64,000 nucleotides of DNA from assembly GCF_030848565.1 (NCBI RefSeq), contig NZ_JAVDDV010000006.1:186001-250000 (forward strand), in the 5' to 3' direction. Shown here one piece after another: positions 1 to 64,000 of the stretch. Both the position numbers and the translations under genes were made by a program. Each line of letters starts with the position of its first letter. Positions within the stretch are counted from its first letter, which is position 1. Below the pieces are notes generated by a model. That model did not search any database. It saw only the letters and a program-made list of their open reading frames with translations, and was not told the DNA's origin. The stretch comes from Natronolimnohabitans sp. A-GB9 (GTDB lineage: Archaea > Halobacteriota > Halobacteria > Halobacteriales > Natrialbaceae).

Positions 1-2
1 TC

Positions 3-311
3 GACGGCCACGTCGGCGGCTGGGTCGGCGTCTATCCGCCCGCGATCGACCGCGTCGAGAATCCGACGCTCGTACTCGTCGACGGCCGGGAGTACGAACT
101 GACCTGGGAGAACATGGATGGCGTCCACCACAACGTCGCGTTCTGGGACGACGACCGCGAGGTCGTCGACGAGTACTCGACCGATGGCAACGAGATCGTC
201 GGCGAGACCGAGACGCTCGTGTTCGAGGCGACGCCCGAGATGGAGACCTACCGCTGTGAGTACCAACAGGAGAGACAGCGCGGCGACGTCATCGTTATCG
301 ACGAATCGTGA
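3..311 (+). CDS. Cupredoxin (halocyanin-like) C-terminal part, cut by window start
   Basis: The reading frame is open from the left edge, so the N-terminus is missing. The visible 102 residues have the cupredoxin pattern of a Trp-Glu-Asn strand, then HHNVAFW, and a terminal YRCEYQQE strand. Halocyanins use the first His, a Cys, a second His about three residues after the Cys, and a Met to bind copper. Here Gln sits where the second His is expected after Cys and no Met follows, so the type 1 copper site looks incomplete. Such proteins normally act outside the membrane as small electron carriers. The fold call is fairly secure; copper binding is doubtful. Confidence 0.7.
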   Translation, partial: DGHVGGWVGVYPPAIDRVENPTLVLVDGREYELTWENMDGVHHNVAFWDDDREVVDEYSTDGNEIVGETETLVFEATPEMETYRCEYQQERQRGDVIVIDES

Positions 312-403
312 GTGTAATCACACCGACAACCGGACGGATCAGTACCGAACGCTCTGCTGTCGGTCCGTTTGCGACTCGCTCGAGGCGGGACCCGTCGAAC
401 CGC

Positions 404-820
404 TTATCGGACGACGGTGACCGAGACGGGTGCCCGTCGGACGATCTGCTCGGCGACGCTGCCCAGCAGGACCCGCGAGACGCCCTTTCGACCGTGACTG
501 CCGACGATGATGTGATCGATGTCGTGCTCCTGGGCGTAGGAGACGACCTCGCGTGCGGGGTTCCCGGCGGCAACCTCCATCCGGAAGTCGACGTCGGTCG
601 TGTCGACGAGCTCCGAGAGGTCCTCGCGTAGTTCTGCCGCGGCCGTCTCCCGCCGTTCGCCGAGCAGGTCCTGGATGGCCTTGATGCTCGCACCCGTATA
701 CCCATCCGCGAACTCGACGACGCGCAACAGTACGATTTCCTCGTCGCTGTACTCGTCGAACGCGCGTTTCACTGCCTTCTGTGCCGGTTCCGAACCGTCG
801 TACGCGACGAGGACTGTCAT
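404..820 (-). CDS. Universal stress protein UspA family
   Basis: This 138-aa protein is a single Usp domain. It starts MTVLVAYDGSEPA and ends with the ATP-binding signature G-x2-G-x9-G-S at residues 107-121 (GSHGRKGVSRVLLGS), followed by a hydrophobic beta strand typical of the family. The ATG at 820 is preferred over an upstream in-frame start because it begins exactly at the conserved strand. Family members are cytosolic nucleotide-binding dimers induced by stress; the specific role is unknown. It is transcribed alone, with its 3' end facing the cupredoxin gene. Confidence 0.9.
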   Translation of the reverse strand: MTVLVAYDGSEPAQKAVKRAFDEYSDEEIVLLRVVEFADGYTGASIKAIQDLLGERRETAAAELREDLSELVDTTDVDFRMEVAAGNPAREVVSYAQEHDIDHIIVGSHGRKGVSRVLLGSVAEQIVRRAPVSVTVVR

Positions 821-904
821 AGTCGTTACTACCGCGTCCCGTGACATAAACCCGACCGCTCCTCCCGGCGGTCGGGAGTTTGCCGCCCGTCGTCCGCCGG
901 CAGG

Positions 905-1999
905 CTACTCGTCGAAGTCGTCCTCGAACCGGAACGTTCCGTCCCGCTGGACGACTTCGCCGTCGATTTCGATGACCGAGTCCTCGCTCATGTCGACGAT
1001 CATGTCGACGTGGACCGCGGAGTCGTTACCTTCGTTGTCCTCGCCGACGGTGTCGTCGTAGGCGCGGCCGACGGCCATGTGGACGGTGTCGCCCATCTTC
1101 TCGTCGAACAGCATATTGTAGGTAAACTGGTCGATGTCACGGTTCATCCCGATGCCGAGTTCACCCAGCCGACGGGCGCCCTCGTCCGTGTTCAGGACTT
1201 CGGTGAGGACGTCCTCGTTTTTCGCCGCCGCGTGGTCGACGACTTCGCCGTCCTCGAACTCGAGGTAGACGTCCGTGATCTCCCGGCCCTGATGGTACAG
1301 CGGCATGTCGAACAGCACCTCGCCCTCGACGCTGTCGGGCTGGGGTGCGGTGAAGACCTCGCCGCCGGGGAGGTTGTGTTCGCCGTGGTCGTTGAGCGTC
1401 GGATTGCCGTCGATCGACATCGTCACGTCGGTCGTGTCGCCGCTTTTGATGCGGATCTCCTCGGCGGGATCCATCAGTTCGACCATGTGCTGTTGGTGTT
1501 CGCGCTGGGCCTCCCAGTCTTTGTTGACGGCGTCCCAGACGAAGTTCTCGTAGCCTTCCGTGCTCATCTCGGCCAGCTGGGCGTTGGCCGGCGCGGGATA
1601 CTGTGTGAGACACCACCGCGTCGAGAGCCGTTCCTCGAGGATCGGCTGGTGGGCCTGCTGGTAGGCCGCTTGCGTCTCGGGATCGACGTCGCTGGTCTGG
1701 GTGACGTTGTCCGACGCACGGATCGCAATGTAGACGTCGGTGTGCTCGATCAGCGCGAGTTCGTGCTCGGGCGTCTCGTAGTCGTCGTCTCCCGCCCGGA
1801 GGAAGGCCCGCTGCTGGCGTTTGCCCGTCCGCTGGGAGACCGTGATCGGGTTCGCGCCACGCTCGCCGATCACTTCGTGGAGGGCCACAACCAGATCCTC
1901 GGCGACGGGGTGGGCGTCGACGACGACGTTGTCGCCCGCCTCGAGGTCGACCGAGTGGTTCGCGATGATCTCGGCGTGTTCGCGGATACGTGGATCCAT
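905..1999 (-). CDS. M29 family aminopeptidase (AmpS/PepS type)
   Basis: The 364-aa protein, from the ATG at 1999 (MDPRIREHAEIIANHS), has the full thermophilic-aminopeptidase (M29) length and order. The N-terminal domain carries residues such as VVDAHPVAEDLV. The C-terminal metal domain has GGEVFTAP (Glu ligand), then HMAVGRAY and HVDM (His and Asp ligands). These metallo-exopeptidases remove N-terminal residues from peptides in the cytosol. The frame stays open for 97 codons upstream, but that part is Arg/Ser-rich, unlike the acidic body, so it is excluded. A second, shorter M29-like gene lies at 47910-48857. Confidence 0.9.
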   Translation of the reverse strand: MDPRIREHAEIIANHSVDLEAGDNVVVDAHPVAEDLVVALHEVIGERGANPITVSQRTGKRQQRAFLRAGDDDYETPEHELALIEHTDVYIAIRASDNVTQTSDVDPETQAAYQQAHQPILEERLSTRWCLTQYPAPANAQLAEMSTEGYENFVWDAVNKDWEAQREHQQHMVELMDPAEEIRIKSGDTTDVTMSIDGNPTLNDHGEHNLPGGEVFTAPQPDSVEGEVLFDMPLYHQGREITDVYLEFEDGEVVDHAAAKNEDVLTEVLNTDEGARRLGELGIGMNRDIDQFTYNMLFDEKMGDTVHMAVGRAYDDTVGEDNEGNDSAVHVDMIVDMSEDSVIEIDGEVVQRDGTFRFEDDFDE

Positions 2000-2087
2000 A
2001 CGTCGGACGTCTCCGGGCGCCGGGATACCGTTTTCGCATCGAGACCTGCCGATACCGGTTCGGCGGCCGGCAGTCGAGATCGAACCG

Positions 2088-2318
2088 TCAACGTCGGTTC
2101 GCCAGGAAAATCCCGAGATAGATCGACGCCAGCGCACAGCCGACCCCAAGGCCGAACGCGAGGGTAAACGGCGACTCGAGGGTCGGCTCGCCACCTTCGT
2201 CGAACACCCAGCCGCTGAAGCCGACGACGAGCAACGCGATCGCTGCCAGGCGCAGTACGGTGACGACCTGACGGGCGCGGCCGGTCTCACGAACGGGATC
2301 GACGTCGCCGTCGGTCAT
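2088..2318 (-). CDS. Small two-TM membrane protein
   Basis: This 76-aa protein starts MTDGDVDPVRETGRA and has two hydrophobic segments (about residues 20-40 and 51-72), ending in NRR. The ATG at 2318 is chosen; an in-frame ATG at 2342 is possible. It follows the larger membrane protein at 2431-3378 on the same strand with a 112-bp gap, so co-transcription is plausible. I do not recognise a family and no function is inferred beyond an integral membrane hairpin. Confidence 0.65.
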   Translation of the reverse strand: MTDGDVDPVRETGRARQVVTVLRLAAIALLVVGFSGWVFDEGGEPTLESPFTLAFGLGVGCALASIYLGIFLANRR

Positions 2319-2430
2319 CGGAGTACCCGGCGCCGTCCGCATCGGCTCTCGAACTCGTCCATAGGACCAGTGCCGCCCGAGAGCGACGAAAAGATTGGTA
2401 TTTCGATTCGTTTCCGGAACCGGTCCAGTG

Positions 2431-3378
2431 TCAGGGAGACGTCGAGGCCGTCCCGGGTCTCGAGCGGTCCGACGTGGTCTCGCCGCCGTCATCGGTGAGG
2501 GCCTGGACGAACGAAACCGTCGTCGCCGTCAGGACCAGCGCGGCCGGCGACGCAACGAACAGCGCCAGCAGGAATCCGACGGCGCCGGCGCTGACGAGAA
2601 CCGAGAGTACGATCGAGATCCCGGCGGCGGCGACGACGTGCCAGAGAGCGAACCAGAAGTACGATCCGCCGTCGAGTCCGAACTCGGCGGAGCGACGGAA
2701 CGCCTCGAGAAAGCCCGCATCGGCGACGACGAACAGGAACGGGACGGCGTAGAAGAGGTATCCAAGTACGATCACCACGGGAACGGCGAGCAGTAGCAAC
2801 GGCGGTGCGACCACGAGAAACGGAACCACGGCCACGAACGCCCCGAAGACGACGAGATGATACAGGAAGAGCCGCGGCGCGTACGCGACGACACACTCGA
2901 GGATCGCCGCGGGTTCGCCGCGAAGTCGCCGGTCGATGCCACCCACGTATCCGGCGGCGACCACTGCAGAGATCGCCGCGTACGCAAGCAGGGCGAGGCC
3001 GAGCCACGTCAGCAGTTCGATGCCGACGCCCTCGAGAGACATTGCGATCGTCTCGACCGGCGTCTCGATGGTGATATCCGACCCGGGAGCGCCAGTCGGA
3101 TCCGTCGGTCCGTGGTCGCCGGGAACGCCCGTCGAAGGGCCTGCACGTCCGGTCGCTGGCGGCGGATCGGCGAACGACCACAGGTCGAGCAACGGCGTCG
3201 GGAAGGCAAACTCGACGTTCAGCGAGAATCCGCCGGCGGAATCGAGCGCGCGGCGGACGTTTTCGAACTCGAGCAGCGACAGACCGAACGGCACGACGAC
3301 AAACGGGAGGAGGGCGTCGAACCGGTCGACGACGCGGCCGACGTGGTCGAAGAACGTCGGCGATCGATCGGGGGCCAT
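2431..3378 (-). CDS. Polytopic membrane protein, unknown function
   Basis: The product is about 315 aa from the ATG at 3378 (MAPDRSPTFFDHVGRVV), or 332 aa if the GTG at 3429 is used. It has one hydrophobic segment near the N-terminus (LLPFVVVPFGLSLL), a Gly/Pro-rich soluble stretch, then several strong transmembrane segments in the C-terminal two thirds. The C-terminus is polar (ETTSDRSRPG). It resembles the DUF-type membrane proteins common in haloarchaea, but I cannot name the family. Its 5' end lies about 65 bp from palindromic repeat copy A. Confidence 0.7.
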   Translation of the reverse strand: MAPDRSPTFFDHVGRVVDRFDALLPFVVVPFGLSLLEFENVRRALDSAGGFSLNVEFAFPTPLLDLWSFADPPPATGRAGPSTGVPGDHGPTDPTGAPGSDITIETPVETIAMSLEGVGIELLTWLGLALLAYAAISAVVAAGYVGGIDRRLRGEPAAILECVVAYAPRLFLYHLVVFGAFVAVVPFLVVAPPLLLLAVPVVIVLGYLFYAVPFLFVVADAGFLEAFRRSAEFGLDGGSYFWFALWHVVAAAGISIVLSVLVSAGAVGFLLALFVASPAALVLTATTVSFVQALTDDGGETTSDRSRPGTASTSP

Positions 3379-3443
3379 ACCGTCCACGACTGACGACAGC
3401 TGATTGAAGCTTTCGCTCGTCGTGGACACGTTCGAGGGTGGTC

Positions 3444-3553
3444 ATACTGTTGGACAGCACTATTCGACGATCGGTCGCGCTACTGCGGCCGTCCCAACGG
3501 GTGACGGCCGCGCGTTCGCGACCGACGTCTTACTGCCTGCTGTCCGACAGTAT
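3444..3553. repeat. Long palindromic element, copy A (110 bp)
   Basis: The ends are ATACTGTTGGACAGCA and TGCTGTCCGACAGTAT, an inverted repeat, and the inner arms continue the palindrome (GGTCGCG with CGCGACC; GCGGCCGTCC with GGTGACGGCCGC). The whole 110 bp can fold as one imperfect hairpin. It sits between the start of the membrane protein gene and ltaE. Seven other copies lie in this window; copy B at 11810 shares both arms almost base for base. Confidence 0.9.
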
Positions 3554-3639
3554 CAGAATCCAAACGACCGCCGGTGTCCAGGTCACCAAACCGACGGCGG
3601 TCGTCGGCTATTTCATCTCGTATCTCACACACTCGAGCC

Positions 3640-4670
<1,031 letters not shown>

Positions 4671-4674
<4 letters not shown>

Positions 4675-4796
4675 CGCATTCCGTCGCGGAACTCGAGGAC
4701 CGTTCGCCGAATCAACAGGTACGTAAAGAAGATCAGCGCGAGGAGGATCACCACGATCGCGATGATGATGGGGTCGTCGGGGAGGAGGCCGAGCAT
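4671..4796 (-). CDS. 41-aa single-TM microprotein
   Basis: The short ORF starts with ATG at 4796 and ends with TAG at 4671. It reads MLGLLPDDPIIIAIVVILL, continues with a hydrophobic core to TYLLIRR, and ends TVLEFRDGMR. The layout is a short acidic N-terminus, one transmembrane helix of about 22 residues and a charged cytosolic tail. It overlaps the ltaE stop by four bases in the convergent direction. The clean membrane topology and codon use make it a probable real gene, but conservation is unknown. Confidence 0.6.
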
Positions 4797-5173
4797 GGGC
4801 GGAGCTACCGTGTCAGCATCCAAAACCGTTTCGACCTCACTCACGTCTCTCTCGATCGACTCGAGAGGGCTGTGAGCGCGGTGTCGTAAGCTAAAGCCGT
4901 CCTTTCACCTTCCGCCGCGTATATCGGGATGGGCGACGTAGCGAACACTGCGTCTCGTTCGGCGATTCCTCCACGCTCGATCGAGACCGGTCGTCGGTCG
5001 CTTGCCGTCTCGTGATGGCGTCGCGACCGCACGTTCGAATCCGGCCCCGCCGGCACACCCTCGCTGACGCGATGCCCCCGCTTCTCCCGTCGATCGCCAC
5101 TCGAGTGCTGGACTTGACGTGCTCGTGATTCCCGTGCCCACGTTCAAATGGAAAGCCGAGGCTCACTCGAGCC
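4797..5173. other. Intergenic gap, no convincing gene
   Basis: These 377 bp contain open frames on both strands, but all are Arg/Ser-rich without a recognisable start context or fold. No tRNA-like or repeat structure was found. Sequence upstream of 5174 probably holds the promoter of the MinD-fusion gene. Confidence 0.5.
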
Positions 5174-6508
5174 ATGATCGCAATCGCCGGTGTGAAAGGT
5201 GGCTGTGGCAAAACGACGACGACACTCGCACTCGCCGAGGCGTTCGGCCGTACTGGGACACCCGTCATCGCAGTCGATGCCGACCGACAGCTGCCGAACC
5301 TCCACGTCAGGGCCGGGATCGATCGCCGACCGACGCTTGCGGCAGTCACCGACGACGACGTCCGCCGAGTCGCCCAACGGAAGCCGGAGTCGACGAACGT
5401 CGACGTGTTGCCGGCACCGACCGCCGACGAACGGGTCGACGTGGCGTCGGCCATCGAGACGTTCGACCTGGACTCGACACAGGTGATACTCGACTGCCCG
5501 TCGGGTGCAGGTCCCGATGCCGTCGACCCGATCTCGGTCGCCGATGCGGTGATCGTCGTGACGACCGACGACGAGCGAAGTCTCGAGGGCGCCGAGACGA
5601 CCATCGAGATGGCCACGCGTCTCGGAACGCCGATCCTCGGTACCGTCGTCACGCAGTGTGGGGCCGTCCCCGACGACGTCCGTTCGTGGCTCGACGTCCC
5701 GGTCCTCGGCCGACTCCCCGACGCCGACGCGCCGCTGTCGAACGCGGACGTCCGGGACGCCGCCGACGAGGTCGTCCGGACGCTTCGTCGAAGAAACGCG
5801 ACGGCTCGGACGCTACCGGGGTCGGCCGACGAACTGCTGGCCACCGGGATCGACGCCCTCGACCGTCGACTCGGCGGCGTCTCGCCGGGAACCGTCGTCG
5901 CGCTGACGGCCGACCCGGCCAGCCAGGCCGAACAGCTCCTGTATCAGGCGACTGCACCACGCGGGACGCTCTACGTTACGACCCGCCGGTCGGCACGGAA
6001 CGTCGAGCGCGCACTCGAGTCGTCGACGCTTCCGACCGGCGCCCCGACAGTCAGACGCCTCAATCGAACGGACCCGCTCGCGCAGCTACGGACGATGCTC
6101 GAGAAACTCCCCGACGGCGCGACGCTGGTCGTCGACGCGATGACGACGCTCGAACGCTGTGACGAAGACGACTACGCCGGGTTCGTCGACGCGCTCGAAG
6201 ACCGGATCGTCGCGACCGGAAGCGTCGCGTTTCTCTACTGTCCAAACCGCGATTCCCCGCCGTCGAATCGCCCGCTTACGACCCACTTCGCGGACGTCGT
6301 CCTCGACCTCGAGACGGTCGTTCCCGAGACTGGAGCGGCCGTCGAACACTACCTTTCGGTGCCGAAACACCGCGCTAACTGTGGGTTTTCGGAAACGATC
6401 GAACTCGCCTTCGACGGCGCGTCGGACGCAGTTACCGTTCCCGAGACGAACGAGCAGTCGTCTCGCCAGTCCGATCAGTGTGCCCTCGAGCCCGATTCGA
6501 GTGACTGA
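5174..6508 (+). CDS. MinD/ParA-type ATPase fused to a RecA/KaiC-like domain lacking a P-loop
   Basis: The protein has 444 aa. Residues 1-205 are a MinD/ParA ATPase with the deviant Walker A KGGCGKTT (8-15), the switch region AVDADRQLPNL and the DCPSGAG motif near 107-113. From about residue 215 a second domain begins with LLATGIDALDRRLGG, the entry of RecA/RadA/KaiC domains. Where the Walker A should follow, it reads ALTADPASQAEQLL with no Gly-Lys-Ser/Thr. A Walker B-like strand (TLVVDAMTTL) remains. MinD proteins position structures at membranes or poles; the second domain may be a non-catalytic partner or regulator. Its 3' end overlaps a convergent MinD gene by 77 bp. Confidence 0.8.
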   Translation: MIAIAGVKGGCGKTTTTLALAEAFGRTGTPVIAVDADRQLPNLHVRAGIDRRPTLAAVTDDDVRRVAQRKPESTNVDVLPAPTADERVDVASAIETFDLDSTQVILDCPSGAGPDAVDPISVADAVIVVTTDDERSLEGAETTIEMATRLGTPILGTVVTQCGAVPDDVRSWLDVPVLGRLPDADAPLSNADVRDAADEVVRTLRRRNATARTLPGSADELLATGIDALDRRLGGVSPGTVVALTADPASQAEQLLYQATAPRGTLYVTTRRSARNVERALESSTLPTGAPTVRRLNRTDPLAQLRTMLEKLPDGATLVVDAMTTLERCDEDDYAGFVDALEDRIVATGSVAFLYCPNRDSPPSNRPLTTHFADVVLDLETVVPETGAAVEHYLSVPKHRANCGFSETIELAFDGASDAVTVPETNEQSSRQSDQCALEPDSSD

Positions 6509-7160
6509 CCGCTCGAGCGACTGCGGCAAACGACTCGACAGCCGGTGAGTCCGGTGCGATTTCGCCGACGGATCGCCACCGTGACTGGGCCTCGTCGACG
6601 GCCGAGCACTCGCCGACGACGGTCGCCGAGGTTCCGAACCGCCTTTCGATACGACTCGCGAGTTCCTCGTGGTCTGCGTGGTCGGCCCGATTGAGGACGA
6701 CCGACGCGATCGGTGTCTCCAGATCGGCTGCGACGCGAGACGTCCGGACGGCGTCGACGAGTGCGGCCTCGTCCGGCGTCGTGACGAGGACCGCCTGCCG
6801 GGCCGTCTCGAGAACGGCTCCGACGTCTCCTGCAAGACCGGCGGGACAGTCGATCACGATCCGGTCGTACTCCCGCTCGAGGCGGTCGACGACGCGGCTC
6901 AGTTCGGAAAGTGCCGACGCGCGAGCGCCGGCTAGGGTTCGTCCACACGGAAGATAGCGAACCGTCCCGATCCGTTCGACGGCAGCCGTCGGTTCGGCGC
7001 GGCCGGCAAGCACGTCGTGGAGGTCGGGACCCCTCCCGGGCGGGAGATCCGCGGCCGTGAGATCGCCGTCGACGACGACCGCCTCGAGTTCAGCGCCCAG
7101 ATTCAGTGCCGTCGTCGACTTGCCGACGCCGCCCTTGCCCCCGGTTACCGCGACGATCAT
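6432..7160 (-). CDS. MinD/ParA family ATPase
   Basis: The 242-aa protein from the ATG at 7160 has the deviant Walker A KGGVGKST (residues 9-16), VVDGDL, and the VIDCPAGL switch motif. The C-terminal 25 residues are polar and lie antisense to the end of the gene at 5174-6508. The start codon overlaps the stop of the upstream ORF 7157-7510 (ATGA), so the two are translationally coupled. Haloarchaea carry several MinD paralogues, and in Haloferax some affect motility and cell shape; which paralogue this is cannot be told here. Confidence 0.88.
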   Translation of the reverse strand: MIVAVTGGKGGVGKSTTALNLGAELEAVVVDGDLTAADLPPGRGPDLHDVLAGRAEPTAAVERIGTVRYLPCGRTLAGARASALSELSRVVDRLEREYDRIVIDCPAGLAGDVGAVLETARQAVLVTTPDEAALVDAVRTSRVAADLETPIASVVLNRADHADHEELASRIERRFGTSATVVGECSAVDEAQSRWRSVGEIAPDSPAVESFAAVARAVSHSNRARGHTDRTGETTARSSRER

Positions 7161-7510
7161 CGCCCAGACCAGACGACCTCGGCCGTCGGTTTCCACGTCT
7201 CGAGGTCGGTACCGACCTCCAGTCGGTCGAGCGATTCGTCGTCGGCTCGCCGGGTGTCGACGACCGCGACCGGTGTGTCGACTGGCGGAGCCGGACTGGC
7301 GAACCCGATACCGCGGGTGCGACCGGGACGGACGATCCCCGTCCAGACGTCACCGTCCCACTCGCGGGCCTCCTGTTTTGGCGCCAGGGTCGGTCCCTCG
7401 AGACGACTCCGAAGCCGAACCCGTTGTGGTGTCGACTGCGTGTTCGTGACGAGCCCCCGGACGAGCGTCGTGGTATCGTGTCTCTCACACGTCGCGTCCA
7501 CGTCGACCAT
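7157..7510 (-). CDS. Conserved-type small beta protein coupled to MinD
   Basis: This 117-aa protein begins MVDVDATCERHDTTTLVRG and alternates polar and hydrophobic residues (RVRLRSRLEGPTLAP, AVVDTRR), suggesting an immunoglobulin-like beta sandwich. No signal peptide or membrane segment is visible. Its stop overlaps the MinD start by 4 bp, which is strong evidence for a common operon and probably a joint function. It ends in EVVWSGR. I do not recognise a named family with certainty. Confidence 0.7.
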   Translation of the reverse strand: MVDVDATCERHDTTTLVRGLVTNTQSTPQRVRLRSRLEGPTLAPKQEAREWDGDVWTGIVRPGRTRGIGFASPAPPVDTPVAVVDTRRADDESLDRLEVGTDLETWKPTAEVVWSGR

Positions 7511-7689
7511 GCCGCGTCTCGTGCTCGATGACTGATAAACGTCGACCTCGAGTCGGCTTCGTGTCCGGAGACCGGGTGCCGTGTGGCGAACCGCCGACGA
7601 TGACGGTCGATTCGGCCCACGATCGACGTATAGATCGATGCGGAAATCCGCGTAAAACTCTCCTCTGAGTTAAAATCGATCGAAAAGCC

Positions 7690-7731
7690 TCGAAACGGTT
7701 ATCCCCCTCGGTAGTAGAGTCCCGAACAGAA
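7690..7731 (+). promoter_or_regulatory. Probable gap promoter
   Basis: A TATA-like GGTTATCC at about 7695-7702 lies about 30 bp before the GAPDH start, giving a very short leader. The preceding sequence is locally AT-rich (GTTAAAATCG), unlike the surrounding coding DNA. Confidence 0.4.
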
Positions 7732-8744
7732 TGATTCAGGTCGCGATCAACGGCTACGGTACGATCGGCAAACGCGTCGCGGACGCCGTTCGACAGCAAC
7801 CGGATATGGAGGTCCTCGGTGTCGCCAAGACCCGTCCCAACTTCGAAGCCGAAACGGCCCTCGACAAGGGGTTCCCGCTCTACGCTGCGATCGAAGAGCG
7901 CGCAGACCAGTTCGAGGAGGCCGGCCTCGAGATCGCTGGTCCGGTCGAAGACCTCGTCGACGAGGCCGACATCGTCGTCGACGCCACGCCCTCCGGCATC
8001 GGCGCGGAGAACAAGTCGATGTACGAGGAGTACGACACGCCGGCGCTCTACCAGGGCGGTGAGGACGCCGACCTCGTCGACGTCAGTTTCAACGCGCGTT
8101 CGAACTTCGAAGACGCGACTGGCGCCGATCACGTCCGTGTCGTCTCCTGTAACACGACCGGACTCTCGCGGGTCATCGCGCCGCTTCGTGAGGCCTACGG
8201 CGTCGAAAAGGTCCGTGCGACGCTCGTTCGTCGTGGCGGTGACCCCGGCCAGACCTCCCGCGGACCGATCAACGACATCCTGCCGAACCCGGTCACCATC
8301 CCCTCCCACCACGGTCCCGACGTCGAGACGATCTTCGACGATCTGGACATCGACACGCTCGGGATGAAGGTGCCCGCGACGCTGATGCACATGCACAGCC
8401 TGAACGTCACGCTCGAGGAGGAGGTCGATGCCGCCGAGGTTCGCGACCTGTTCGCCGACGAGTCGCGTCTGTTCATGATCCCCGAACGGATGTCGATCGA
8501 CGGCAGCGGCAAACTCAAAGAGTACGCGATGGACGCCGGCCGCCCGCGGGGCGACATCTGGGAGAACTGCATCTGGGAGGAGTCGATCTCGACGGTCGGT
8601 CGCGACCTCTATCTCTTCCAGGGAATCCACCAGGAGTCCGACGTCGTGCCGGAGAACATCGACGCGATCCGGGCGGTGCTCGGCGAGGCCGACGCCGAAG
8701 AGAGCATCGAGACGACGAACGAGACGATGGGCGTCGGGCTGTAA
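7731..8744 (+). CDS. gap: Glyceraldehyde-3-phosphate dehydrogenase, archaeal type II
   Basis: The 337-aa enzyme oxidises glyceraldehyde 3-phosphate to 1,3-bisphosphoglycerate, or works in reverse in gluconeogenesis, using NAD(P). It starts [20 protein letters not shown], the Rossmann glycine motif, has the catalytic Cys at residue 140 in SCNTTGL, and HMHSLNV in the catalytic domain. The length and motifs fit the archaeal class II enzyme rather than the bacterial type. It is monocistronic and divergent from the MinD-coupled gene. Confidence 0.97.
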
Positions 8745-8854
8745 CGAGGCGACTGAACGGTCACGATCGGTGACCCCTCTTTCTTCGATTTCGACCGCCG
8801 GGAACAACTAGTGACGACAGAAAGTTTTTGGCTCGCCACCCACTATCTCCTCGC

Positions 8855-9256
8855 ATGCGCCGAGACGACCGCGACGAACCCTTCGACGACCTGTTCCGCG
8901 AAATCGAGCGAATGATGAACGAGATGATGAACGGGGCAGACGCGAACGTCGACTTCTCCGCCTCGAGCGACGTCGATAACGGCTTCGGGATGGACACTCA
9001 CGTCGACATCCACGAGACCGACGACGAGGTCCGCGTCGTCGCCGACCTCCCGGGCGTCGAGAAGGACAACATCGAACTCGAATGTGACGGCAAGACCCTG
9101 ACGATCTCCGCCTCGAGCGACCACCGTCAGTACGACGAACGCGTCTCCCTGCCCCAGCGCGTCAACGAACACACCGCTTCCGCGACCTACAACAACGGCG
9201 TCCTCGAGGTCGTCTTCGAGCCCGCAGAGCAGTCCTCGGGTATCAGCCTCGAGTAA
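8855..9256 (+). CDS. Hsp20 / alpha-crystallin small heat shock protein
   Basis: The 133-aa chaperone starts at the ATG MRRDDRDEPFDDLFREIER (an upstream TTG start is less likely). A Met-rich amphipathic N-terminus (IERMMNEMMNG) is followed by an alpha-crystallin domain with VRVVADLPGVEKDNIELE and YNNGVLEVVFE. The C-terminal tail is short (SSGISLE). These ATP-independent chaperones hold unfolding proteins. The gene stands alone downstream of gap. Confidence 0.92.
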   Translation: MRRDDRDEPFDDLFREIERMMNEMMNGADANVDFSASSDVDNGFGMDTHVDIHETDDEVRVVADLPGVEKDNIELECDGKTLTISASSDHRQYDERVSLPQRVNEHTASATYNNGVLEVVFEPAEQSSGISLE

Positions 9257-9354
9257 CGTAGCCGTCGCGGTCGACGTATCGCCTCCGTTTTTCGGCAGTG
9301 GTTTCGACTCGACGGGCCCCTTTCTGTCTCGAGAGACGAACCCGTTCGAACCGG

Positions 9355-10224
9355 TTACTGGTGTCGGGCGTGAATCGCGTCTACCAGTCGATCGTAGAAG
9401 TCGGGTTCGTACTTCGTCGCCTGGTCGATCGTCGGCCGGGCGTTGGTCTCGTTGACGACGACGCCGTCGTCCGTCTCGAGGAGGTCGACACCGACGAACG
9501 GAATCTCGAGTTCGCCGGCGACCCGCTCGGCCAGGCGGCGCCACTCCGAGGGGAGTTCGACCCCGGTCGCCTCCGCACCGCGGTGAACGTTGTGTTTCCA
9601 CTGACCCTCTCGGACCGCTTCGTCGGGTAGCCGGCGCTCGACCGCGCCGACGTACTCGCCTTCGAGGACCATCACCCGGTAATCGGTCGCGTTCGGGAGA
9701 TACTCCTGGACGAGAAACGATCGGTCGCCGGTCGCCCGGTAGTCGTGGACCAGCGAGAGATAATCACAGATCCCGAGAAAGGAGTCGACGTCGTGGGCTT
9801 TCGCGACGCCAACGCCGCGGGTCGTCGAGTTCGGCTTGATTACGACCGGCGGCTCGAACCGGTCGAAGACGGCAGCCAACTCGTCTTCCGAGACCTCGTT
9901 CGAGACGTATACGGACTTCGGGACCGGCAGATCGGCCCGCTCGAGTCGCGCCAGCACCTCGGCTTTGTTCCGCGAGGTGAGCACCGTCTCGTGGTCGTTG
10001 AGCCACGGAATATCGAGGACGGCGTCGGCGACCCCACCTTCCATGAGCCGGCCGGGGTAGACGAAGCCGACGTCATACTCGTCGCCATCCCACGGGGCGT
10101 CCGATCCGAGGGGGACGACACGCTCGCTTGCGGGCACGTGATGGACACGGACGCCGCGCTCGGCCAGCGGCTCGCGCATTCGCTGGAACGTCTGTGTGTC
10201 GTTTGCGACCGCGAGATCGATCAT
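9355..10224 (-). CDS. ATP-grasp (RimK-like) ligase
   Basis: The 289-aa protein from the ATG at 10224 (MIDLAVANDTQTFQRMREPL) has a RimK-type preATP-grasp domain and then the ATP-grasp core: PVVIKPNSTTRGVGV with the nucleotide-binding Lys, VQEYLPNATDYRVMVL, and VGVDLLETDDGVVVNETNARP with the metal-binding Glu/Asn. RimK relatives form C-N bonds by an acyl-phosphate, often adding amino acids to peptides or proteins. The substrate is unknown. AAAAAGG near 10250-10256 (CCTTTTTACC on the coding strand) is placed for a leaderless promoter. Confidence 0.85.
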   Translation of the reverse strand: MIDLAVANDTQTFQRMREPLAERGVRVHHVPASERVVPLGSDAPWDGDEYDVGFVYPGRLMEGGVADAVLDIPWLNDHETVLTSRNKAEVLARLERADLPVPKSVYVSNEVSEDELAAVFDRFEPPVVIKPNSTTRGVGVAKAHDVDSFLGICDYLSLVHDYRATGDRSFLVQEYLPNATDYRVMVLEGEYVGAVERRLPDEAVREGQWKHNVHRGAEATGVELPSEWRRLAERVAGELEIPFVGVDLLETDDGVVVNETNARPTIDQATKYEPDFYDRLVDAIHARHQ

Positions 10225-10382
10225 ACTGGAGACTCGAGTGTAGATCGGTAAAAAGGTGGTACGTAGCATCGCTCTCGAGCGATCGTGTAACTGCATGCAC
10301 CGCTGGGGAGAGAGCAGGCTGAGCGTGGTCCAGACCGAAACCGGGCGGACCCTCGCTTTCGCTTTGTTTCGATTCTCGAGTA

Positions 10383-10403
10383 CGAGAGAGCGACGCTCTC
10401 TCG
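10383..10403. repeat. 21-bp perfect palindrome downstream of L10e
   Basis: CGAGAGAGCG and CGCTCTCTCG are exact inverted arms around a single A. It lies about 25 bp beyond the L10e stop on the minus strand and may form a 3'-end hairpin. No strong U-run directly follows, so a terminator role is only suggested. Confidence 0.5.
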
Positions 10404-10428
10404 AACGAGAGCGTAGAAACAGTGTGTT

Positions 10429-10959
10429 TTACGCGATCAGCTTCTCTTCGCCCTTCTCGACGACGACACGGCACGGCGGCGAGATCTTGTTGTAGGAGCG
10501 ACGGAGCGCTTCCTTGGCGTGGTCGGCGTCGTCGACGTCACACCAGATCGTGAAGATACGTTCGCCGGCGTCGATACGGGCCGCGGTGCCGACGATCTTC
10601 CCGAAGGCCTGGCGCATCCCGTCGGAGACACGGTCTGCACCCGCACCCGTCGCCTGCTTGTTCTCACGGATGACGTGGTGGGGGAACTTCCGGAGGATCA
10701 TCTTGTAGTTGCCCTCGCCGGCGTTTTTCAGCATGTGACGGTTTGCCGACAGCCGGGAGGCCTCGAGCGATCCGTGGCGGATCTGGACCTCTTCCTCGGT
10801 GACGAGGCTGATCTGGATGGGGTAGTCTTCGGGATCGGCGCTGAGGTCGCCCATCTTGTGCTGTGCGATCTTCGAACCCGGGATGCCGGTGATGTATTCG
10901 CGTCGCGTGTAGGCCGGCTTACTGATCTCCCGGTACATTGAGGCAGGTTTGTCGGACAT
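10429..10959 (-). CDS. rpl10e: 50S ribosomal protein L10e (uL16)
   Basis: The 176-aa protein starts [20 protein letters not shown] and carries the L10e/L16 core [27 protein letters not shown] and [13 protein letters not shown]. It is part of the large subunit near the peptidyl-transferase centre and tRNA-binding path. Length and sequence are typical of haloarchaea. A TATA-like box (GGATAAAG at about 10998-11005 on the plus strand) lies about 40 bp upstream of its start. Confidence 0.97.
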
Positions 10960-11157
10960 GGTTGTGATTACTTACGAAAACGCAGGCCTACCGTGCGGAT
11001 AAAGCCTTCGAAGCACGCCCTCGAGTCGGTGGGCACGGCGTCGGTGTGTCTTCGGATCACAGTCGTCGCTACTCGAGACGACATTCACAGAATTGGACGA
11101 TGAGACGACAACTCGGCGGTTACCGGCGACGGCGCGCTGACTGCGAAAACGAGCGAT

Positions 11158-11388
11158 TCAGTTGCTCAGAACGTACGTTCCATCGTCGGACTCGACCAGG
11201 TCCTGGCTCGAGAGTGAGGTGCAGATGCTCAGGATCGTGATCTTCTTCAGCGCCAGGAGATCACCGAGTTCTTCGGCCGTGGCGCCACCGGTCGCCTCGA
11301 GACACAGGTAGACGAGTTTCCCCTGTGGGGAGTTGATTTCGGTTGGGAGTTGACGGATCGCGGTGTCTGTCTGGGTCTGTTCCATCAT
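11158..11388 (-). CDS. Small winged-helix (TrmB-like) DNA-binding protein
   Basis: The 76-aa protein reads MMEQTQTDTAIRQLPTEINS and then PQGKLVYLCLEATGGATAEEL, KKITILSICTSLSSQDLVES and YVLSN, a compact winged helix-turn-helix without a sensor domain. Two ATG codons (11388 and 11385) are possible. A TATA-like TTTATAC at about 11417-11423 on the minus strand suits a near-leaderless transcript. It is likely a local transcription regulator; targets are unknown. It is upstream of rpl10e, in the same direction, with a 198-bp gap. Confidence 0.75.
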   Translation of the reverse strand: MMEQTQTDTAIRQLPTEINSPQGKLVYLCLEATGGATAEELGDLLALKKITILSICTSLSSQDLVESDDGTYVLSN

Positions 11389-11697
11389 TGTACTAACATA
11401 ATCGACGATCTGCCGTATAAATCTATGGTGGAGTGAATGTATATTAGCTAGTGTATACCCATGGCATTATATCTCTAGAGTCAGCGTCTCACGATCGATG
11501 TCGATCGCATCGACAGCGACGATTTCGGCGTATCGATACGATACGGGGCAAACGCATCCGAATTCAAAACCATATCCGAGTTGATGTGATTCGTCAAGGC
11601 GATCGGACGGAGTCGAGTTCAGGTCGAACACAGTCCGATTCGGGACTGCTAATCTTCAGTGATGATTGTGATGGTTTAGCCACTCGAGAGGCGTATA
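11389..11697. other. AT-richer intergenic region, no supported gene
   Basis: The region is clearly lower in GC than its neighbours. It holds the promoter of the small winged-helix gene at its left side and no ORF with protein-like composition. No tRNA structure was found. Confidence 0.5.
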
Positions 11698-11868
11698 ATG
11701 TGTATTAACACCGGTTCCGGTTTCGATGACGACGTGACCGATACTTCGAAGACGATCCCCTGTACTGATTTTCCGGTAGAGCCGGACCGGTCTACGGTGA
11801 CGCCGATTGATACTGTTGGACAGCACTATTCGACGATCGGTCGCGGGACTGCGGCCGTCCCGGAGTGA
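11698..11868 (+). CDS. Possible 56-aa ORF running into repeat copy B
   Basis: The ORF starts ATG at 11698 (MCINTGSGFDDDVTDTSK) and has an acidic, Thr/Asp-rich composition like a haloarchaeal protein for about 38 residues. It then reads through the left arm of palindromic element B (DTVGQHYSTIGRGTAAVPE) to a TGA. A GGTTTAGCC box lies about 25 bp upstream. It may be a small gene whose end was replaced by the repeat, or a chance ORF. Confidence 0.25.
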   Translation: MCINTGSGFDDDVTDTSKTIPCTDFPVEPDRSTVTPIDTVGQHYSTIGRGTAAVPE

Positions 11869-12027
11869 TCGGGGATCGGTTTGCATACTCGGTTCGGACG
11901 TGGTGGCTCGAGTCCCCGGATTCGAATAGCGTCCCGACGTAGCCAAGATGCAGAAGTGATGCAGACCACTCAGGGTGACGGCCGCGAGTTCGCGACCGAC
12001 GGGTCACTGACTGCTGTCCGACAGTAT
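11810..12027. repeat. Long palindromic element, copy B with internal insertion (218 bp)
   Basis: The first 52 bp match copy A with two differences and the last 55 bp match its other arm closely, but about 111 bp (11862-11972) replace the 3-bp loop of A. The outer ends are the same ATACTGTTGGACAGCA / TGCTGTCCGACAGTAT pair. It lies about 80 bp upstream of the M50 protease gene. Confidence 0.85.
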
Positions 12028-12104
12028 ACGAGACCACCCCCACGGCGGGCGTTGGCGGTGGTTTCGTCGGCGTGTTTAAGGTTCTCCCACGGCTACCATG
12101 AGGC

Positions 12105-13298
12105 ATGATGAAGAGTTTCCGTATCGGGTCCCTGTTCGGGATTCCGATCAAACTCGACCTCACGTTCTTGTTGATCCTCCCGGTGTTTGCGTATATCATC
12201 GGGGCGCAGATCGAGCCGGTCATCGAGATCCTCAACGTGACGATGGCCGCCGGAATCGACGTCGACGCACTCACCGCCGAATGGTGGATCCCCTATCTCG
12301 TTGGATTGGCCGCCGCGATCGGACTGTTCGTCGGCGTCGTCCTCCACGAACTGGGTCACTCGCTGACGGCCCAACGCTACGGGTTCCCGATCGACTCGAT
12401 CACCCTGTGGCTGCTCGGGGGCATCGCCGCGCTCACGGAGATGCCCGAGGACTGGAAACAGGAACTGAACATCGCCATCGCCGGCCCGATCGTCTCCGTT
12501 CTCGTCGGTGTGGTATCCTACGCCCTCTTCGTCGTCACCCCGGAGGCGTTCAACGGGACTCGCTTCGTTCTCGGCTATCTCGCAATCCTGAACGTCGCAC
12601 TCGCGATTTTCAACATGATCCCGGCGTTCCCGATGGACGGTGGTCGGATCCTGCGTGCGCTGCTCGCGCGCAATCAGCCGTACGCGAAAGCGACCCAGCA
12701 GGCCGCCAGCATCGGGAAGATGTTTGCACTCTTCATGGGGCTGTTCGGACTGATCGGACTCAACATCATTCTCATCGCCGTCGCCTTCTTCGTCTACATT
12801 GCCGCCTCGAGTGAGGCCCAGCAGGTGACGATGAAGGCCGCCTTCCAGGATGTTACCGTCAGCGACATCATGACGCCGGCCGGCGATCTCCACACTATCG
12901 AGCCCGACGCGACTGTCTCAAAGCTGATCCAGCGGATGTTCTCCGAGCGCCACACGGGGTATCCGGTCATCGAACGCGACGGCTTCGGCGACGAGCGACT
13001 CGTCGGATTGGTTACCTTAGAGGACGCCCGAGAGATCGATCCTGTCGAGCGCGACGCTTACACGGTCGAAGAGGTGATGACGACCGACCTCGAGACGATC
13101 GAACCCGACTCCGATGCGATGGCCGCGATCGAACGAATGCAGCAAAACGGCATCGGACGACTGCTCGTCGTCGAGAACGGCGACCTCGTGGGACTGATCT
13201 CACGAACGGACCTGATGACGGCCCTCGATATCGTCCAGCAAAGCGGCGGCTCGGTGACGCTGACCGAACAGCCACAGCCGACGCGACAGATGGGGTGA
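12105..13298 (+). CDS. Site-2 protease (M50) with CBS pair
   Basis: The 397-aa membrane metalloprotease has HELGH at residues 81-85 (zinc site) and FPMDGGR near 176-181, the second zinc-ligand region, within about six transmembrane segments. Two CBS domains follow in the cytosol from about residue 245 (SDIMTPAGDLHTIEP and EEVMTTDLETIEP). M50 enzymes cut transmembrane substrates in regulated proteolysis; CBS domains usually sense adenylates. A TTTAAGG box at about 12076-12082 is placed for a leaderless start. Confidence 0.93.
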   Translation: MMKSFRIGSLFGIPIKLDLTFLLILPVFAYIIGAQIEPVIEILNVTMAAGIDVDALTAEWWIPYLVGLAAAIGLFVGVVLHELGHSLTAQRYGFPIDSITLWLLGGIAALTEMPEDWKQELNIAIAGPIVSVLVGVVSYALFVVTPEAFNGTRFVLGYLAILNVALAIFNMIPAFPMDGGRILRALLARNQPYAKATQQAASIGKMFALFMGLFGLIGLNIILIAVAFFVYIAASSEAQQVTMKAAFQDVTVSDIMTPAGDLHTIEPDATVSKLIQRMFSERHTGYPVIERDGFGDERLVGLVTLEDAREIDPVERDAYTVEEVMTTDLETIEPDSDAMAAIERMQQNGIGRLLVVENGDLVGLISRTDLMTALDIVQQSGGSVTLTEQPQPTRQMG

Positions 13299-13406
13299 CG
13301 GAGTGACGGACAACAGCCCTGTCCGAGACACGTTCGAACGGCATCGCTCGTCGGGTCGGTTCCGACTCCGACATCGTTAACCGCGGCCGGGGCTGACTCC
13401 CGGCCG

Positions 13407-14450
13407 ATGCCACCGGCCATCGAGACCGTCGATCTCGTGAAGGAGTACGGCGACTTGCGCGCCCTGCAGGAACTGTCGTTGACCGTCGAAGAGGGCGAGT
13501 TCTTCGGCCTGCTCGGTCCCAACGGTGCGGGCAAGACGACGTTTATCAACACGTTGGTCGGCCTCGTCCGCAAGACCGGCGGCGAGGCGCGAGTCTTCGG
13601 CCACGACGTCGAAAGCGAGTACCAGGAGGCTCGTGACGCGATCGGGCTCGCCCCACAGGAGTTCAACGTCGACCGATTCTTCCCCATCAAAGAGGTCCTC
13701 CAGCACAAGGCCGGCTATCACGGTGTTCCAGAGGCAGAGGCCGAAAAACGGGCCGACGAGGTTCTCAAACGCGTCGGTATCTACGACAAGCGCAACGAGC
13801 GCTTCGACTGGCTCTCCGGCGGGATGAAACGCCGGCTCCTGCTCGCGCGGGCGCTCGTCACCGACCCCGACCTGCTGATCCTGGACGAACCAACAGCAGG
13901 AGTCGACGTCCAGCTTCGCCACGACCTCTGGGAACTCGTCACCGAACTCAACGACGAGGGGACGACGATCCTCCTCACGACACACTACATCGAGGAGGCC
14001 GAACGGCTCTGTGACCGGGTCGCGATCATGAACGAGGGCCGAAAGGTCACCGTCGCGACGCCCGACGAACTGAAAGAACGCGGGACCGATACGATCTCGG
14101 TGCGTCTGGAGTCGTCTGTCTCCACGTCAGTCGCCGCCGACCTCGAGACTGACCTCGACGCGTACGCACACGAGGTGTCGACGGCCGGCGACACCCTCGA
14201 GGTACGCGTCGACGACGGCGGTTCGACCGCGCCGCGACTGCTCAACGACCTCGAGGCGAGGGGGTACGAGATCGCCGATCTCGAGATCTCGCGAACCTCG
14301 CTCGAGGAGATCTTCGTCGACATGACCAGAAGCGAGGATCGAACGGTGACCCGCTCGTCGGCCTCGAGCGCCGACGAGGGGACGGACACGGACACAGACA
14401 CGGGGGCCGACGATGGCGCCGTCGAGACCGAACAGGAGGGGGTCGCCTGA
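13407..14450 (+). CDS. ABC exporter ATP-binding protein (DrrA/CcmA type)
   Basis: The 347-aa ATPase has Walker A GPNGAGKT (37-44), signature LSGGMKRR, Walker B LLILDEPTAGVD and the switch His in LTTHYIEEAE. After the ATPase core a longer C-terminal region includes an accessory domain and a low-complexity acidic Asp/Thr tail (DTDTDTGADDG). Its stop overlaps the start of the permease at 14450 by one base. It powers export of an unknown substrate, by family often drugs, lipids or other small molecules. Confidence 0.92.
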   Translation: MPPAIETVDLVKEYGDLRALQELSLTVEEGEFFGLLGPNGAGKTTFINTLVGLVRKTGGEARVFGHDVESEYQEARDAIGLAPQEFNVDRFFPIKEVLQHKAGYHGVPEAEAEKRADEVLKRVGIYDKRNERFDWLSGGMKRRLLLARALVTDPDLLILDEPTAGVDVQLRHDLWELVTELNDEGTTILLTTHYIEEAERLCDRVAIMNEGRKVTVATPDELKERGTDTISVRLESSVSTSVAADLETDLDAYAHEVSTAGDTLEVRVDDGGSTAPRLLNDLEARGYEIADLEISRTSLEEIFVDMTRSEDRTVTRSSASSADEGTDTDTDTGADDGAVETEQEGVA

Positions 14451-15247
14451 TGCTCTCGGTCGGTTTCCGTGCGCTGTTTCGGCGCGAAGTGTTGCGGTTC
14501 GTCCGACGGCCCAAGAACACGTTCATGCCGCCGGCGATCACGAACGTGCTCTACTTCGCCGTCTTCGGCGTCATCTTGGGCGGTCGGATCGACGAACCCG
14601 TCGAAGGGATCGGCTACATCCTCTTTCTGATCCCCGGACTCGTAGTGCTGGGAACGATCTCGAATGCCTTCGAGAACGCCTCCTTTTCGATCTTCCACGG
14701 ACGGTGGAACGAGTACATCCACGAGACGCTGACCTCGCCGCTGTCGTACGCCGAAATGGTCGTCGCCTACGTCGGCGCCAGCGCCGTCCGCGGCCTGATC
14801 GTCGGTGTGATCGTCGCCATCGTCGGCCGGCTGTTCGTTCCGATCAGTGTCGAGAACGGTCTCTTCCTCGTCGCCACGATGGTCGTCATCGCCGCGCTCT
14901 TTGCTGGCTTCGGGATCATCGGCGGACTCGTCGCTCGAGACTTCGACGATCTGACGGTGATGAACCAGTTCATCCTGCGCCCGCTCGTGTTCTTCGGGGC
15001 CGTCTTCTACTCGCTGACGATGCTGGACACGATCTGGCAGTACGTCTCGCTGCTCAACCCGATGGTCTACATGGTCGACAGCGTCCGGTACGGCCTGCTC
15101 GGCTACTCTGATATGCACCACGTCGCACCGGCGGGCTACGCCGAGTTCGCACCGTATGCCTCACTCGCGATCCTCTCGCTGCTGACTGCCGTCGTCATCG
15201 CGATCGACGTCTACCTGTTCAAGATCGGCTACGGGTTGACCGACTAA
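14450..15247 (+). CDS. ABC-2 type transporter permease
   Basis: The 265-aa protein starts MLSVGFRALFRREVLRFVRR, a cytosolic amphipathic helix, followed by six hydrophobic segments in the ABC-2 pattern. The sequence NEYIHETLTSPLSYAEMV is the typical cytosolic connector. It is translationally coupled with the ATPase at 13407-14450, together a two-gene exporter. No substrate can be inferred. Confidence 0.9.
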   Translation: MLSVGFRALFRREVLRFVRRPKNTFMPPAITNVLYFAVFGVILGGRIDEPVEGIGYILFLIPGLVVLGTISNAFENASFSIFHGRWNEYIHETLTSPLSYAEMVVAYVGASAVRGLIVGVIVAIVGRLFVPISVENGLFLVATMVVIAALFAGFGIIGGLVARDFDDLTVMNQFILRPLVFFGAVFYSLTMLDTIWQYVSLLNPMVYMVDSVRYGLLGYSDMHHVAPAGYAEFAPYASLAILSLLTAVVIAIDVYLFKIGYGLTD

Positions 15248-15303
15248 ATCGATTCGAACCCGGCTGTAGGATCTACGGCCGTCTCCCGCCCTTTGCTTTT
15301 CCC

Positions 15304-15618
15304 CTATGCCTCGTAGTCGTCGACTTTTACCAGCTGCTTGCCGATATTTTCTCCCTCGAACAGCCTGAGGAACGCGTCAGGTACGTTCTCGAAGCCCTCG
15401 ACGACGTGCTCGCGATACTGCAGCTTCCCTTCTCGGATGAACCGCGAGAGGCGCTCGAGCGCCTCGCCCCACTGACTCTCGTAATCGACGACGAGGAACC
15501 CCTCGACTGTCGCGCGTGTTTCGATGAGTTTCTCGAGCTTTCGCGGCCCGGTCGGCGTCTCGGTTGCATTGTACAGCGCGATCTGGCCGCAGACGGCGAC
15601 GCGAGCGCGTTCGTTCAA
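15304..15618 (-). pseudogene. C-terminal remnant of NADP-dependent MDR oxidoreductase
   Basis: About 104 codons remain of a medium-chain NADP-dependent reductase (curcumin/prostaglandin reductase type) that is normally about 335-340 aa. RVAVCGQIALYNAT, the phrase before the last Rossmann strand, GFLVVDYESQW, and the C-terminal YREHVVEGFENVPDAFLRLF and GENIGKQLVKV are well conserved. A TGA lies three codons upstream and no N-terminal two thirds can be found; instead the carbonic anhydrase promoter lies there. It could start at a TTG (15618), but the catalytic and cofactor domain is missing. Confidence 0.75.
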
Positions 15619-15741
15619 TTGTGGTCAGACGGCGTCCGTGATCCGATCGGCCCACGAACACGCGAGACGATCAGTGTCGCGCCGGTCGGGAAACTTCCAA
15701 TATCGGAATTACTTTTAACGATAGTTGCTGTACGTCGGCGT

Positions 15742-16443
15742 ATGAGCGCCGACCACGACACGCTCGAGACGCTGCTCGCGGGCAACGAACGCCACGTCGA
15801 CGGGCTCCCCGAGGACTACTTCGCGGACGTACAGGCCGGCCAGCATCCCGACGTCGTCACAGTCTGCTGTTCGGACTCCCGCGTTCCACAGGAGCGGATG
15901 TGGGGCGTCGACGACCCGGGTACGGTGTTTACGCCAAGTAATATCGGCAACCAGGTCTGGGACGACGACGAGGGCGAGCAGATCGTCGACGGCGGTATGC
16001 TCTACCCGATCCACCACGCCGGTACCGACGTCGCGGCCGTCGTCGGTCACACCGGCTGTGGGGCAGTCACCGCCGCCTACCAGGTCGCAACCGGCAGTGA
16101 GCTCCCCGGTCCGCAGGGCGTCGACAAGTGGGTCGAGATGCTCGTTCCCGTCGTCGAGGAGGCTCTCGAAAGCGACCTCGTCGACGCCGACGCCGACGAA
16201 GAGACAGTGATTAACCAACTCGTCGAGTACAACGTCGACCGCCAGGCACGGTTCCTCCGTGAGTCCGACGACGTCCCGGAGGACGTCGACGTCTACGGCT
16301 TCGTCTATGACTTCCAGGGAATCTATGGCAACGAACACGGCCGGACGTATCTGGTCAACGTCAACGGCGAGACCGACCCCGACGCGATCGCCGACCTGAT
16401 CCCCGAGGAGTACGAGACGGCGACCGACAGCCTGCTCTACTGA
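15742..16443 (+). CDS. Beta-class carbonic anhydrase
   Basis: The 233-aa enzyme interconverts CO2 and bicarbonate. It has the zinc Cys with Asp-Arg dyad in CCSDSR (42-47) and the second zinc pair in HTGCG (His103, Cys106), the beta-class signatures. The ATG at 15742 (MSADHDTLETLLAGN) is chosen; the open frame further upstream overlaps the oxidoreductase remnant and is not protein-like. It may support carboxylases or pH control. Confidence 0.94.
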   Translation: MSADHDTLETLLAGNERHVDGLPEDYFADVQAGQHPDVVTVCCSDSRVPQERMWGVDDPGTVFTPSNIGNQVWDDDEGEQIVDGGMLYPIHHAGTDVAAVVGHTGCGAVTAAYQVATGSELPGPQGVDKWVEMLVPVVEEALESDLVDADADEETVINQLVEYNVDRQARFLRESDDVPEDVDVYGFVYDFQGIYGNEHGRTYLVNVNGETDPDAIADLIPEEYETATDSLLY

Positions 16444-16545
16444 TACGGATCGACAGCAGACCGTACGACGGTCGAGAGACGCCTTCCGAATCGCATCGCG
16501 TCGCCACCCGGTACCGTTTTGTCACTTGCAGCAAAAGGCACGCGC

Positions 16546-16764
16546 ATGCGGGACGTACTCGAGTCCGACACGGGGTTTTACTACGCGATCGGCCTGTTCA
16601 CGATCGCGGTGTTTCTCGGCGCGATCGCGGTGCTCGCTTTAGCCACTCCGGGCGGCGTCGGCGTGGTCGAACTCGGTGGTCTCGTCGTCGGCTTCTTTCT
16701 ATTCATGCTCGTCTACTTCGTCTCGATCTCGGTCTACCGCCTCGAGGACCGAGCGGACCGCTGA
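16546..16764 (+). CDS. Small two-TM membrane protein
   Basis: This 72-aa protein starts MRDVLESDTGFYYAIGLFTI. Two hydrophobic helices (about residues 11-34 and 40-62) are separated by TPGGVGVVE, and the C-terminus is charged (YRLEDRADR). The ATG at 16546 is preferred to an upstream TTG. I do not recognise the family. Confidence 0.7.
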   Translation: MRDVLESDTGFYYAIGLFTIAVFLGAIAVLALATPGGVGVVELGGLVVGFFLFMLVYFVSISVYRLEDRADR

Positions 16765-16837
16765 CCCCGTTCGTTCGAAGAAACGACCGTCATGGACCGT
16801 CTGAACCCACATATCGGCATCTGAAACGAGTCGCAGG

Positions 16838-16871
16838 TTTTATACGTAACGCGCGCCTCTCTTTAGAGGCA
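16838..16871 (+). promoter_or_regulatory. cspA promoter with palindrome next to the start
   Basis: TTTTATAC at 16837-16844 is a TATA box about 31 bp before the ATG. GCCTCT (16855-16860) and AGAGGC (16865-16870) form a 6-bp stem with a CTTT loop ending just before the start codon. It could be an operator or a 5'-end hairpin, depending on the transcription start. Confidence 0.55.
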
Positions 16872-17066
16872 ATGGCGCAAGGCACCGTTGATTTCTTCAA
16901 CGACACTGGCGGTTACGGTTTCATCGAGACTGAGGACGCGGACGAGGACGTCTTCTTCCACATGGAAGACATCGGCGGCCCGGACCTCGAGGAAGGACAG
17001 GAGCTCGAGTTCGACATCGAGCAGGCCCCCAAGGGCCCGCGCGCGACGAACGTCGAGCGCCTGTAA
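16872..17066 (+). CDS. cspA: Cold-shock protein (CspA family)
   Basis: The 64-aa protein is a single cold-shock OB fold. It starts MAQGTVDFFNDTGGYGFIET with the RNP1-like GGYGFI and RNP2-like VFFH motifs that bind single-stranded RNA or DNA. It is very acidic compared with bacterial homologues, as expected for a halophile. Likely roles are RNA chaperoning and cold adaptation. Confidence 0.95.
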   Translation: MAQGTVDFFNDTGGYGFIETEDADEDVFFHMEDIGGPDLEEGQELEFDIEQAPKGPRATNVERL

Positions 17067-17222
17067 GGCGAATTCACAGCGGTATCGGCACTTGATTGCA
17101 GTATTTTACGACTCCTGAGCGGCAGTGCTACTGTCGTTGTATCTCTTCGCCCGACTGCGGCGTGCCCTGTAACCGACCCACGGACCCGGACCGTTTTGAG
17201 GACTCGGCACCGACTCGAGGGT

Positions 17223-17600
17223 ATGAGCGAGACCGAACCACGGCCACTGATCCGATCGAGCGACGAGATCGAGTACGAAGCCGTCGACGCTGCCGACGGC
17301 CTCGAGAAAGGCGTCCTCATCAGCGACGACCACGGCGCGCCGAACTTCGCCATCCGGCGGTTCACTCTCGAGCCCGGCGCCGAGGTGCCCGAACACACAA
17401 ACGCGGTCGAACACGAGCAGTACGTCCTCGAGGGCGAGTATACGGTCGGCATCGAGGACGAGGAGTACGAGGTCGAGTCGGGTGATTCCCTGCTGATTCC
17501 CGCGGGAACGGTTCACTGGTATCGAAACGAGGGCGACGAGCCGGGCGCGTTCCTCTGTGCGGTCCCCAACGGTGACGACGAGATCGAACTGGTCGACTGA
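17223..17600 (+). CDS. Cupin domain protein
   Basis: The 125-aa protein has one cupin barrel. Motif 1 is PEHTNAVEHEQYVLEGEYTV with the metal-binding His/His/Glu pattern and motif 2 is SLLIPAGTVHWYRNEG with the last His. The ATG at 17223 (MSETEPRPLIRSSDE) is chosen over an upstream start. Many such proteins bind a metal and act as isomerases, dioxygenases or storage proteins; no substrate is evident. Confidence 0.85.
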   Translation: MSETEPRPLIRSSDEIEYEAVDAADGLEKGVLISDDHGAPNFAIRRFTLEPGAEVPEHTNAVEHEQYVLEGEYTVGIEDEEYEVESGDSLLIPAGTVHWYRNEGDEPGAFLCAVPNGDDEIELVD

Positions 17601-17709
17601 GACGGACAGCCGTCAGTACGAACGCGCCGGATTGCGGACTGACCGACCGTTTCAGTGACCGCAGCCACGGACCAGCTATTTCCCGTCGATCGTCGAGCCG
17701 GCCGACAGC

Positions 17710-18891
17710 GTGAACGTCCTGGTCATCCTGGGCCATCCGCGAACGGACAGCTACTGCGGGGCGCTGGCAGCGGCCTACGCCGACGGGGCTCGCGAGACCG
17801 GCGTCGACGTCCGCGAACTCGCGGTCGGCGACTGCGAGTTCGATCCCGACGTCCACACCGCCTGTCCGAGCGACCAGCCACTCGAGTCCGATCTGCAGGC
17901 GGCACAGGCGGACATCGAGTGGGCCGATCACCTCGTGTTCGTCTACCCGAACTGGTGGGCGACGATGCCCGCCGTGCTCAAGGGCTTTTTCGACCGGGTG
18001 TTCGAACCCGGTTTCGCCTTCGTCGAGTACGAGGAGGGTGAGGGCGCGGGCCACGAGGGATTGTTAGACGGCAAGACGGCCGAACTGATCGTCACGATGG
18101 ACATGCCGCCGTGGGTCTACCGCTGGATCTACCGCCAGCCTGGCACCAACGCCGTCAAACGCGGGACGTTGGGGTACGTTGGCGTGCGGACGACGAACGT
18201 GACGACGCTGGGTCCGATCGAAGACTCGTCGTTCGAGCGACGCCAAGAGTGGCTCGCGGACGTTCGAGATCTCGGCCGACGCCTCGAGACCGGACCGGAG
18301 TCGACCCGGCAGCGGGTCACACACAAGGTGACGGCGTGGCTGGGCGCGCTCAGACTCCAGTTTTACCCGATGGCCTGGCTCGCCTACACGATCCCGCCGC
18401 TGAAACTGTCGTATCGGACGCTCGGGGAGCTGACCGTCGCCTGGACACACAGCATTGGCGCCATCCTGGTCGGCTTCGTTGCCGCCGGCGGCTCGTGGCA
18501 GACGCCGGAGCCGTGGCTGCTCGGGCTTCCGTTCCTGCTTGCCGTGGTCCCGTCGATCACGCTGGCGGGCGTTCCCGACGTCGCGGCCGATCGAAACGCC
18601 GGCAAGCGGACGATCGCCGTCCGATTCGGCGTCGACACCGCCGCGCGGTTTGCGATGGCTACCGCAGTGCTAGCCGCCGTGACGGGAATCTGCTGGGTGT
18701 TGTTGGACGTCGTATCCAACGCCTATGGACCCGCGATCGTCCTGAGTATCTTCCACGCGCTCGGTCTCGGTTGGTTAGTTCGCGACCGGCTCGTGGGTGC
18801 AAACGGTCCCCAGCGGATCGACGGCCTGATGGTCGCCTCGCTGAGCTACATCACCTGGTTTGCTCTCGTTCCCCTACTCGAGTTGCTGTAG
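17710..18891 (+). CDS. Fusion of NAD(P)H-quinone reductase-like flavodoxin with a C-terminal half of UbiA prenyltransferase
   Basis: The 393-aa protein begins at GTG. Residues 1-195 are a flavodoxin-like NAD(P)H dehydrogenase (VILGHPRTDSYCGAL and VFVYPNWWATMPAVLKGFFD bind FMN). From about residue 205 to the end it is a membrane domain matching the central and C-terminal part of UbiA/MenA prenyltransferases: PPLKLSYRTLGE and the second Asp motif DVAADRNAGKRT (Asp290, Asp294). The first Asp-rich motif of UbiA, needed for diphosphate binding, is absent. The frame is continuous, so this is a fusion and not a frameshift. It may reduce and anchor to quinones; prenyl transfer is unlikely. Confidence 0.75.
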   Translation: MNVLVILGHPRTDSYCGALAAAYADGARETGVDVRELAVGDCEFDPDVHTACPSDQPLESDLQAAQADIEWADHLVFVYPNWWATMPAVLKGFFDRVFEPGFAFVEYEEGEGAGHEGLLDGKTAELIVTMDMPPWVYRWIYRQPGTNAVKRGTLGYVGVRTTNVTTLGPIEDSSFERRQEWLADVRDLGRRLETGPESTRQRVTHKVTAWLGALRLQFYPMAWLAYTIPPLKLSYRTLGELTVAWTHSIGAILVGFVAAGGSWQTPEPWLLGLPFLLAVVPSITLAGVPDVAADRNAGKRTIAVRFGVDTAARFAMATAVLAAVTGICWVLLDVVSNAYGPAIVLSIFHALGLGWLVRDRLVGANGPQRIDGLMVASLSYITWFALVPLLELL

Positions 18892-18995
18892 TACCGATAG
18901 CCGGTTGCGACAGCGACTTCGAGCCGAGCGTATAGATGCACGTTACCCCACAGTAAACGAAGTCCGAATCGCTCAAGTACGCCACGCTGCTATCT

Positions 18996-21068
18996 GTGTT
19001 CGTGTCGAAGCAGGTCCAGCAGGTCGAGACGATCTTTTGTCACGGGACCGGCGACGACTACCTCGTCGTCGTCGAGCGTGACGGCAAACGGCTGTTCCGG
19101 GCGAAGCTCGGGCTCTCGGAGACCTCCGCGGGCCCGCGCCCGTCGAAGTTCCGACTGAAAGACGGCTCGAGTGAAGAGCCTCGCCAGCCCGACGAGTTCG
19201 TCGAACTCGCTCGTCGTGCCAAACGGATCCGCATCTCCGAGCAGACCGCACCCGAAAAGCGACGCGAACTTACGGAGATGTTCGCGGGCTACCAGCTCGA
19301 CGAGAAGGCCAAGGCCGTCCGGACCTGTCGCTACTGTGCCTCGGCGGGTCGCTATTCGCCGATCACGACCGAGACTGCTGTCAAGGACGACGAAGACTGG
19401 ATCTGTCAGGACTGTGCCCGCCAAGAACTCGAGCGCCAGCTTACCTACTCCGGCAGCGGCCAGGTGACCGGCGCGGCAAAAGAACGCCTCGAGGAGCTCA
19501 TGCTCGAGGTTCAGGACTTAGAACGGATCGTCAACCTCCTCCAGGGCCAACTCGACCCCGATCTGACGAAGTTCGATACCATCTCGGCGACGACCGACGA
19601 GGTCGATCCCGTTCGGGTGGACTCGTTGAATCTGCATCCCGGCTTGCAGGGACTGCTCGAGGACCGGTTCGAGACGCTGTTGCCGGTCCAGAGTCTGGCA
19701 GTCGAGAACGGACTGTTCGATGGCGACGATCAGATGGTCGTCTCGGCGACGGCAACAGGGAAGACGCTCGTCGGCGAGATGACGGGGATCAACCGCGTCT
19801 TAAACGGGAACGGGAAGATGCTCTTTCTCGTCCCGCTCGTCGCGCTGGCAAACCAGAAGTACGAGGACTTTCAGGACGAGTACGGTCATCTCGTCGACGT
19901 CTCGATCCGGGTGGGTGCGAGTCGGATTACGGACAACGGCAACCAGTTCGACCCCAACGCAGACGTTATCGTCGGTACCTACGAGGGGATCGACCACGCG
20001 TTGCGGACGGGCAAGGATATGGGCGACATCGGGACCGTCGTCATCGACGAGGTCCACACGCTCAAAGAAGAGGAGCGTGGCCACCGACTCGACGGCCTCA
20101 TCTCGCGGCTGAAATACACCTGCGAGCAGCGCGCGAAACGACGCGACGACTATGGAGGTGCCCAGTGGATCTACCTCTCCGCGACCGTCGGCAACCCCGA
20201 GCAGTTGGCCCAGGCTCTCGAGTCGAAACTGATCGAGTTCGAGGAGCGACCGGTCCCCATCGAACGCCACGTCACGTTCGCCGACGGCCAGGAGAAAGTC
20301 CGCATCGAGAACAAACTCGTCAAACGCGAGTTCGACACCGAGTCCTCGAAGGGGTATCGCGGGCAGACGATCATCTTCACGAACTCCCGCAGGCGGTGTC
20401 ACGAGATCAGTCGGAAACTGGATTACTCCGCGGCCCCGTATCACGCCGGCTTAGACTACAAACGCCGGAAACAGGTCGAACGCCAGTTCGGCGAGCAGGA
20501 ACTGTCGGCCGTCGTGACGACCGCCGCGCTGGCAGCAGGGGTCGACTTCCCCGCCTCCCAGGTCGTCTTCGACTCGCTGGCGATGGGGATCGAGTGGCTC
20601 TCCGTCCAGGAGTTCCACCAGATGCTCGGCCGCGCGGGCCGGCCTGACTACCACGACAAAGGCAAGGTGTACGTCCTCGTCGAACCCGACTGTGCCTACC
20701 ACAACTCGATGGAGATGACCGAAGACGAGGTCGCGTTCAAACTGCTCAAAGGCGAAATGGAGTCGGTGATGACCCACTACGACGAGGGCGCCGCCGTCGA
20801 GGAGACCCTCGCGAACGTTACGGTCGGCGGGAAAGCCGCCAAGGCGCTCAACGACCGGATGCTCGGCGACGTCCCGACGAAACACGCCATCGGCAAACTC
20901 CTCGAGTACGACTTTATCGACGGCTTCGAACCAACCCCACTGGGACAGGTCGTAACCCAGCACTTCCTAGAGCCCGGCGAGGCGTTTGCCCTCGTCGACG
21001 GCATCCGAAAGGACGCCCATCCCTACGAACTCGTCGCCGATATCGAACTGCGTGACGCGGATCTGTGA
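18996..21068 (+). CDS. Ski2/Hel308-type DEAD/DEAH helicase with zinc finger
   Basis: The 690-aa SF2 helicase has an N-terminal region with a CxxC...CxxC zinc site (Cys111, 114, 137, 140), a short coiled segment, then the helicase core. Motif I is ATATGKT (251-257), II is DEVH (351-354), III is SAT, and VI is QMLGRAGRPD. The C-terminus lacks a long extra domain. A GTG at 18996 is used; a second GTG at 19002 is equally possible. It resembles archaeal DNA-repair or RNA helicases of the Ski2-like group. It is likely a cytosolic nucleic-acid motor. Confidence 0.88.
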   Translation: MFVSKQVQQVETIFCHGTGDDYLVVVERDGKRLFRAKLGLSETSAGPRPSKFRLKDGSSEEPRQPDEFVELARRAKRIRISEQTAPEKRRELTEMFAGYQLDEKAKAVRTCRYCASAGRYSPITTETAVKDDEDWICQDCARQELERQLTYSGSGQVTGAAKERLEELMLEVQDLERIVNLLQGQLDPDLTKFDTISATTDEVDPVRVDSLNLHPGLQGLLEDRFETLLPVQSLAVENGLFDGDDQMVVSATATGKTLVGEMTGINRVLNGNGKMLFLVPLVALANQKYEDFQDEYGHLVDVSIRVGASRITDNGNQFDPNADVIVGTYEGIDHALRTGKDMGDIGTVVIDEVHTLKEEERGHRLDGLISRLKYTCEQRAKRRDDYGGAQWIYLSATVGNPEQLAQALESKLIEFEERPVPIERHVTFADGQEKVRIENKLVKREFDTESSKGYRGQTIIFTNSRRRCHEISRKLDYSAAPYHAGLDYKRRKQVERQFGEQELSAVVTTAALAAGVDFPASQVVFDSLAMGIEWLSVQEFHQMLGRAGRPDYHDKGKVYVLVEPDCAYHNSMEMTEDEVAFKLLKGEMESVMTHYDEGAAVEETLANVTVGGKAAKALNDRMLGDVPTKHAIGKLLEYDFIDGFEPTPLGQVVTQHFLEPGEAFALVDGIRKDAHPYELVADIELRDADL

Positions 21069-21149
21069 TACGGATTGCTGTACCGATTTCCCGGCGTAAC
21101 CGCCGCCCGGGTCGCGGTTACGCCGGCAATGACGTACAGTAAACCGTAT
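21068..21149. repeat. 82-bp imperfect palindrome after the helicase gene
   Basis: The outer arms are ATACGGATTGCTGTAC and GTACAGTAAACCGTAT (14 of 16 complementary). Inside, CCGGCGTAACCGC (21091-21103) and GCGGTTACGCCGG (21114-21126) are perfect inverted arms around a 10-bp loop. It starts at the helicase stop codon. It could be a 3'-end structure or a small mobile palindrome of a different family from copies A-H. Confidence 0.65.
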
Positions 21150-21288
21150 GAGACGGTCGTCCGGTTCGTACACCCCCTGGGGCGGCTCTCGAGCATCGAC
21201 GCTTGTGCGTACTTCTCGTTCGATCCGTCGCGTTACGAAGAACACATCGTCTCGATGTTCATACGGTCTCCTGTCGTCCCGCAGTAGT

Positions 21289-21543
21289 TCACGGGACGAA
21301 AGCGATCCCGAGCACCGCGAGCACGATGACCGCGATCGCGCCGAGGATACCGCCGAGGGCGACGATCAGGAGCACGACGGGTGTGATCGCGATCGAGAGG
21401 CCGAACACGGCATGGCCCAGAAACAACACCAGAAGGCCGGCGATCGCGTTGACGATGAAGGGGGTAAGCGCCCGGACGAGGGTGGCAGCGATCAGCACGC
21501 CCACGAGAACGAGGACCAACAGCAGGATCTCGATGCCTGTCAT
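21289..21543 (-). CDS. BofA-like (pro-sigmaK processing inhibitor family) membrane protein
   Basis: The 84-aa protein starts MTGIEILLLVLVLVGVLIA and consists of hydrophobic stretches separated by ALTPFIVNAIAGLLVLF and VFGLSIAITPVVLLIVAL, the pattern of the BofA family found widely in haloarchaea. In Bacillus BofA tethers the SpoIVF metalloprotease complex; the archaeal role is unknown. The longer open frame upstream overlaps tRNA-Pro and is rejected. Confidence 0.8.
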   Translation of the reverse strand: MTGIEILLLVLVLVGVLIAATLVRALTPFIVNAIAGLLVLFLGHAVFGLSIAITPVVLLIVALGGILGAIAVIVLAVLGIAFVP

Positions 21544-21629
21544 GTATCCCGGCGGTTTCACACCGACCGACAAAACCGTTCGGTCCGTAACGAAACGTTT
21601 TAAGAGTTGCACCCAGTAGGAGTGAGTAC

Positions 21630-21701
21630 GGGATCGTGGGTTAGCTTGGTATACTCCGGGCCTTGGGTGCCCGTGACCCCGGTTCAAATCCGGGCGATCC
21701 C
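21630..21701 (+). tRNA. tRNA-Pro (anticodon TGG)
   Basis: A 72-nt cloverleaf is visible: acceptor GGGATCG pairs with CGATCCC, the anticodon stem is CGGGC/GCCCG with loop CTTGGGT giving anticodon TGG, and the T arm is CCCGG-TTCAAAT-CCGGG. No CCA is encoded. It lies head to head with the BofA-like gene. Confidence 0.95.
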
Positions 21702-22000
21702 ATATTACTGTCGCGAACAAACTCGCAAGCGGCAGCCGTCGGAAAGATTCGGATCTGCGCTAGGCCAGAGGCTCTCGGCGTGGTTCGAATCCGGCCGGCC
21801 CTATTATCATAACTCGGACACTCTCGACGCTTTCCGTCGATCGCTTTCGTACCACTTTGACGGACAGCGGCCCGTGTGACTCCGACGTTTACAGACGATC
21901 TGTGCGGATCGGCGATGCGCGCCCCGCAGCTGCTGTCGTCAGTGCCGACACAGTCGTGACTGCCTGCGATCGAACCGGAACGTCGGTAGCGGAGCGCGTA
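21702..22000. other. Intergenic gap with a tRNA-like 3' fragment
   Basis: No gene is supported. GGTTCGAATCCGGCCGG at 21782-21798 resembles a tRNA T arm and acceptor, but the 5' strand of the T stem pairs badly and no partner acceptor strand is found. It may be a decayed tRNA or chance. Confidence 0.4.
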
Positions 22001-22177
22001 TCAGGTCTGGTATTGTAGATTTCGATCGGATCGTTCCTCCGAGCGTTCGACCCCGGTTCCGTTCTGAAGTTCGCGGTACGTCGAGCAGTCCGGACAGCCG
22101 TTGACCGCGCCGTCGACACCGAAGACGCGAACGAAGTCACGCGTCACGTACCCGCCACAGTTGCTGCAGGTTGGCAT
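22001..22177 (-). CDS. Small zinc-finger protein (haloarchaeal CxxC pair)
   Basis: The 58-aa ORF starts ATG at 22177 and reads MPTCSNCGGYVTRDFVRVFG, then NGCPDCSTYREL. Four cysteines in two CxxC knuckles bind one zinc. This is a very widespread small haloarchaeal family (DUF7563-like), with a less conserved polar C-terminus. Its function is unknown. It is divergent from the DUF502 gene. Confidence 0.85.
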   Translation of the reverse strand: MPTCSNCGGYVTRDFVRVFGVDGAVNGCPDCSTYRELQNGTGVERSEERSDRNLQYQT

Positions 22178-22341
22178 GAACCATGACAGTATCGTGACTA
22201 CCTACCAATAAATGTATGGACGAGTAGTGACGCGCTCTCGTTTTGCCGATCGCCCGCGGCGATTCGAGGTGGTCGACGCCGTCCGTGCTGGCGGTCCATG
22301 CAAGCCGAAGGGCTTCGGAAGCACACCATCTCCCAGTATCC

Positions 22342-22998
22342 ATGCCACGTTCTCGAGGCGGGATTCGACCGCTTCTCAAGCGCTGGCTCATCAACGGGAT
22401 CGCGCTGACGATTCCGCTGGTGATTACGCTTCTCGTGTTGATCGTCGTCGTGGATTTCGTCCTCGGAATCTTGGATCCGATCGTTCGTGGGGCGATCTAC
22501 GTCTGGCCCAACGATCCGCCGACCGCCGTCGTTCAGTCGGTGACGCTGCTGTCGTTGCTCGGGTTTTTCCTGCTGGTTGGGATCGTGGCCGAGTACACGC
22601 CCGGCCGGTACATCTCGAGGCGGGTCCACGCGACGATGGAGACGGTTCCCGGCGTCAGCGCCATTTACGAGAGCGTTCGCCGGGCCAGCAAACTGTTGCT
22701 CGACGACGACACGGACCAGTTCCAGGACGTCAAGCTCGTCGAGTTCCCCCACCGTGACGCGTACATGCTCGGCTTTCTCACCGCGGAGACGCCGCCGATC
22801 GTCGAAGAGCGTCTCGACGATGGCCCGATGGTGACGATCATGATTCCATTGGGCCCGAACCCGACGACCAACGGATTCGTCATCCACATACCCGCCGAAC
22901 GCGTCCACGACGTCGATATCACCGTCGAGGAAGCCATTCGCTCGATCGCGACGCTTGGGGTCGCCTCCGACGACCTTGGAGACGATACCTCCTCGTGA
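22342..22998 (+). CDS. DUF502 family membrane protein
   Basis: The 218-aa protein starts MPRSRGGIRPLLKRWLINGI. It has two transmembrane helices (IALTIPLVITLLVLIVVV and VTLLSLLGFFLLVGIVA), then the DUF502 core with PGVSAIYESVRRASKLL and GFLTAETPPIVEERL. A soluble tail ends in DDLGDDTSS. DUF502 proteins occur in bacteria and haloarchaea; no biochemical role is established. The ATG at 22342 is chosen because the upstream frame is not protein-like. Confidence 0.85.
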   Translation: MPRSRGGIRPLLKRWLINGIALTIPLVITLLVLIVVVDFVLGILDPIVRGAIYVWPNDPPTAVVQSVTLLSLLGFFLLVGIVAEYTPGRYISRRVHATMETVPGVSAIYESVRRASKLLLDDDTDQFQDVKLVEFPHRDAYMLGFLTAETPPIVEERLDDGPMVTIMIPLGPNPTTNGFVIHIPAERVHDVDITVEEAIRSIATLGVASDDLGDDTSS

Positions 22999-23442
22999 GT
23001 GTTTCCCACCAGACTACCGTCTCAACTGCTATCCATTCCGATTTCCGTACTTTCGTCGTTCGATACCAAAACAGATTGGCCATAGGTACATAATTGTGGA
23101 CCTCGATTCTCGAGTCGTGGCCACGCGAACACGGAATACAGGAATCCGGCGTGTGTCTCCGGCGTGAATCGCCGGAGCCGTTCGAACGGACGGCGTCTCG
23201 TGGCCTCTTGCAGTCCGTTCGGTTTCTCGGTGCTTCCCTCGAGTGACTCGTCAGCGGTGAGCGACGCGTACTCGACGACCGACCCGCTGGACCTCGAGGT
23301 CGACAGAGCAGCCGGACTGCTGTCCCGATCTCCCGTCGATCGCCACACGGGGTCGGCGATCGGCGGGCAACGACGACAGACCGTCTCAGTTTCGGGCCGC
23401 TTTGCCCACATTTATACCTCGTGGCGCCCCTACGACAGTGCA
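22999..23442. other. Long gap before mcm; hairpin and TATA box only
   Basis: No coding region is supported on either strand. CTCCGGCG-TGAAT-CGCCGGAG at 23157-23177 is a perfect 8-bp stem with a 5-nt loop. TTTATA at 23411-23416 lies about 32 bp before the mcm ATG and is its probable promoter. Confidence 0.6.
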
Positions 23443-26091
23443 ATGGCGCAAGCGGGCAATTCTGAACTCGTCGACGCGTTCGAGCAGTTCTTCCGCAACT
23501 ACTACGACAACGAGATCAAGCAGCTTGCGCAGCGATACCCCAACGAACAGCGTTCGCTTCACGTCGACTGGCAGGATCTCTACCGATACGATCCGGACCT
23601 CGCCGACGACTTCCTGAACCAGCCCGAACAGCTCCAGCGCTACGCCGAGGAAGCGCTGCGACTGTACGACCTTCCGATCGACGTCAGCCTGGGCCAGGCA
23701 CACGTCCGGGTTCGAAACCTCCCGGAGACCGAGTCCCCCGAGATCCGGGAGATCCGTGCCCACGACATGAACTCGCTCGTCCAGGTCCGGGGCATCGTCC
23801 GGAAGGCCACCGACGTCCGTCCGAAGATCGAGGAGGCCGCCTTCGAGTGCCAGCTCTGTGGCACCTTGACGCGGGTTCCCCAATCGAGTGGTGACTTCCA
23901 GGAGCCCCACGAGTGTCAAGGCTGTGAGCGCCAGGGTCCCTTCCGCGTCAACTTCGATCAGTCCGAGTTCGTCGACGCCCAGAAGCTCCGTATCCAGGAG
24001 AGCCCCGAGGGCCTGCGCGGCGGGGAGACCCCACAGTCTCTCGACGTCCACGTCGAGGACGACATTACCGGCGAGGTCACTCCCGGCGACCACGTCTCCG
24101 CCACCGGCGTGCTCCGCCTCGAGCAACAGACCGACGGGCAGGAGAAATCCCCCGTCTTCGACTTCTACATGGAGGGGATGTCCGTCGACATCGACGAAGA
24201 GCAGTTCGAAGACATGGACATCACCGACGAGGACAAAGCGGAGATCGTCCGTCTGTCCTCGAGCGACGACATCTACGAGCGGATGGTCGGTTCCATCGCA
24301 CCCTCCATCTACGGCTACGAGCAGGAGAAACTCGCGATGATCCTCCAGCTGTTCTCGGGGGTCACAAAGGAGTTACCCGACGGCTCGAGGATCCGCGGGG
24401 ACCTGCATATGCTGCTTATCGGGGATCCGGGTACCGGTAAGTGCGTTCACGGAGACACGAAGGTCACTCTCGCGGATGGCCGTGACGTCCCGATTCGCGA
24501 TATCGTCGAATCGAATCTCGACGATCCGAAACCGATCGATGACGGCTGGTACGACGAGATCGACCTCGAAGTGCCGTCGCTGCACGACGACGGATCGATC
24601 GCTTCACAGCGGGCGACCAAGGTCTGGAAGCGTGAGGCTCCAGATCGGATGTATCAGGTTCGGACCTCGAGCGGTCGCGAACTCGAGACGACGCCGTCGC
24701 ATCCGCTGTTCGTTCGTGATTCCATGTCCTTCCAACCCGTTCGTGCCGACGACCTCTCGGTCGGTGATCGAGTCGCTATTACACCGACGGAGACGGACTC
24801 GACTGGACAGCCAGGGGAGGAAACGAACCCTGTCTTCGCTGACGGTGGAACAGCGATGGCAACCGGAACCGTCGATATCGACCGGATCACTTCGATCGAA
24901 ACCCTCGAACCCGACTACGACTGGGTGTACGACCTCGAGATCAAAGGGACGCACAACTACGTTTCCAATAGCATCATCTCGCATAACTCCCAGATGCTGG
25001 GATACATTCAGAACATCGCACCTCGTTCTGTATACACGTCCGGTAAGGGTAGCAGCTCGGCCGGGCTTACCGCGGCTGCGGTTCGCGACGACTTCGGCGA
25101 CGGTCAGCAGTGGACCCTCGAGGCCGGCGCACTCGTCCTCGCCGACCAAGGAATTGCGGCGGTGGACGAACTCGACAAAATGCGCAGTGAGGACCGCTCG
25201 GCCATGCACGAGGCCTTAGAGCAACAGAAGATCTCGGTCTCCAAGGCAGGAATTAACGCCACCCTCAAGTCCCGCTGTTCGCTGCTGGGTGCAGCGAACC
25301 CCAAGTACGGCCGCTTCGACCACTACGAACCAATCAGCGAGCAGATCGATTTAGAGCCCGCCCTGATCTCGCGGTTCGATCTGATCTTTACGGTCACCGA
25401 CCAGCCAGACGAGGAGAAAGACAAGAACCTCGCCGAACACATCATCACCACCAACTACGCGGGCGAGTTGACGACCCAGCGCGAGCAGATGAACCAACCC
25501 GACGTCAGCGAGAGCGAGATCGACGAGATGACCGACCAGGTCGATCCCGAGATCGATGCCGATCTGTTGCGCAAGTACATCGCCTACGCGAAACAGAACT
25601 GCCACCCACGGATGACCGAGGAGGCCCGCAACGCGATCCGGGATTTCTACGTCGACTTGCGCTCCCAGGGGACCGACGAGGACGCCGCGGTCCCGGTCAC
25701 TGCACGAAAACTCGAGGCGCTCGTCCGCCTCTCGGAGGCAAGCGCCCGCGTGCGGCTGTCGGATACGGTCGAACGACACGACGCCGAGCGGGTCATCGAG
25801 ATCGTCCGGTCGTGTCTGCAAGACATCGGCGTCGACCCCGAAACCGGTGAGTTCGACGCGGACATCGTCGAGGCCGGCACCTCGAAGTCACAGCGCGACC
25901 GGATCAAGAACCTAAAACAGCTGATCAGCGACATCGAAGAGGAGTACGACGAGGGGGCGCCGGTCGATATCGTCCTCGATCGGGCCGAAGAGGTCGGGAT
26001 GGATCAGTCAAAGGCCGAACACGAGATCGAGAAACTCAAACAGAAAGGCGAGGTCTACGAGCCGAGTACGGACTCCCTTCGAACGACCTGA
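23443..26091 (+). CDS. mcm: Replicative helicase MCM, precursor with intein
   Basis: The precursor has 882 aa; removal of the 182-aa intein leaves a 700-aa MCM, the normal archaeal length. It starts MAQAGNSELVDAFEQFF. The N-terminal domain has a zinc site (CQLC...CQGC), followed by the AAA+ core with Walker A GDPGTGKS (split by the intein), Walker B VLADQGIAAVDELDKM, sensor 1 LLGAANP and the Arg finger LISRFDLIF, and a C-terminal winged helix. It is the hexameric DNA-unwinding motor of replication. The frame could extend upstream, but a TATA box at 23411 limits the transcript. Confidence 0.97.
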   Translation: MAQAGNSELVDAFEQFFRNYYDNEIKQLAQRYPNEQRSLHVDWQDLYRYDPDLADDFLNQPEQLQRYAEEALRLYDLPIDVSLGQAHVRVRNLPETESPEIREIRAHDMNSLVQVRGIVRKATDVRPKIEEAAFECQLCGTLTRVPQSSGDFQEPHECQGCERQGPFRVNFDQSEFVDAQKLRIQESPEGLRGGETPQSLDVHVEDDITGEVTPGDHVSATGVLRLEQQTDGQEKSPVFDFYMEGMSVDIDEEQFEDMDITDEDKAEIVRLSSSDDIYERMVGSIAPSIYGYEQEKLAMILQLFSGVTKELPDGSRIRGDLHMLLIGDPGTGKCVHGDTKVTLADGRDVPIRDIVESNLDDPKPIDDGWYDEIDLEVPSLHDDGSIASQRATKVWKREAPDRMYQVRTSSGRELETTPSHPLFVRDSMSFQPVRADDLSVGDRVAITPTETDSTGQPGEETNPVFADGGTAMATGTVDIDRITSIETLEPDYDWVYDLEIKGTHNYVSNSIISHNSQMLGYIQNIAPRSVYTSGKGSSSAGLTAAAVRDDFGDGQQWTLEAGALVLADQGIAAVDELDKMRSEDRSAMHEALEQQKISVSKAGINATLKSRCSLLGAANPKYGRFDHYEPISEQIDLEPALISRFDLIFTVTDQPDEEKDKNLAEHIITTNYAGELTTQREQMNQPDVSESEIDEMTDQVDPEIDADLLRKYIAYAKQNCHPRMTEEARNAIRDFYVDLRSQGTDEDAAVPVTARKLEALVRLSEASARVRLSDTVERHDAERVIEIVRSCLQDIGVDPETGEFDADIVEAGTSKSQRDRIKNLKQLISDIEEEYDEGAPVDIVLDRAEEVGMDQSKAEHEIEKLKQKGEVYEPSTDSLRTT
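24442..24987 (+). mobile_element. Mini-intein in MCM Walker A site
   Basis: Residues 334-515 of the precursor form a 182-aa intein inserted between Lys and Ser of GDPGTGK/S. Block A is CVHGDTKVTLADG with the N-terminal Cys, block B has TTPSHPLF, block F is VYDLEIKGTHNYV and block G ends SIISHN before the +1 Ser. No LAGLIDADG or other endonuclease domain is present, so it should splice but not home by itself. Confidence 0.95.
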
Positions 26092-26149
26092 CTTCGGGTC
26101 GACGGTTCGCCGACGAAACCGTCCGACACCCTCGAGTCACACTGTCGAG

Positions 26150-27049
26150 CTACAGTTCTTTCAGATTCGTCACCGTCGACCGAATCGTCACAGGTGCGAC
26201 GTCTGCGACGTCGGCTGCGGCGGCCTGTGTGACCGTCGGCCACTCCTCGCGCTCGCCGGCAGCTTTGTAGAGACAGGCGGCGGCGACCCCGCTGGGGTTG
26301 CGACCACCGATGAGACCCTCCTGAAGGAGGACCGAGACGTGTTCCCGGGCTCGTTTTTCGACGGCCGTCTCGAGGTCGAGTTTCGAGGCGTACCGTGGCA
26401 GATACTGCGTCGGATCGATCGGACCCGTCGGAAGCCCAAGCTCGCGGTTGAGTGCGTCGTAGGCGACGGTGAGTTCGTCGTCGTCAGCGCGGGCGACAGC
26501 AGTGATCTCTTCGATCGTCCGAGCGATCGACCGCGTTCGACAGGTCGCATACAGCGACGCGGCGGCGAACCCCTCGAGCGAGCGGCCCTGTAACAGTCCC
26601 TCGGACTGGGCCGACTCGAAGAGGGCACAGGACTGTTCGCGAACGGAGTCGGGCAGCGAGAGTAACGCGTTGATGCGTCGAATCTCGGCGAAGCCATAAA
26701 CCTGATTCCGCTCGACTTTCGAGGAGATCTGTGAACGGTTGTGCTCGCGGCGAAGGCGGGCGATCTGGCGCCGTTTCCGACCGGTGAGACGGGATTCGTA
26801 GGCATCGCTCGAGCCGGAGCCGTAGCCGATCTTCGTCGAGAGCCCGCGATCGTGTCGCGACCGCGTCAGCGGTGCGCCGGTCCGGCGCCGATCGGTCTCG
26901 TCGTCGTCGAACGACCGCCACTCCGGGCCACGATCGATCGCGTCTTCGGCAGAAACGAGTCCACAATCCTCACAGACCGTCTCGGTACCTCTGGTCCGTA
27001 ATCTACCCTCACATTCGGGACAGACTGGCGTCGAGTCGGGACTAGCCAT
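26150..27049 (-). CDS. tfb: Transcription initiation factor IIB (TFB)
   Basis: The 299-aa protein has an N-terminal zinc ribbon (CPECEGRLRTRGTETVCEDCG), a B-reader/linker region (GPEWRSFDDDETDRRR), and two cyclin-like repeats (GRSLEGFAAASLYATCR and NPSGVAAACLYKAAG). It recruits RNA polymerase to TATA/TBP and binds the BRE element. Haloarchaea carry several TFB paralogues; which one this is cannot be told. It converges with mcm with only 58 bp between stops. A perfect palindrome lies at its promoter. Confidence 0.95.
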   Translation of the reverse strand: MASPDSTPVCPECEGRLRTRGTETVCEDCGLVSAEDAIDRGPEWRSFDDDETDRRRTGAPLTRSRHDRGLSTKIGYGSGSSDAYESRLTGRKRRQIARLRREHNRSQISSKVERNQVYGFAEIRRINALLSLPDSVREQSCALFESAQSEGLLQGRSLEGFAAASLYATCRTRSIARTIEEITAVARADDDELTVAYDALNRELGLPTGPIDPTQYLPRYASKLDLETAVEKRAREHVSVLLQEGLIGGRNPSGVAAACLYKAAGEREEWPTVTQAAAADVADVAPVTIRSTVTNLKEL

Positions 27050-27062
27050 CGGTAATTACTCT

Positions 27063-27097
27063 CCCACAACGAGTTGTGGGTCGTGATAGTATTTAAG
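27063..27097 (-). promoter_or_regulatory. tfb promoter with perfect palindrome
   Basis: CCCACAACGAGTTGTGGG at 27063-27080 is an exact 18-bp palindrome 13 bp before the tfb start codon. TATTTAAG at 27090-27097 (CTTAAATA on the coding strand) is the TATA-like box. The palindrome therefore overlaps the expected transcription start and could be an operator for autoregulation. Confidence 0.6.
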
Positions 27098-27138
27098 ATA
27101 TTGGGTAATAGTTAGAAATTAACAACGAGTTCATCGCA

Positions 27139-27215
27139 ATACGCCGCGTTCGAACGTTACAAAGCATTCCCGGACGGACGCGGCGACTACGCATACTCGT
27201 TCTGTCCGGCAGTAT
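27139..27215. repeat. Palindromic element, copy H (degenerate 77 bp)
   Basis: The right half (GCATTCCCGGACGGACGCGG, then ...TTCTGTCCGGCAGTAT) matches copies D and E of the 80-bp class. The left end is eroded: it begins ATACGCCGCG in place of ATACTGCCGG. It lies between thrC and tfb. Confidence 0.75.
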
Positions 27216-27259
27216 TAGAAACCCAGTCGAGAAGCGACCGTCGTTCGCCCGAAGACGGA

Positions 27260-28525
27260 CTACTCCTGGAGGTGCTCGAGAACGCCCTCAGTATCGGCCG
27301 GCACCGGTTCGGGATCGCTTCCCGCCGCAGCGGCGGCGTCGGGGTCTTTGAGCAAGTGGCCGGTCGTCAGGCAGGCGACGCGTTCGTCGTCGTCGACGAT
27401 GCCGTCGGCTCGAAGCTTTCGCAGTCCGGCGACGGAGGCGGCGGAGGCGGGTTCGACGCCGATCCCTTCGCCGGCCAGATCGCGCTGGGCCTCGGTGATC
27501 TCCTCGTCGGAGACCGAAACGGCGGTGCCACCGGTTTCGCGGATTCCTGGCAGGGCTTTCGGTGCGTTGACGGGGTTGCCGATCCGGATCGCCGTCGCGC
27601 GCGTCTCGACGTCGTCCCAGCGCCGGACCTCGTCAGCGCCGTTCTCGATCGCTTCGACCATCGGCGCCGCGCCGTCGGCCTGAACGCCGGTCAGTTTGGG
27701 CACGTCTTCCGCCTCGAGTGCGCCTGCCTGGACGAGTTCGCGAAACGCCTTGTACAGCGCCGAGGTGTTGCCCGCGTTCCCGACTGGAAGGACGATCCGG
27801 TCGGGAACGGTGTCGTAGTCCGCGAGAAAGCCCTCGAGGATCTCGAGGCCGATCGTCTTCTGGCCTTCGAGCCGGAACGGGTTCAGCGAGTTCAACAGGT
27901 ACGCCTCGCCACGTCCGGCCAGTTCCTGGACGATATCGAGGCAGGCGTCGAAGTTGCCGTCGACCTCGAGGATGCGGGCGCCGTGGAGGCTGGCCTGGGC
28001 GATCTTCCCTGCGGCGACCTTTCCTGCGGGAAGCAAGACGAGCGTCTCCATCCCGCCGCGGGAGCCGTAGGCGGCCAGCGCGGCGCTCGTGTTACCAGTC
28101 GAGGCACAGGCCAGACGGCCGACGCCGAGTTCTTTGGCGACTTTGACGCCGACGGTCATCCCGCGGTCTTTGAACGAGCCCGTCGGGTTCATCCCCTCGT
28201 GTTTGATTCGCAGTGCTTCGACGCCGATGTCGTCTTCGAGACGGGGGACTTCATACAGCGGCGTGGCACCTTCCTGAATCGAGACGCCCGCATCGAACGG
28301 CAGCGCGTCGGCGTACCGCCAGACGCCTTGCCCTTCGCCCTCGAAATCGTCGAACGTCGGCAGATCGGCGTAGCGGACTTCGAGCAGGCCGCCACACTCG
28401 TCACAGGTATATCGGACGTCGTCGAAGGGAGCGAACGTTTCGCCACACTCGATACACTCGAGCCAGACGCCGTCGTCGGCGACGGCCGGGACGGCCGGCT
28501 GATCAGCAGAGAGGCTGAGACTCAT
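27260..28525 (-). CDS. thrC: Threonine synthase
   Basis: The 421-aa PLP enzyme converts O-phosphohomoserine to threonine. The N-terminus has a small zinc-ribbon-like part (CIECGETFAPF...CDECGGLLEV), followed by GATPLYEVPRL, the PLP Lys in NPTGSFKDRGMT, ASTGNTSAALAAYG and GNAGNTSALY. The ATG at 28525 (MSLSLSADQPAVP) is chosen. CCTTTTTCTCC on the coding strand near 28550-28558 lies about 27 bp upstream, as expected for a leaderless TATA-like element. It follows argF in the same direction. Confidence 0.95.
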   Translation of the reverse strand: MSLSLSADQPAVPAVADDGVWLECIECGETFAPFDDVRYTCDECGGLLEVRYADLPTFDDFEGEGQGVWRYADALPFDAGVSIQEGATPLYEVPRLEDDIGVEALRIKHEGMNPTGSFKDRGMTVGVKVAKELGVGRLACASTGNTSAALAAYGSRGGMETLVLLPAGKVAAGKIAQASLHGARILEVDGNFDACLDIVQELAGRGEAYLLNSLNPFRLEGQKTIGLEILEGFLADYDTVPDRIVLPVGNAGNTSALYKAFRELVQAGALEAEDVPKLTGVQADGAAPMVEAIENGADEVRRWDDVETRATAIRIGNPVNAPKALPGIRETGGTAVSVSDEEITEAQRDLAGEGIGVEPASAASVAGLRKLRADGIVDDDERVACLTTGHLLKDPDAAAAAGSDPEPVPADTEGVLEHLQE

Positions 28526-28612
28526 TGTCGGTCGAGAGGGAGGCAAGGGAGAAAAAGGACGTGGGTTCCGCCTCCATGGGTGATCGAAAACCCGCTGTGT
28601 CGACGTCGAAGA

Positions 28613-29524
28613 TCACTCGAGCAGCCAGCTCAGCAGCGCCTTCTGGGCGTGGAGCCGGTTCTCGGCCTGGTCGAAGACGATCGAGCGGTCGCTCTCGACG
28701 ACGTCGCCGGTGATCTCCTCGCCACGATGGGCCGGCAGACAGTGCATGACCGACGCCTCGGGGGCGTGAGAGAGCAGGTCCTCGTTGACCTGGAATCCCT
28801 CGAAGTCGTTCATGCGGACGTCGCGTTCGTCTTCCTGACCCATGCTGATCCAGACGTCAGTGTAGATGATATCGGCGTCTGCAGCGGCCTCGACGGGGTC
28901 GGTCGTGATCGTCGGATCGCCACCCAGTTCGCGGGCACGGTCGACGACCGCCTCGTCGATCTCGTACCCTTCCGGCGTCGCGACGGTGAGGTCGATATCG
29001 GTCATCGCACAGCCGATGGCAAACGACTGGGCGACGTTGTTCCCGTCGCCGATCCAGGCGGCTGTGACATCGTCGAACCCTCCTTCCCGTTCGCGGATCG
29101 TCTGGAGGTCTGCCAGCGTCTGGCAGGGGTGGGCGTCGTCGGTCAGCCCGTTGACGATCGGAACCGAGGCGTACTCGGCGAGCACCTCGACGTTCTCGTG
29201 TTTGAACACGCGAGCCATCACGGCGTCGACGTACCGCGAGAGCGTTCTCGAGGTGTCCTTGAGCGGTTCTCCACGGCCGAGCTGGATGTCGTCCTCGCCA
29301 AGGAAGACGGCGTGACCGCCCAGCTGGGTCATCCCCGTCTCGAAGGAGACTCGCGTCCGGGTACTGGGCTTTTGGAAGATCATCCCCAGGGTCTGGCCAT
29401 CGAGGTCCTCGTGGTCCTCGCCGGCGTGTTGGGCGCGCTTGTACTCCGCTGCACGGTCGAGTATCGTCTCGAGTTCGTCGCGTGTGACGTCGTCGATCTC
29501 GAGGAAGTGCCTTGGCTGTGTCAT
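28613..29524 (-). CDS. argF: Ornithine carbamoyltransferase
   Basis: The 303-aa enzyme makes citrulline from ornithine and carbamoyl phosphate. It has the carbamoyl-phosphate motif STRTRVSFE, the ornithine-side DDAHPCQTLADL, and the C-terminal MHCLPAHRG with the ornithine-binding Cys. The ATG at 29524 overlaps the argE stop by 4 bp, so translation is probably coupled. It is the last gene of the arg cluster. Confidence 0.96.
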   Translation of the reverse strand: MTQPRHFLEIDDVTRDELETILDRAAEYKRAQHAGEDHEDLDGQTLGMIFQKPSTRTRVSFETGMTQLGGHAVFLGEDDIQLGRGEPLKDTSRTLSRYVDAVMARVFKHENVEVLAEYASVPIVNGLTDDAHPCQTLADLQTIREREGGFDDVTAAWIGDGNNVAQSFAIGCAMTDIDLTVATPEGYEIDEAVVDRARELGGDPTITTDPVEAAADADIIYTDVWISMGQEDERDVRMNDFEGFQVNEDLLSHAPEASVMHCLPAHRGEEITGDVVESDRSIVFDQAENRLHAQKALLSWLLE

Positions 29525-30591
29525 GAGTCGTCTCCTTGCAGAGTCGTCGCCACTCGCTCGAGGATCTCGACCGACTGGTCGAACTCCGAAAGCGAGAGGC
29601 GTTCGTCGGGCGCGTGGTCCAGGTCGGAGTTGCCCGGTCCGTAGGTTACCATCGGACAGTCCCACGCCCCGGCGTAGATGTTCATGTCGCTGGTGCCGGT
29701 CTTCCGAACCAGGCGCGGATCCTCGCCTTCCTTTCGGATGGCGACGCGGAACGCGCGTGCGACCTCCGTTCGCGGGCTCATCATCACGGGCGGAACCTTG
29801 TCTTTCCAGGTGACGGTTCCGACCTCGAGTTCGGCCTCTGCGGCTTCACGGACGGTTTCGACGTCGAGCGACGGTGGGACCCGAAGCTGGACGTCCATCG
29901 TCGTCTCGACGGAGAGGCCGTCTTCGCTGACGCCGCCCTCTATGTCGACCGGCTTGGTCGTCACTTGCTCGAAGACGGGTTCGTACTCGCCGCCTTCGAA
30001 GTGGTCCTCGACGGCCGACCACCAGTTGACGGCGTGTTGAATCGCGTTCGGGTCCGGCCGGGAGGTGTGGCCGGACTCGCTGGTCGCGACGTAGGTGCCG
30101 GCGATCAGGCCACGATACCCCAGCGTGATCCCGTCGGCTCCGGAGGGCTCGCCGTTGACGACGGCCTCTGGGGCCGTCTCGCGGTCGTCGACGAGGTAGC
30201 GCGAGCCTTTCGAGTCGATCTCCTCGCCGACGACGCCGACGAAGGAGACGCCCGTACGGACGGCAGCGACGGCCATCGCAGCGAGTGGTCCCGTCGCATC
30301 GACGCTGCCACGGCCCCAGAGAATCTCGTCGTCACCCGTCTCTTCGACTTCGACGGGGATGTCTCCCGGGACGGTGTCGATGTGTGACGTCAACAGGACC
30401 GAGTCGTCGGCTGGCGCGCGGACGTTGCCGACCGCGTCGATCCAGGCCTCGCGGTCGTGGGCTTCGAAGAAGTCGACGAGCCGTTTGGCCGCCTCGCGTT
30501 CTTCGCGGGTCGGCGAGGGGATCGAGACGAGGTCGACGAGCAACTCGCGGGCCTCCTCGAGCGAGACGTCGTGCTCCGTCGTCGTGCTCAT
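29521..30591 (-). CDS. lysK: [LysW]-ornithine (or lysine) hydrolase, M20 family
   Basis: The 356-aa M20 peptidase-family enzyme releases the amino acid from the LysW carrier. Motifs are LLTSHIDTVPG (zinc His/Asp), WGRGSVDATGPLAAM (bridging Asp), VGEEIDSKGS (catalytic Glu) and NGEPSGADGI. In the arginine pathway it yields ornithine. It overlaps argD upstream and argF downstream by 4 bp each. Whether it also serves lysine synthesis cannot be decided here. Confidence 0.92.
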   Translation of the reverse strand: MSTTTEHDVSLEEARELLVDLVSIPSPTREEREAAKRLVDFFEAHDREAWIDAVGNVRAPADDSVLLTSHIDTVPGDIPVEVEETGDDEILWGRGSVDATGPLAAMAVAAVRTGVSFVGVVGEEIDSKGSRYLVDDRETAPEAVVNGEPSGADGITLGYRGLIAGTYVATSESGHTSRPDPNAIQHAVNWWSAVEDHFEGGEYEPVFEQVTTKPVDIEGGVSEDGLSVETTMDVQLRVPPSLDVETVREAAEAELEVGTVTWKDKVPPVMMSPRTEVARAFRVAIRKEGEDPRLVRKTGTSDMNIYAGAWDCPMVTYGPGNSDLDHAPDERLSLSEFDQSVEILERVATTLQGDDS

Positions 30592-31748
30592 GATTCGGCT
30601 TCGGCTTCCGTCTCAGGTGCGATGGTCGCACGTAGCGCGTCTACGAGCTTGTCCGCCTCGGCTTCGTCGATCACGAGCGGCGGCAGCAGTCGCAACACGG
30701 TCCGGCCCGCGGGCAGTGCCAGAACCTGGTGGTTCATCGCCAGGTCACGGGCGACGCGGTTCGCGCCGCGTTTCAACTCGACGCCGACGAGCAGCCCCTC
30801 GCCGCGAACCTCGCGGACCTCATCTCCCAGGGCTGTCTCGAGTTCAGTCGTGAGGTAGTCGCCCATCTCGGCTGCGTGGGCGGGCCACTCCTCTTCGACG
30901 AGCGTCGAGATCGTCGCGTGGACCGCCGCGGTGACGACGGGGCCGCCGCTGAACGTGGCGTTGTGTGATGCCGCACCGTCGGCGATCCAGTCCTGTACCG
31001 CGACTGCGCCGATGGGGAGGCCGTTCCCGAGTCCCTTCGCCGTCGTGAGGACGTCGGGCGTGACGCCCGCGTTCTGGCAGGCCCACATCGATCCCGTCCG
31101 ACCCATGCCGGTCTGGACCTCGTCGAAGACGAGCGCCGCACCGGCTTCGTCGGTGAGTTCGCGGGCGGTCTCGAGGTAGCCTTCCGGCGGGACGTTGATC
31201 CCGCCCTCACCCTGAATCGGTTCGAGGATGACGGCCGCCGTCTCCTCGTCGACGGCCGCGGCGAGTTCCTCGCCGTCGCCGTAGGGGACGAACTCCACGT
31301 CGCCGGCCAGGGGCTCGAACGGCTTCTTGTACTTGTCCTTCCAGGTCGCCGCGAGCGAGCCCATCGTCCGTCCGTGGAAGGCCCGGGTCGCGGCGACGAT
31401 CTTCGAGTTGCCGGTCGCCGACCGGGCGAACTTCAGTGCGGCCTCGTTGGCCTCGGTTCCGGAGTTACAGAACCAGGCGCCCTCGAGTTCGTCGGGCGTC
31501 GACGCGACGAACGAAGCGTAGGCGTCCTCGCGTGAGTCGACGGGATAGGAGGAGTCGACGAACGTCAGGTCTTCGACCTGTTCTGTGACGGCCTCGACGA
31601 CCGCAGGATGGGAGTGACCCAGCGGCGTGCAGGCGAAACTCGCTCCTGCGTCTATGTACTCCATGCCGTCGGCGGTGTAGAGGTACGGCCCCTCGCCGCG
31701 CTCGATGCCGATCGGCTTGCTTCCGGAGACGAAATCGAGGTCACTCAT
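30588..31748 (-). CDS. argD: [LysW]-glutamate-semialdehyde aminotransferase (ArgD/LysJ)
   Basis: The 386-aa class III PLP aminotransferase has FVDSSYPVDSREDAYASF, the substrate and cofactor segment FCNSGTEANEAALKFAR, LVFDEVQTGMGRTGSMWA and the PLP Lys in LTTAKGLGNGLPIGA. In this operon it transaminates LysW-bound glutamate semialdehyde to LysW-ornithine. It overlaps argB and lysK by 4 bp each, showing tight coupling. Confidence 0.93.
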   Translation of the reverse strand: MSDLDFVSGSKPIGIERGEGPYLYTADGMEYIDAGASFACTPLGHSHPAVVEAVTEQVEDLTFVDSSYPVDSREDAYASFVASTPDELEGAWFCNSGTEANEAALKFARSATGNSKIVAATRAFHGRTMGSLAATWKDKYKKPFEPLAGDVEFVPYGDGEELAAAVDEETAAVILEPIQGEGGINVPPEGYLETARELTDEAGAALVFDEVQTGMGRTGSMWACQNAGVTPDVLTTAKGLGNGLPIGAVAVQDWIADGAASHNATFSGGPVVTAAVHATISTLVEEEWPAHAAEMGDYLTTELETALGDEVREVRGEGLLVGVELKRGANRVARDLAMNHQVLALPAGRTVLRLLPPLVIDEAEADKLVDALRATIAPETEAEAES

Positions 31749-32614
31749 TCTGCGGCCTCCGTTTCCGTTTCGGCTTCGTCGTCTGCGAGCACGCCGGGCT
31801 CGAGCGTCGTGCCGTCGCCCTCGAGCGCGCTCGAGATCGGCTCGTCGGCGTTTGCGCTCGCGACGGTCACCGACGCGGCACCGCCTTCGAGTGCCTCCTC
31901 GGCGGCCATGACCTTCTTGGTCATGAACCCTTCAGCGGCGTCTTTGACCGACTCGAACTCCGTGGGCGTCGTGGCCGCGTCGATTCTCGTCGACTCGTCG
32001 TCGGGGTCCTCGTAGATCCCCGACACGTCCGTGAGCACGACGAGGTCCGCCTCGAGCGCCCCTGCAATAGCTGCAGCAGCGCGGTCGGCGTCGGCGTTGA
32101 CGGCGGTGTAACCACCGTCTTTCTCCTCGCCCAGCATCGGGACGGAGACGACCGGCGTGTAGCCGCCCTCGAGGACGGTCTCGAGCAAGTCGGCGTTGAC
32201 CGACTCGATCGTGCCCGAGTGATCGCCGCGTTTGATCTTCTTTTTGCCGTCTTCCTTGACGCGGACGGCGGACTTGCGTTTGCCACGGAGTAGTTTGCCG
32301 TCGGTGCCCGAGAGCCCGACCGCGTTTACGCCCTCGTTCTGGAGCGACTCGACGAGATCCGTGTTGAGTTTGCCGGGCATCACCATCTTGAAGACGTCCA
32401 TCGTCTCTTCGTCGGTAAAGCGCCCAACCACTCCGCCGGGGGTCTCGACGTAGGTCGGTTCCTTGCCGAGCTCTTCTAGGGTCTCGTCGACGGCGGTCGA
32501 GCCGCCGTGGGTGAGGACGACGTCCTCGTCCTCGTCAACGAGCGAGGCGACGTCGGCGAGCGCGCCTTCGGGATCGACGGCGCGTGCGCCGCCGATCTTG
32601 ACCACGACGGTCAT
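31745..32614 (-). CDS. argB: [LysW]-glutamate/aminoadipate kinase (ArgB/LysZ)
   Basis: The 289-aa amino-acid kinase begins MTVVVKIGGARAVDPEGAL, the ATP-binding strand, and has VLTHGGSTAVDETL, NADADRAAAAIAGALEADL and VLTDVSGIYEDPDD. It phosphorylates the carrier-bound glutamate. It has an acidic low-complexity C-terminus. The start lies one base after the argC stop. It is the second enzyme of the LysW arm. Confidence 0.93.
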   Translation of the reverse strand: MTVVVKIGGARAVDPEGALADVASLVDEDEDVVLTHGGSTAVDETLEELGKEPTYVETPGGVVGRFTDEETMDVFKMVMPGKLNTDLVESLQNEGVNAVGLSGTDGKLLRGKRKSAVRVKEDGKKKIKRGDHSGTIESVNADLLETVLEGGYTPVVSVPMLGEEKDGGYTAVNADADRAAAAIAGALEADLVVLTDVSGIYEDPDDESTRIDAATTPTEFESVKDAAEGFMTKKVMAAEEALEGGAASVTVASANADEPISSALEGDGTTLEPGVLADDEAETETEAAE

Positions 32615-32615
32615 T

Positions 32616-33692
32616 TTACGGCGCCCCCACGGGGTGGAGCCCCGCGAACTCGAGTCCAGCTGTTTCCTCGAGGCCGAGTGCGATGTTAGCGGCGTGGACC
32701 GCCTGCCCGGCCGATCCTTTCATCATGTTGTCGATCGCCGAGAAGACGACGATGCGCTTGTTCGATGGATCGAGCTCGAAGCCGACCTCGGCGAGGTTCG
32801 TTCCGGAGACAGCCTTCGGCTCGGGGTAGCGGTAGACCCCGGAACCGCCGGCGGCCATCCGGACGAACGGCTCGTCCTCGTAGCAGCCGCGGTAGGCCTG
32901 CCAGAGGTCGCCCTTCGAGACCGGCCCCGACGGGAAGACGTGACTCGTCGCGCTGGCGCCGCGAATCATATCTACGGCGTGGCACGTAAACGAGACACTC
33001 GTCCCGAGGAACTGCTCGATTTCGGCCTCGTGGCGGTGGCCTGTCGGCGCGTAGGGTCTGACGACGCCCGAGCGTTCGGGATGGCTCGAGGCCTCGCCGC
33101 CGCCGGCGCCTCCTTCCGAGGAGCCGACCTTGACGTCGACGACGACCTGTTCGCCACCCTCCAGAATGTCGTGCTCGAACAGCGGGTACAGGCCCAGGAT
33201 CGTCGCGGTGGCGTTACAGCCGCCGCTGGCAATCAGTTCGGCGCCCTCGAGGTTCTCACGGTTGATCTCGGGGAGGGCGTACTCGGCCGTTTCTAAGTAC
33301 TCGGGCGCGTCGTGGCCGTCGTACCACTCGTCGTACTGGTCTTCGGTCTCGAGACGGAAGTCCGCCGAGAGATCGACGACCGTATCCGCGATCTCGAAGA
33401 AGTCGTCGATCTGGCCCATCGAGACGCCGTGTGGCGTCGCCGCGAACAGGACGTCGACCGACTCGATGTCCTCGGGTTCGGTAAAGCGCAGGTCCGCGCC
33501 ACGAAGCGGCGGATGGACGGAGCCGACGCTCTTGCCAGCCTTCGAGCGACTGGTGACTTCACTGATCTCGAAGTTCGGGTGGCCGGCGAGCAGTCGTAGC
33601 AACTCGCCGCCGGTAAAGCCCGAGCCGCCGATGACGGTCGCGGTGACCGTCTCGGCGTTCTCGTCGGCGCCGGTTTCGGTACCGACCGCCAT
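32616..33692 (-). CDS. argC: [LysW]-glutamyl-phosphate reductase (ArgC/LysY)
   Basis: The 358-aa dehydrogenase has a Rossmann motif VIGGSGFTGGELLRLLAGHP and the catalytic Cys in IASGGCNATATILGLYPLF, followed by the C-terminal substrate domain. It reduces the acyl phosphate to a semialdehyde with NADPH. Its start overlaps the argX stop by one base (TGATG). Confidence 0.94.
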   Translation of the reverse strand: MAVGTETGADENAETVTATVIGGSGFTGGELLRLLAGHPNFEISEVTSRSKAGKSVGSVHPPLRGADLRFTEPEDIESVDVLFAATPHGVSMGQIDDFFEIADTVVDLSADFRLETEDQYDEWYDGHDAPEYLETAEYALPEINRENLEGAELIASGGCNATATILGLYPLFEHDILEGGEQVVVDVKVGSSEGGAGGGEASSHPERSGVVRPYAPTGHRHEAEIEQFLGTSVSFTCHAVDMIRGASATSHVFPSGPVSKGDLWQAYRGCYEDEPFVRMAAGGSGVYRYPEPKAVSGTNLAEVGFELDPSNKRIVVFSAIDNMMKGSAGQAVHAANIALGLEETAGLEFAGLHPVGAP

Positions 33693-34570
33693 CAGGCGCT
33701 CACCTCGAGTTCGGCGTCAGCCTCGGCAGCCGCCTTCTCCTCGAGCCAGTCGACGACGGTACCGGCGATATCCGTTTCGACGGCACCGTCTAAGGCTTTG
33801 AACTCGACGGTGTGGTTGACCTCGTGGACGGTGTAGCCGCTTTCCGTCTCCATGAGGTCGATGCCGAGTAAGCCGCCGCCGACGGCGTCGCTTGCCTTCT
33901 GGACGAGTTCTCGCGCTTCGTCGTCGAGTTCGAAGACGTCCGTCTCGGCGCCTTTCGCGGCGTTAGTGATCCAGTGGTCCGAAGAGCGAACCATCGCGGC
34001 GACGGGCTCGCCGTCGGTTGCGACCACGCGGATGTCCCGTCCGGGCTTCTCGACGAACTCCTGGACGTAGAACACCTTGTGCTCGTAGTGGCCGAGCGTC
34101 GCCTTGTGCTCTAAGATCGCCTCCGCCGCGTCGCGGGAGTCGATCTTCGCCATCAGGCGTCCCCACGAGCCGACGACCGGCTTCAGAACGCAGGGGTAGC
34201 CAAACTCCTCGATGGCTTCTAGCGCGGTCTCTTTGGTGAACGCGACCTTCGTCGCGGGCGTAGGCACGCCCGCTTTCTCGAGTGCGAGGCTGTTCTTGAC
34301 CTTGTCCGCACAGACGTCGGCCGTCTCGTGGCTGTTGACCACGGGGATCCCGTACGCTTCGAAGAACTGCGTGGCGTACAGGCTCCGGCTCGTGGCGAGA
34401 CAGCGGTCGACGACGATGTCGAGGTCAGCCAGGGCCTCGGCGGCCTCGCTGATGTCGAAGGTCTGCTTGCGGACGTCGATCTTCTCGACCTCGTGGTCGC
34501 GCTCGCGCAGCTCGTTCAACAGGAGCTTCTCGTCTTTGCGGATCCGGGAGTAGAGTATTCCTACTTTCAA
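33692..34570 (-). CDS. argX: Glutamate (or aminoadipate)-LysW ligase (ArgX/LysX)
   Basis: The 292-aa ATP-grasp enzyme begins MKVGILYSRIRKDEKLLLNE and has VLKPVVGSWGRLMAKI, VFYVQEFVEKPGRDIRVV and GIDLMETESGYTVHEVNHTVEF with the metal ligands. It attaches the alpha-amino group of glutamate to the C-terminal Glu of LysW. The start is 2 bp from the lysW stop. Context with argFGH favours the arginine role. Confidence 0.93.
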   Translation of the reverse strand: MKVGILYSRIRKDEKLLLNELRERDHEVEKIDVRKQTFDISEAAEALADLDIVVDRCLATSRSLYATQFFEAYGIPVVNSHETADVCADKVKNSLALEKAGVPTPATKVAFTKETALEAIEEFGYPCVLKPVVGSWGRLMAKIDSRDAAEAILEHKATLGHYEHKVFYVQEFVEKPGRDIRVVATDGEPVAAMVRSSDHWITNAAKGAETDVFELDDEARELVQKASDAVGGGLLGIDLMETESGYTVHEVNHTVEFKALDGAVETDIAGTVVDWLEEKAAAEADAELEVSA

Positions 34571-34572
34571 GG

Positions 34573-34737
34573 TTACTCACCCCAGTCCTCTTCGAGCTCG
34601 GGGGCTCGCTCGAGGACTGGCGGCTCGGTGTCGACGACTTCCAGCTCGGCGCCGCAGGTCGTACAGTCAACGATCTCTCCCACTTCCAGATCGTCGTGCA
34701 GGGACACTTCCGCCCCACACTCGACGCATTCGGTCAT
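34573..34737 (-). CDS. lysW: Amino-group carrier protein LysW/ArgW
   Basis: The 54-aa acidic protein has two CxxC knuckles (MTECVECGAEV and VDCTTCGAELEV) forming a zinc ribbon, and ends in EEDWGE. The C-terminal Glu is the attachment point for the substrate amino group in the LysW pathway. It is the first gene of the argX-to-argF set. Its ATG at 34737 lies about 30 bp after the TATA-like CTTTAAG (34765-34771 on the plus strand). Confidence 0.95.
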   Translation of the reverse strand: MTECVECGAEVSLHDDLEVGEIVDCTTCGAELEVVDTEPPVLERAPELEEDWGE

Positions 34738-34995
34738 TGTGTTTCTAACTGGGAGCCGGTCTCCCTTAAAGCCTTCGAACTTAACAGTAAAATTATATTA
34801 TCTGCACCGTCAGCTAATGGACCACTGACGCCCACGTACCGCGAATTCAGTTTGACATATCATGTAGTGGGTAATTTGTCCCCTCGCGGGGACCGTGGCC
34901 GCAAGGCCCGCGGTCGAATTCGCCCGCAGTGGCACCTCTCGCCCCCAGACGGTGAGCGTGATCGTGGTAACCGAGAAACGAATCCTCGGGAGCAC
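34738..34995 (-). promoter_or_regulatory. argH-lysW spacer with hairpins and lysW promoter
   Basis: The 258-bp spacer interrupts the arg cluster. Just after argH the sequence contains GC-rich stems (GTCCCC-TCGC-GGGGAC; GGCC-GCAA-GGCC) that could form a 3'-end structure. The lysW-proximal part is AT-rich with CTTTAAG at 34765-34771 as probable TATA box, so lysW-argF can be transcribed apart from argGH. Confidence 0.5.
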
Positions 34996-36492
34996 TCAGA
35001 CATAGTCGTTCACCTCCTCGCGAAGCACGTCGTGGGCCGCCTCGAGTGCCTCGCTGGTCTCCTCGAAGTCGTCCCTGTCGGTCGAAAGCGCCACGCGGGC
35101 CGCCTCGAGTTGGTCGGCGACCGCGTCGGGAGCGGGACCACCCTGGGAGTCGCGACTCGCGACGCTTTCAGCCGGGTCGAGTGCGTCTTCGACCGCTTCC
35201 GGATCGACCAGCGACTCGAGCGGTTCGCCGAGGACGTCCTCGGCTGCGGCCTCGAGGGCGTCGTAGTCAGCACCGTTCTCCGCTGCCTCGGCGACCAGCT
35301 CGTGGGCCGTTCGGAACGGCAGCCCGTTGGCGGCCAGCAGGTCGGCGACGCCGGTCGCCGTCGAGAAGCCCTCGCCAGCCTCCTCAGCCAGCAGATCCTC
35401 GTTCCAGTCGGCTGTCGCGACTGCGCCGGCGGCGACCTCGCTGGCCTCCGTCACGGCGTCGACGGTCTCCCAGGCGTGGGTCGTCGCCCGCTGGAGGTCG
35501 CGGTTGTACGCGCGGGGCAGTCCCTTGAGCGTCGTCGTCAGGCCCTGGACCGCGCCCGCGGCGTCGCCTGCGACCGCACGGACGAGTTCGAGCGTATCCG
35601 GGTTTTTCTTCTGGGGCATGATCGACGACGTCGAGGAGTAGTCGTCGTCGAGATCGACGAAACCGCGGTTCGCGAAGATGACCACGTCCTCGGCCAGTCC
35701 GGACAGCGTCGTCGCGTGGGTCGACAGCGCCTGGATCGTCTCGAGTAGGAAATCCCGGCTCGAGGAGGCGTCCATCGAGTTCTCGACGACGTCTTCGAAG
35801 CCAAGCAGTTCGGCGGTGCGTTCTCGGTCGATATCGAACGTCGTCCCCGCGAACGCGGCGGCGCCGAGTGGCGACCGATTGATTCGGCCGTAGGCCTCGA
35901 GCAGCCGTGCCGTATCGCGGCGGACGGCGCCTTCGTAGGAGAGCGCCCAGTGAGCGACGGTGGTCGGCTGGGCCGGCTGGAGATGAGTGTAGCCGGGCAT
36001 GATCGTCTCTCGGTTGTCCTCGGCCACCTCGATCAGTGACTCGCGCAGGGCAAGCGTCGTCTCGATGGCCGAGAGGACGTCCTCGCGCAGTCGGTAGCGG
36101 ATACACGTCGCGACCTCGTCGTTGCGCGAGCGTGCGGTATGCATCTTCCCGCCGTCTTCGCCGATGCGCTCGATGACGGCCGTCTCGATAGCCTCGTGAA
36201 CGTCCTCGCCGTCGGGCAGCGAACCGTGGCCGTCGACCTCGATAGCATCGAGGGCTGTGAGGATCTGCCCTGCCACGTCGTCGTCGACGATGCCCTGTTC
36301 GGCGAGCATGAGGACGTGTGCGCGGTCGACTTCGAGATCGGCCTCGAAGATCCGTTCGTCCGCCTCGAGCGAGGAGAGGAAGCTCCGGGCGGGGCCGCCG
36401 CTGAAGCGGTCCCGCCGGACGACGCCCTCCCCGCTCCCGTCAGTTGCGAACGCGGATTCGGACGGACCGTCGTGAGCGCTCTCCTCGGTCAT
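34996..36492 (-). CDS. argH: Argininosuccinate lyase
   Basis: The 498-aa enzyme of the fumarase/aspartase superfamily splits argininosuccinate into arginine and fumarate. It carries HTARSRNDEVATCIRYRLR, PGYTHLQPAQPTTVAHW, and the signature SSIMPQKKNPDTLEL with the catalytic Ser loop. It lies 2 bp after argG. An acidic N-terminal extension is haloarchaeal in character. It is the last step of arginine synthesis. Confidence 0.96.
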   Translation of the reverse strand: MTEESAHDGPSESAFATDGSGEGVVRRDRFSGGPARSFLSSLEADERIFEADLEVDRAHVLMLAEQGIVDDDVAGQILTALDAIEVDGHGSLPDGEDVHEAIETAVIERIGEDGGKMHTARSRNDEVATCIRYRLREDVLSAIETTLALRESLIEVAEDNRETIMPGYTHLQPAQPTTVAHWALSYEGAVRRDTARLLEAYGRINRSPLGAAAFAGTTFDIDRERTAELLGFEDVVENSMDASSSRDFLLETIQALSTHATTLSGLAEDVVIFANRGFVDLDDDYSSTSSIMPQKKNPDTLELVRAVAGDAAGAVQGLTTTLKGLPRAYNRDLQRATTHAWETVDAVTEASEVAAGAVATADWNEDLLAEEAGEGFSTATGVADLLAANGLPFRTAHELVAEAAENGADYDALEAAAEDVLGEPLESLVDPEAVEDALDPAESVASRDSQGGPAPDAVADQLEAARVALSTDRDDFEETSEALEAAHDVLREEVNDYV

Positions 36493-36494
36493 CG

Positions 36495-37724
36495 TTACTC
36501 GTCCTCGCCGCGTCCGTCGGTCGCGAGTTCGACTTCCTCGTCTTCGTTGGCCGCGATCGCCTCGTTGGCGAGGCGGCGCTGGAAGCCGTGGTACTTCGCG
36601 ACACCGGTGGCGTCCTCCTGGGTGATCTTTCCGACCGTCTCCGTGTCGAAGGACGCGTGCTCGGCCGAGTAGGCTGCGTAGTCGCTGTCACGAGCAACCG
36701 CGCGGGCCTGGCCACCTTCGAAGCGGATCGTCACCGTTCCAGTGACGCGCTTTTGGGTCTCGTCGATGAAGCCTTCGAGGGCACCGACGAGCGGCGCGTC
36801 GACCAGCCCTTCGTACCCTTTCTTCGACCAGCGCTGGTCGATCAGCTGCTTGAACTCGCGTTCTTCCTGGGTGAGCACGAGCCCTTCGAGCGCCTCGTGG
36901 GCGTTGAGCAGCGTCGTCGCCGCTGGGTGTTCGTAGTTCTCGCGGACCTTCAGCCCGAGCATGCGGTCTTCCATCGAGTCGGTGCGGCCGACGCCGTAGG
37001 CCCCGGCCACGCCGTTTAGATGTTCAATGAGTTCGACGGGCTCGTACTCGACGCCGTCGACGGCGACGGGATAGCCCTCCTCGAAGGTAATCTCGATCTC
37101 CTGGGTGTCGCCGGTCGGTGCCTGGGTCCAGGCGTAGATGTCTTCCGGCGGGACGTAGCTCGGGTCCTCTAAGTCGTCACCCTCGACCGAACGGCTCCAG
37201 AGGTTCGTGTCGATCGACCAGTCGCCACCGCTACCACCCTCGACGGGGAGGTCTTTCTCCGCGGCGTACTCCTGTTCCCACTCACGGGTCAGGCCCAGTT
37301 CGCGCACGGGGGCGATCACTTCGAGATCGGAGTCACGCCAGACAGCCTCGAACCGGAGCTGGTCGTTGCCTTTGCCCGTACAGCCGTGGGCAATACCGGT
37401 ACAGCCCTGCTCTTCGGCGACCTCGAGGATCGCTTCGGCGATCACGGGACGAGCCAGCGCCGTCCCGAGCGGGTAGCCCTGGTAGGTCGCGTTCGCGCGA
37501 ACGCTGTCGAGACAGAGCTGTGCGAACTCCTCTTTGGCGTCGACGACGTAGTGTTCGAGGCCGAGCGCTTCGGCAGTCTCTTCGGCCTCTTCGAACTCCG
37601 AGGCCGGCTGGCCGACGTCGACGGTCACACCGATGACGTCGTCGTATCCGTATTCTTCCTCGAGCAGCGGGACACAGACAGTCGTGTCCAGGCCGCCCGA
37701 AAACGCAAGTGCCACGCGGGTCAT
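36495..37724 (-). CDS. argG: Argininosuccinate synthase
   Basis: The 409-aa enzyme joins citrulline and aspartate with ATP. It starts MTRVALAFSGGLDTTVCVPL, the PP-loop SGGxD motif, and has GCTGKGNDQLRFEAVWR and GAYGVGRTDSMEDRMLGLK. It is the first enzyme gene of the cluster. A TATA-like CTTAAG (37754-37759) lies about 30 bp upstream. A short Arg-rich leader ORF lies 148 bp further upstream on the same strand. Confidence 0.96.
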   Translation of the reverse strand: MTRVALAFSGGLDTTVCVPLLEEEYGYDDVIGVTVDVGQPASEFEEAEETAEALGLEHYVVDAKEEFAQLCLDSVRANATYQGYPLGTALARPVIAEAILEVAEEQGCTGIAHGCTGKGNDQLRFEAVWRDSDLEVIAPVRELGLTREWEQEYAAEKDLPVEGGSGGDWSIDTNLWSRSVEGDDLEDPSYVPPEDIYAWTQAPTGDTQEIEITFEEGYPVAVDGVEYEPVELIEHLNGVAGAYGVGRTDSMEDRMLGLKVRENYEHPAATTLLNAHEALEGLVLTQEEREFKQLIDQRWSKKGYEGLVDAPLVGALEGFIDETQKRVTGTVTIRFEGGQARAVARDSDYAAYSAEHASFDTETVGKITQEDATGVAKYHGFQRRLANEAIAANEDEEVELATDGRGEDE

Positions 37725-37862
37725 ATCGTATGCGAGGAAAACGCGAGGATGGACTTAAGCCCGTTGGTTTCAAATACGTAAATTATCGATAGAGCCGCTG
37801 CTAGCTGTGAATTCTGCATTTTCTGGATCGTTGGAACGAACCGGGACGAGAGGTGTAGTATA

Positions 37863-37998
37863 GTGGGCGGGCTCAAAGGCCCCGCCGTCGCCGTCGCCGT
37901 CGCGACAGAACAATCCCGTCGGTAGCCGAAGTGGCGCCTGCGGTGCCGACGGTATGACTCATTGGTAGCCCTATGCCAACCCTCCGTATTAAATCCTG
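37863..37998 (-). promoter_or_regulatory. Putative attenuator-like region upstream of argG
   Basis: Minus-strand RNA from about 37963 would hold two hairpins. Segment 1 CCGTCGG (37952-37946) pairs with segment 2 CCGACGG (37922-37916). GGCGGG inside the last Arg codons (37886-37881) pairs with CCCGCC (37871-37866) just after the stop codon. CCGTCG of segment 1 is also complementary to the CGACGG repeated three times in the Arg run, so the structures are mutually exclusive. No U-run follows the last hairpin, so it is not a classic intrinsic terminator. Confidence 0.5.
37873..37962 (-). CDS. Putative arginine leader peptide, seven consecutive Arg codons
   Basis: The ORF encodes 29 aa: MSHTVGTAGATSATDGIVLS, then seven Arg (codons CGA CGG CGA CGG CGA CGG CGG at 37902-37882), Gly, Leu and TGA. 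TTTAATA (37993-37987) is centred about 28 bp before the ATG, the geometry of a leaderless haloarchaeal gene. The stop is 148 bp before argG on the same strand. This is the layout of an amino-acid leader peptide controlling its own biosynthetic operon. It is an inference from sequence; the ORF might instead be an Arg-rich microprotein or chance. Confidence 0.6.
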   Translation of the reverse strand: MSHTVGTAGATSATDGIVLSRRRRRRRGL

Positions 37999-38041
37999 CT
38001 GAATCGCGCTTTCCGCGGTCTCCGGTCAGTCTTGCGTCGAT

Positions 38042-39187
38042 CTACTCTTCGTCGTCGGCTCCGTCCTCGCTCTCGTCCGGTAGGGCCAACACGTTCTCGC
38101 GACCGATCCGGAAGACCTCGACCTCGTCGTCCTCGCGCAGGCCGCTGACGACCTGGCTCGTCTTGGCCTCGGTCCAGTCCAGTTCGGAGACGACCGCCTG
38201 CTGTTTGATCCGTCCACCACGTTCCTCGAGCAGTCGCAGGACGCGTTCCTCGTTGCTGAGTAGTTCCGCAGGCGGTTCGTCGTCGCCGGCCGAACCGTTT
38301 TCTACCGTCGCCGTCGCTCCGCCGTTGGGTGATGGCGTCGTGGACGTCGTCCGGCCGTCTCGTTTGATCCACCAGCCAGCGGCACCGACGGTCGCGAGAA
38401 AAGCGAGTGCCGCCAGGACGATCAGCCAGGGCATCGATGGTGGCGTTTCCTCTTCGTCCTCGGTCGGCTCTCCCGTGTCGTTGCGCTCCTCGGTCATGAC
38501 GATCGTCGGCGACGTCGACGAGAACGGATCCCCGTTTCCGCCCCACTGGACCGACGCCAGTTCGCCGTCCTCCGCATCGCTCGTTGGGTCGCCGCTTTCG
38601 GGTGTCGGCTCGACCTCGTCGATGGTGTACCCCTCCGGCGCGAACACCGTAAACGACGTGTCGTGGGGCAGCGAAAAGCCGGCGAGGGTGTCCTCGACCT
38701 CGATACGGTTCAGCTGCCGATATGCGAACGAATCCCACTCGAACGTCACCACGACGTGGCCGAGATCTCGAGGCGCGGAACTCGTGTCAGTCTCGACGTC
38801 GACGTTTCTGATCTCCATTTCCCGCTCGGTTGCGTTCTCCCCCTCGGCGAGTTCGTCGTTCCATCGATCCGTCTCGCTGTCGGCGTACGTCGTCGGATTC
38901 GCTTCGACGTCTTCTCGGAACTCGTCCCACGTGCCATCGGAGTCGTTCTCGAAGCGGTAGTCGACGACGAACGTCGCCGATTCGTTCTCGTGGACGAATA
39001 CGTCGATCTCGATATCGTCTGCGTCGTCAAGTCGGTCGATCTCGGTTTCGGTATCGGGGGCTTCCTGTGCTGCTGCTCCGCCGACCCCACCAGCGACGAT
39101 CGCGATCGAGCCGACCGAAAGCACCGCGAGCACACACCCGATACCCACGAGCACCCAGAACAGGGCCCGCGGCCCCTTCACATTCAT
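38042..39187 (-). CDS. Membrane-anchored protein with cytosolic winged-helix domain
   Basis: The product is 381 aa from the ATG at 39187 (MNVKGPRALFWVLVGIGCVL). A signal-type hydrophobic segment is followed by an extracytosolic acidic beta-rich domain (DDIEIDVFVHENESATFVVDY), a second transmembrane helix (MPWLIVLAALAFLATVGAAGWW) and a cytosolic winged helix at the C-terminus (LLSNEERVLRLLEERGGRIK...). This outside-to-DNA layout is common in haloarchaeal DUF7345/DUF7343-type proteins and suggests one-component signalling. The start could also be the GTG at 39196. Confidence 0.8.
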   Translation of the reverse strand: MNVKGPRALFWVLVGIGCVLAVLSVGSIAIVAGGVGGAAAQEAPDTETEIDRLDDADDIEIDVFVHENESATFVVDYRFENDSDGTWDEFREDVEANPTTYADSETDRWNDELAEGENATEREMEIRNVDVETDTSSAPRDLGHVVVTFEWDSFAYRQLNRIEVEDTLAGFSLPHDTSFTVFAPEGYTIDEVEPTPESGDPTSDAEDGELASVQWGGNGDPFSSTSPTIVMTEERNDTGEPTEDEEETPPSMPWLIVLAALAFLATVGAAGWWIKRDGRTTSTTPSPNGGATATVENGSAGDDEPPAELLSNEERVLRLLEERGGRIKQQAVVSELDWTEAKTSQVVSGLREDDEVEVFRIGRENVLALPDESEDGADDEE

Positions 39188-39273
39188 CGTACTCACATGT
39201 TATAGCCGAGCAAATAGGTCTTTCCGACTCGAGAAACGGTTTATTTTTCATACGGTCACGGGAACGTGACTGT

Positions 39274-39459
39274 ATGTCCGATACGCGTGGCGAACTCGAG
39301 GTCGAAACTCTCCTGAAGATCGTCCTCGGTTTGGTCGCGATTTTGCTCGCTCTCCAGATCGTCGACATTTTCGTCAGTTGGATCGCGCGGCTGCTGACAC
39401 CACTGCTGTTGCTCGTCGTCGCGTTGATCGTCGCCCTCTGGCTCCTCGATCGGCTCTAA
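39274..39459 (+). CDS. Small two-TM membrane protein
   Basis: This 61-aa protein starts MSDTRGELEVETLLKIVLGL and is almost entirely two transmembrane helices joined near VSWIARLLTP, ending WLLDRL. A GGTTTATTTT box at about 39238-39247 is about 31 bp upstream, giving a leaderless transcript divergent from the HTH membrane gene. The family is unrecognised. Confidence 0.75.
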   Translation: MSDTRGELEVETLLKIVLGLVAILLALQIVDIFVSWIARLLTPLLLLVVALIVALWLLDRL

Positions 39460-39579
39460 AGCCTGTCGGACCGTCGAGCAGGCACCCTCCGGCGAGACGA
39501 TTTTATCACGAACCCGTCGGTGACGACGGACCTCGCAGAACGTCACACTGATACGTCGATCGATCCTAGCTCCGGTGTC

Positions 39580-40080
39580 GTGTACAGCGTCAACGTTCCG
39601 GTCCCCGGCCGCGTCCGTACGCTCGCCAACGAGCTCTATCCCGAACTCGTCGGCTTCGACAGCGTCCGCGAGGACCACTCGTGTCTGCTCAAACGGCTCG
39701 GCGAGGCCGACCACGTCGCCCAGCTCCAGCATCGCGCCCATCGCGCGCTCGAGGGTGCGCCGGCCGTCGAGGCTCGAATTACGGGTATCGACTACTTCGA
39801 GGAACCGCCGCTTGGGTCGGCTCCCGTCGTCTATCTCGCCGTCGAGAGTCCCGGTCTCGAGTCGCTACACGCCGACCTCACCGACTCCTTCGAGACCGTC
39901 GAGGGTCTCGAGGGGGCCGACTACGTTCCACACGTCACGCTGGCCCGCGGTGGCGACGTAGCGACCGCCAAACGACTGGCCGACCGCGAGATCGAGCCGA
40001 TCCGGTGGACCGTCAATGAACTCGAGTTCTGGGATGGTACCTACAAGCTGCCGGTGAGCCGGGTCTCGCTGCCCTCCTGA
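39580..40080 (+). CDS. 2'-5' RNA ligase / cyclic phosphodiesterase superfamily protein
   Basis: The protein, about 166 aa from GTG at 39580 (VYSVNVPVPGRVRTLANEL), has the 2H fold. The second motif is HVTLARGG; the first is HSCLLKRL, where Cys replaces the usual Thr/Ser. A GTG at 39520 would add 20 residues, but a TTTTAT box near 39500 places transcription start after it. Superfamily members cut or join RNA 2',3'-cyclic phosphates; the exact substrate is unknown. Confidence 0.75.
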   Translation: MYSVNVPVPGRVRTLANELYPELVGFDSVREDHSCLLKRLGEADHVAQLQHRAHRALEGAPAVEARITGIDYFEEPPLGSAPVVYLAVESPGLESLHADLTDSFETVEGLEGADYVPHVTLARGGDVATAKRLADREIEPIRWTVNELEFWDGTYKLPVSRVSLPS

Positions 40081-40097
40081 TCCGATTCCCGCTCGGA

Positions 40098-42320
40098 TTA
40101 CGGTGTCGGCGGTTCTCCGTCGTAGGCGTCGTGGTCGCCGTAGAAGTTGAGCATCGCGAACTTCAGTTTCTCGGGGTCGATGTCGATCAGTTCCTCGCGT
40201 TCTTCGTGGGGGAACGTACCGTTGACGCTGTACCGGCCGAGTTCCGATTTGGCCGACCGCGAGTACCGACTGTCGAGTAACGCGCGGACGCCGACGTCCT
40301 CGGGCGACCGAATGACTCGCCCAAGCGCCTGTCGGGTCTTCCGGACGGTCGGGATCTCGACGGCGTAGCGCCAGCCGGTCTCGGTTCCCTCGAAGGCCGC
40401 GTCGTAGGCCTCCTGGACCGCTTCTGCCCGATCGTCTAGGTGGGGGTAGGGGACGCCGACGACCAGTACCGTGTTGGCGTCGTCGCCGTCGAAGCTGACG
40501 CCCTCCGCGAGAGTTCCCCACAGCGACGTACAGAGGACCGCGTCGTCGTCAGCGACGAACTCCGTGCGCAGGTCCTCGACGGCGACGCCCGGCTCGTCGA
40601 GATACACCGTCGCGTCGGCCCGGCGCTCGAGTCGGTCGGCGTAGCGTTCGGCCTCGGCGTAGTTGGGGAAGAAAGCGAGCGTATTGCCGGGGGTCATCCG
40701 AACGGCGTCGTGGATCGTTTCGCCGACCGTCTCCTGGACGGCCGGATCGTCTCGATCGGACGAAAAGAGTGGCGGCGTCTCGACGGCGTACGTCCGCCGA
40801 CGATCCTCGGGGAACTGCAGCCCGTAAGCCATCGTCACCGGATTCTCAAGACCGAGTACGTCCTCGGTGACGTCGAACGGCTGGAGCGTGGCGCTCATCA
40901 GGACGGTCGCGTACACCTCCTCGAACAGCCGGCCGGTGACCTGTCGTGGGAGACACGTATACAGCTCCGCGCGGCCGTAGACCTCGTCGGTGCCGGCGTC
41001 GCGGGTGACGGAGACGACGGGGTACAGCCCCTCTTTCGCTCCGTCGTTCATCCACGCACTGACGAAGGCTGCGGCCTGGAGGGTCTGACACTCCGTTCGC
41101 GTCGCGGTCTCTCCCTCCCGGTAGGCCTCCTCGTACTCTTCGTCTAGCTCCTGGCCCAGTTTCATCGCGGCCTCGAGGTCGCCGTCGATCCCCTGTCCGG
41201 AGTAGCGCTGAAGGAACTCGAGTGTCAAGTCGTCACGACGGTCGTCGTTGGCGATGGGGACGTCGGTCCAGTTCTCGCCGATCTGCTCGCGCGCTCGCGG
41301 CCCGCGGCCGCTCGTGCTATCCGCGCCGCGTTGCGCCGCGCGATCCCCGAACCCAAAGGAGTCCTCGTAGGTCTCGACGAGCGCGCGGTGAAACGCCGAA
41401 AGGACGTTTGCAGCGTCTTCGGATCGGGGATCGTCCGTCTCCGCGAGTTCGTCCAGCGCGGAGTCGAAGGTGCGCTCGGAGCAGGTCCGGGTGGCGTGTT
41501 CACGGGCGGCATCTTCGACGTTGTGGGCCTCGTCGAAGACCGCGATGACGTCTTCGGGATCGCGGCCGAGCCAGCGGAAAAACTGCTCTCGAATGGTCGA
41601 ATCGAGCAGATGATGATAGTTACAGACGACCAGATCGACGCCTTCGATCCCCTCTTTCAGGAGTTCGTACCCACAGAACTCCTGGCTCTCGGCGTACTCG
41701 TAGATTTCCTCGGGCGTGCGAACGTCCTCGAAGAGCCACGCGAAGAACTCGTCAGTATCCGCGGTCAGGTTGTTCCGATAGTAGTCACAGACGTTCTGTT
41801 CCTCGAGATCCTCGAGTCGGTCCTCGATCGACTCGAGTTCGTCCATGACGGCGCTGCGAGCGTCGGCTGCCGATCCGTCGCCGTCTTGACTCTCCGCTAA
41901 GAGTTCCCGCTGGCGGCGCTCGAGTTGGCGTTTGTCGCGCTCGGTGTCGACGATCGCGCGGGTGTTGTCACGAAGCGCCTGACACTCCTCGTAGCCGACG
42001 TCGATGTGACACATCGACCCTTTTCCTTTGAAGACGACCGCGCGAACGTTCTCCTCGCGGGTGATCGCCCGGGCCTCGGCGACGAACTGGCGCATCTGCT
42101 GGTGGACGTTGGTCGTGATGACGACCGTCTTGTCCTGCTCACGGGCGACCTCGAGTGCCGGCACGAGCGACGAGAGGGTCTTGCCGGTCCCGCAGGCCCC
42201 TTCGAAGAGGACGTCCTGGCCGCGAGTGAGCGAGTTGTGGATGCGATCCATCGCCTCGCGCTGATTCTCGTACGGCTGATCGTACGGGAAAAAGCGCATG
42301 TACCCGGCTGTCTCGGACAC
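40098..42320 (-). CDS. XPD/Rad3-family DNA helicase (iron-sulfur)
   Basis: The 740-aa SF2 helicase has Walker A EGACGTGKT (about 40-48), DEAH in AVFDEAHNVEDAA, SATLQPFDV, and QALGRVIRSPEDVG. Four Cys of a 4Fe-4S domain lie between motifs Ia and II (SMCHI, EECQAL, NVCDYY, EFCGYE). It is likely a DNA repair helicase of the XPD/DinG group. The GTG at 42320 fits a TTTTATCG box 25 bp upstream; an ATG at 42299 is also possible. Confidence 0.92.
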   Translation of the reverse strand: MSETAGYMRFFPYDQPYENQREAMDRIHNSLTRGQDVLFEGACGTGKTLSSLVPALEVAREQDKTVVITTNVHQQMRQFVAEARAITREENVRAVVFKGKGSMCHIDVGYEECQALRDNTRAIVDTERDKRQLERRQRELLAESQDGDGSAADARSAVMDELESIEDRLEDLEEQNVCDYYRNNLTADTDEFFAWLFEDVRTPEEIYEYAESQEFCGYELLKEGIEGVDLVVCNYHHLLDSTIREQFFRWLGRDPEDVIAVFDEAHNVEDAAREHATRTCSERTFDSALDELAETDDPRSEDAANVLSAFHRALVETYEDSFGFGDRAAQRGADSTSGRGPRAREQIGENWTDVPIANDDRRDDLTLEFLQRYSGQGIDGDLEAAMKLGQELDEEYEEAYREGETATRTECQTLQAAAFVSAWMNDGAKEGLYPVVSVTRDAGTDEVYGRAELYTCLPRQVTGRLFEEVYATVLMSATLQPFDVTEDVLGLENPVTMAYGLQFPEDRRRTYAVETPPLFSSDRDDPAVQETVGETIHDAVRMTPGNTLAFFPNYAEAERYADRLERRADATVYLDEPGVAVEDLRTEFVADDDAVLCTSLWGTLAEGVSFDGDDANTVLVVGVPYPHLDDRAEAVQEAYDAAFEGTETGWRYAVEIPTVRKTRQALGRVIRSPEDVGVRALLDSRYSRSAKSELGRYSVNGTFPHEEREELIDIDPEKLKFAMLNFYGDHDAYDGEPPTP

Positions 42321-42494
42321 GCTAGACGATCAGTTCCCGATCCGATAAAAGGGTTCGTCTCGGTTCACCCACCTGCCGGCGTCCACTCGTACCCATCGGT
42401 CGGTCACGCTCGAGGGACCCGAGACGAGAGTCGATTTCCACGGCCGGCTATCGCACGCTCAGACGACAAACCCTTCGGGGACCTGCAACCGAAC

Positions 42495-42896
42495 ATGGCC
42501 ATCCCCGGGTACGATTCGAGTAACGTCGCGGAACACACACTCGAGCACGTCGGCGCCCGCGTCGCCGTCGTCGCAGGCGTCGTCCCCGACGAGTTCGGGC
42601 TCGCGAAAAGCGGGCGCGAACCGCCGGTCGACGCCCTCGCCGACCCCGTCGATCTCGTCGCTCTCGACGAGCTCAAGGCGCTCGAGGCGATGCGGATCGC
42701 ACTCGTGTACGACCCCTCCAGATTGCCGCCCGGCGCGAGTCCGACCGACGTCGCGGTCGCCGTCGACAACGACGGCTGGGAGCCACTCGAGTCGACCGTC
42801 GATCTCGAGGAGACAACGGTGACGGCGACGCTTTCCGACTGTCCGCCGGGAGCGACGGTCGTCGCGGGCTACGACGACAGCGACGCGACGCGGTGA
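42495..42896 (+). CDS. Hypothetical acidic protein
   Basis: The 133-aa protein starts MAIPGYDSSNVAEHTLEHVG and contains ARVAVVAGVVPDEFGLAKSG and ALVYDPSRLPPGASPTDVAV, ending in a beta-rich part (TVDLEETTVTATLSD). The composition is typical of a haloarchaeal soluble protein. The open frame continues far upstream antisense to the XPD gene, but that part is not protein-like. The family is not recognised. Confidence 0.6.
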   Translation: MAIPGYDSSNVAEHTLEHVGARVAVVAGVVPDEFGLAKSGREPPVDALADPVDLVALDELKALEAMRIALVYDPSRLPPGASPTDVAVAVDNDGWEPLESTVDLEETTVTATLSDCPPGATVVAGYDDSDATR

Positions 42897-42983
42897 CGAT
42901 TCGCACTCGACACGTGGTCGAGTGCGTCCCGAGCCGACGACGATGACGAAAGCGACGTCACCCTGCAGCCTGTAGCCGCCGGT

Positions 42984-43535
42984 ATGATCGCGATCTTCTC
43001 GGATACACACAGTACGAGTGGTCACGAACTCGAGGGCGAGGCCCTGCAGGCGGCCCGCGAGGCCGACACCGTCATCCACGCGGGAGATTTCACGAGCACG
43101 GTCGCCCTCGAGGCCTTCCAGGAGGAGTGTAACCGTCTCTACGCCGTCCACGGAAACGCAGACAGTGGGGCCGTCCGGGATCGACTGCCGACGGGCCGCG
43201 TCGTCGAGGCCGGTGGCATCCGGCTTGCCGTCACTCACCGCCGGGACGGCGGCGAGATGGGGCTGGCGATGTTCGGGCGCTCGCGTGATGCCGACGTCGT
43301 CGTCTTCGGTCACAGTCATCGTCCGACCGTGATCGAAACCGAGGACACTCTGTTGGTAAATCCCGGCAGCCACGCCGACCCGCGCGGGAACCGGCCAGGC
43401 TTTGCCGTTCTCGAGCAACGAGACGACGAGGCAGACGACGGTGCGAACGGTCTCGTAGGCGAGATCCGCGAACCGGACGGAACGCCCATCGACTCGTTCG
43501 AACTCACGGGAGTGTCTTCCGAATCGTTGCGATAA
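42984..43535 (+). CDS. YfcE/MJ0936-type metallophosphoesterase
   Basis: The 183-aa enzyme has the calcineurin-like motifs in order: FSDTHS (Asp-x-His), HAGDFTS (Gly-Asp), VHGNADSG (Gly-Asn-x-Asp) and FGHSHRPTV (Gly-His-x-His). The length fits MJ0936-like phosphodiesterases. It begins MIAIFSDTHSTSGHELEGEA. The substrate is unknown. It converges with the coiled-coil gene, overlapping by 32 bp. Confidence 0.9.
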   Translation: MIAIFSDTHSTSGHELEGEALQAAREADTVIHAGDFTSTVALEAFQEECNRLYAVHGNADSGAVRDRLPTGRVVEAGGIRLAVTHRRDGGEMGLAMFGRSRDADVVVFGHSHRPTVIETEDTLLVNPGSHADPRGNRPGFAVLEQRDDEADDGANGLVGEIREPDGTPIDSFELTGVSSESLR

Positions 43536-44046
43536 CGCCCGTCGACTCGGCCGTCTCGTCGCCGTCAGAGTTCCCGATGCCGGCCGTTGCTTCGTCCCCG
43601 TCGCCGTTTTCGTCCTCGCTGCCGACGATCTCCGCAACCGTCGACTCCGGCGTCACGGACCCGTTCTCCCTCGCTGCGGACTCACCCGCCCCCGTTGTCG
43701 CTTCGGCGAGTTGCCTGTCACGACAGCGGTCGCTATCGATCGAATCCGCTCGCTCGAGGTCGTCGAGTCGGCGCTCGAGGCGATCGACGGTTGCGACGGC
43801 CGCGGCGGCCTGCCGCTCGACGTCCCTGTTGACCGATTCGACGTCGTCGACGAACCCCGTCAGCGACTCCGCTCGCGCTTCGACTCGCGCCAGTCGCTGC
43901 TCTTGTTCGTCGATCCGCGACTCGAGGCGTTCGACGGTCCCGGCGAGTTCAGCCAGTTCAGCCAGTTCGTCGACCGTTCCGTCGCCGTCGATGACGGTCC
44001 GCTCGAGGGCTGCGAGTCGTTGCTCGAGCCGTTCTCTTTCGGTCAT
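43504..44046 (-). CDS. Coiled-coil protein
   Basis: The 180-aa protein starts MTERERLEQRLAALERTV and is a long heptad coiled coil to about residue 105 (LESRIDEQEQRLARVEARAE, TVDRLERRLDDLERADS), followed by a low-complexity acidic tail and a short hydrophobic end (VIATIRKTLP). It lies 21 bp after the HerA-like gene on the same strand and may work with it. The family is known only as haloarchaeal hypothetical. Confidence 0.75.
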   Translation of the reverse strand: MTERERLEQRLAALERTVIDGDGTVDELAELAELAGTVERLESRIDEQEQRLARVEARAESLTGFVDDVESVNRDVERQAAAAVATVDRLERRLDDLERADSIDSDRCRDRQLAEATTGAGESAARENGSVTPESTVAEIVGSEDENGDGDEATAGIGNSDGDETAESTGVIATIRKTLP

Positions 44047-44067
44047 GTCGCCGTTTCTACCCTCCTC

Positions 44068-45177
44068 TCATTTAAACCCGGAGTCGGTGTCGTCTCGACC
44101 GTGTTCGTCCGTCGCCGCCTCGCGTCCTGTCTCGACGAAGTCGCTTGCCCGCGGGCTGTCACCGCCGTGTGGTGTGTCACGGTTTCTGATCCGTGCCGCG
44201 TGAACCGTCTCGGTAGCGTCGTCGACGATGACCACGTCGCCGGAATCAGTCGGGAGCCGCGTCTCCAGCGATCCGCTCATATACGTCGGCTGAGCGTGCT
44301 CGAGGGCCTCGAGGTCGGCCGCCGACGTCAGTCGATGGGAAACGAGGAGATCCGATTGGGAGATACCGACCGGTGGGACGGCACTCGGTCGCTGGGTCGC
44401 GGCGACGAGGCTGACTCCAGGCGCGCGCCCGCGCGTCAGAACTCGTCGAAGGGACGATTCGGCGATCCCATCGAAGAACGTGTGGGCCTCGTCGATGAGC
44501 AACCACGGCAGCCGATCGATCGTCTCGCGGACACGAGCCCGGTACACCGCCTCGGCGACGCCGCGACAGACGGCGTTCATCGGTCTGGCCTCGAGCCCGG
44601 AGACGTCGACGACTGTCGCTTCCGATCCGGCAAGGTCGACCGCTGAGAGACCGTCAGGATCGAAGACGCCCCAGGAAGCGGCAAGCGCCAGGTGGTTGAC
44701 CGCAGCACGCCTGTCCGCGTCGGGAGCGTCGGTCGATTCGACGTGTGCTCGCATGCCGGCGACCGTCTCTGCCTCCGTCGCAGCTTGCCAGACGAGGCTT
44801 CCGGCCCCACTTTCGGGCGAGAGATCGAGCAACGCACACCACGACCGCGGATCCAGCGCCGCCGGCGTAACCGTCGGCGAGTCGACGACCTCGACGGGAA
44901 CTGACTCTCCCGCTGCTGTCTCGGCGAGCGTTCCGAAGACGCCCATCGGATCGACGATCACCGGCGCGACGCCCCTCGAGCGTGCGAGTTCCTCGGCGAT
45001 GACACCGACAGTGTAGGACTTTCCGTAGCCGCGCTTGCCGACGACGAGGACGGCGTGTGGCCCGTCCAGATCGAGATAGAGGTCGGCTCCCTCGCTCCCG
45101 TCGAGCGCCCGGTACTGTCCGAGTCGGGCCGCCGGTCCGGCCGTCAGTTCGTCGCCGCGTCCGAGTACGAAGCTCAC
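44068..45177 (-). CDS. HerA-like P-loop ATPase
   Basis: The 369-aa protein starts with GTG (VSFVLGRGDELTAGPAARLG). It has Walker A VGKRGYGKSYT, Walker B LPWLLIDEAHTFFDG and the sensor-like LVAATQRPSAVP, the HerA/FtsK order. The beta-barrel HAS domain of true HerA is short or absent, and no NurA gene is adjacent, so a role in end resection is uncertain. It is followed by a coiled-coil gene in the same direction. Confidence 0.8.
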   Translation of the reverse strand: MSFVLGRGDELTAGPAARLGQYRALDGSEGADLYLDLDGPHAVLVVGKRGYGKSYTVGVIAEELARSRGVAPVIVDPMGVFGTLAETAAGESVPVEVVDSPTVTPAALDPRSWCALLDLSPESGAGSLVWQAATEAETVAGMRAHVESTDAPDADRRAAVNHLALAASWGVFDPDGLSAVDLAGSEATVVDVSGLEARPMNAVCRGVAEAVYRARVRETIDRLPWLLIDEAHTFFDGIAESSLRRVLTRGRAPGVSLVAATQRPSAVPPVGISQSDLLVSHRLTSAADLEALEHAQPTYMSGSLETRLPTDSGDVVIVDDATETVHAARIRNRDTPHGGDSPRASDFVETGREAATDEHGRDDTDSGFK

Positions 45178-45295
45178 GCGAAGCGCTCACTCGTATTGCT
45201 ACTAGAACTCTCGTGCTGTAGTTTAAGTCGGAAGCGGGGACGAACGACGCTATGTGTCGGACTCGACTGAAGCCTGCACCGAACGACGACGACTC

Positions 45296-45405
45296 ATACT
45301 ACCGGACAACAATCAATACACACCCGATCGCGCCTCGGCGCCTGTCGCGGAACGCGACAGCGTCTCGAGTGCGATCGGAGTGTGCATCGTGTTGTCCGGC
45401 AGTAT
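45296..45405. repeat. Long palindromic element, copy G (110 bp)
   Basis: The ends are ATACTACCGGACAACA and TGTTGTCCGGCAGTAT. Inside, CACACCCGATCGC pairs with GCGATCGGAGTGTG, and CTGTCGCG with CGCGACAG at the centre. It is close to a perfect 110-bp hairpin but differs from A and C in the middle. It lies 26 bp before the first TrkA-C-like gene. Confidence 0.88.
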
Positions 45406-45431
45406 CACCAGCCGGCAGGATCGGATGAGCG

Positions 45432-46634
45432 ATGGAGACAGTCTCGTACGAATCACTGCTCGGGGTCTCCTTCGGCCTATTACTCGCCGTGTTAGCTGGC
45501 GTCGTCGTCACTGCTGTGGCGATCGCCCTCGCTGCCCTCGAGCGACGGCGACTGCCCGACACTGTCTCCGTATCGCTTGGGTTGGTACTTGCCGGCGTTG
45601 TCGGCTATGGAATCGGTGTCTTCGCTGCCGATCCGCTGTCGACGGCCTCGATTCGGTTTACGCTGGCGGCGCTCGTCGTCGGGCCAGTCGGTGTCGCCGC
45701 CGGTCGTCTGGGGTGGCGACTCGCGACCGAACTCCCGCTGACGCCGTCGGCACCACTCGAGCGCGGCCGATCGCTCTCGGCGGACGCGATCGATGCGGTC
45801 GATGCGATGGGAAAGGTGACGATACGTACGGGCGATCGCATCCGCGAGTTCGATGGGTATCCACCACTCGACCCACAACTCCGGGCGACGCTTGCGGACG
45901 GTGTCTGGCGACTCCCGGCGGATCTACCCCTCTCGGAACTCGAGGCGCGTCTCGAGGACAGGCTGCGGACGACCTACGACCTCGAGGCGGTGACCGTCGC
46001 CGTCGACGCCCGAGGCCGAGCGACGATTACGGCCGCGCCGCCGTCGAGGCGTGTCGCAAAGCGAGTTCCCGAGAGTCGGCGTGCCGTATCGGTTCGGACA
46101 CTCCTTCCAACGGGGCTCGGGCCGGGCGATAACGTGCTGGTCGTGACCGAGTCGGTGACCGTCGAGGGGACCGTCCTCGATACGACCCCTGGCTCCGAGC
46201 CCTGCGAAGCGGTTACCCCATCTATGGCGTGCTCGGTGGGCGGTAAGGGACGAGCCACGGTCGCCGTTCCGACGACCGACGCGGAGCCGATTCTCGAGGC
46301 GACGCAGGCGCGCCTCGTCGTCGTTCCGTCCGAATCGACGCCGACGCTCGACGCGATATCGCTGCTCGAGCGGGACGGAACGGTCGTTCGACGGATAACG
46401 CTGACTGAACCGCTACTGGACGCGGTCGAGAGCGACGACACCACGCTCGAGGTGTTCGCGGTTCGGAACGACACGGCAGCAGCCACCTCGATGGCCGATC
46501 CCGAGTGGACGTTCGATCCCGAGCCAGCCACCCTCTCCCCCGGCGTGGAGGCGTTCGTCCTCGATACCGACGGCAGCGGGCTTCCTCCCGAGCCAGACGC
46601 CACGGACCGAAGGACACTCGAGGTGAAAGCATGA
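45432..46634 (+). CDS. TrkA-C-like membrane protein 1
   Basis: The 400-aa protein starts METVSYESLLGVSFGLLLAV and has three hydrophobic helices (about residues 10-35, 46-65, 75-95) followed by a long soluble region rich in beta strands. The C-terminal half resembles a divergent RCK_C/TrkA_C fold, but a full Rossmann RCK_N domain is missing. It overlaps the next gene by 4 bp (ATGA). The pair could regulate or form part of a cation channel; pore helices are not evident. Confidence 0.7.
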   Translation: METVSYESLLGVSFGLLLAVLAGVVVTAVAIALAALERRRLPDTVSVSLGLVLAGVVGYGIGVFAADPLSTASIRFTLAALVVGPVGVAAGRLGWRLATELPLTPSAPLERGRSLSADAIDAVDAMGKVTIRTGDRIREFDGYPPLDPQLRATLADGVWRLPADLPLSELEARLEDRLRTTYDLEAVTVAVDARGRATITAAPPSRRVAKRVPESRRAVSVRTLLPTGLGPGDNVLVVTESVTVEGTVLDTTPGSEPCEAVTPSMACSVGGKGRATVAVPTTDAEPILEATQARLVVVPSESTPTLDAISLLERDGTVVRRITLTEPLLDAVESDDTTLEVFAVRNDTAAATSMADPEWTFDPEPATLSPGVEAFVLDTDGSGLPPEPDATDRRTLEVKA

Positions 46635-47863
46635 CGTCGGCAGTCGTACTCGAGGCCCTCGCCGCGACCGACCCGTTGCGAACCGTCGGTACGGTCGACG
46701 GTTCGAGGACGCTCGAGTGGACGCGGACGGCGTTGCTCGCGATCCTCGGTTACGGGTTGCTGATGGGTGCCATCACGCTTGTCGCCGGATTCGCCTATCG
46801 TGTGGTCACGGTCCGGGAACTACCGATCGGAGCGGCCGCACTCGTCGGTCTCGCCGGGCCCGTAGGATGGCTCACCGTTCTGGCCGTCGGTCGCGGTGAG
46901 TTCGTCGCTGGGTCGCCACCGGAACACTACACTGGCGCGCTCTTCGTACTCGGCGTCGTCGCCGCCGGAACCGTCGCTGCGACCGGCGGCCGACGGCTCG
47001 GTGATCGGATTGCGTGTGCCGTCGCTGACACCCGCCCGCTCGAGACCGACGGGAGGGTCGCGGATCGTCTTCGATCGGCTCGCCTCTCCGTCGCACTCAC
47101 ACTCCCCGAATCGATCGACGACGTCGAGGGCTACCCCCCGGTCGACGAGACGATCGAGCAGGAACTCGCGGGTCGGCGGTTGCTGTTCCCCAGCGGGTTC
47201 ACGACGGCGGCGTTGCGGTCCAGACTCGAGACACGACTCGAGACGGATTTCGACGTCGGCTACGTCGACGCCGAGTTCGCTGCCGACGGCACGCTCGATG
47301 CTCTCGCGGTCGGCGATCGACGGGACGGGATCGCGCCCACGCTGGGACCGAATCGCGTCGCCGTGGCGATCGCCGGTGATCCACCGTCGCGGGCGAGTGT
47401 GGGCGATCCGATCGAGGTCTGGACGACCGACGGCGATTCGCGTCGGTTCGTCGCGACAGGGAGGCTACGAGCGAGCACGGACTCCGTGACGACGCTGGTC
47501 GTCGACGCTGCCGACGCCGAGGCGTTCGCTCCCGGCGATCGATACCAGCTTACGACGCGAGCCGAACCGCCGAGCGGCGGCCCTGCCTTGCTCTCTGCGA
47601 TCCGCGGCGCGGACGAGACGGTCGCGGTTTGGACGGTCGAGGAGGGCGGTCCACTCGAGCGCGAGTTCGTCGGCTGGCTACCGGGAACCGTGCTGGTGAT
47701 CGAACGCGACGGAGACGTTCACTCGCTGCCAGCGGACAACGAACCCCTGGAAGCCGGTGATACGATCTACGTCTTCGGGACGCCGGCCGACCTCGAGGAG
47801 CTGTCGACTGAGGGCGTATCGTGGTCGACGGACATTTCCGGAATACGGACCGTCGGCAAATGA
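46631..47863 (+). CDS. TrkA-C-like membrane protein 2
   Basis: The 410-aa paralogue of the preceding gene also has three transmembrane helices and the shared block DVEGYPPVDETIEQEL (compare EFDGYPPLDPQLRATL in protein 1). Its C-terminus is a clearer TrkA_C domain (GTVLVIERDGDVHSLPADN, EAGDTIYVFGTP). Coupled translation and paralogy suggest a heteromeric complex. By family, potassium transport regulation is likely but not shown. Confidence 0.75.
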   Translation: MTSAVVLEALAATDPLRTVGTVDGSRTLEWTRTALLAILGYGLLMGAITLVAGFAYRVVTVRELPIGAAALVGLAGPVGWLTVLAVGRGEFVAGSPPEHYTGALFVLGVVAAGTVAATGGRRLGDRIACAVADTRPLETDGRVADRLRSARLSVALTLPESIDDVEGYPPVDETIEQELAGRRLLFPSGFTTAALRSRLETRLETDFDVGYVDAEFAADGTLDALAVGDRRDGIAPTLGPNRVAVAIAGDPPSRASVGDPIEVWTTDGDSRRFVATGRLRASTDSVTTLVVDAADAEAFAPGDRYQLTTRAEPPSGGPALLSAIRGADETVAVWTVEEGGPLEREFVGWLPGTVLVIERDGDVHSLPADNEPLEAGDTIYVFGTPADLEELSTEGVSWSTDISGIRTVGK

Positions 47864-47909
47864 AACAGGAAAGGCAATAGCTTTCGGATCGTTCCCGTAC
47901 AATACGCGT

Positions 47910-48857
47910 ATGTCCGAACTTCGCGACGCTGCCGAGACGGCCGTTCGGCAGTGTCTCGCCCTCGAGGCGTCCGAGTCATGTGCCGTCGTCACCGACGACG
48001 AGCGTGAACAGATCGGCGAGTCGCTGTATGCAGTCGCCAGCGAGATCACCGACGACGCGGTTATCGTCCGGTATCCGCCAGGAGAGACCCACGGCGGCGA
48101 GCCCCCCGAACCCGTCGCAGCGGCGATGGCGGGTGCCGACGTCGTCCTCGCGCCGACGACGAAGAGCCTGAGCCACACGCGCGCTCGCACTGAGGCCAAC
48201 GAGGCCGGTGCCCGCGTCGCGACGCTGCCGGGGATCACCGAGGAGGTCTTCACGACGGGGCTCGACGCAGACTACGAGTCGATCGCGACCCACTGTGAGA
48301 ACGTCCACGAGCAGGTCGCCGACGCCGACGAGATTCGCGTCACGACGCCGGCCGGCACCGACATCACCTTCGGTATCGGCGACCGCGAGTGGCTCTCCGA
48401 TACCGGGATCGTCCACGAGACAGGACAGATGTCGAACCTGCCCGCTGGCGAAGTGTTCGTCAGCCCCGAAACCGCCGATGGAACGTTCGTCGTCGACGGG
48501 ACGATGCGCCCGCACGGACTGCTCGAGGACGATCACGAACTCACTTTCGAGGTCGAGGACGGATTCGTCACGACGATCTCGGACGACGAAATTCGGGAGA
48601 CAGTCGAAAGCGCTGCCGAGGACGTCGGGGACGCGGCGTACAACCTCGCCGAGTTGGGGATCGGGACGAACGTCGCGGTCACCGATCTCGTCGGGTCCGT
48701 GCTGTTAGACGAGAAAGCCGGCGGCACCGTCCATATCGCGATCGGCGACAACGCGGGGATCGGCGGCGAAACGGAGGCGCCGATCCACCTCGACGGCATT
48801 CTTCGAGCACCGACGGTGTATGCAGACGGTGACGAAATCACGCTCCCGGAGGCGTGA
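47910..48857 (+). CDS. M29-like aminopeptidase-related protein
   Basis: The 315-aa protein starts MSELRDAAETAVRQCLALEA. It keeps the M29 metal pattern: NLPAGEVFVSP (Glu), LLDEKAGGTVHIAIGDN (His) and PIHLDGIL (His/Asp), with ELGIGTNVAV shared with the enzyme at 905-1999. It is about 50 residues shorter than classical AmpS-type enzymes, mainly in the N-terminal domain. It is likely a peptidase; specificity is unknown. Confidence 0.85.
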   Translation: MSELRDAAETAVRQCLALEASESCAVVTDDEREQIGESLYAVASEITDDAVIVRYPPGETHGGEPPEPVAAAMAGADVVLAPTTKSLSHTRARTEANEAGARVATLPGITEEVFTTGLDADYESIATHCENVHEQVADADEIRVTTPAGTDITFGIGDREWLSDTGIVHETGQMSNLPAGEVFVSPETADGTFVVDGTMRPHGLLEDDHELTFEVEDGFVTTISDDEIRETVESAAEDVGDAAYNLAELGIGTNVAVTDLVGSVLLDEKAGGTVHIAIGDNAGIGGETEAPIHLDGILRAPTVYADGDEITLPEA

Positions 48858-48936
48858 CTGATACGGAGAGTGGTTTCATCCATCCTCTGACGAGCGGTCC
48901 AATCGCCTTTTAGGCACGTAGCGTCTAGGCCGTGTT

Positions 48937-49596
48937 ATGAACGACATTCCGGACCGGATTCCGACGCCCTGTCCGTCCTGCTCGCCGGACCTCGAGACGG
49001 TCCACGAGGTCCTGACGACGACGGAAGGCGGCGGAACGCTTACCGTTCGCTGTAGTGAGTGTGGCCACGTCCACAAGGTCCAACCCGAACAGGAACGTGA
49101 AGTGACTCTCGACGTCGTCGTCTCTCAGGGCGGCGAATCCTTTACCGCAAACGTCACGACGCCCGAAGACGAGACGATCGAAGTCGGCGACGAGTTCATC
49201 TTGGAAACCGAGGAGGTGCTCTCGACGGTTCGCGTGACCAGCGTCGAACTCGACGGACAGAAACGGCGGGAGAAAGCCGATGCAGCGGACGTCGAAACCG
49301 TCTGGACCCGCGAGGTCGACAACGTCGCGGTCAACGTCACCGTCCACCCCCAGGACGGCTCGAGAAACGACAGCCACAGTATTACGGTTCACGTGCCCGG
49401 CGACTACGAATTCGAGGTCGGTGAGATAGAGGAGTTCGGCGACGACGAGTTCGAGATCGACGCCTTCGTCGTCCGCGACGACGCCGACGGATACGACCGG
49501 GACCGCTACGAGATGGAGGGTGATACGGTCCTCGCGAAAGATACCAAACGCGTCTACGCCTACGATCAGCAGACCAGCGCCTGGTCGGCCTGGTAA
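48937..49596 (+). CDS. HVO_0476-type zinc-finger protein
   Basis: The 219-aa protein has an N-terminal zinc ribbon (PCPSCSPDLETVHEV and VRCSECGHVHKV) followed by beta-rich repeats (VTLDVVVSQGGESFTANV, EVGDEFILETEEVLSTVRV). It ends AYDQQTSAWSAW. This matches a conserved haloarchaeal family known by the HVO_0476 name. Its role is unknown; a ribbon plus translation-protein-like barrel hints at RNA or protein binding. Confidence 0.8.
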   Translation: MNDIPDRIPTPCPSCSPDLETVHEVLTTTEGGGTLTVRCSECGHVHKVQPEQEREVTLDVVVSQGGESFTANVTTPEDETIEVGDEFILETEEVLSTVRVTSVELDGQKRREKADAADVETVWTREVDNVAVNVTVHPQDGSRNDSHSITVHVPGDYEFEVGEIEEFGDDEFEIDAFVVRDDADGYDRDRYEMEGDTVLAKDTKRVYAYDQQTSAWSAW

Positions 49597-49626
49597 CGAC
49601 GACTTCTTCGTCTGCGATCCGTTCCG

Positions 49627-49736
49627 ATACTGTCGGACAGCACGAGTCACCGGTTGGTCGCACGACTGCGGTCGTCGCTGACGGTGACGGCCGCGACGTC
49701 GCGACCGACGGGTCACTGCCTGCTGTCCGGCAGTAT
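49627..49736. repeat. Long palindromic element, copy C (110 bp)
   Basis: The ends are ATACTGTCGGACAGCA and TGCTGTCCGGCAGTAT. The right arm (GGTGACGGCCGCG...CGCGACCGACGGGTCACTG) is nearly the same as in copies A and B. The length is exactly 110 bp. It separates the zinc-finger gene from the first PIMT gene. Confidence 0.9.
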
Positions 49737-49793
49737 GACCTGTCCTCCACTCGCGCCCCACAGACTATTGGCCGTGAGACGGTAGATTACTCT

Positions 49794-50459
49794 ATGTTTC
49801 GCGACCGTAACTCCGGCTCCGGCGCCGACGCTGACGACTACGAAACGGCCCGCGAGCGGATGGTCCGGACGGTCTCACGCCGCGTCGAGGACGAGCGCGT
49901 CCTCGAGGCCATGCGGGCAGTCCCCCGCCACGCGTTCGTCCCACCGGACCGACGCGACAGCGCCTACGCGGATCGCCCGCTCCCGATCGGTGACGGGCAA
50001 ACGATCAGCGCGCCGCATATGGTCGCCATCATGGCAGACAAACTGCGTCTCGAGCCCGGTGACGAGGTCCTCGAGATCGGTACCGGCTGTGGCTACCACG
50101 CCGCAGTGACGGCCGAACTCGTCGGTCCGGAACACGTCTACACCGTCGAGTACAGCGACGAACTCGCCGACCGGGCGCGCGAACAGCTCGCAGCCGTCGG
50201 CTACGACGAAATCTCCGTTCGGACCGGTGACGGTCGCGACGGCTGGCCCGAACACGCTCTATACGACGCAGCGTATTTCACCTGTGCGACCCCCGAGTTT
50301 CCCGATCCCGTGATCGAGCAGGTTCGTCCCGGTGGGACGGTGCTCGCCCCGATCGGCACCGGTTTCCAGACGCTCGTCGAGGCCACGAAACGAGCGGACG
50401 GCGGACTAGAGCGGACCGAACACGGCGGCGTTCAGTTCGTCCGGATGCGCGGCGAGTGA
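49794..50459 (+). CDS. pcm: Protein-L-isoaspartate O-methyltransferase
   Basis: The 221-aa enzyme repairs isoaspartyl damage in proteins with S-adenosylmethionine. It has AMRAVPRHAFVPPD, the active-site loop GDGQTISAPHMVA, SAM motif VLEIGTGCGYHAAV and the C-terminal VRPGGTVLAPIG. All signature motifs of PIMT are intact. It starts MFRDRNSGSGADADDYETAR. A second, divergent copy follows 64 bp downstream. Confidence 0.93.
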   Translation: MFRDRNSGSGADADDYETARERMVRTVSRRVEDERVLEAMRAVPRHAFVPPDRRDSAYADRPLPIGDGQTISAPHMVAIMADKLRLEPGDEVLEIGTGCGYHAAVTAELVGPEHVYTVEYSDELADRAREQLAAVGYDEISVRTGDGRDGWPEHALYDAAYFTCATPEFPDPVIEQVRPGGTVLAPIGTGFQTLVEATKRADGGLERTEHGGVQFVRMRGE

Positions 50460-50523
50460 CCGGTCGTCGACGCTGGGCCGCGCAAGCGCGCCATTGATAA
50501 CTGCCCGAGCGATTACCTCGAGT

Positions 50524-51273
50524 ATGGACCCCGCGGTACTGCGAGAGGACATGGTCGACGGCCTCGAGTCACCGGCCAAGGACGTACTGGACGACGAGGC
50601 CGTCGCCGTGGCGATGCGTGACGTCCCTCGCCATGAGTTCCTCGAAGACGAGCGATCGGCGTACGCGGATCGCGAACACGACGTTCTGGGGACACGAGTG
50701 CTCGCTCCGAGTACCGTCGCTCGCCTACTGGATGCGCTCGAACTCTCTGCCGGTGACGAGGTGCTGATCGTCGGTGCCGGGGTCGGGTATACCGCTTCCG
50801 TTACGGCCGAAGTCGTCGGCGAAACGAACGTCCACGCCGTCGACATCTCCCGGCCGCTCGTCGCCCAGGCCCGACAGAACCTCGCTCGAGCCGGCTACGG
50901 GGGCGTCTTCGTCGACTGTCGGGACGGTGCGGCCGGCCTGCCGGAGTACGCTCCGTTCGACCGGATCCTCCTCGAGGCCGCCGTCGTCGATCCCCCTCGG
51001 GCGTTGCTCGAGCAACTGACCGACGACGGCCGGCTGGTCTTTCCCCGCGGCACCCAGAACCAGCGACTCGAGACCGTCTCTCCCGACGGCGATCGAACCC
51101 GGCTCGCGGCCGTTTCGTTCGACCCGTTGCTCGTCGAGGGCGAACAGTCCGGGGCGATCGAGCGAAACCGAATGGCCCGGGAGGATCGGGAACGCGCGAT
51201 GCGTCGAGCCGAATCGCGACGCGGTTGGGAGCAAGACTGGATCGAGTGGGACGAGTCGATTGGTTCTCACTGA
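50524..51273 (+). CDS. Divergent PIMT-like methyltransferase
   Basis: The 249-aa protein starts MDPAVLREDMVDGLESPAKD and aligns with PIMT (AMRDVPRHEFLEDE, SAM motif VLIVGAGVGYTASVTAE). The active-site loop of true PIMT, with Thr-x-Ser-x-Pro, is replaced by GTRVLAPSTVARLL, and a charged C-terminal extension of about 35 residues (RMAREDRERAMRRAES) is added. It is therefore a SAM-binding paralogue whose isoaspartate activity is doubtful. Confidence 0.85.
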   Translation: MDPAVLREDMVDGLESPAKDVLDDEAVAVAMRDVPRHEFLEDERSAYADREHDVLGTRVLAPSTVARLLDALELSAGDEVLIVGAGVGYTASVTAEVVGETNVHAVDISRPLVAQARQNLARAGYGGVFVDCRDGAAGLPEYAPFDRILLEAAVVDPPRALLEQLTDDGRLVFPRGTQNQRLETVSPDGDRTRLAAVSFDPLLVEGEQSGAIERNRMAREDRERAMRRAESRRGWEQDWIEWDESIGSH

Positions 51274-51333
51274 CGCTGCGTTTCCGACCGGCGTATCGGA
51301 GGGCCGGTGCTAGAGTCAAACGCTGAGTCTACT

Positions 51334-51395
51334 ATACTGCCGGACAGCAATCACTGAAGCGGGTTGCCGGACGGGAGCGGCGATTGCTCACATTC
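51334..51395. repeat. Palindromic element, copy F (truncated)
   Basis: The left end ATACTGCCGGACAGCAATCA and the middle GGACGGGAGCGGCGATTGCT match the 80-bp class, but the element stops at CACATTC and lacks the CTGTCCGGCAGTAT right end. The 53-bp repeat begins exactly at the break. Confidence 0.8.
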
Positions 51396-51448
51396 TAGTA
51401 GCCACTGACCGTCACTGCGCACCCGATCGCATGAGGGGAGCGCGGGTC
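51396..51448. repeat. 53-bp repeat, copy 1
   Basis: TAGTAGCCACTGACCGTCAC through GAGGGGAGCGCGGGTC recurs at 55649-55701 with three differences and no gaps. It adjoins the broken end of palindromic copy F. It shares CACCCGATCGC with the arm of copy G. Confidence 0.8.
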
Positions 51449-51684
51449 TCGCTCCGGTGGTCGCGTCGACCCACGAACTGGCAAGCGGGGACCGACGTGA
51501 CCCATGCGCCGTGCGATCGGTGTGAGAACAGACGATATTCTATCCGTCAGTGTATACCTCGCTCCGCGAAAAGTGGGGGGTGGGGGGATTGGGGGTGGCG
51601 ACAGGCTATCGCAGATCGCCATTGATTGCTATGGTCTCCTGTGGATTAAATATACTTTCTAATCAATTAGTGGGCCACAACGTA
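51449..51684. other. Gap without supported gene; G-rich tract
   Basis: A G-rich tract (AAGTGGGGGGTGGGGGGATT then GGGGGTGG) lies at 51571-51598. A minus-strand ORF of 75 codons (51395-51622) begins MAICDSLSPPPIPPPP but soon becomes Arg/Pro-rich and runs into the repeats, so it is not accepted. ATATACTTT near 51648 is AT-rich and may be a promoter. Confidence 0.4.
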
Positions 51685-51711
51685 GAGACACTAATTAATT
51701 AGTAGTGTCTC
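51685..51711. promoter_or_regulatory. AT-rich palindromic operator-like site
   Basis: GAGACACT (51685-51692) and AGTGTCTC (51704-51711) are exact inverted arms, and ACTAATTAATTAGT (51690-51703) is a perfect inner palindrome. A related CTAATCAATTAG lies about 25 bp upstream. This is by far the most AT-rich spot in the region and looks like an operator or promoter, but no good gene starts next to it. Confidence 0.5.
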
Positions 51712-51813
51712 CTTCGCTAGAACGATACTCGATCACCGGATGCGCTATCGGCGTCACCGTCTCGCCGACTGTACCTGTTGCTCTCGTTTCGGCTTTGGTC
51801 GTCGCCGATACTC

Positions 51814-51893
51814 ATACTGCCGGACAGAAGCCAATGAAGAGCATTCGCCAGGCGGGAGCGGCGAATGCTCACAATAGTTCTGTCCGGCGGTAT
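51814..51893. repeat. Palindromic element, copy E (80 bp)
   Basis: ATACTGCCGGACAGAAGCCA at the left and TTCTGTCCGGCGGTAT at the right are the ends; AGCATTCGCC and GGCGAATGCT form a perfect inner stem. It is the cleanest 80-bp copy. Confidence 0.9.
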
Positions 51894-52152
51894 CAGTGAT
51901 ACGGACGCTGTCTATCAGTCCCGGCACATCTACAGAGACACAGGGCAAGTGCCTCGAGATCGTCCGGAAATATTCCAGCCGACCCGATGCGGAAAGGTCA
52001 AAGGAAGTTGAATTCGCCCGCGGCCGCACGTCCAGTTTTTGGACGTACGGACAAAACGGCGAAGCCGCGGGGCTTGTCCCTGCAGTACTTCACAGCCGAG
52101 TCGCAGTCGTGCCGGAGTAGCAAGACAGGAGATCGAACGACTGATCGGCCTC
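51894..52152. other. Gap downstream of the Bat-type regulator
   Basis: No gene is supported. ACGTCC-AGTTTTT-GGACGT at about 52028-52046 and AAGCC-GCGG-GGCTT at about 52063-52076 are small stems. On the minus strand they lie after the regulator stop, so one may serve as a 3'-end structure. Confidence 0.4.
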
Positions 52153-54252
52153 CTAACCGGACTCTCCACCGAACGCCAGCGTCACGAGCTTCCGTTCGGC
52201 CGCCCGCAGATGATAATGGTACGTCGGCGGTGAGACGTCGAGCGCGTCTGCCAGGTCCTCGCCAGTACTCTCGCGGGGCCACTCGAAGAACCCGCTGTAA
52301 TGGGCCGCCTGTAACGCCTCGAACTGTTTTTCCGTGAGTCGCTCCTCGAGGTGGGTATCGAGCTGTCGGGCCGACCGCGACCCGGTCGTTTCGCGGCGGG
52401 CTTCCAGTTCTGTTTCGGGATAACTGTCCCTGATCGCCTCGACGAGCGATCGCGCCTCGACCCGTTGTGGCACCTCGAGGGTGACGGTCGTTCCGTCTCG
52501 CGTCGTGGCGGTCCGCAACTTGACGTCGTACGTCCGTAATGTCTCCAGAAACGGCGAGGAAGTTACCGTGACCTCGAACAGGATCTCGTCGTCACCGTCC
52601 GAAACGACCGAGACGCTGTCGACCGACGCCCACTGGTCGAGTGGCGTCATGTCCGTCCCCTCCGGTGCACTCACGAAGACGACGAGTTCGTCGTCGCGTT
52701 CGATCACTCCCTCGACGGTCGCGGCACCCTCGACGTGCTCGGCGAAACGGTTGAACAACAGTCGCGAGTCGTCGATGGCGAGTTCGAGTTCGAGTCGACT
52801 ATCCGTCAGCATCGCTCGCGTGCGCTCGACCGATCGGATCGCGTGACCGATCGTCTCGCCGAGTTCGCCCATCACCGTCAACTCGCTGTCGCCGATCGAA
52901 TCGACACCTGTCACGTGGACGAACAAGACGCCGTACTCGCGTTCGGTGTCCGTCAGCGGGACTGCAAGCAGCGTCTGATAGCCGTAGGTCAGGGCCTCCT
53001 TGCGTCGCCGATCCCAGCCGTCGGCCTCGAGAACGTTCCGGACGAGCTGTACGTCTCCCGTCTCGAGCGTTTCCTCGACGAGATCGATCTCCGGTGCGTG
53101 GGTGCCATCGTCGCGGAGCTGATCGATAAACACTGCATCGACCCCGGCCCAGGCAGTCGGCTCCGGTGGGTCGTCGTCGCTCGAAGCGATCCAGGCGAAA
53201 CAGTAGCGCTCCGTGTCGGCCAGCCGTTCACACACGGTCGTTTCGATCTCCGTCCGCGTCGACGCCTGTGCGACGCTGTGGTTGATCTCCCTGACGATCT
53301 CGTTGGTGTGGTTGAGTCGGGTCAGCTCCTCGTTTTGCTGGGTAAGGGTCCGATCGTGTTCCCGAAGCAGTTGTTCGCGTTCGGCACGATCCAGTGCTGC
53401 TTCGGTGTTTGCCGCGAGAATGTGAAGCAGTTCCGTCATCGTCTCGTCGAAGCCGTCGACGTCTTCGGTACCGGCGACCAACACGCCGTGGGTACCGAGC
53501 GGAACGATCAACTCGCTCTGGCTCAGTGTTTTGGCTTCGGCGTCTCGCGTAACGTCCTCGTAGTACGCGCTCTCACCTTCGGAGAAGACCTCCCAGACGT
53601 GGCCTTCACCCTGTTCGAAGTGCATCTCCGGATCGACGAGTTCCCGCGACTCCCGCGTCGACGCCGCGTGCTCGAGTCTCCCCTCGGTCGGCTCGAACGT
53701 GTACGCCGCAGCGATGGGTACGTCGAGGATCTCGCCCGCGGTGTCGACGGCCGATCGGTAGATCTTCCGTTTCGTTCCCGCACGCATTAGATCCCGTGTC
53801 GTCTCGTGGAGCGTCGTCAGCGTTCGTTCGTAGCGACGCTCGCTCTCGCGAAGCTCCGTCTCGGTACGATACTGCGAGACGGCGTTCGTAATCTGATTGG
53901 CTAGCAGGGCGTACTGTTTCTCCCCGGACTCCTTCTGGAGGTACTGGGTTACGCCCGCGGCGATCGCTTCGCTGGCGACCTCCTCGGAGCCCCGGCCGGT
54001 AAACAGGATAAACGGCAGGTCCGGATCGTCCTCGCGAACCTGCTCTAGCAGCTCTAGACCCGTCATTTTCGGCATCTCGTAATCGCTGACGATACAGTCG
54101 ATCGACTGCTCCTCGAGAGCTTCGAGGGCTTGCTCGCCGTCTATCGCCGATTCGGCGACGATCGCGTCCCGTTCGCGCTCGAGCATCTCTCCGGCGAGGT
54201 CGGCAAAGCCCGGTTCGTTGTCGACGACGAGGACGGTGATCGGCTTCGTCAT
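52153..54252 (-). CDS. Bat-type regulator: receiver, two GAF, BAT and HTH_10 domains
   Basis: The 699-aa protein starts MTKPITVLVVDNEPGFADLA. A response-regulator receiver (residues 1-120; phospho-acceptor Asp in IDCIVSDYEMPKMTG) is followed by a coiled linker, a GAF domain (about 150-285), another coiled segment, a second GAF (about 320-465), the bacterio-opsin activator region, and a C-terminal HTH_10 (LTEKQFEALQAAHYSGFFEW, DLADALDVSPPTYHYHLRAA). It likely turns a phosphorelay plus small-ligand signal into transcription control. No partner kinase is in the window. The gene ends in the repeat-rich zone. Confidence 0.9.
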   Translation of the reverse strand: MTKPITVLVVDNEPGFADLAGEMLERERDAIVAESAIDGEQALEALEEQSIDCIVSDYEMPKMTGLELLEQVREDDPDLPFILFTGRGSEEVASEAIAAGVTQYLQKESGEKQYALLANQITNAVSQYRTETELRESERRYERTLTTLHETTRDLMRAGTKRKIYRSAVDTAGEILDVPIAAAYTFEPTEGRLEHAASTRESRELVDPEMHFEQGEGHVWEVFSEGESAYYEDVTRDAEAKTLSQSELIVPLGTHGVLVAGTEDVDGFDETMTELLHILAANTEAALDRAEREQLLREHDRTLTQQNEELTRLNHTNEIVREINHSVAQASTRTEIETTVCERLADTERYCFAWIASSDDDPPEPTAWAGVDAVFIDQLRDDGTHAPEIDLVEETLETGDVQLVRNVLEADGWDRRRKEALTYGYQTLLAVPLTDTEREYGVLFVHVTGVDSIGDSELTVMGELGETIGHAIRSVERTRAMLTDSRLELELAIDDSRLLFNRFAEHVEGAATVEGVIERDDELVVFVSAPEGTDMTPLDQWASVDSVSVVSDGDDEILFEVTVTSSPFLETLRTYDVKLRTATTRDGTTVTLEVPQRVEARSLVEAIRDSYPETELEARRETTGSRSARQLDTHLEERLTEKQFEALQAAHYSGFFEWPRESTGEDLADALDVSPPTYHYHLRAAERKLVTLAFGGESG

Positions 54253-54358
54253 GGACACTCGTGGTGATATCGGATGGAAAACGAGGGAACACTAAATAAT
54301 TAGGGTTCTCGAGGGATATCGGTCCGATCGCACTCCGCCGTGGTGGTCCTTTCGACGA

Positions 54359-54772
54359 TCAGGGGATCGCTTCGTCGAATTCGTACGTCTCCGCCCAGTT
54401 TATCGCGGGATGATCGATTTCGGATTCGAACCTGAGTTCCATTTTCTGTTCGGGCGCATCGGTTGTCTCGATCCAGTAGAACTGTCCGTTCTCCGGGTAG
54501 TAGACCAGAAACGCATCGACCGCGTCCTGATACGTCTGTTCGTGGTAGACACCGTCTTTCGTCGTCTGTGAGTGTGTGTTGAATCGTATCGTCCCTTCTT
54601 TGTTCGACCAAGCAGTTTTGCACTGTACTCGATAGAACGTGTCTCCACTGTCGACGACGAGGTCGTATTTCTCGTTGTCTCCGAACGGTACTGCGACGCT
54701 ATAGCCGCATTCGATCAGTTTTGCGAGCGCCTTTGACTCGGTTCGGTCTCCGACCGCTTTCGAGTTACGCAT
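54359..54772 (-). CDS. PD-(D/E)XK endonuclease (group I intron-associated type)
   Basis: The 137-aa protein starts MRNSKAVGDRTESKALAKLI. The nuclease core is Glu12 on the first helix, Asp37 in NEKYDLVVDSG, and the Gln-x-Lys motif VQCKTAW (50-52), as in the PDDEXK_5 family linked to introns, viruses and mobile elements. The C-terminus (DAVDAFLVYYPENGQFYWIE) completes the fold. The ATG at 54772 is preferred to an upstream start. It lies 106 bp upstream of the Bat-type regulator in the same direction, amid repeats. It may be a defence or mobile-element remnant. Confidence 0.8.
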   Translation of the reverse strand: MRNSKAVGDRTESKALAKLIECGYSVAVPFGDNEKYDLVVDSGDTFYRVQCKTAWSNKEGTIRFNTHSQTTKDGVYHEQTYQDAVDAFLVYYPENGQFYWIETTDAPEQKMELRFESEIDHPAINWAETYEFDEAIP

Positions 54773-54944
54773 ACGCTGTTTGGCTCGATCATCGGATAAA
54801 AACGGCTGCAATAGGGCGGTCAATCGGCTTCTATCCTGATCTCTGCTAGACTCGTTGGTCGGCTCGGTTCGATATGGCGCTTGCTACTCTCCTGTTGTGC
54901 TGTCCCGACATGACCGTGACCAGTTTGCGGATGGGCCGATACTG

Positions 54945-55024
54945 ATACTGTCCAACAGCAGTCAGTGAAGGGAATTCGCCGGACGGACGCGGCGACTGCT
55001 CACACTCGTTCTGTCCGGCAGTAT
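54945..55024. repeat. Palindromic element, copy D (80 bp)
   Basis: ATACTGTCCAACAGCAGTCA and TTCTGTCCGGCAGTAT form the ends, with GGAATTCGCCGGACGGACGC in the middle as in copy H. It lies between the nuclease gene and the tRNA-Asp cluster. Confidence 0.88.
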
Positions 55025-55137
55025 GACCTACAGCAGTCCATATCACCGCAACTCTAGAACCAGTGACCAGTTCGCTTCTGGCATTGTCGTGCCGTACGAC
55101 AGTCACGCTCTGCTTATCTGTTAGTCCCTCGAGAAAG

Positions 55138-55210
55138 CGCCCGAGGCGGGATTTGAACCCGCGTCACAACCGTGACAGGGTTGTATGATGGGCCACTACA
55201 CCACCCGGGC
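55138..55210 (-). tRNA. tRNA-Asp (anticodon GTC), copy 1
   Basis: On the minus strand the acceptor GCCCGGG pairs with CTCGGGC, the anticodon stem is CAACC/GGTTG with loop CTGTCAC, and the T arm is GCGGG-TTTGAAT-CCCGC. Discriminator base is G. It is 24 bp downstream of copy 2 and probably co-transcribed with it. Confidence 0.95.
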
Positions 55211-55234
55211 TTCCAACGCGTTGTTAACAGAAAA

Positions 55235-55307
55235 CGCCCGAGGCGGGATTTGAACCCGCGTCACAACCGTGACAGGGTTGTATGATGGGCCACTACACCA
55301 CCCGGGC
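55235..55307 (-). tRNA. tRNA-Asp (anticodon GTC), copy 2
   Basis: The sequence is identical to copy 1. Its 5' flank (GCGTTGGAA before the gene and CCTTAATACTCTCACCGGGA further up) is shared with copy 3 and holds the probable promoter. Confidence 0.95.
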
Positions 55308-55406
55308 TTCCAACGCATTTCGTCGTTTCCCGGTGAGAGTATTAAGGGTTTTGTTCTGGATATTGTTCACCCGGCTTAGTATTGGTCTTCACTCTCACCG
55401 TTGGTG

Positions 55407-55529
55407 ATGCTTGACGGGTTGTCTGACTCGACTCTCGAACATCACTCGAATTGCGCTCGGACTGATGCGGACTTCAGTACCGAGTTACCCCCGATCACCA
55501 TCACGGAGTTGGCGACCGGCTGTCAGTGA
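55407..55529 (+). CDS. Possible 40-aa ORF between tRNA-Asp copies
   Basis: The ORF starts ATG at 55407 (MLDGLSDSTLEHHSNCARTD) and ends ITELATGCQ. The composition is acidic and protein-like, and a CTTAGTATT box lies about 28 bp upstream. No family is recognised; it lies in the segment inserted between the duplicated tRNA genes. Confidence 0.3.
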   Translation: MLDGLSDSTLEHHSNCARTDADFSTELPPITITELATGCQ

Positions 55530-55572
55530 CGACAGGAGACCGTATAAGTCACAGTGGCACTGTCTTACTGCT

Positions 55573-55640
55573 ATGACATCCTCCCCGGCGTGAACAGCAG
55601 TTGCCGAAGCAACTACTGTGAACGGCGGGATTCTCTCGCT
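55573..55640. mobile_element. IS200/IS605-like end remnant
   Basis: ATGACATCCTCCCCGGCGTG followed by GAACGGCGGGATTCTC resembles the ends of haloarchaeal IS200/IS605 (TnpB-type) elements. CAGCAGTTGC-CGAA-GCAACTACTG is an internal stem with one mismatch. No transposase is present, so it is a remnant or a non-autonomous element. Confidence 0.5.
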
Positions 55641-55648
55641 GTTAAAGA

Positions 55649-55701
55649 TAGTAGCCACTGAACGTCACTGCACACCCGATCGCACGAGGGGAGCGCGGGT
55701 C
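55649..55701. repeat. 53-bp repeat, copy 2
   Basis: This repeats the segment at 51396-51448 with three substitutions and the same length. Here it follows the IS200/IS605-like end. Confidence 0.8.
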
Positions 55702-55759
55702 GACGCTGTCGGTCACTCGTCGCGATACTGTTCGTTCACGAGTTAGCGTCGATAGAAAG

Positions 55760-55832
55760 CGCCCGAGGCGGGATTTGAACCCGCGTCACAACCGTGACAG
55801 GGTTGTATGATGGGCCACTACACCACCCGGGC
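55760..55832 (-). tRNA. tRNA-Asp (anticodon GTC), copy 3
   Basis: It is identical to copies 1 and 2. About 41 bp of upstream flank also matches copy 2 (one difference), including the CTTAATA box, which shows a recent duplication of gene plus promoter. Confidence 0.95.
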
Positions 55833-56144
55833 TTCCAACGCATTTCATCGTTTCCCGGTGAGAGTATTAAGGCTTTCCAATCGATAGATGTGTGGTACGA
55901 GGAATCGAGCCACGAATACCGTCGCTAACCCGTGTTATTCGACCGCATACTCCACAAGGAATTTAACTGAGACTGCGGAACTATCACACGTGATCGGCGC
56001 CTCCGGTCAGGCCCGCCCCGGCCGGGTAGCCGTGCTTCTCGGACGAGTTAGTAACCGTTAAATGCGTGCCGGCGCTACCTGGCTGTAGTATCTCGTGACA
56101 GCCGCTTCTCTCCCGATAGCCGACACGCACACCAACCCCAACAC
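55833..56144. other. Gap before the RNA polymerase operon
   Basis: The left part holds the tRNA-Asp copy 3 promoter. Toward rpoH, AACCGTTAAATGCG near 56056-56069 is a candidate TATA element, about 80 bp before the rpoH start. The middle is GC-rich without an ORF. Confidence 0.45.
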
Positions 56145-56372
56145 ATGGTAGACGTAAGCCAACACGAACTCGTTCCGGACCACTCCGTACTCGAGGAGGA
56201 CACCCTGGAGGAGGTCCTCGACGAGTACGACATCGATCGTACAGACCTGCCCAAAATCAAGCGCACCGATCCCGCCCTCCCGGACGAGGCGGAGATCGGC
56301 GACGTCATCAAGATCGTCCGGAACTCACGCACAACCGACCAAGCAGTCGTATACCGACTCGTGGTGGAATAA
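56145..56372 (+). CDS. rpoH: RNA polymerase subunit H (Rpb5 C-terminal-like)
   Basis: The 75-aa subunit starts [20 protein letters not shown] and contains the typical [10 protein letters not shown] and [19 protein letters not shown]. It is the archaeal counterpart of the C-terminal part of eukaryotic Rpb5 and lies in the jaw of the polymerase. It is the first gene of the operon; its stop is directly next to the rpoB'' start. Confidence 0.96.
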
Positions 56373-57947
56373 ATGTCGATGGAACTGAACCGCGAAAAAC
56401 GGCGCGAGATCTCGCGTGAATACTTCTCGAAGGAACGGATCGCCGAACACCACTACCGATCGTTCAACTCCTTCCTCAACCGGGGGATGCAGGAGGTCGT
56501 CGACGAGAAGGAGACGATCGACACGGACATCGGCGACAAAGAGGGCGAGGAACCGGTTCACGTCGAACTGGGCGACGTGCGCGTCGTGACGCCCCGCGTT
56601 CGGGAGGCAGACGGCTCCGAAGAACTGCTGTACCCACAGGAAGCTCGCCTCCGAAACATCACCTACTCCGCCCCGGTCTTCATGGAGATGTCTATCGTCA
56701 AAGGCGAGGAAGGCGACCAGCGGGTCGTCGACTCGACCGAGACGAAGATCGGCCGCATGCCGATCATGGTCGGCTCCGAGAAATGTAACATCGCCGGCTT
56801 CTCCGACGAGGAACTCATCGAGATCGGCGAGGACCCTGCCGACCCTGGTGGGTATTTCATCGTCAACGGCTCCGAGCGAGTCCTGATGACCAGCGAGGAC
56901 CTCGCGCCGAACAAGATCTTAGCCGAGTACGACACCAAATACGGCGACGAGATCCAGGTCGCCAAGACCTTCAGCCAGCGCCGTGGCTATCGCGCACTCG
57001 TTCTCTGTGAACGTACGCGTGACGGCCTGCTCGAGGTCTCGTTCCCCTCGGTGTCGGGATCGATCAACTTCGTCACGCTCGTGCGGGCGCTAGGTCTCGA
57101 AAGCGACGAGGAGATCGTCCACAAGGTCTCGAACGACCCCGAAGTCGTCAAGTACATGCTCGAAAACCTCGAGGCGGCCGAGGTTCAGACCGAGGAAGAA
57201 GCGATCGAGACGCTCGGGAAACGCGTCGCCTCGGGGCAGGGCAAGAACTACCAGCTCAAGCGCGCAAACTACGTCATCGATCGCTATCTCCTGCCACACC
57301 TCCACGAGGACGGTGTGCCCGAGGAGGACGTCCGGATCAACAAAGCCCACTACCTCTGTCGGATGGCCGAGGCCTGTTTCGAACTCGCCTTGGGCCGGCG
57401 TGAGGCCGACGACAAGGACCACTACGCCAACAAGCGTCTGAAGGTCAGCGGCGATCTGATGAAAGACCTGTTCCGGACCGCGCTGAACAAGCTCGCTCGG
57501 GACGTGAAATACCAGCTCGAGCGTGCGAACATGCGCAACCGGTCCCTGTCGGTCTCGACAGTGGTCCGGTCGGACGTCCTGACCGAGCGCTTAGAGCACC
57601 CGATCGCGACGGGCAACTGGGTCGGTGGCCGCTCCGGTGTGAGTCAGTTGGTCGACCGGACTGACTTCATGGGGGTGCTTTCGCACCTCCGTCGACTGCG
57701 CAGCCCGCTGTCGCGCTCACAGCCTCACTTCGAGGCACGGGACCTCCACGCGACCCAGTGGGGTCGCATCGGTCCCTCCGAGACGCCGGAGGGTCCAAAC
57801 TGTGGACTGGTGAAGAACTTCGCACAGTCGATGGAACTCTCCCAGAACGTCGAGGACGAACAGGAACTCAAACGCGAACTGGCATCGATGGGCGTCGAGG
57901 GCATTCCGGGCCTCGAGGGCATCGAACGATCGACCGCAGACGACTAA
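56373..57947 (+). CDS. rpoB2: RNA polymerase subunit B'' (Rpb2 N-terminal part)
   Basis: The 524-aa subunit forms the N-terminal half of the second-largest polymerase subunit. Landmarks are IGRMPIMVGSEKCN, DPGGYFIVNGSERVLMTSED and the C-terminal SETPEGPNCGLVKNFAQSM. It starts MSMELNREKRREISREYFSK. The B subunit is split into B'' and B' as usual in halophiles. Confidence 0.97.
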   Translation: MSMELNREKRREISREYFSKERIAEHHYRSFNSFLNRGMQEVVDEKETIDTDIGDKEGEEPVHVELGDVRVVTPRVREADGSEELLYPQEARLRNITYSAPVFMEMSIVKGEEGDQRVVDSTETKIGRMPIMVGSEKCNIAGFSDEELIEIGEDPADPGGYFIVNGSERVLMTSEDLAPNKILAEYDTKYGDEIQVAKTFSQRRGYRALVLCERTRDGLLEVSFPSVSGSINFVTLVRALGLESDEEIVHKVSNDPEVVKYMLENLEAAEVQTEEEAIETLGKRVASGQGKNYQLKRANYVIDRYLLPHLHEDGVPEEDVRINKAHYLCRMAEACFELALGRREADDKDHYANKRLKVSGDLMKDLFRTALNKLARDVKYQLERANMRNRSLSVSTVVRSDVLTERLEHPIATGNWVGGRSGVSQLVDRTDFMGVLSHLRRLRSPLSRSQPHFEARDLHATQWGRIGPSETPEGPNCGLVKNFAQSMELSQNVEDEQELKRELASMGVEGIPGLEGIERSTADD

Positions 57948-57953
57948 CAAACC

Positions 57954-59783
57954 ATGAGCAGCCAAGAACGAGACGCGAAGGTATACGTCAACGGGTCGCT
58001 GGTGGGGACACACCCGAACCCGCACGAACTAGCAGAACAGATCCGCGAAGCGCGACGCATCGGTGACGTCAGCGAGATGGTCAACGTCTCGGTCAAAGAA
58101 CGCACCCGCGAAGTGATCGTCAACGCCGACGCGGGACGTGCCCGCCGACCGCTGTTGGTCGTCGAGGACGGCGAGCCTCGCATCTCCGAACAGGAGATCG
58201 AGGCGCTGCAGGAGGGTGACCTCGAGTTCGAGGATCTCGTCAACCACGGCTACGTCGAGTTCATCGACGCCGAGGAGGAAGAGGACATCCTCGTGGCCGT
58301 CGACGAGGAACACCTCACCGAGAAACACACCCACCTCGAGATCGACCCCTCGCTGATCTTCTCGATCGGTGCCGGGATGATTCCGTACCCCGAACACAAC
58401 GCCTCGCCCCGTATTACGATGGGGGCAGGGATGATCAAGCAGTCGCTGGGGCTGCCGAGTGCAAACTACCGCATCCGGCCGGACACGCGCCAGCACCTGC
58501 TGCATTACCCACAGCTCTCGATGGTCAAGACCCAGACGACCGAGCAGATCGGCTACGACGAGCGGCCTGCGGCCCAGAACTTCGTCGTCGCCGTGATGAG
58601 CTACGAGGGGTTCAACATCGAGGACGCGCTGGTCATGAACAAAGCCAGCGTCGAACGGGCGCTGGCCCGCTCTCACTTCTTCCGAACGTACGAGGGCGAG
58701 GAACGTCGCTATCCGGGCGGTCAGGAGGACCGCTTCGAGATTCCCTCCCAGGACGTCCGGGGTGCCCGCGGCGAAGAAGCCTACGCACACTTAGACGAGG
58801 ACGGGCTGGTCAATCCCGAGACGGAGGTCGACGAAAACTCCGTCCTGCTCGGGAAGACGAGTCCGCCGCGGTTCTTAGAGGAGCCGGACGACATGGGCGG
58901 GCTTTCGCCCCAGAAGCGACGTGAGACCTCCGTCACCATGCGCTCGGGTGAGTCGGGTGTCGTCGACACCGTCACGCTGATGGAGGGCGAAGACGGGTCG
59001 AAACTCTCGAAGGTCTCCGTTCGTGACGAACGGATCCCCGAACTCGGGGACAAGTTCGCGAGTCGACACGGCCAGAAGGGTGTCATCGGCCACCTCGCTC
59101 CACAGGAGGACATGCCCTTCACCGAGGAAGGCGTCGTGCCGGACCTCGTGCTCAACCCCCACGCCTTGCCTTCGCGGATGACCGTCGGCCACATCCTCGA
59201 GATGATCGGCGGGAAACTCGGCTCGATGGAGGGCCGGCGCGTCGACGGGACGCCGTTCTTGGGCGAAGACGAGTCCGCGCTTCGCGAGGGGCTCGAGGAA
59301 GCCGGCTTCGACTCGGCCGGCAAGGAGGTCATGTACTCCGGAATCTCCGGGGAGAAGATCGAGGCCGAAATCTTCGTCGGCGTGATCTTCTACCAGAAGC
59401 TCTATCACATGGTCTCGAACAAGCTGCACGCCCGCTCGCGCGGGCCGGTGCAGGTCCTGACTCGCCAGCCGACGGAGGGTCGCGCCCGCGAGGGTGGTCT
59501 CCGTATCGGGGAGATGGAACGCGACGTGTTCATCGGCCACGGAGCTGCGATGACGCTGAAAGAACGACTGCTAGACGAGTCCGACCGCGAGTTCATCCAC
59601 GTCTGTGGACAGTGTGGGATGAGCGCGGTCGAGAACGTCGAACAACGGCGTGTCTACTGTCCCAACTGCGACGAGGAAACCGATATCCACGAGATCGAGA
59701 TGAGCTACGCGTTCAAGCTCCTCTTGGACGAGATGAAGGCCCTGGGTATCGCGCCACGACTGGAACTGGAAGACGCCGTCTAA
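57954..59783 (+). CDS. rpoB1: RNA polymerase subunit B' (Rpb2 C-terminal part)
   Basis: The 609-aa subunit carries the catalytic-side half of B: YNVEDALVMN-like sequence [17 protein letters not shown], the invariant [17 protein letters not shown] near residue 365, and a C-terminal zinc ribbon CGQCGM...YCPNC. It starts [20 protein letters not shown], 6 bp after rpoB2. Confidence 0.97.
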
Positions 59784-59786
59784 ACA

Positions 59787-62708
59787 ATGCAAAACAGTAC
59801 ACCCAAAGACATCGGTTCGCTCTCCTTCGGGCTCATGGAGCCCGAGGAGTACCGGGAGATGAGTGCGACGAAGATCATCACGGCCGACACCTACGACGAC
59901 GACGGTTTCCCTATCGACATGGGGCTGATGGACCCCCGCCTCGGCGTGATCGACCCCGGCCTCGAATGCAAGACCTGCGGGAAACACTCGGGGTCGTGTA
60001 ACGGCCACTTCGGGCATATCGAACTGGCCGCGCCGGTGATCCACGTCGGCTTTACGAAGCTCATCCGGCGACTGCTTCGGGGCACCTGTCGGGAGTGTTC
60101 ACGGCTCCTGCTGACCGAGGACGAACGCGACGAGTTCCGCGATCAGATCACGGAGTCGCGCAAACTCGGCCGTGACTTAAACGACGTCACGAAGGCGGCC
60201 ATCCGCCAGGCCCGAAAGAAAGATCGGTGTCCCCACTGTGGTGAGGTCCAGTACGACATCGACCACGAGAAGCCAACGACCTACTACGAGGTTCAACAGG
60301 TTCTCACGAGCGAGTACTCTCAGCGTATCGCCGCGGCGATGCAAGGCGGTGAGGACGGCGAGCGGATGTCGCCCGACGAACTCGCTGCAGAGACCGACAT
60401 CGATCTCACACGGATCAACGAGATCCTCTCGGGCTCGTTCCGTCCACGCGAGAGCCAGCGCAAGGCCATCGAGAAGGCCTTAGACATCGACCTCACTGAA
60501 GAGGACACGAACAAGCTGATGCCCTCCGATATCCGGGATTGGTTCGAGAACATCCCGGACGAGGACATCAAAGTGCTTGGGATCGATCCCGAGAAGTCCC
60601 GGCCCGAGTGGATGATTCTGACGGTACTGCCGGTCCCGCCCGTGACCGCGCGGCCGTCGATTACGCTCGACAACGGCCAGCGCTCCGAGGACGACCTCAC
60701 ACACAAGCTGGTCGACATCATTCGGATCAACCAGCGGTTCATGGAGAACCGCGAGGCCGGTGCCCCACAGCTGATCATCGAAGACCTCTGGGAACTGCTG
60801 CAGTACCACGTCACCACGTTCATGGACAACGAGATTTCGGGGACGCCGCCGGCTCGCCACCGCTCCGGACGGCCGCTCAAGACCCTCTCTCAGCGTCTGA
60901 AAGGCAAGGAGGGTCGATTCCGTGGCTCGCTCTCCGGGAAGCGCGTCAACTTCTCTGCCCGAACTGTCATCTCGCCGGACCCGACGCTCTCGCTTAACGA
61001 GGTCGGTGTGCCCGACCGCGTGGCAAAGGAGATGACCCAGACGATGAACGTCACCGAGCGCAACTTAGAGGAGGCCAGACGGTTCGTCTCGAACGGCCCC
61101 GAGGGCCACCCCGGCGCGAACTACGTCCGTCGACCCGACGGTCGTCGGCTGAAGGTGACCGAAAAGAACTGCGAGCAACTCGCCGAGAAGGTCAACCCCG
61201 GCTGGGAGGTGAACCGTCACCTCATCGACGGCGACATCGTCATCTTCAACCGCCAGCCGTCGCTGCACCGGATGTCGATCATGGCCCACGAGGTCGTGGT
61301 CATGCCGTACAAGACGTTCCGGCTCAACACCGTCGTCTGTCCGCCGTACAACGCCGACTTCGACGGCGACGAGATGAACATGCACGCGCTGCAAAACGAG
61401 GAAGCCCGGGCGGAAGCTCGCGTCCTCATGCGTGTCCAGGAGCAGATCCTCTCGCCACGCTTCGGTGAGAACATCATCGGCGCTATCCAGGACCACATCA
61501 GTGGGATGTATCTCCTGACCCACGACAACCCGCGGTTCAACGAGACGCAGGCGCTTGACTTACTGCGTGCTACCCGGATCGACGAGCTGCCCGAACCGAG
61601 CGGCATCGACGACGAGGGTGAGCCGTTCTGGACCGGCTACGACGTCTTCTCCGAACTGTTGCCCGACGACCTCAACCTCGAGTTCACCGGCACGGTCGGC
61701 GAAGACGTCGTCATCGAGGACGGTCAGCTGCTCCAGGGAACTATCGCCGAGGACGAGGTCGGCGAGTTCGGCGGCGAGATCGTCGACACCATCACGAAGA
61801 TCTACGGCAACACGCGCGCCAGGATCTTCATCAACGAGGTCTCGACGCTCGCGATGCGGGCGATCATGCACTTCGGGTTCTCGATCGGTATCGACGACGA
61901 GACCATCCCGGAGGAAGCCCAGGAACGAATCGACGAGACGATCGACGACGCCTACGACCGTGTCCAGGAACTCATCGAAGCCTACGAACGAGGCGAACTC
62001 GAGAGTCTGCCAGGTCGAACGATCGACGAGACCCTCGAGATGAAGATCATGCAGACGCTCTCCCGTGCGCGTGACAACGCCGGGAACATCGCGGACGAGC
62101 ACTTCACCGACGAGAACCCCGCGGTCGTCATGGCCGAGTCCGGTGCGCGTGGGTCGATGCTGAACCTGACCCAGATGGCCGGCTGTGTCGGCCAGCAGGC
62201 AGTTCGCGGCGAACGGATCAACCGCGGTTACGAGGATCGTACCCTCAGCCACTACGAGCCCAACGACCTCTCCGCGGAGGCACATGGCTTCGTCGAGAAC
62301 TCCTACACCAGCGGGCTGACCCCGCGGGAGTTCTTCTTCCACGCGATGGGTGGTCGCGAGGGCCTGGTCGACACGGCAGTCCGGACCTCGAAGTCCGGCT
62401 ACCTGCAGCGGCGGCTTATCAACGCGCTGTCGGAGCTCGAGACCCAGTACGACGGCACCGTCCGGGATACGAGCGACACGATCGTCCAGTTCGAGTTCGG
62501 CGAGGACGGCACGTCGCCGGTCAAGGTCTCCTCCGGCGAGGACAACGACATCGACGTCGAGGCGATCGCCGATCGCGTCCTCGACTCGGAGTTCGACTCC
62601 GAGCAGGCCAAATCGGAGTTCCTCGGCACGACGACCGAGCCGACGAACCTCTCCGAGCACGCAGACAATCGTCTCACCGAGGGGACGGAGGTGAGCTCCG
62701 ATGACTAA
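59787..62708 (+). CDS. rpoA1: RNA polymerase subunit A' (largest subunit, N-terminal part)
   Basis: The 973-aa subunit contains the clamp zinc site ([17 protein letters not shown]), another CxxC pair (CRECSR, CPHCGE), and the Mg-binding active-site motif [12 protein letters not shown] near residues 522-532. The bridge helix region [20 protein letters not shown] is also present. It starts [20 protein letters not shown] and overlaps rpoA2 by 8 bp. No intein is present. Confidence 0.97.
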
Positions 62709-63894
62709 CGTCGACTACGACGTCGACGACGATTCCATCGCGGTCGTCGAAGACACCGCCCTCCCACGCCGGCTCAAGGACAACGTCTACGAAACGCTCG
62801 AAGGGCGCGAGGACGCCACCGTCGAAGACGCCGACGAACTCGCGAAAGCCGTCGAGGCTCGTTACCTCGACACCCGCGTCGATCCGCTCGACCCCGTCGG
62901 GACCGTCTCGGCCCAGTCGATCGGCGAACCCGGAACGCAGCTGACGATGAACACGTTCCACTACGCGGGGGTCGCAGAGATCGACGTGACCCAGGGGCTG
63001 CCCCGGCTGATCGAGCTGGTCGACGCCCGGAAGACCCCGGACACGCCGATGATGACGGTCTACCTCGAGGACGAGTACGCTACCGAGCGCGAGAAAGCCC
63101 ACGAGGTCGTCTGGAAGATCGAGGCGACGAAGATCCTCGCACTGGGTGACGTTTCGACGAACGTCGCCGACATGCGCGTCCAGATCTCGCTCAACGAGGA
63201 CACCCTCCGTGAGCGAATGATCACACCCGAGCAAGTCGCCGAGATCATCGAGGACAACCTCGGCGTCAAGGCGATCCAGCAGGGCACCCAGATCGAGTTC
63301 GGTCCCGAGGAGCCGTCCTACCGCGATCTGCTGCAACTCGTCGAGGAACTGCGCGATATCACGTTCAAGGGAATCGAAGACATCTCGCGGGTCGTCATCC
63401 GCCGCGAAGAACTCGAAGAAGGCGAGGAGTTCGTCCTCTACACCGAGGGATCTGCCTTCGGCGACGTCCTAGAGATCGAAGGCGTCGACGCCTCCCGAAC
63501 GACGTGTAACAACATCCACGAGATCCATCGCAACCTCGGTATCGAAGCCGCCCGCGAGGCGATCATCGAGGAGACGAACAACACGCTCGCAGAGCAGGGT
63601 CTGGACGACGTCAACGTCCGTCACCTGATGTTGGTCGCCGACATCATGACCAACCGCGGCGAGATCGAGTCGATCGGTCGTCACGGTATCTCGGGATCGA
63701 AAGATTCCGTCCTCGCTCGCGCCGCGTTCGAGGTGACGGTCAATCACCTGCTCAACGCCGCGATCCACGGCGAGGTCGACGACCTCGAGGGCGTTACCGA
63801 GAACGTTATCGTCGGCAAACCGATCAAGCTCGGGACCGGCGACGTCGATCTCCGGATGGGGTCGACCGACCCAAGCGGCGGTCAGGCCGACTGA
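62701..63894 (+). CDS. rpoA2: RNA polymerase subunit A'' (largest subunit, C-terminal part)
   Basis: The 397-aa subunit has [20 protein letters not shown] (trigger loop) and the C-terminal [18 protein letters not shown] and [16 protein letters not shown]. It starts [20 protein letters not shown]. The A subunit is split as in other euryarchaea. It is followed closely by nusA. Confidence 0.97.
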
Positions 63895-63897
63895 TCG

Positions 63898-64000
63898 ATG
63901 GGTGTCTCCTTAGACGACGATGCCCGCCAGTACCTCGCCGCGTTCGAGGACGTCACCGGCGTCGACGGCCAGGACTGTCTGGTCACCGACGCGCCGACGG
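63898..64000 (+). CDS. nusA: NusA-like transcription factor, cut by window end
   Basis: Only the first 34 codons are visible, starting MGVSLDDDARQYLAAFEDVT and continuing GVDGQDCLVTD. This is the start of the archaeal NusA-like KH protein that follows rpoA'' in haloarchaea. The start is 3 bp after the rpoA2 stop, so it belongs to the same operon. Confidence 0.85.
   Translation, partial: MGVSLDDDARQYLAAFEDVTGVDGQDCLVTDAPT

Follow-up and report, generated by a model that had tools for sequence, protein, structure and literature searches.

The leader upstream of argG

On the minus strand of the window, i.e., the whole 64,000-nt stretch of Natronolimnohabitans sp. A-GB9 DNA that was analysed, argG opens an arginine cluster that continues with argH, argX, argC, argB, argD and others. 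Upstream of argG lies a short ORF with seven tandem arginine codons, after which its frame ends with GGC CTT TGA (Table 1). An earlier note on this DNA had described this 29-codon ORF, a TTTAATA box centred about 28 bp before its ATG and two hairpins in its mRNA. All of these are present as described, and the arms of both hairpins, here called P1 and P2, covary in relatives. Since the TTTAATA box starts 31 nt from the ATG, the leader transcript should be leaderless. The next gene 5′ of the leader (38042-39196, minus strand) encodes a protein with a DUF7345 domain and a C-terminal DUF7343 domain.

Table 1. Features of the argG leader region, in window positions.
Feature	Positions	Strand	Basis or remark
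TATA box TTTAATA of the leader transcript	37987..37993	-	box starts 31 nt 5′ of the leader ATG, centre at about -28
Leaderless leader ORF, 29 codons, MSHTVGTAGATSATDGIVLSRRRRRRRGL and stop	37873..37962	-	frame conservation and homologous uORFs
Hairpin P1, 5′ arm CCGTCGG	37946..37952	-	covariation
Hairpin P1, 3′ arm CCGACGG	37916..37922	-	covariation; ends 13 nt 5′ of the first run codon
Run of seven Arg codons, CGA CGG CGA CGG CGA CGG CGG	37882..37902	-	all CGA or CGG
Hairpin P2, conserved register GGGC-CTTTGA-GCCC	37866..37886	-	covariation; overlaps the last Arg codons
P2 arms in the window, GGCGGG / CCCGCC	37886-37881 / 37871-37866	-	
Leader stop codon TGA	37873..37875	-	within the P2 loop
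G-free C/U/A tract, 18 nt	37848..37865	-	directly 3′ of P2
argG-proximal TATA-like box CTTAAG, argG's own promoter	37754..37759	-	present in Natrialbaceae- and Haloferacales-type loci
argG, argininosuccinate synthase, the gene controlled	36495..37724	-	confirmed by Pfam

The earlier note had attached two caveats to its description. The first, that no U-run follows the last hairpin, holds in the window, where a tract of C, U and A follows P2 instead; this G-free tract was absent from the note's description. The second, that argG appears to have its own TATA box, is borne out for Natrialbaceae- and Haloferacales-type loci, whereas no such box was seen in many Haloarculaceae-type genomes. In the latter, argG should therefore depend on the leader promoter and share one mRNA with the leader, while in Natrialbaceae, with an argG-proximal TATA box, only some of the argG mRNA may stem from the leader transcript.

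Two further elements were observed between leader and argG. In the window (37753-37840), this interval holds a family-conserved block, TTAGCAGnCGCTCTnnCnnTAATTT, 5′ of the argG TATA box, which is possibly an operator or a U-rich stop signal. Loci at which no TATA box of argG was seen (L076-L085, L089-L094, L103 and others) show a third hairpin about 30-60 nt before the argG ATG; its arm sequences differ by genus, and a CA-rich unstructured stretch follows it.

Conservation of frame, codons and hairpins

The regions upstream of argG were compared in two rounds, the first with 111 loci from the family Natrialbaceae and named genomes, and the second with 80 loci, from 78 genomes of other genera or families located by their ArgG and from a few family members. 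These sequences are related, so that the counts below are not independent events, and the sets were thinned by similarity. In the first round, a short ORF with an Arg-rich end and an overlapping GC hairpin was found at practically every argG. In that round, about 29-34 nt separate the start of the ORF from a TATA-like box, and the range over the relatives as a whole is about 29-35 nt, counted from the start of the box to the leader ATG. In the second round, the leader precedes argG except in three divergent genomes and in two or three decayed copies. The three genomes (L214-L216) carry a divergent ArgG with 58% identity. At two more loci (L156 and L179) the automatic ORF picker missed the leader, where the run and P2 are evident on inspection. 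The run and P2 look decayed at L154 and L165, which belong to one small group of genera and would be suited to a natural comparison of argG regulation. Natronolimnohabitans also offers a natural control, as its second and divergent ArgG paralogue (L101) has no leader. Of 292 genomes of the class, 266 gave a match to a covariance model of the run and P2 when E was set permissively at 0.1. Across the upstream regions compared, the ATG, the Arg run and the hairpins are conserved order-wide, and the hairpins show compensatory changes.

As judged from sequence comparison, the leader frame is under selection. In a frame-blind test, the start was chosen by TATA distance alone and P2 by hairpin pattern alone. 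The frame from ATG to P2 was open in 94 of 94 distinct leaders, and in 85 of the 89 leaders that have a stop within P2, this stop shares the frame of the chosen ATG (binomial P ~1e-35). Differences in ATG-to-P2 length were multiples of three in 65 of 72 cases, and 1-nt changes in the P2 loop were paired with the frame in which the stop stays in the loop.

Between families, what the frame encodes is conserved only in its arginine codons, and the N-terminal two thirds of the peptide vary. Arg accounts for 62-81% of the codons at positions -4 to -7 relative to the stop in the argG leaders. The choice of codon is also strongly biased. Among the last nine codons up to P2, arginine is encoded by CGA 211 times, CGG 133 times, CGC 4 times and CGT twice, as compared with 28 CGC, 18 CGT, 12 CGG and 5 CGA at positions 2-14 of the same uORFs and 103 CGC, 38 CGG, 22 CGT and 21 CGA in the genes of the window. 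The bias of the run codons in the larger leader set gives a Fisher P of ~3e-36. The earlier note had named, as outcomes that would count against its reading, a run that changes freely to other codons and a lack of conservation of ATG, run and hairpins; neither was observed. The run codons are non-randomly CGA and CGG, both of which are disfavoured elsewhere. One relative has separate tRNA-Arg genes with the anticodons UCG, CCG and GCG, suggesting that the run calls for particular isoacceptors.

The RNA structure was examined by a covariation test, which compares the complementarity of two arms within a species to that of arms taken from different species, for 28 segment pairs. Only the arms of P2 (z 10.7) and of P1 (z 9.7) stand out, and every other segment pairing among the 28 had |z| < 1.6, i.e., no covariation. 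This test was used because P2 registers and loops shift in the columns of a MAFFT alignment, where the column-wise counts of P2 pairs were modestly above controls. About half of the distinct leaders have GGGCC/GGCCC as P2, and other leaders have GGCCC/GGGCC, GGGTC/GACCC, GGCTC/GAGCC or other arms. P1 begins about 9 nt 3′ of the ATG, and its end is typically separated from the first run codon by 10-13 nt. The median distance from P1 to P2 is 29 nt, as compared with a footprint of 27 nt for an elongating H. volcanii ribosome (PMC12482152). The folding energy of P1 is only moderately low relative to synonymous-codon shuffles (mean z -1.0), and thus the case for P1 rests on covariation. The role of P1 is the least certain part of the model described below.

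The earlier note had further proposed a switch, in which CCGTCG of the P1 5′ arm pairs alternatively with the CGACGG repeats of the Arg run. This pairing did not covary (z = 0.2) and was rejected. The pairings of the run or P2 with downstream segments, and of P2 with the G-free tract, were likewise without covariation. Since no alternative pairing covaries, the classical antiterminator/terminator layout is absent.

In base composition, nothing about the element is as unusual as the G-free tract. Among 128 distinct sequences, G occurs at 0-6% at each of the 17 positions 3′ of P2 and then returns to 20-35%. All 17 nt are free of G in 81 of 102 distinct leaders, as compared with 7 of 4218 control windows drawn from these upstream regions. 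A general terminator made of a hairpin and a G-free tail was also considered, using the gene ends of G129, a haloarchaeal genome on a single contig of 2.09 Mb. This idea was rejected, as the combination was found at 1 of 98 gene-end hairpins of G129, indicating that the tract is special to these leaders. In H. volcanii, an RNA hairpin has been reported to terminate 59% of transcripts in vivo (PMC7237163).

A leader of the same design before ilvB

A scan for the architecture regardless of the amino acid covered 2.0 Mb of G129. The combined filter gave exactly one match, which lies before ilvB (acetolactate synthase large subunit) and encodes the leader peptide MAHTRMPRLACPASIAIVGA, followed by a stop; the argG of G129 itself was not found within the 2.0 Mb scanned. 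The same design, with a TATA box, a short ORF, a hairpin and a G-poor tract, was then found at 30 of 30 ilvB loci from all families sampled, including the window's own genome (L333, G000:C2 near 91685). The leader ORFs end in or near IVGA at all 30 loci, and the hairpin, GGGGC/GCCCC, sits at the stop or close to it. Within the final 7 positions of these leaders, GTA makes up 29 of 40 Val codons, versus 8 of 1232 in the ilvB genes, and ATT makes up 25 of 40 terminal Ile codons, versus 32 of 654. However, GTA can join an extended P2 stem in the ilvB leaders, so its bias is not purely a codon signal and may be partly structural. P1 is weakly supported in the ilvB leaders (P = 0.003). Among these loci (L322-L351), the leader often lies directly 3′ of a leuA-like gene within a branched-chain cluster. 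No such leader was found at the trpC, hisG and leuA loci of 20 genomes.

The position of the stop varies in some leaders of both kinds. Some Natrialbaceae ilvB leaders have their stop shortly 3′ of P2. In a Natronorubrum-like group of argG leaders (L004, L010, L012, L013, L023 and L048), the frame passes P2 and ends well downstream while P2 is kept, showing that the hairpin and the stop position can be uncoupled. Taken together, these two kinds of leader indicate that the exact stop position is not essential.

Probable ribosome-mediated attenuation and its alternatives

The earlier note had likened the layout to leader-peptide attenuation. Its sensing part stands, as arginine sensing is supported by the conserved frame, codons and hairpins and by the ilvB twin, whereas its pairing switch does not. 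The cognate residue follows the pathway, codon use is selective and the frame is maintained, which points to a ribosome that reads tRNA charging; we consider it quite likely that the leader senses the cognate aminoacyl-tRNA through the position of the ribosome. The argG leader as a whole is probably an amino-acid-sensing leader that acts as a ribosome-mediated attenuator, and whether its output is transcription termination we regard as evenly balanced.

In such an attenuator, ample charged tRNA-Arg would allow the first ribosome to reach the stop codon and depart. P1 would then refold beside the 5′ AUG and hinder reloading, and P2 would fold with the unstructured tract behind it, cutting short the expression of argG from the leader transcript. 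P2 would lower downstream expression, most likely via premature transcription termination. When the tRNA-Arg reading CGA and CGG is uncharged, the ribosome would stall on codons that abut or overlap P2 and hold P2 open, and transcription would proceed into argG. A stall at the far 5′ end of a long run would leave P2 uncovered, which counts against this reading, as do the lack of a U-run behind P2, the rarity of a hairpin with a G-free tail at gene ends, and the separate argG TATA box in Natrialbaceae. Because no alternative pairing is conserved, the simplest switch would be steric, with the ribosome itself as the switch and no antiterminator needed. At loci with an argG TATA box, the leader would contribute a regulated part of transcription, and where no such box is seen, it would control the sole promoter. 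Coupling of transcription and translation in Haloferax volcanii has been reported from protein interactions (PMC8576121).

A different output of the same sensor is possible but rather unlikely. A ribosome stalled near the 5′ end, between P1 and P2, would in this case protect or process the mRNA (stalled ribosomes stabilise ermC mRNA), and in one variant the G-free tract would be exposed or hidden as an entry site of aCPSF1/FttA, the archaeal factor for termination and cleavage, with no hairpin-driven termination involved. Such an output is consistent with a P1-P2 gap that suits one ribosome, with the lack of a U-run behind P2, and with a G-free, C-rich tract that is maximally unstructured, unlike the gene-end terminators of the relative. 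It also fits the loci where the argG TATA box is unseen, at which the leader and argG should share one mRNA. However, where argG has its own promoter, the stability of the leader transcript could not reach the argG-proximal transcript.

Control by the nascent peptide, which would stall the ribosome through its arginines, possibly with free arginine as a ligand, appears improbable. Poly-basic peptides slow ribosomes, and the argG leaders are Arg-rich at their C-terminus; however, the ilvB counterpart terminates in the neutral IVGA, and it is the identity of the codons that is conserved while the N-terminal part of the peptide is variable. We also find it very improbable that the ORF is incidental to a structured RNA or DNA element (protein-binding CGACGG repeats, hairpins) that acts on argG. 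Conservation of P1, P2 and the G-free tract at the RNA level would agree with such an element, but not the 85 of 89 stops in frame, the open frame in every leader and the indels in threes, nor the fixed TATA-to-ATG spacing, the covariation of loop length with frame, and the switch of cognate amino acids with the gene controlled. Least probable is an independent small-protein gene located 5′ of argG by chance, since, despite its own leaderless promoter (which argG in Natrialbaceae has as well), no sequence beyond the Arg codons is conserved between families, and the strict order-wide tie to argG, with the paralogue L101 lacking a leader, points to action in cis.

The ribosome-mediated attenuator favoured here would work like a bacterial amino-acid attenuator minus two defining features, the antiterminator and the U-run. 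We note likenesses and differences to four known systems. First, in the bacterial attenuators (trp, his, leu, ilvB/ilvGMEDA and thr), a short leader ORF likewise abounds in codons for the amino acid that the pathway makes, these codons adjoin the regulatory hairpin, and a biosynthetic gene lies downstream, with ilvB among the targets. The argG leader, in contrast, is archaeal and leaderless, has neither a conserved antiterminator pairing nor a U-run, and possesses a stop codon in the hairpin loop, a G-free tract and, within the ORF, a further hairpin (P1) on the 5′ side. This design, with no antiterminator, a stop in the loop and a G-free tract, suggests a separate origin. Second, the fungal arginine attenuator peptide of arg-2/CPA1 is likewise encoded by a uORF before an arginine-pathway gene. 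Its sequence is conserved, and its nascent chain is the target of free arginine within the ribosome, whereas the haloarchaeal peptide is variable with conserved codons and its sister element reads Ile and Val. Third, in Rho-dependent leader systems such as tnaC, a ribosome near the leader stop beside a C-rich, G-poor tract decides downstream transcription. The likeness is an analogy only. The conserved haloarchaeal hairpin encloses the stop codon and, to our knowledge, Archaea lack Rho. Fourth, the Salmonella speF leader is an arginine-responsive mRNA leader with a leader ORF, but it is bacterial, controls ornithine decarboxylase, uses alternative RNA conformations and has a different role for arginine (PMC6386406).

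A search of Rfam, whose families include T-boxes, riboswitches and bacterial amino-acid leaders, matched nothing in the window region up to E = 1 and nothing above gathering scores in five related loci. A paper on transcription start sites names neither argG nor ilvB. No archaeal leader-peptide attenuator was found in the literature searched, a partial coverage that excluded preprints and makes novelty likely rather than proven, and we know of no established archaeal example. It is moderately probable that the Halobacteriales possess an order-wide, apparently undescribed class of ribosome-mediated attenuators, comprising at least the argG and ilvB leaders, with leaderless ORFs, a single hairpin with the stop in its loop, and a G-free tract. 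If true, Archaea would gain their first example of this kind of control, in an independent design that lacks an antiterminator. Leader-peptide attenuation is a classical example of how ribosome and RNA polymerase are coupled, and two conserved operon leaders, with their cognate codons, constant geometry and compensatory changes in the hairpins, make coupling, premature termination and the sensing of tRNA charge in Archaea testable, e.g., in Haloferax volcanii. The design of the leaders also points to a termination or processing signal so far undescribed in haloarchaea.
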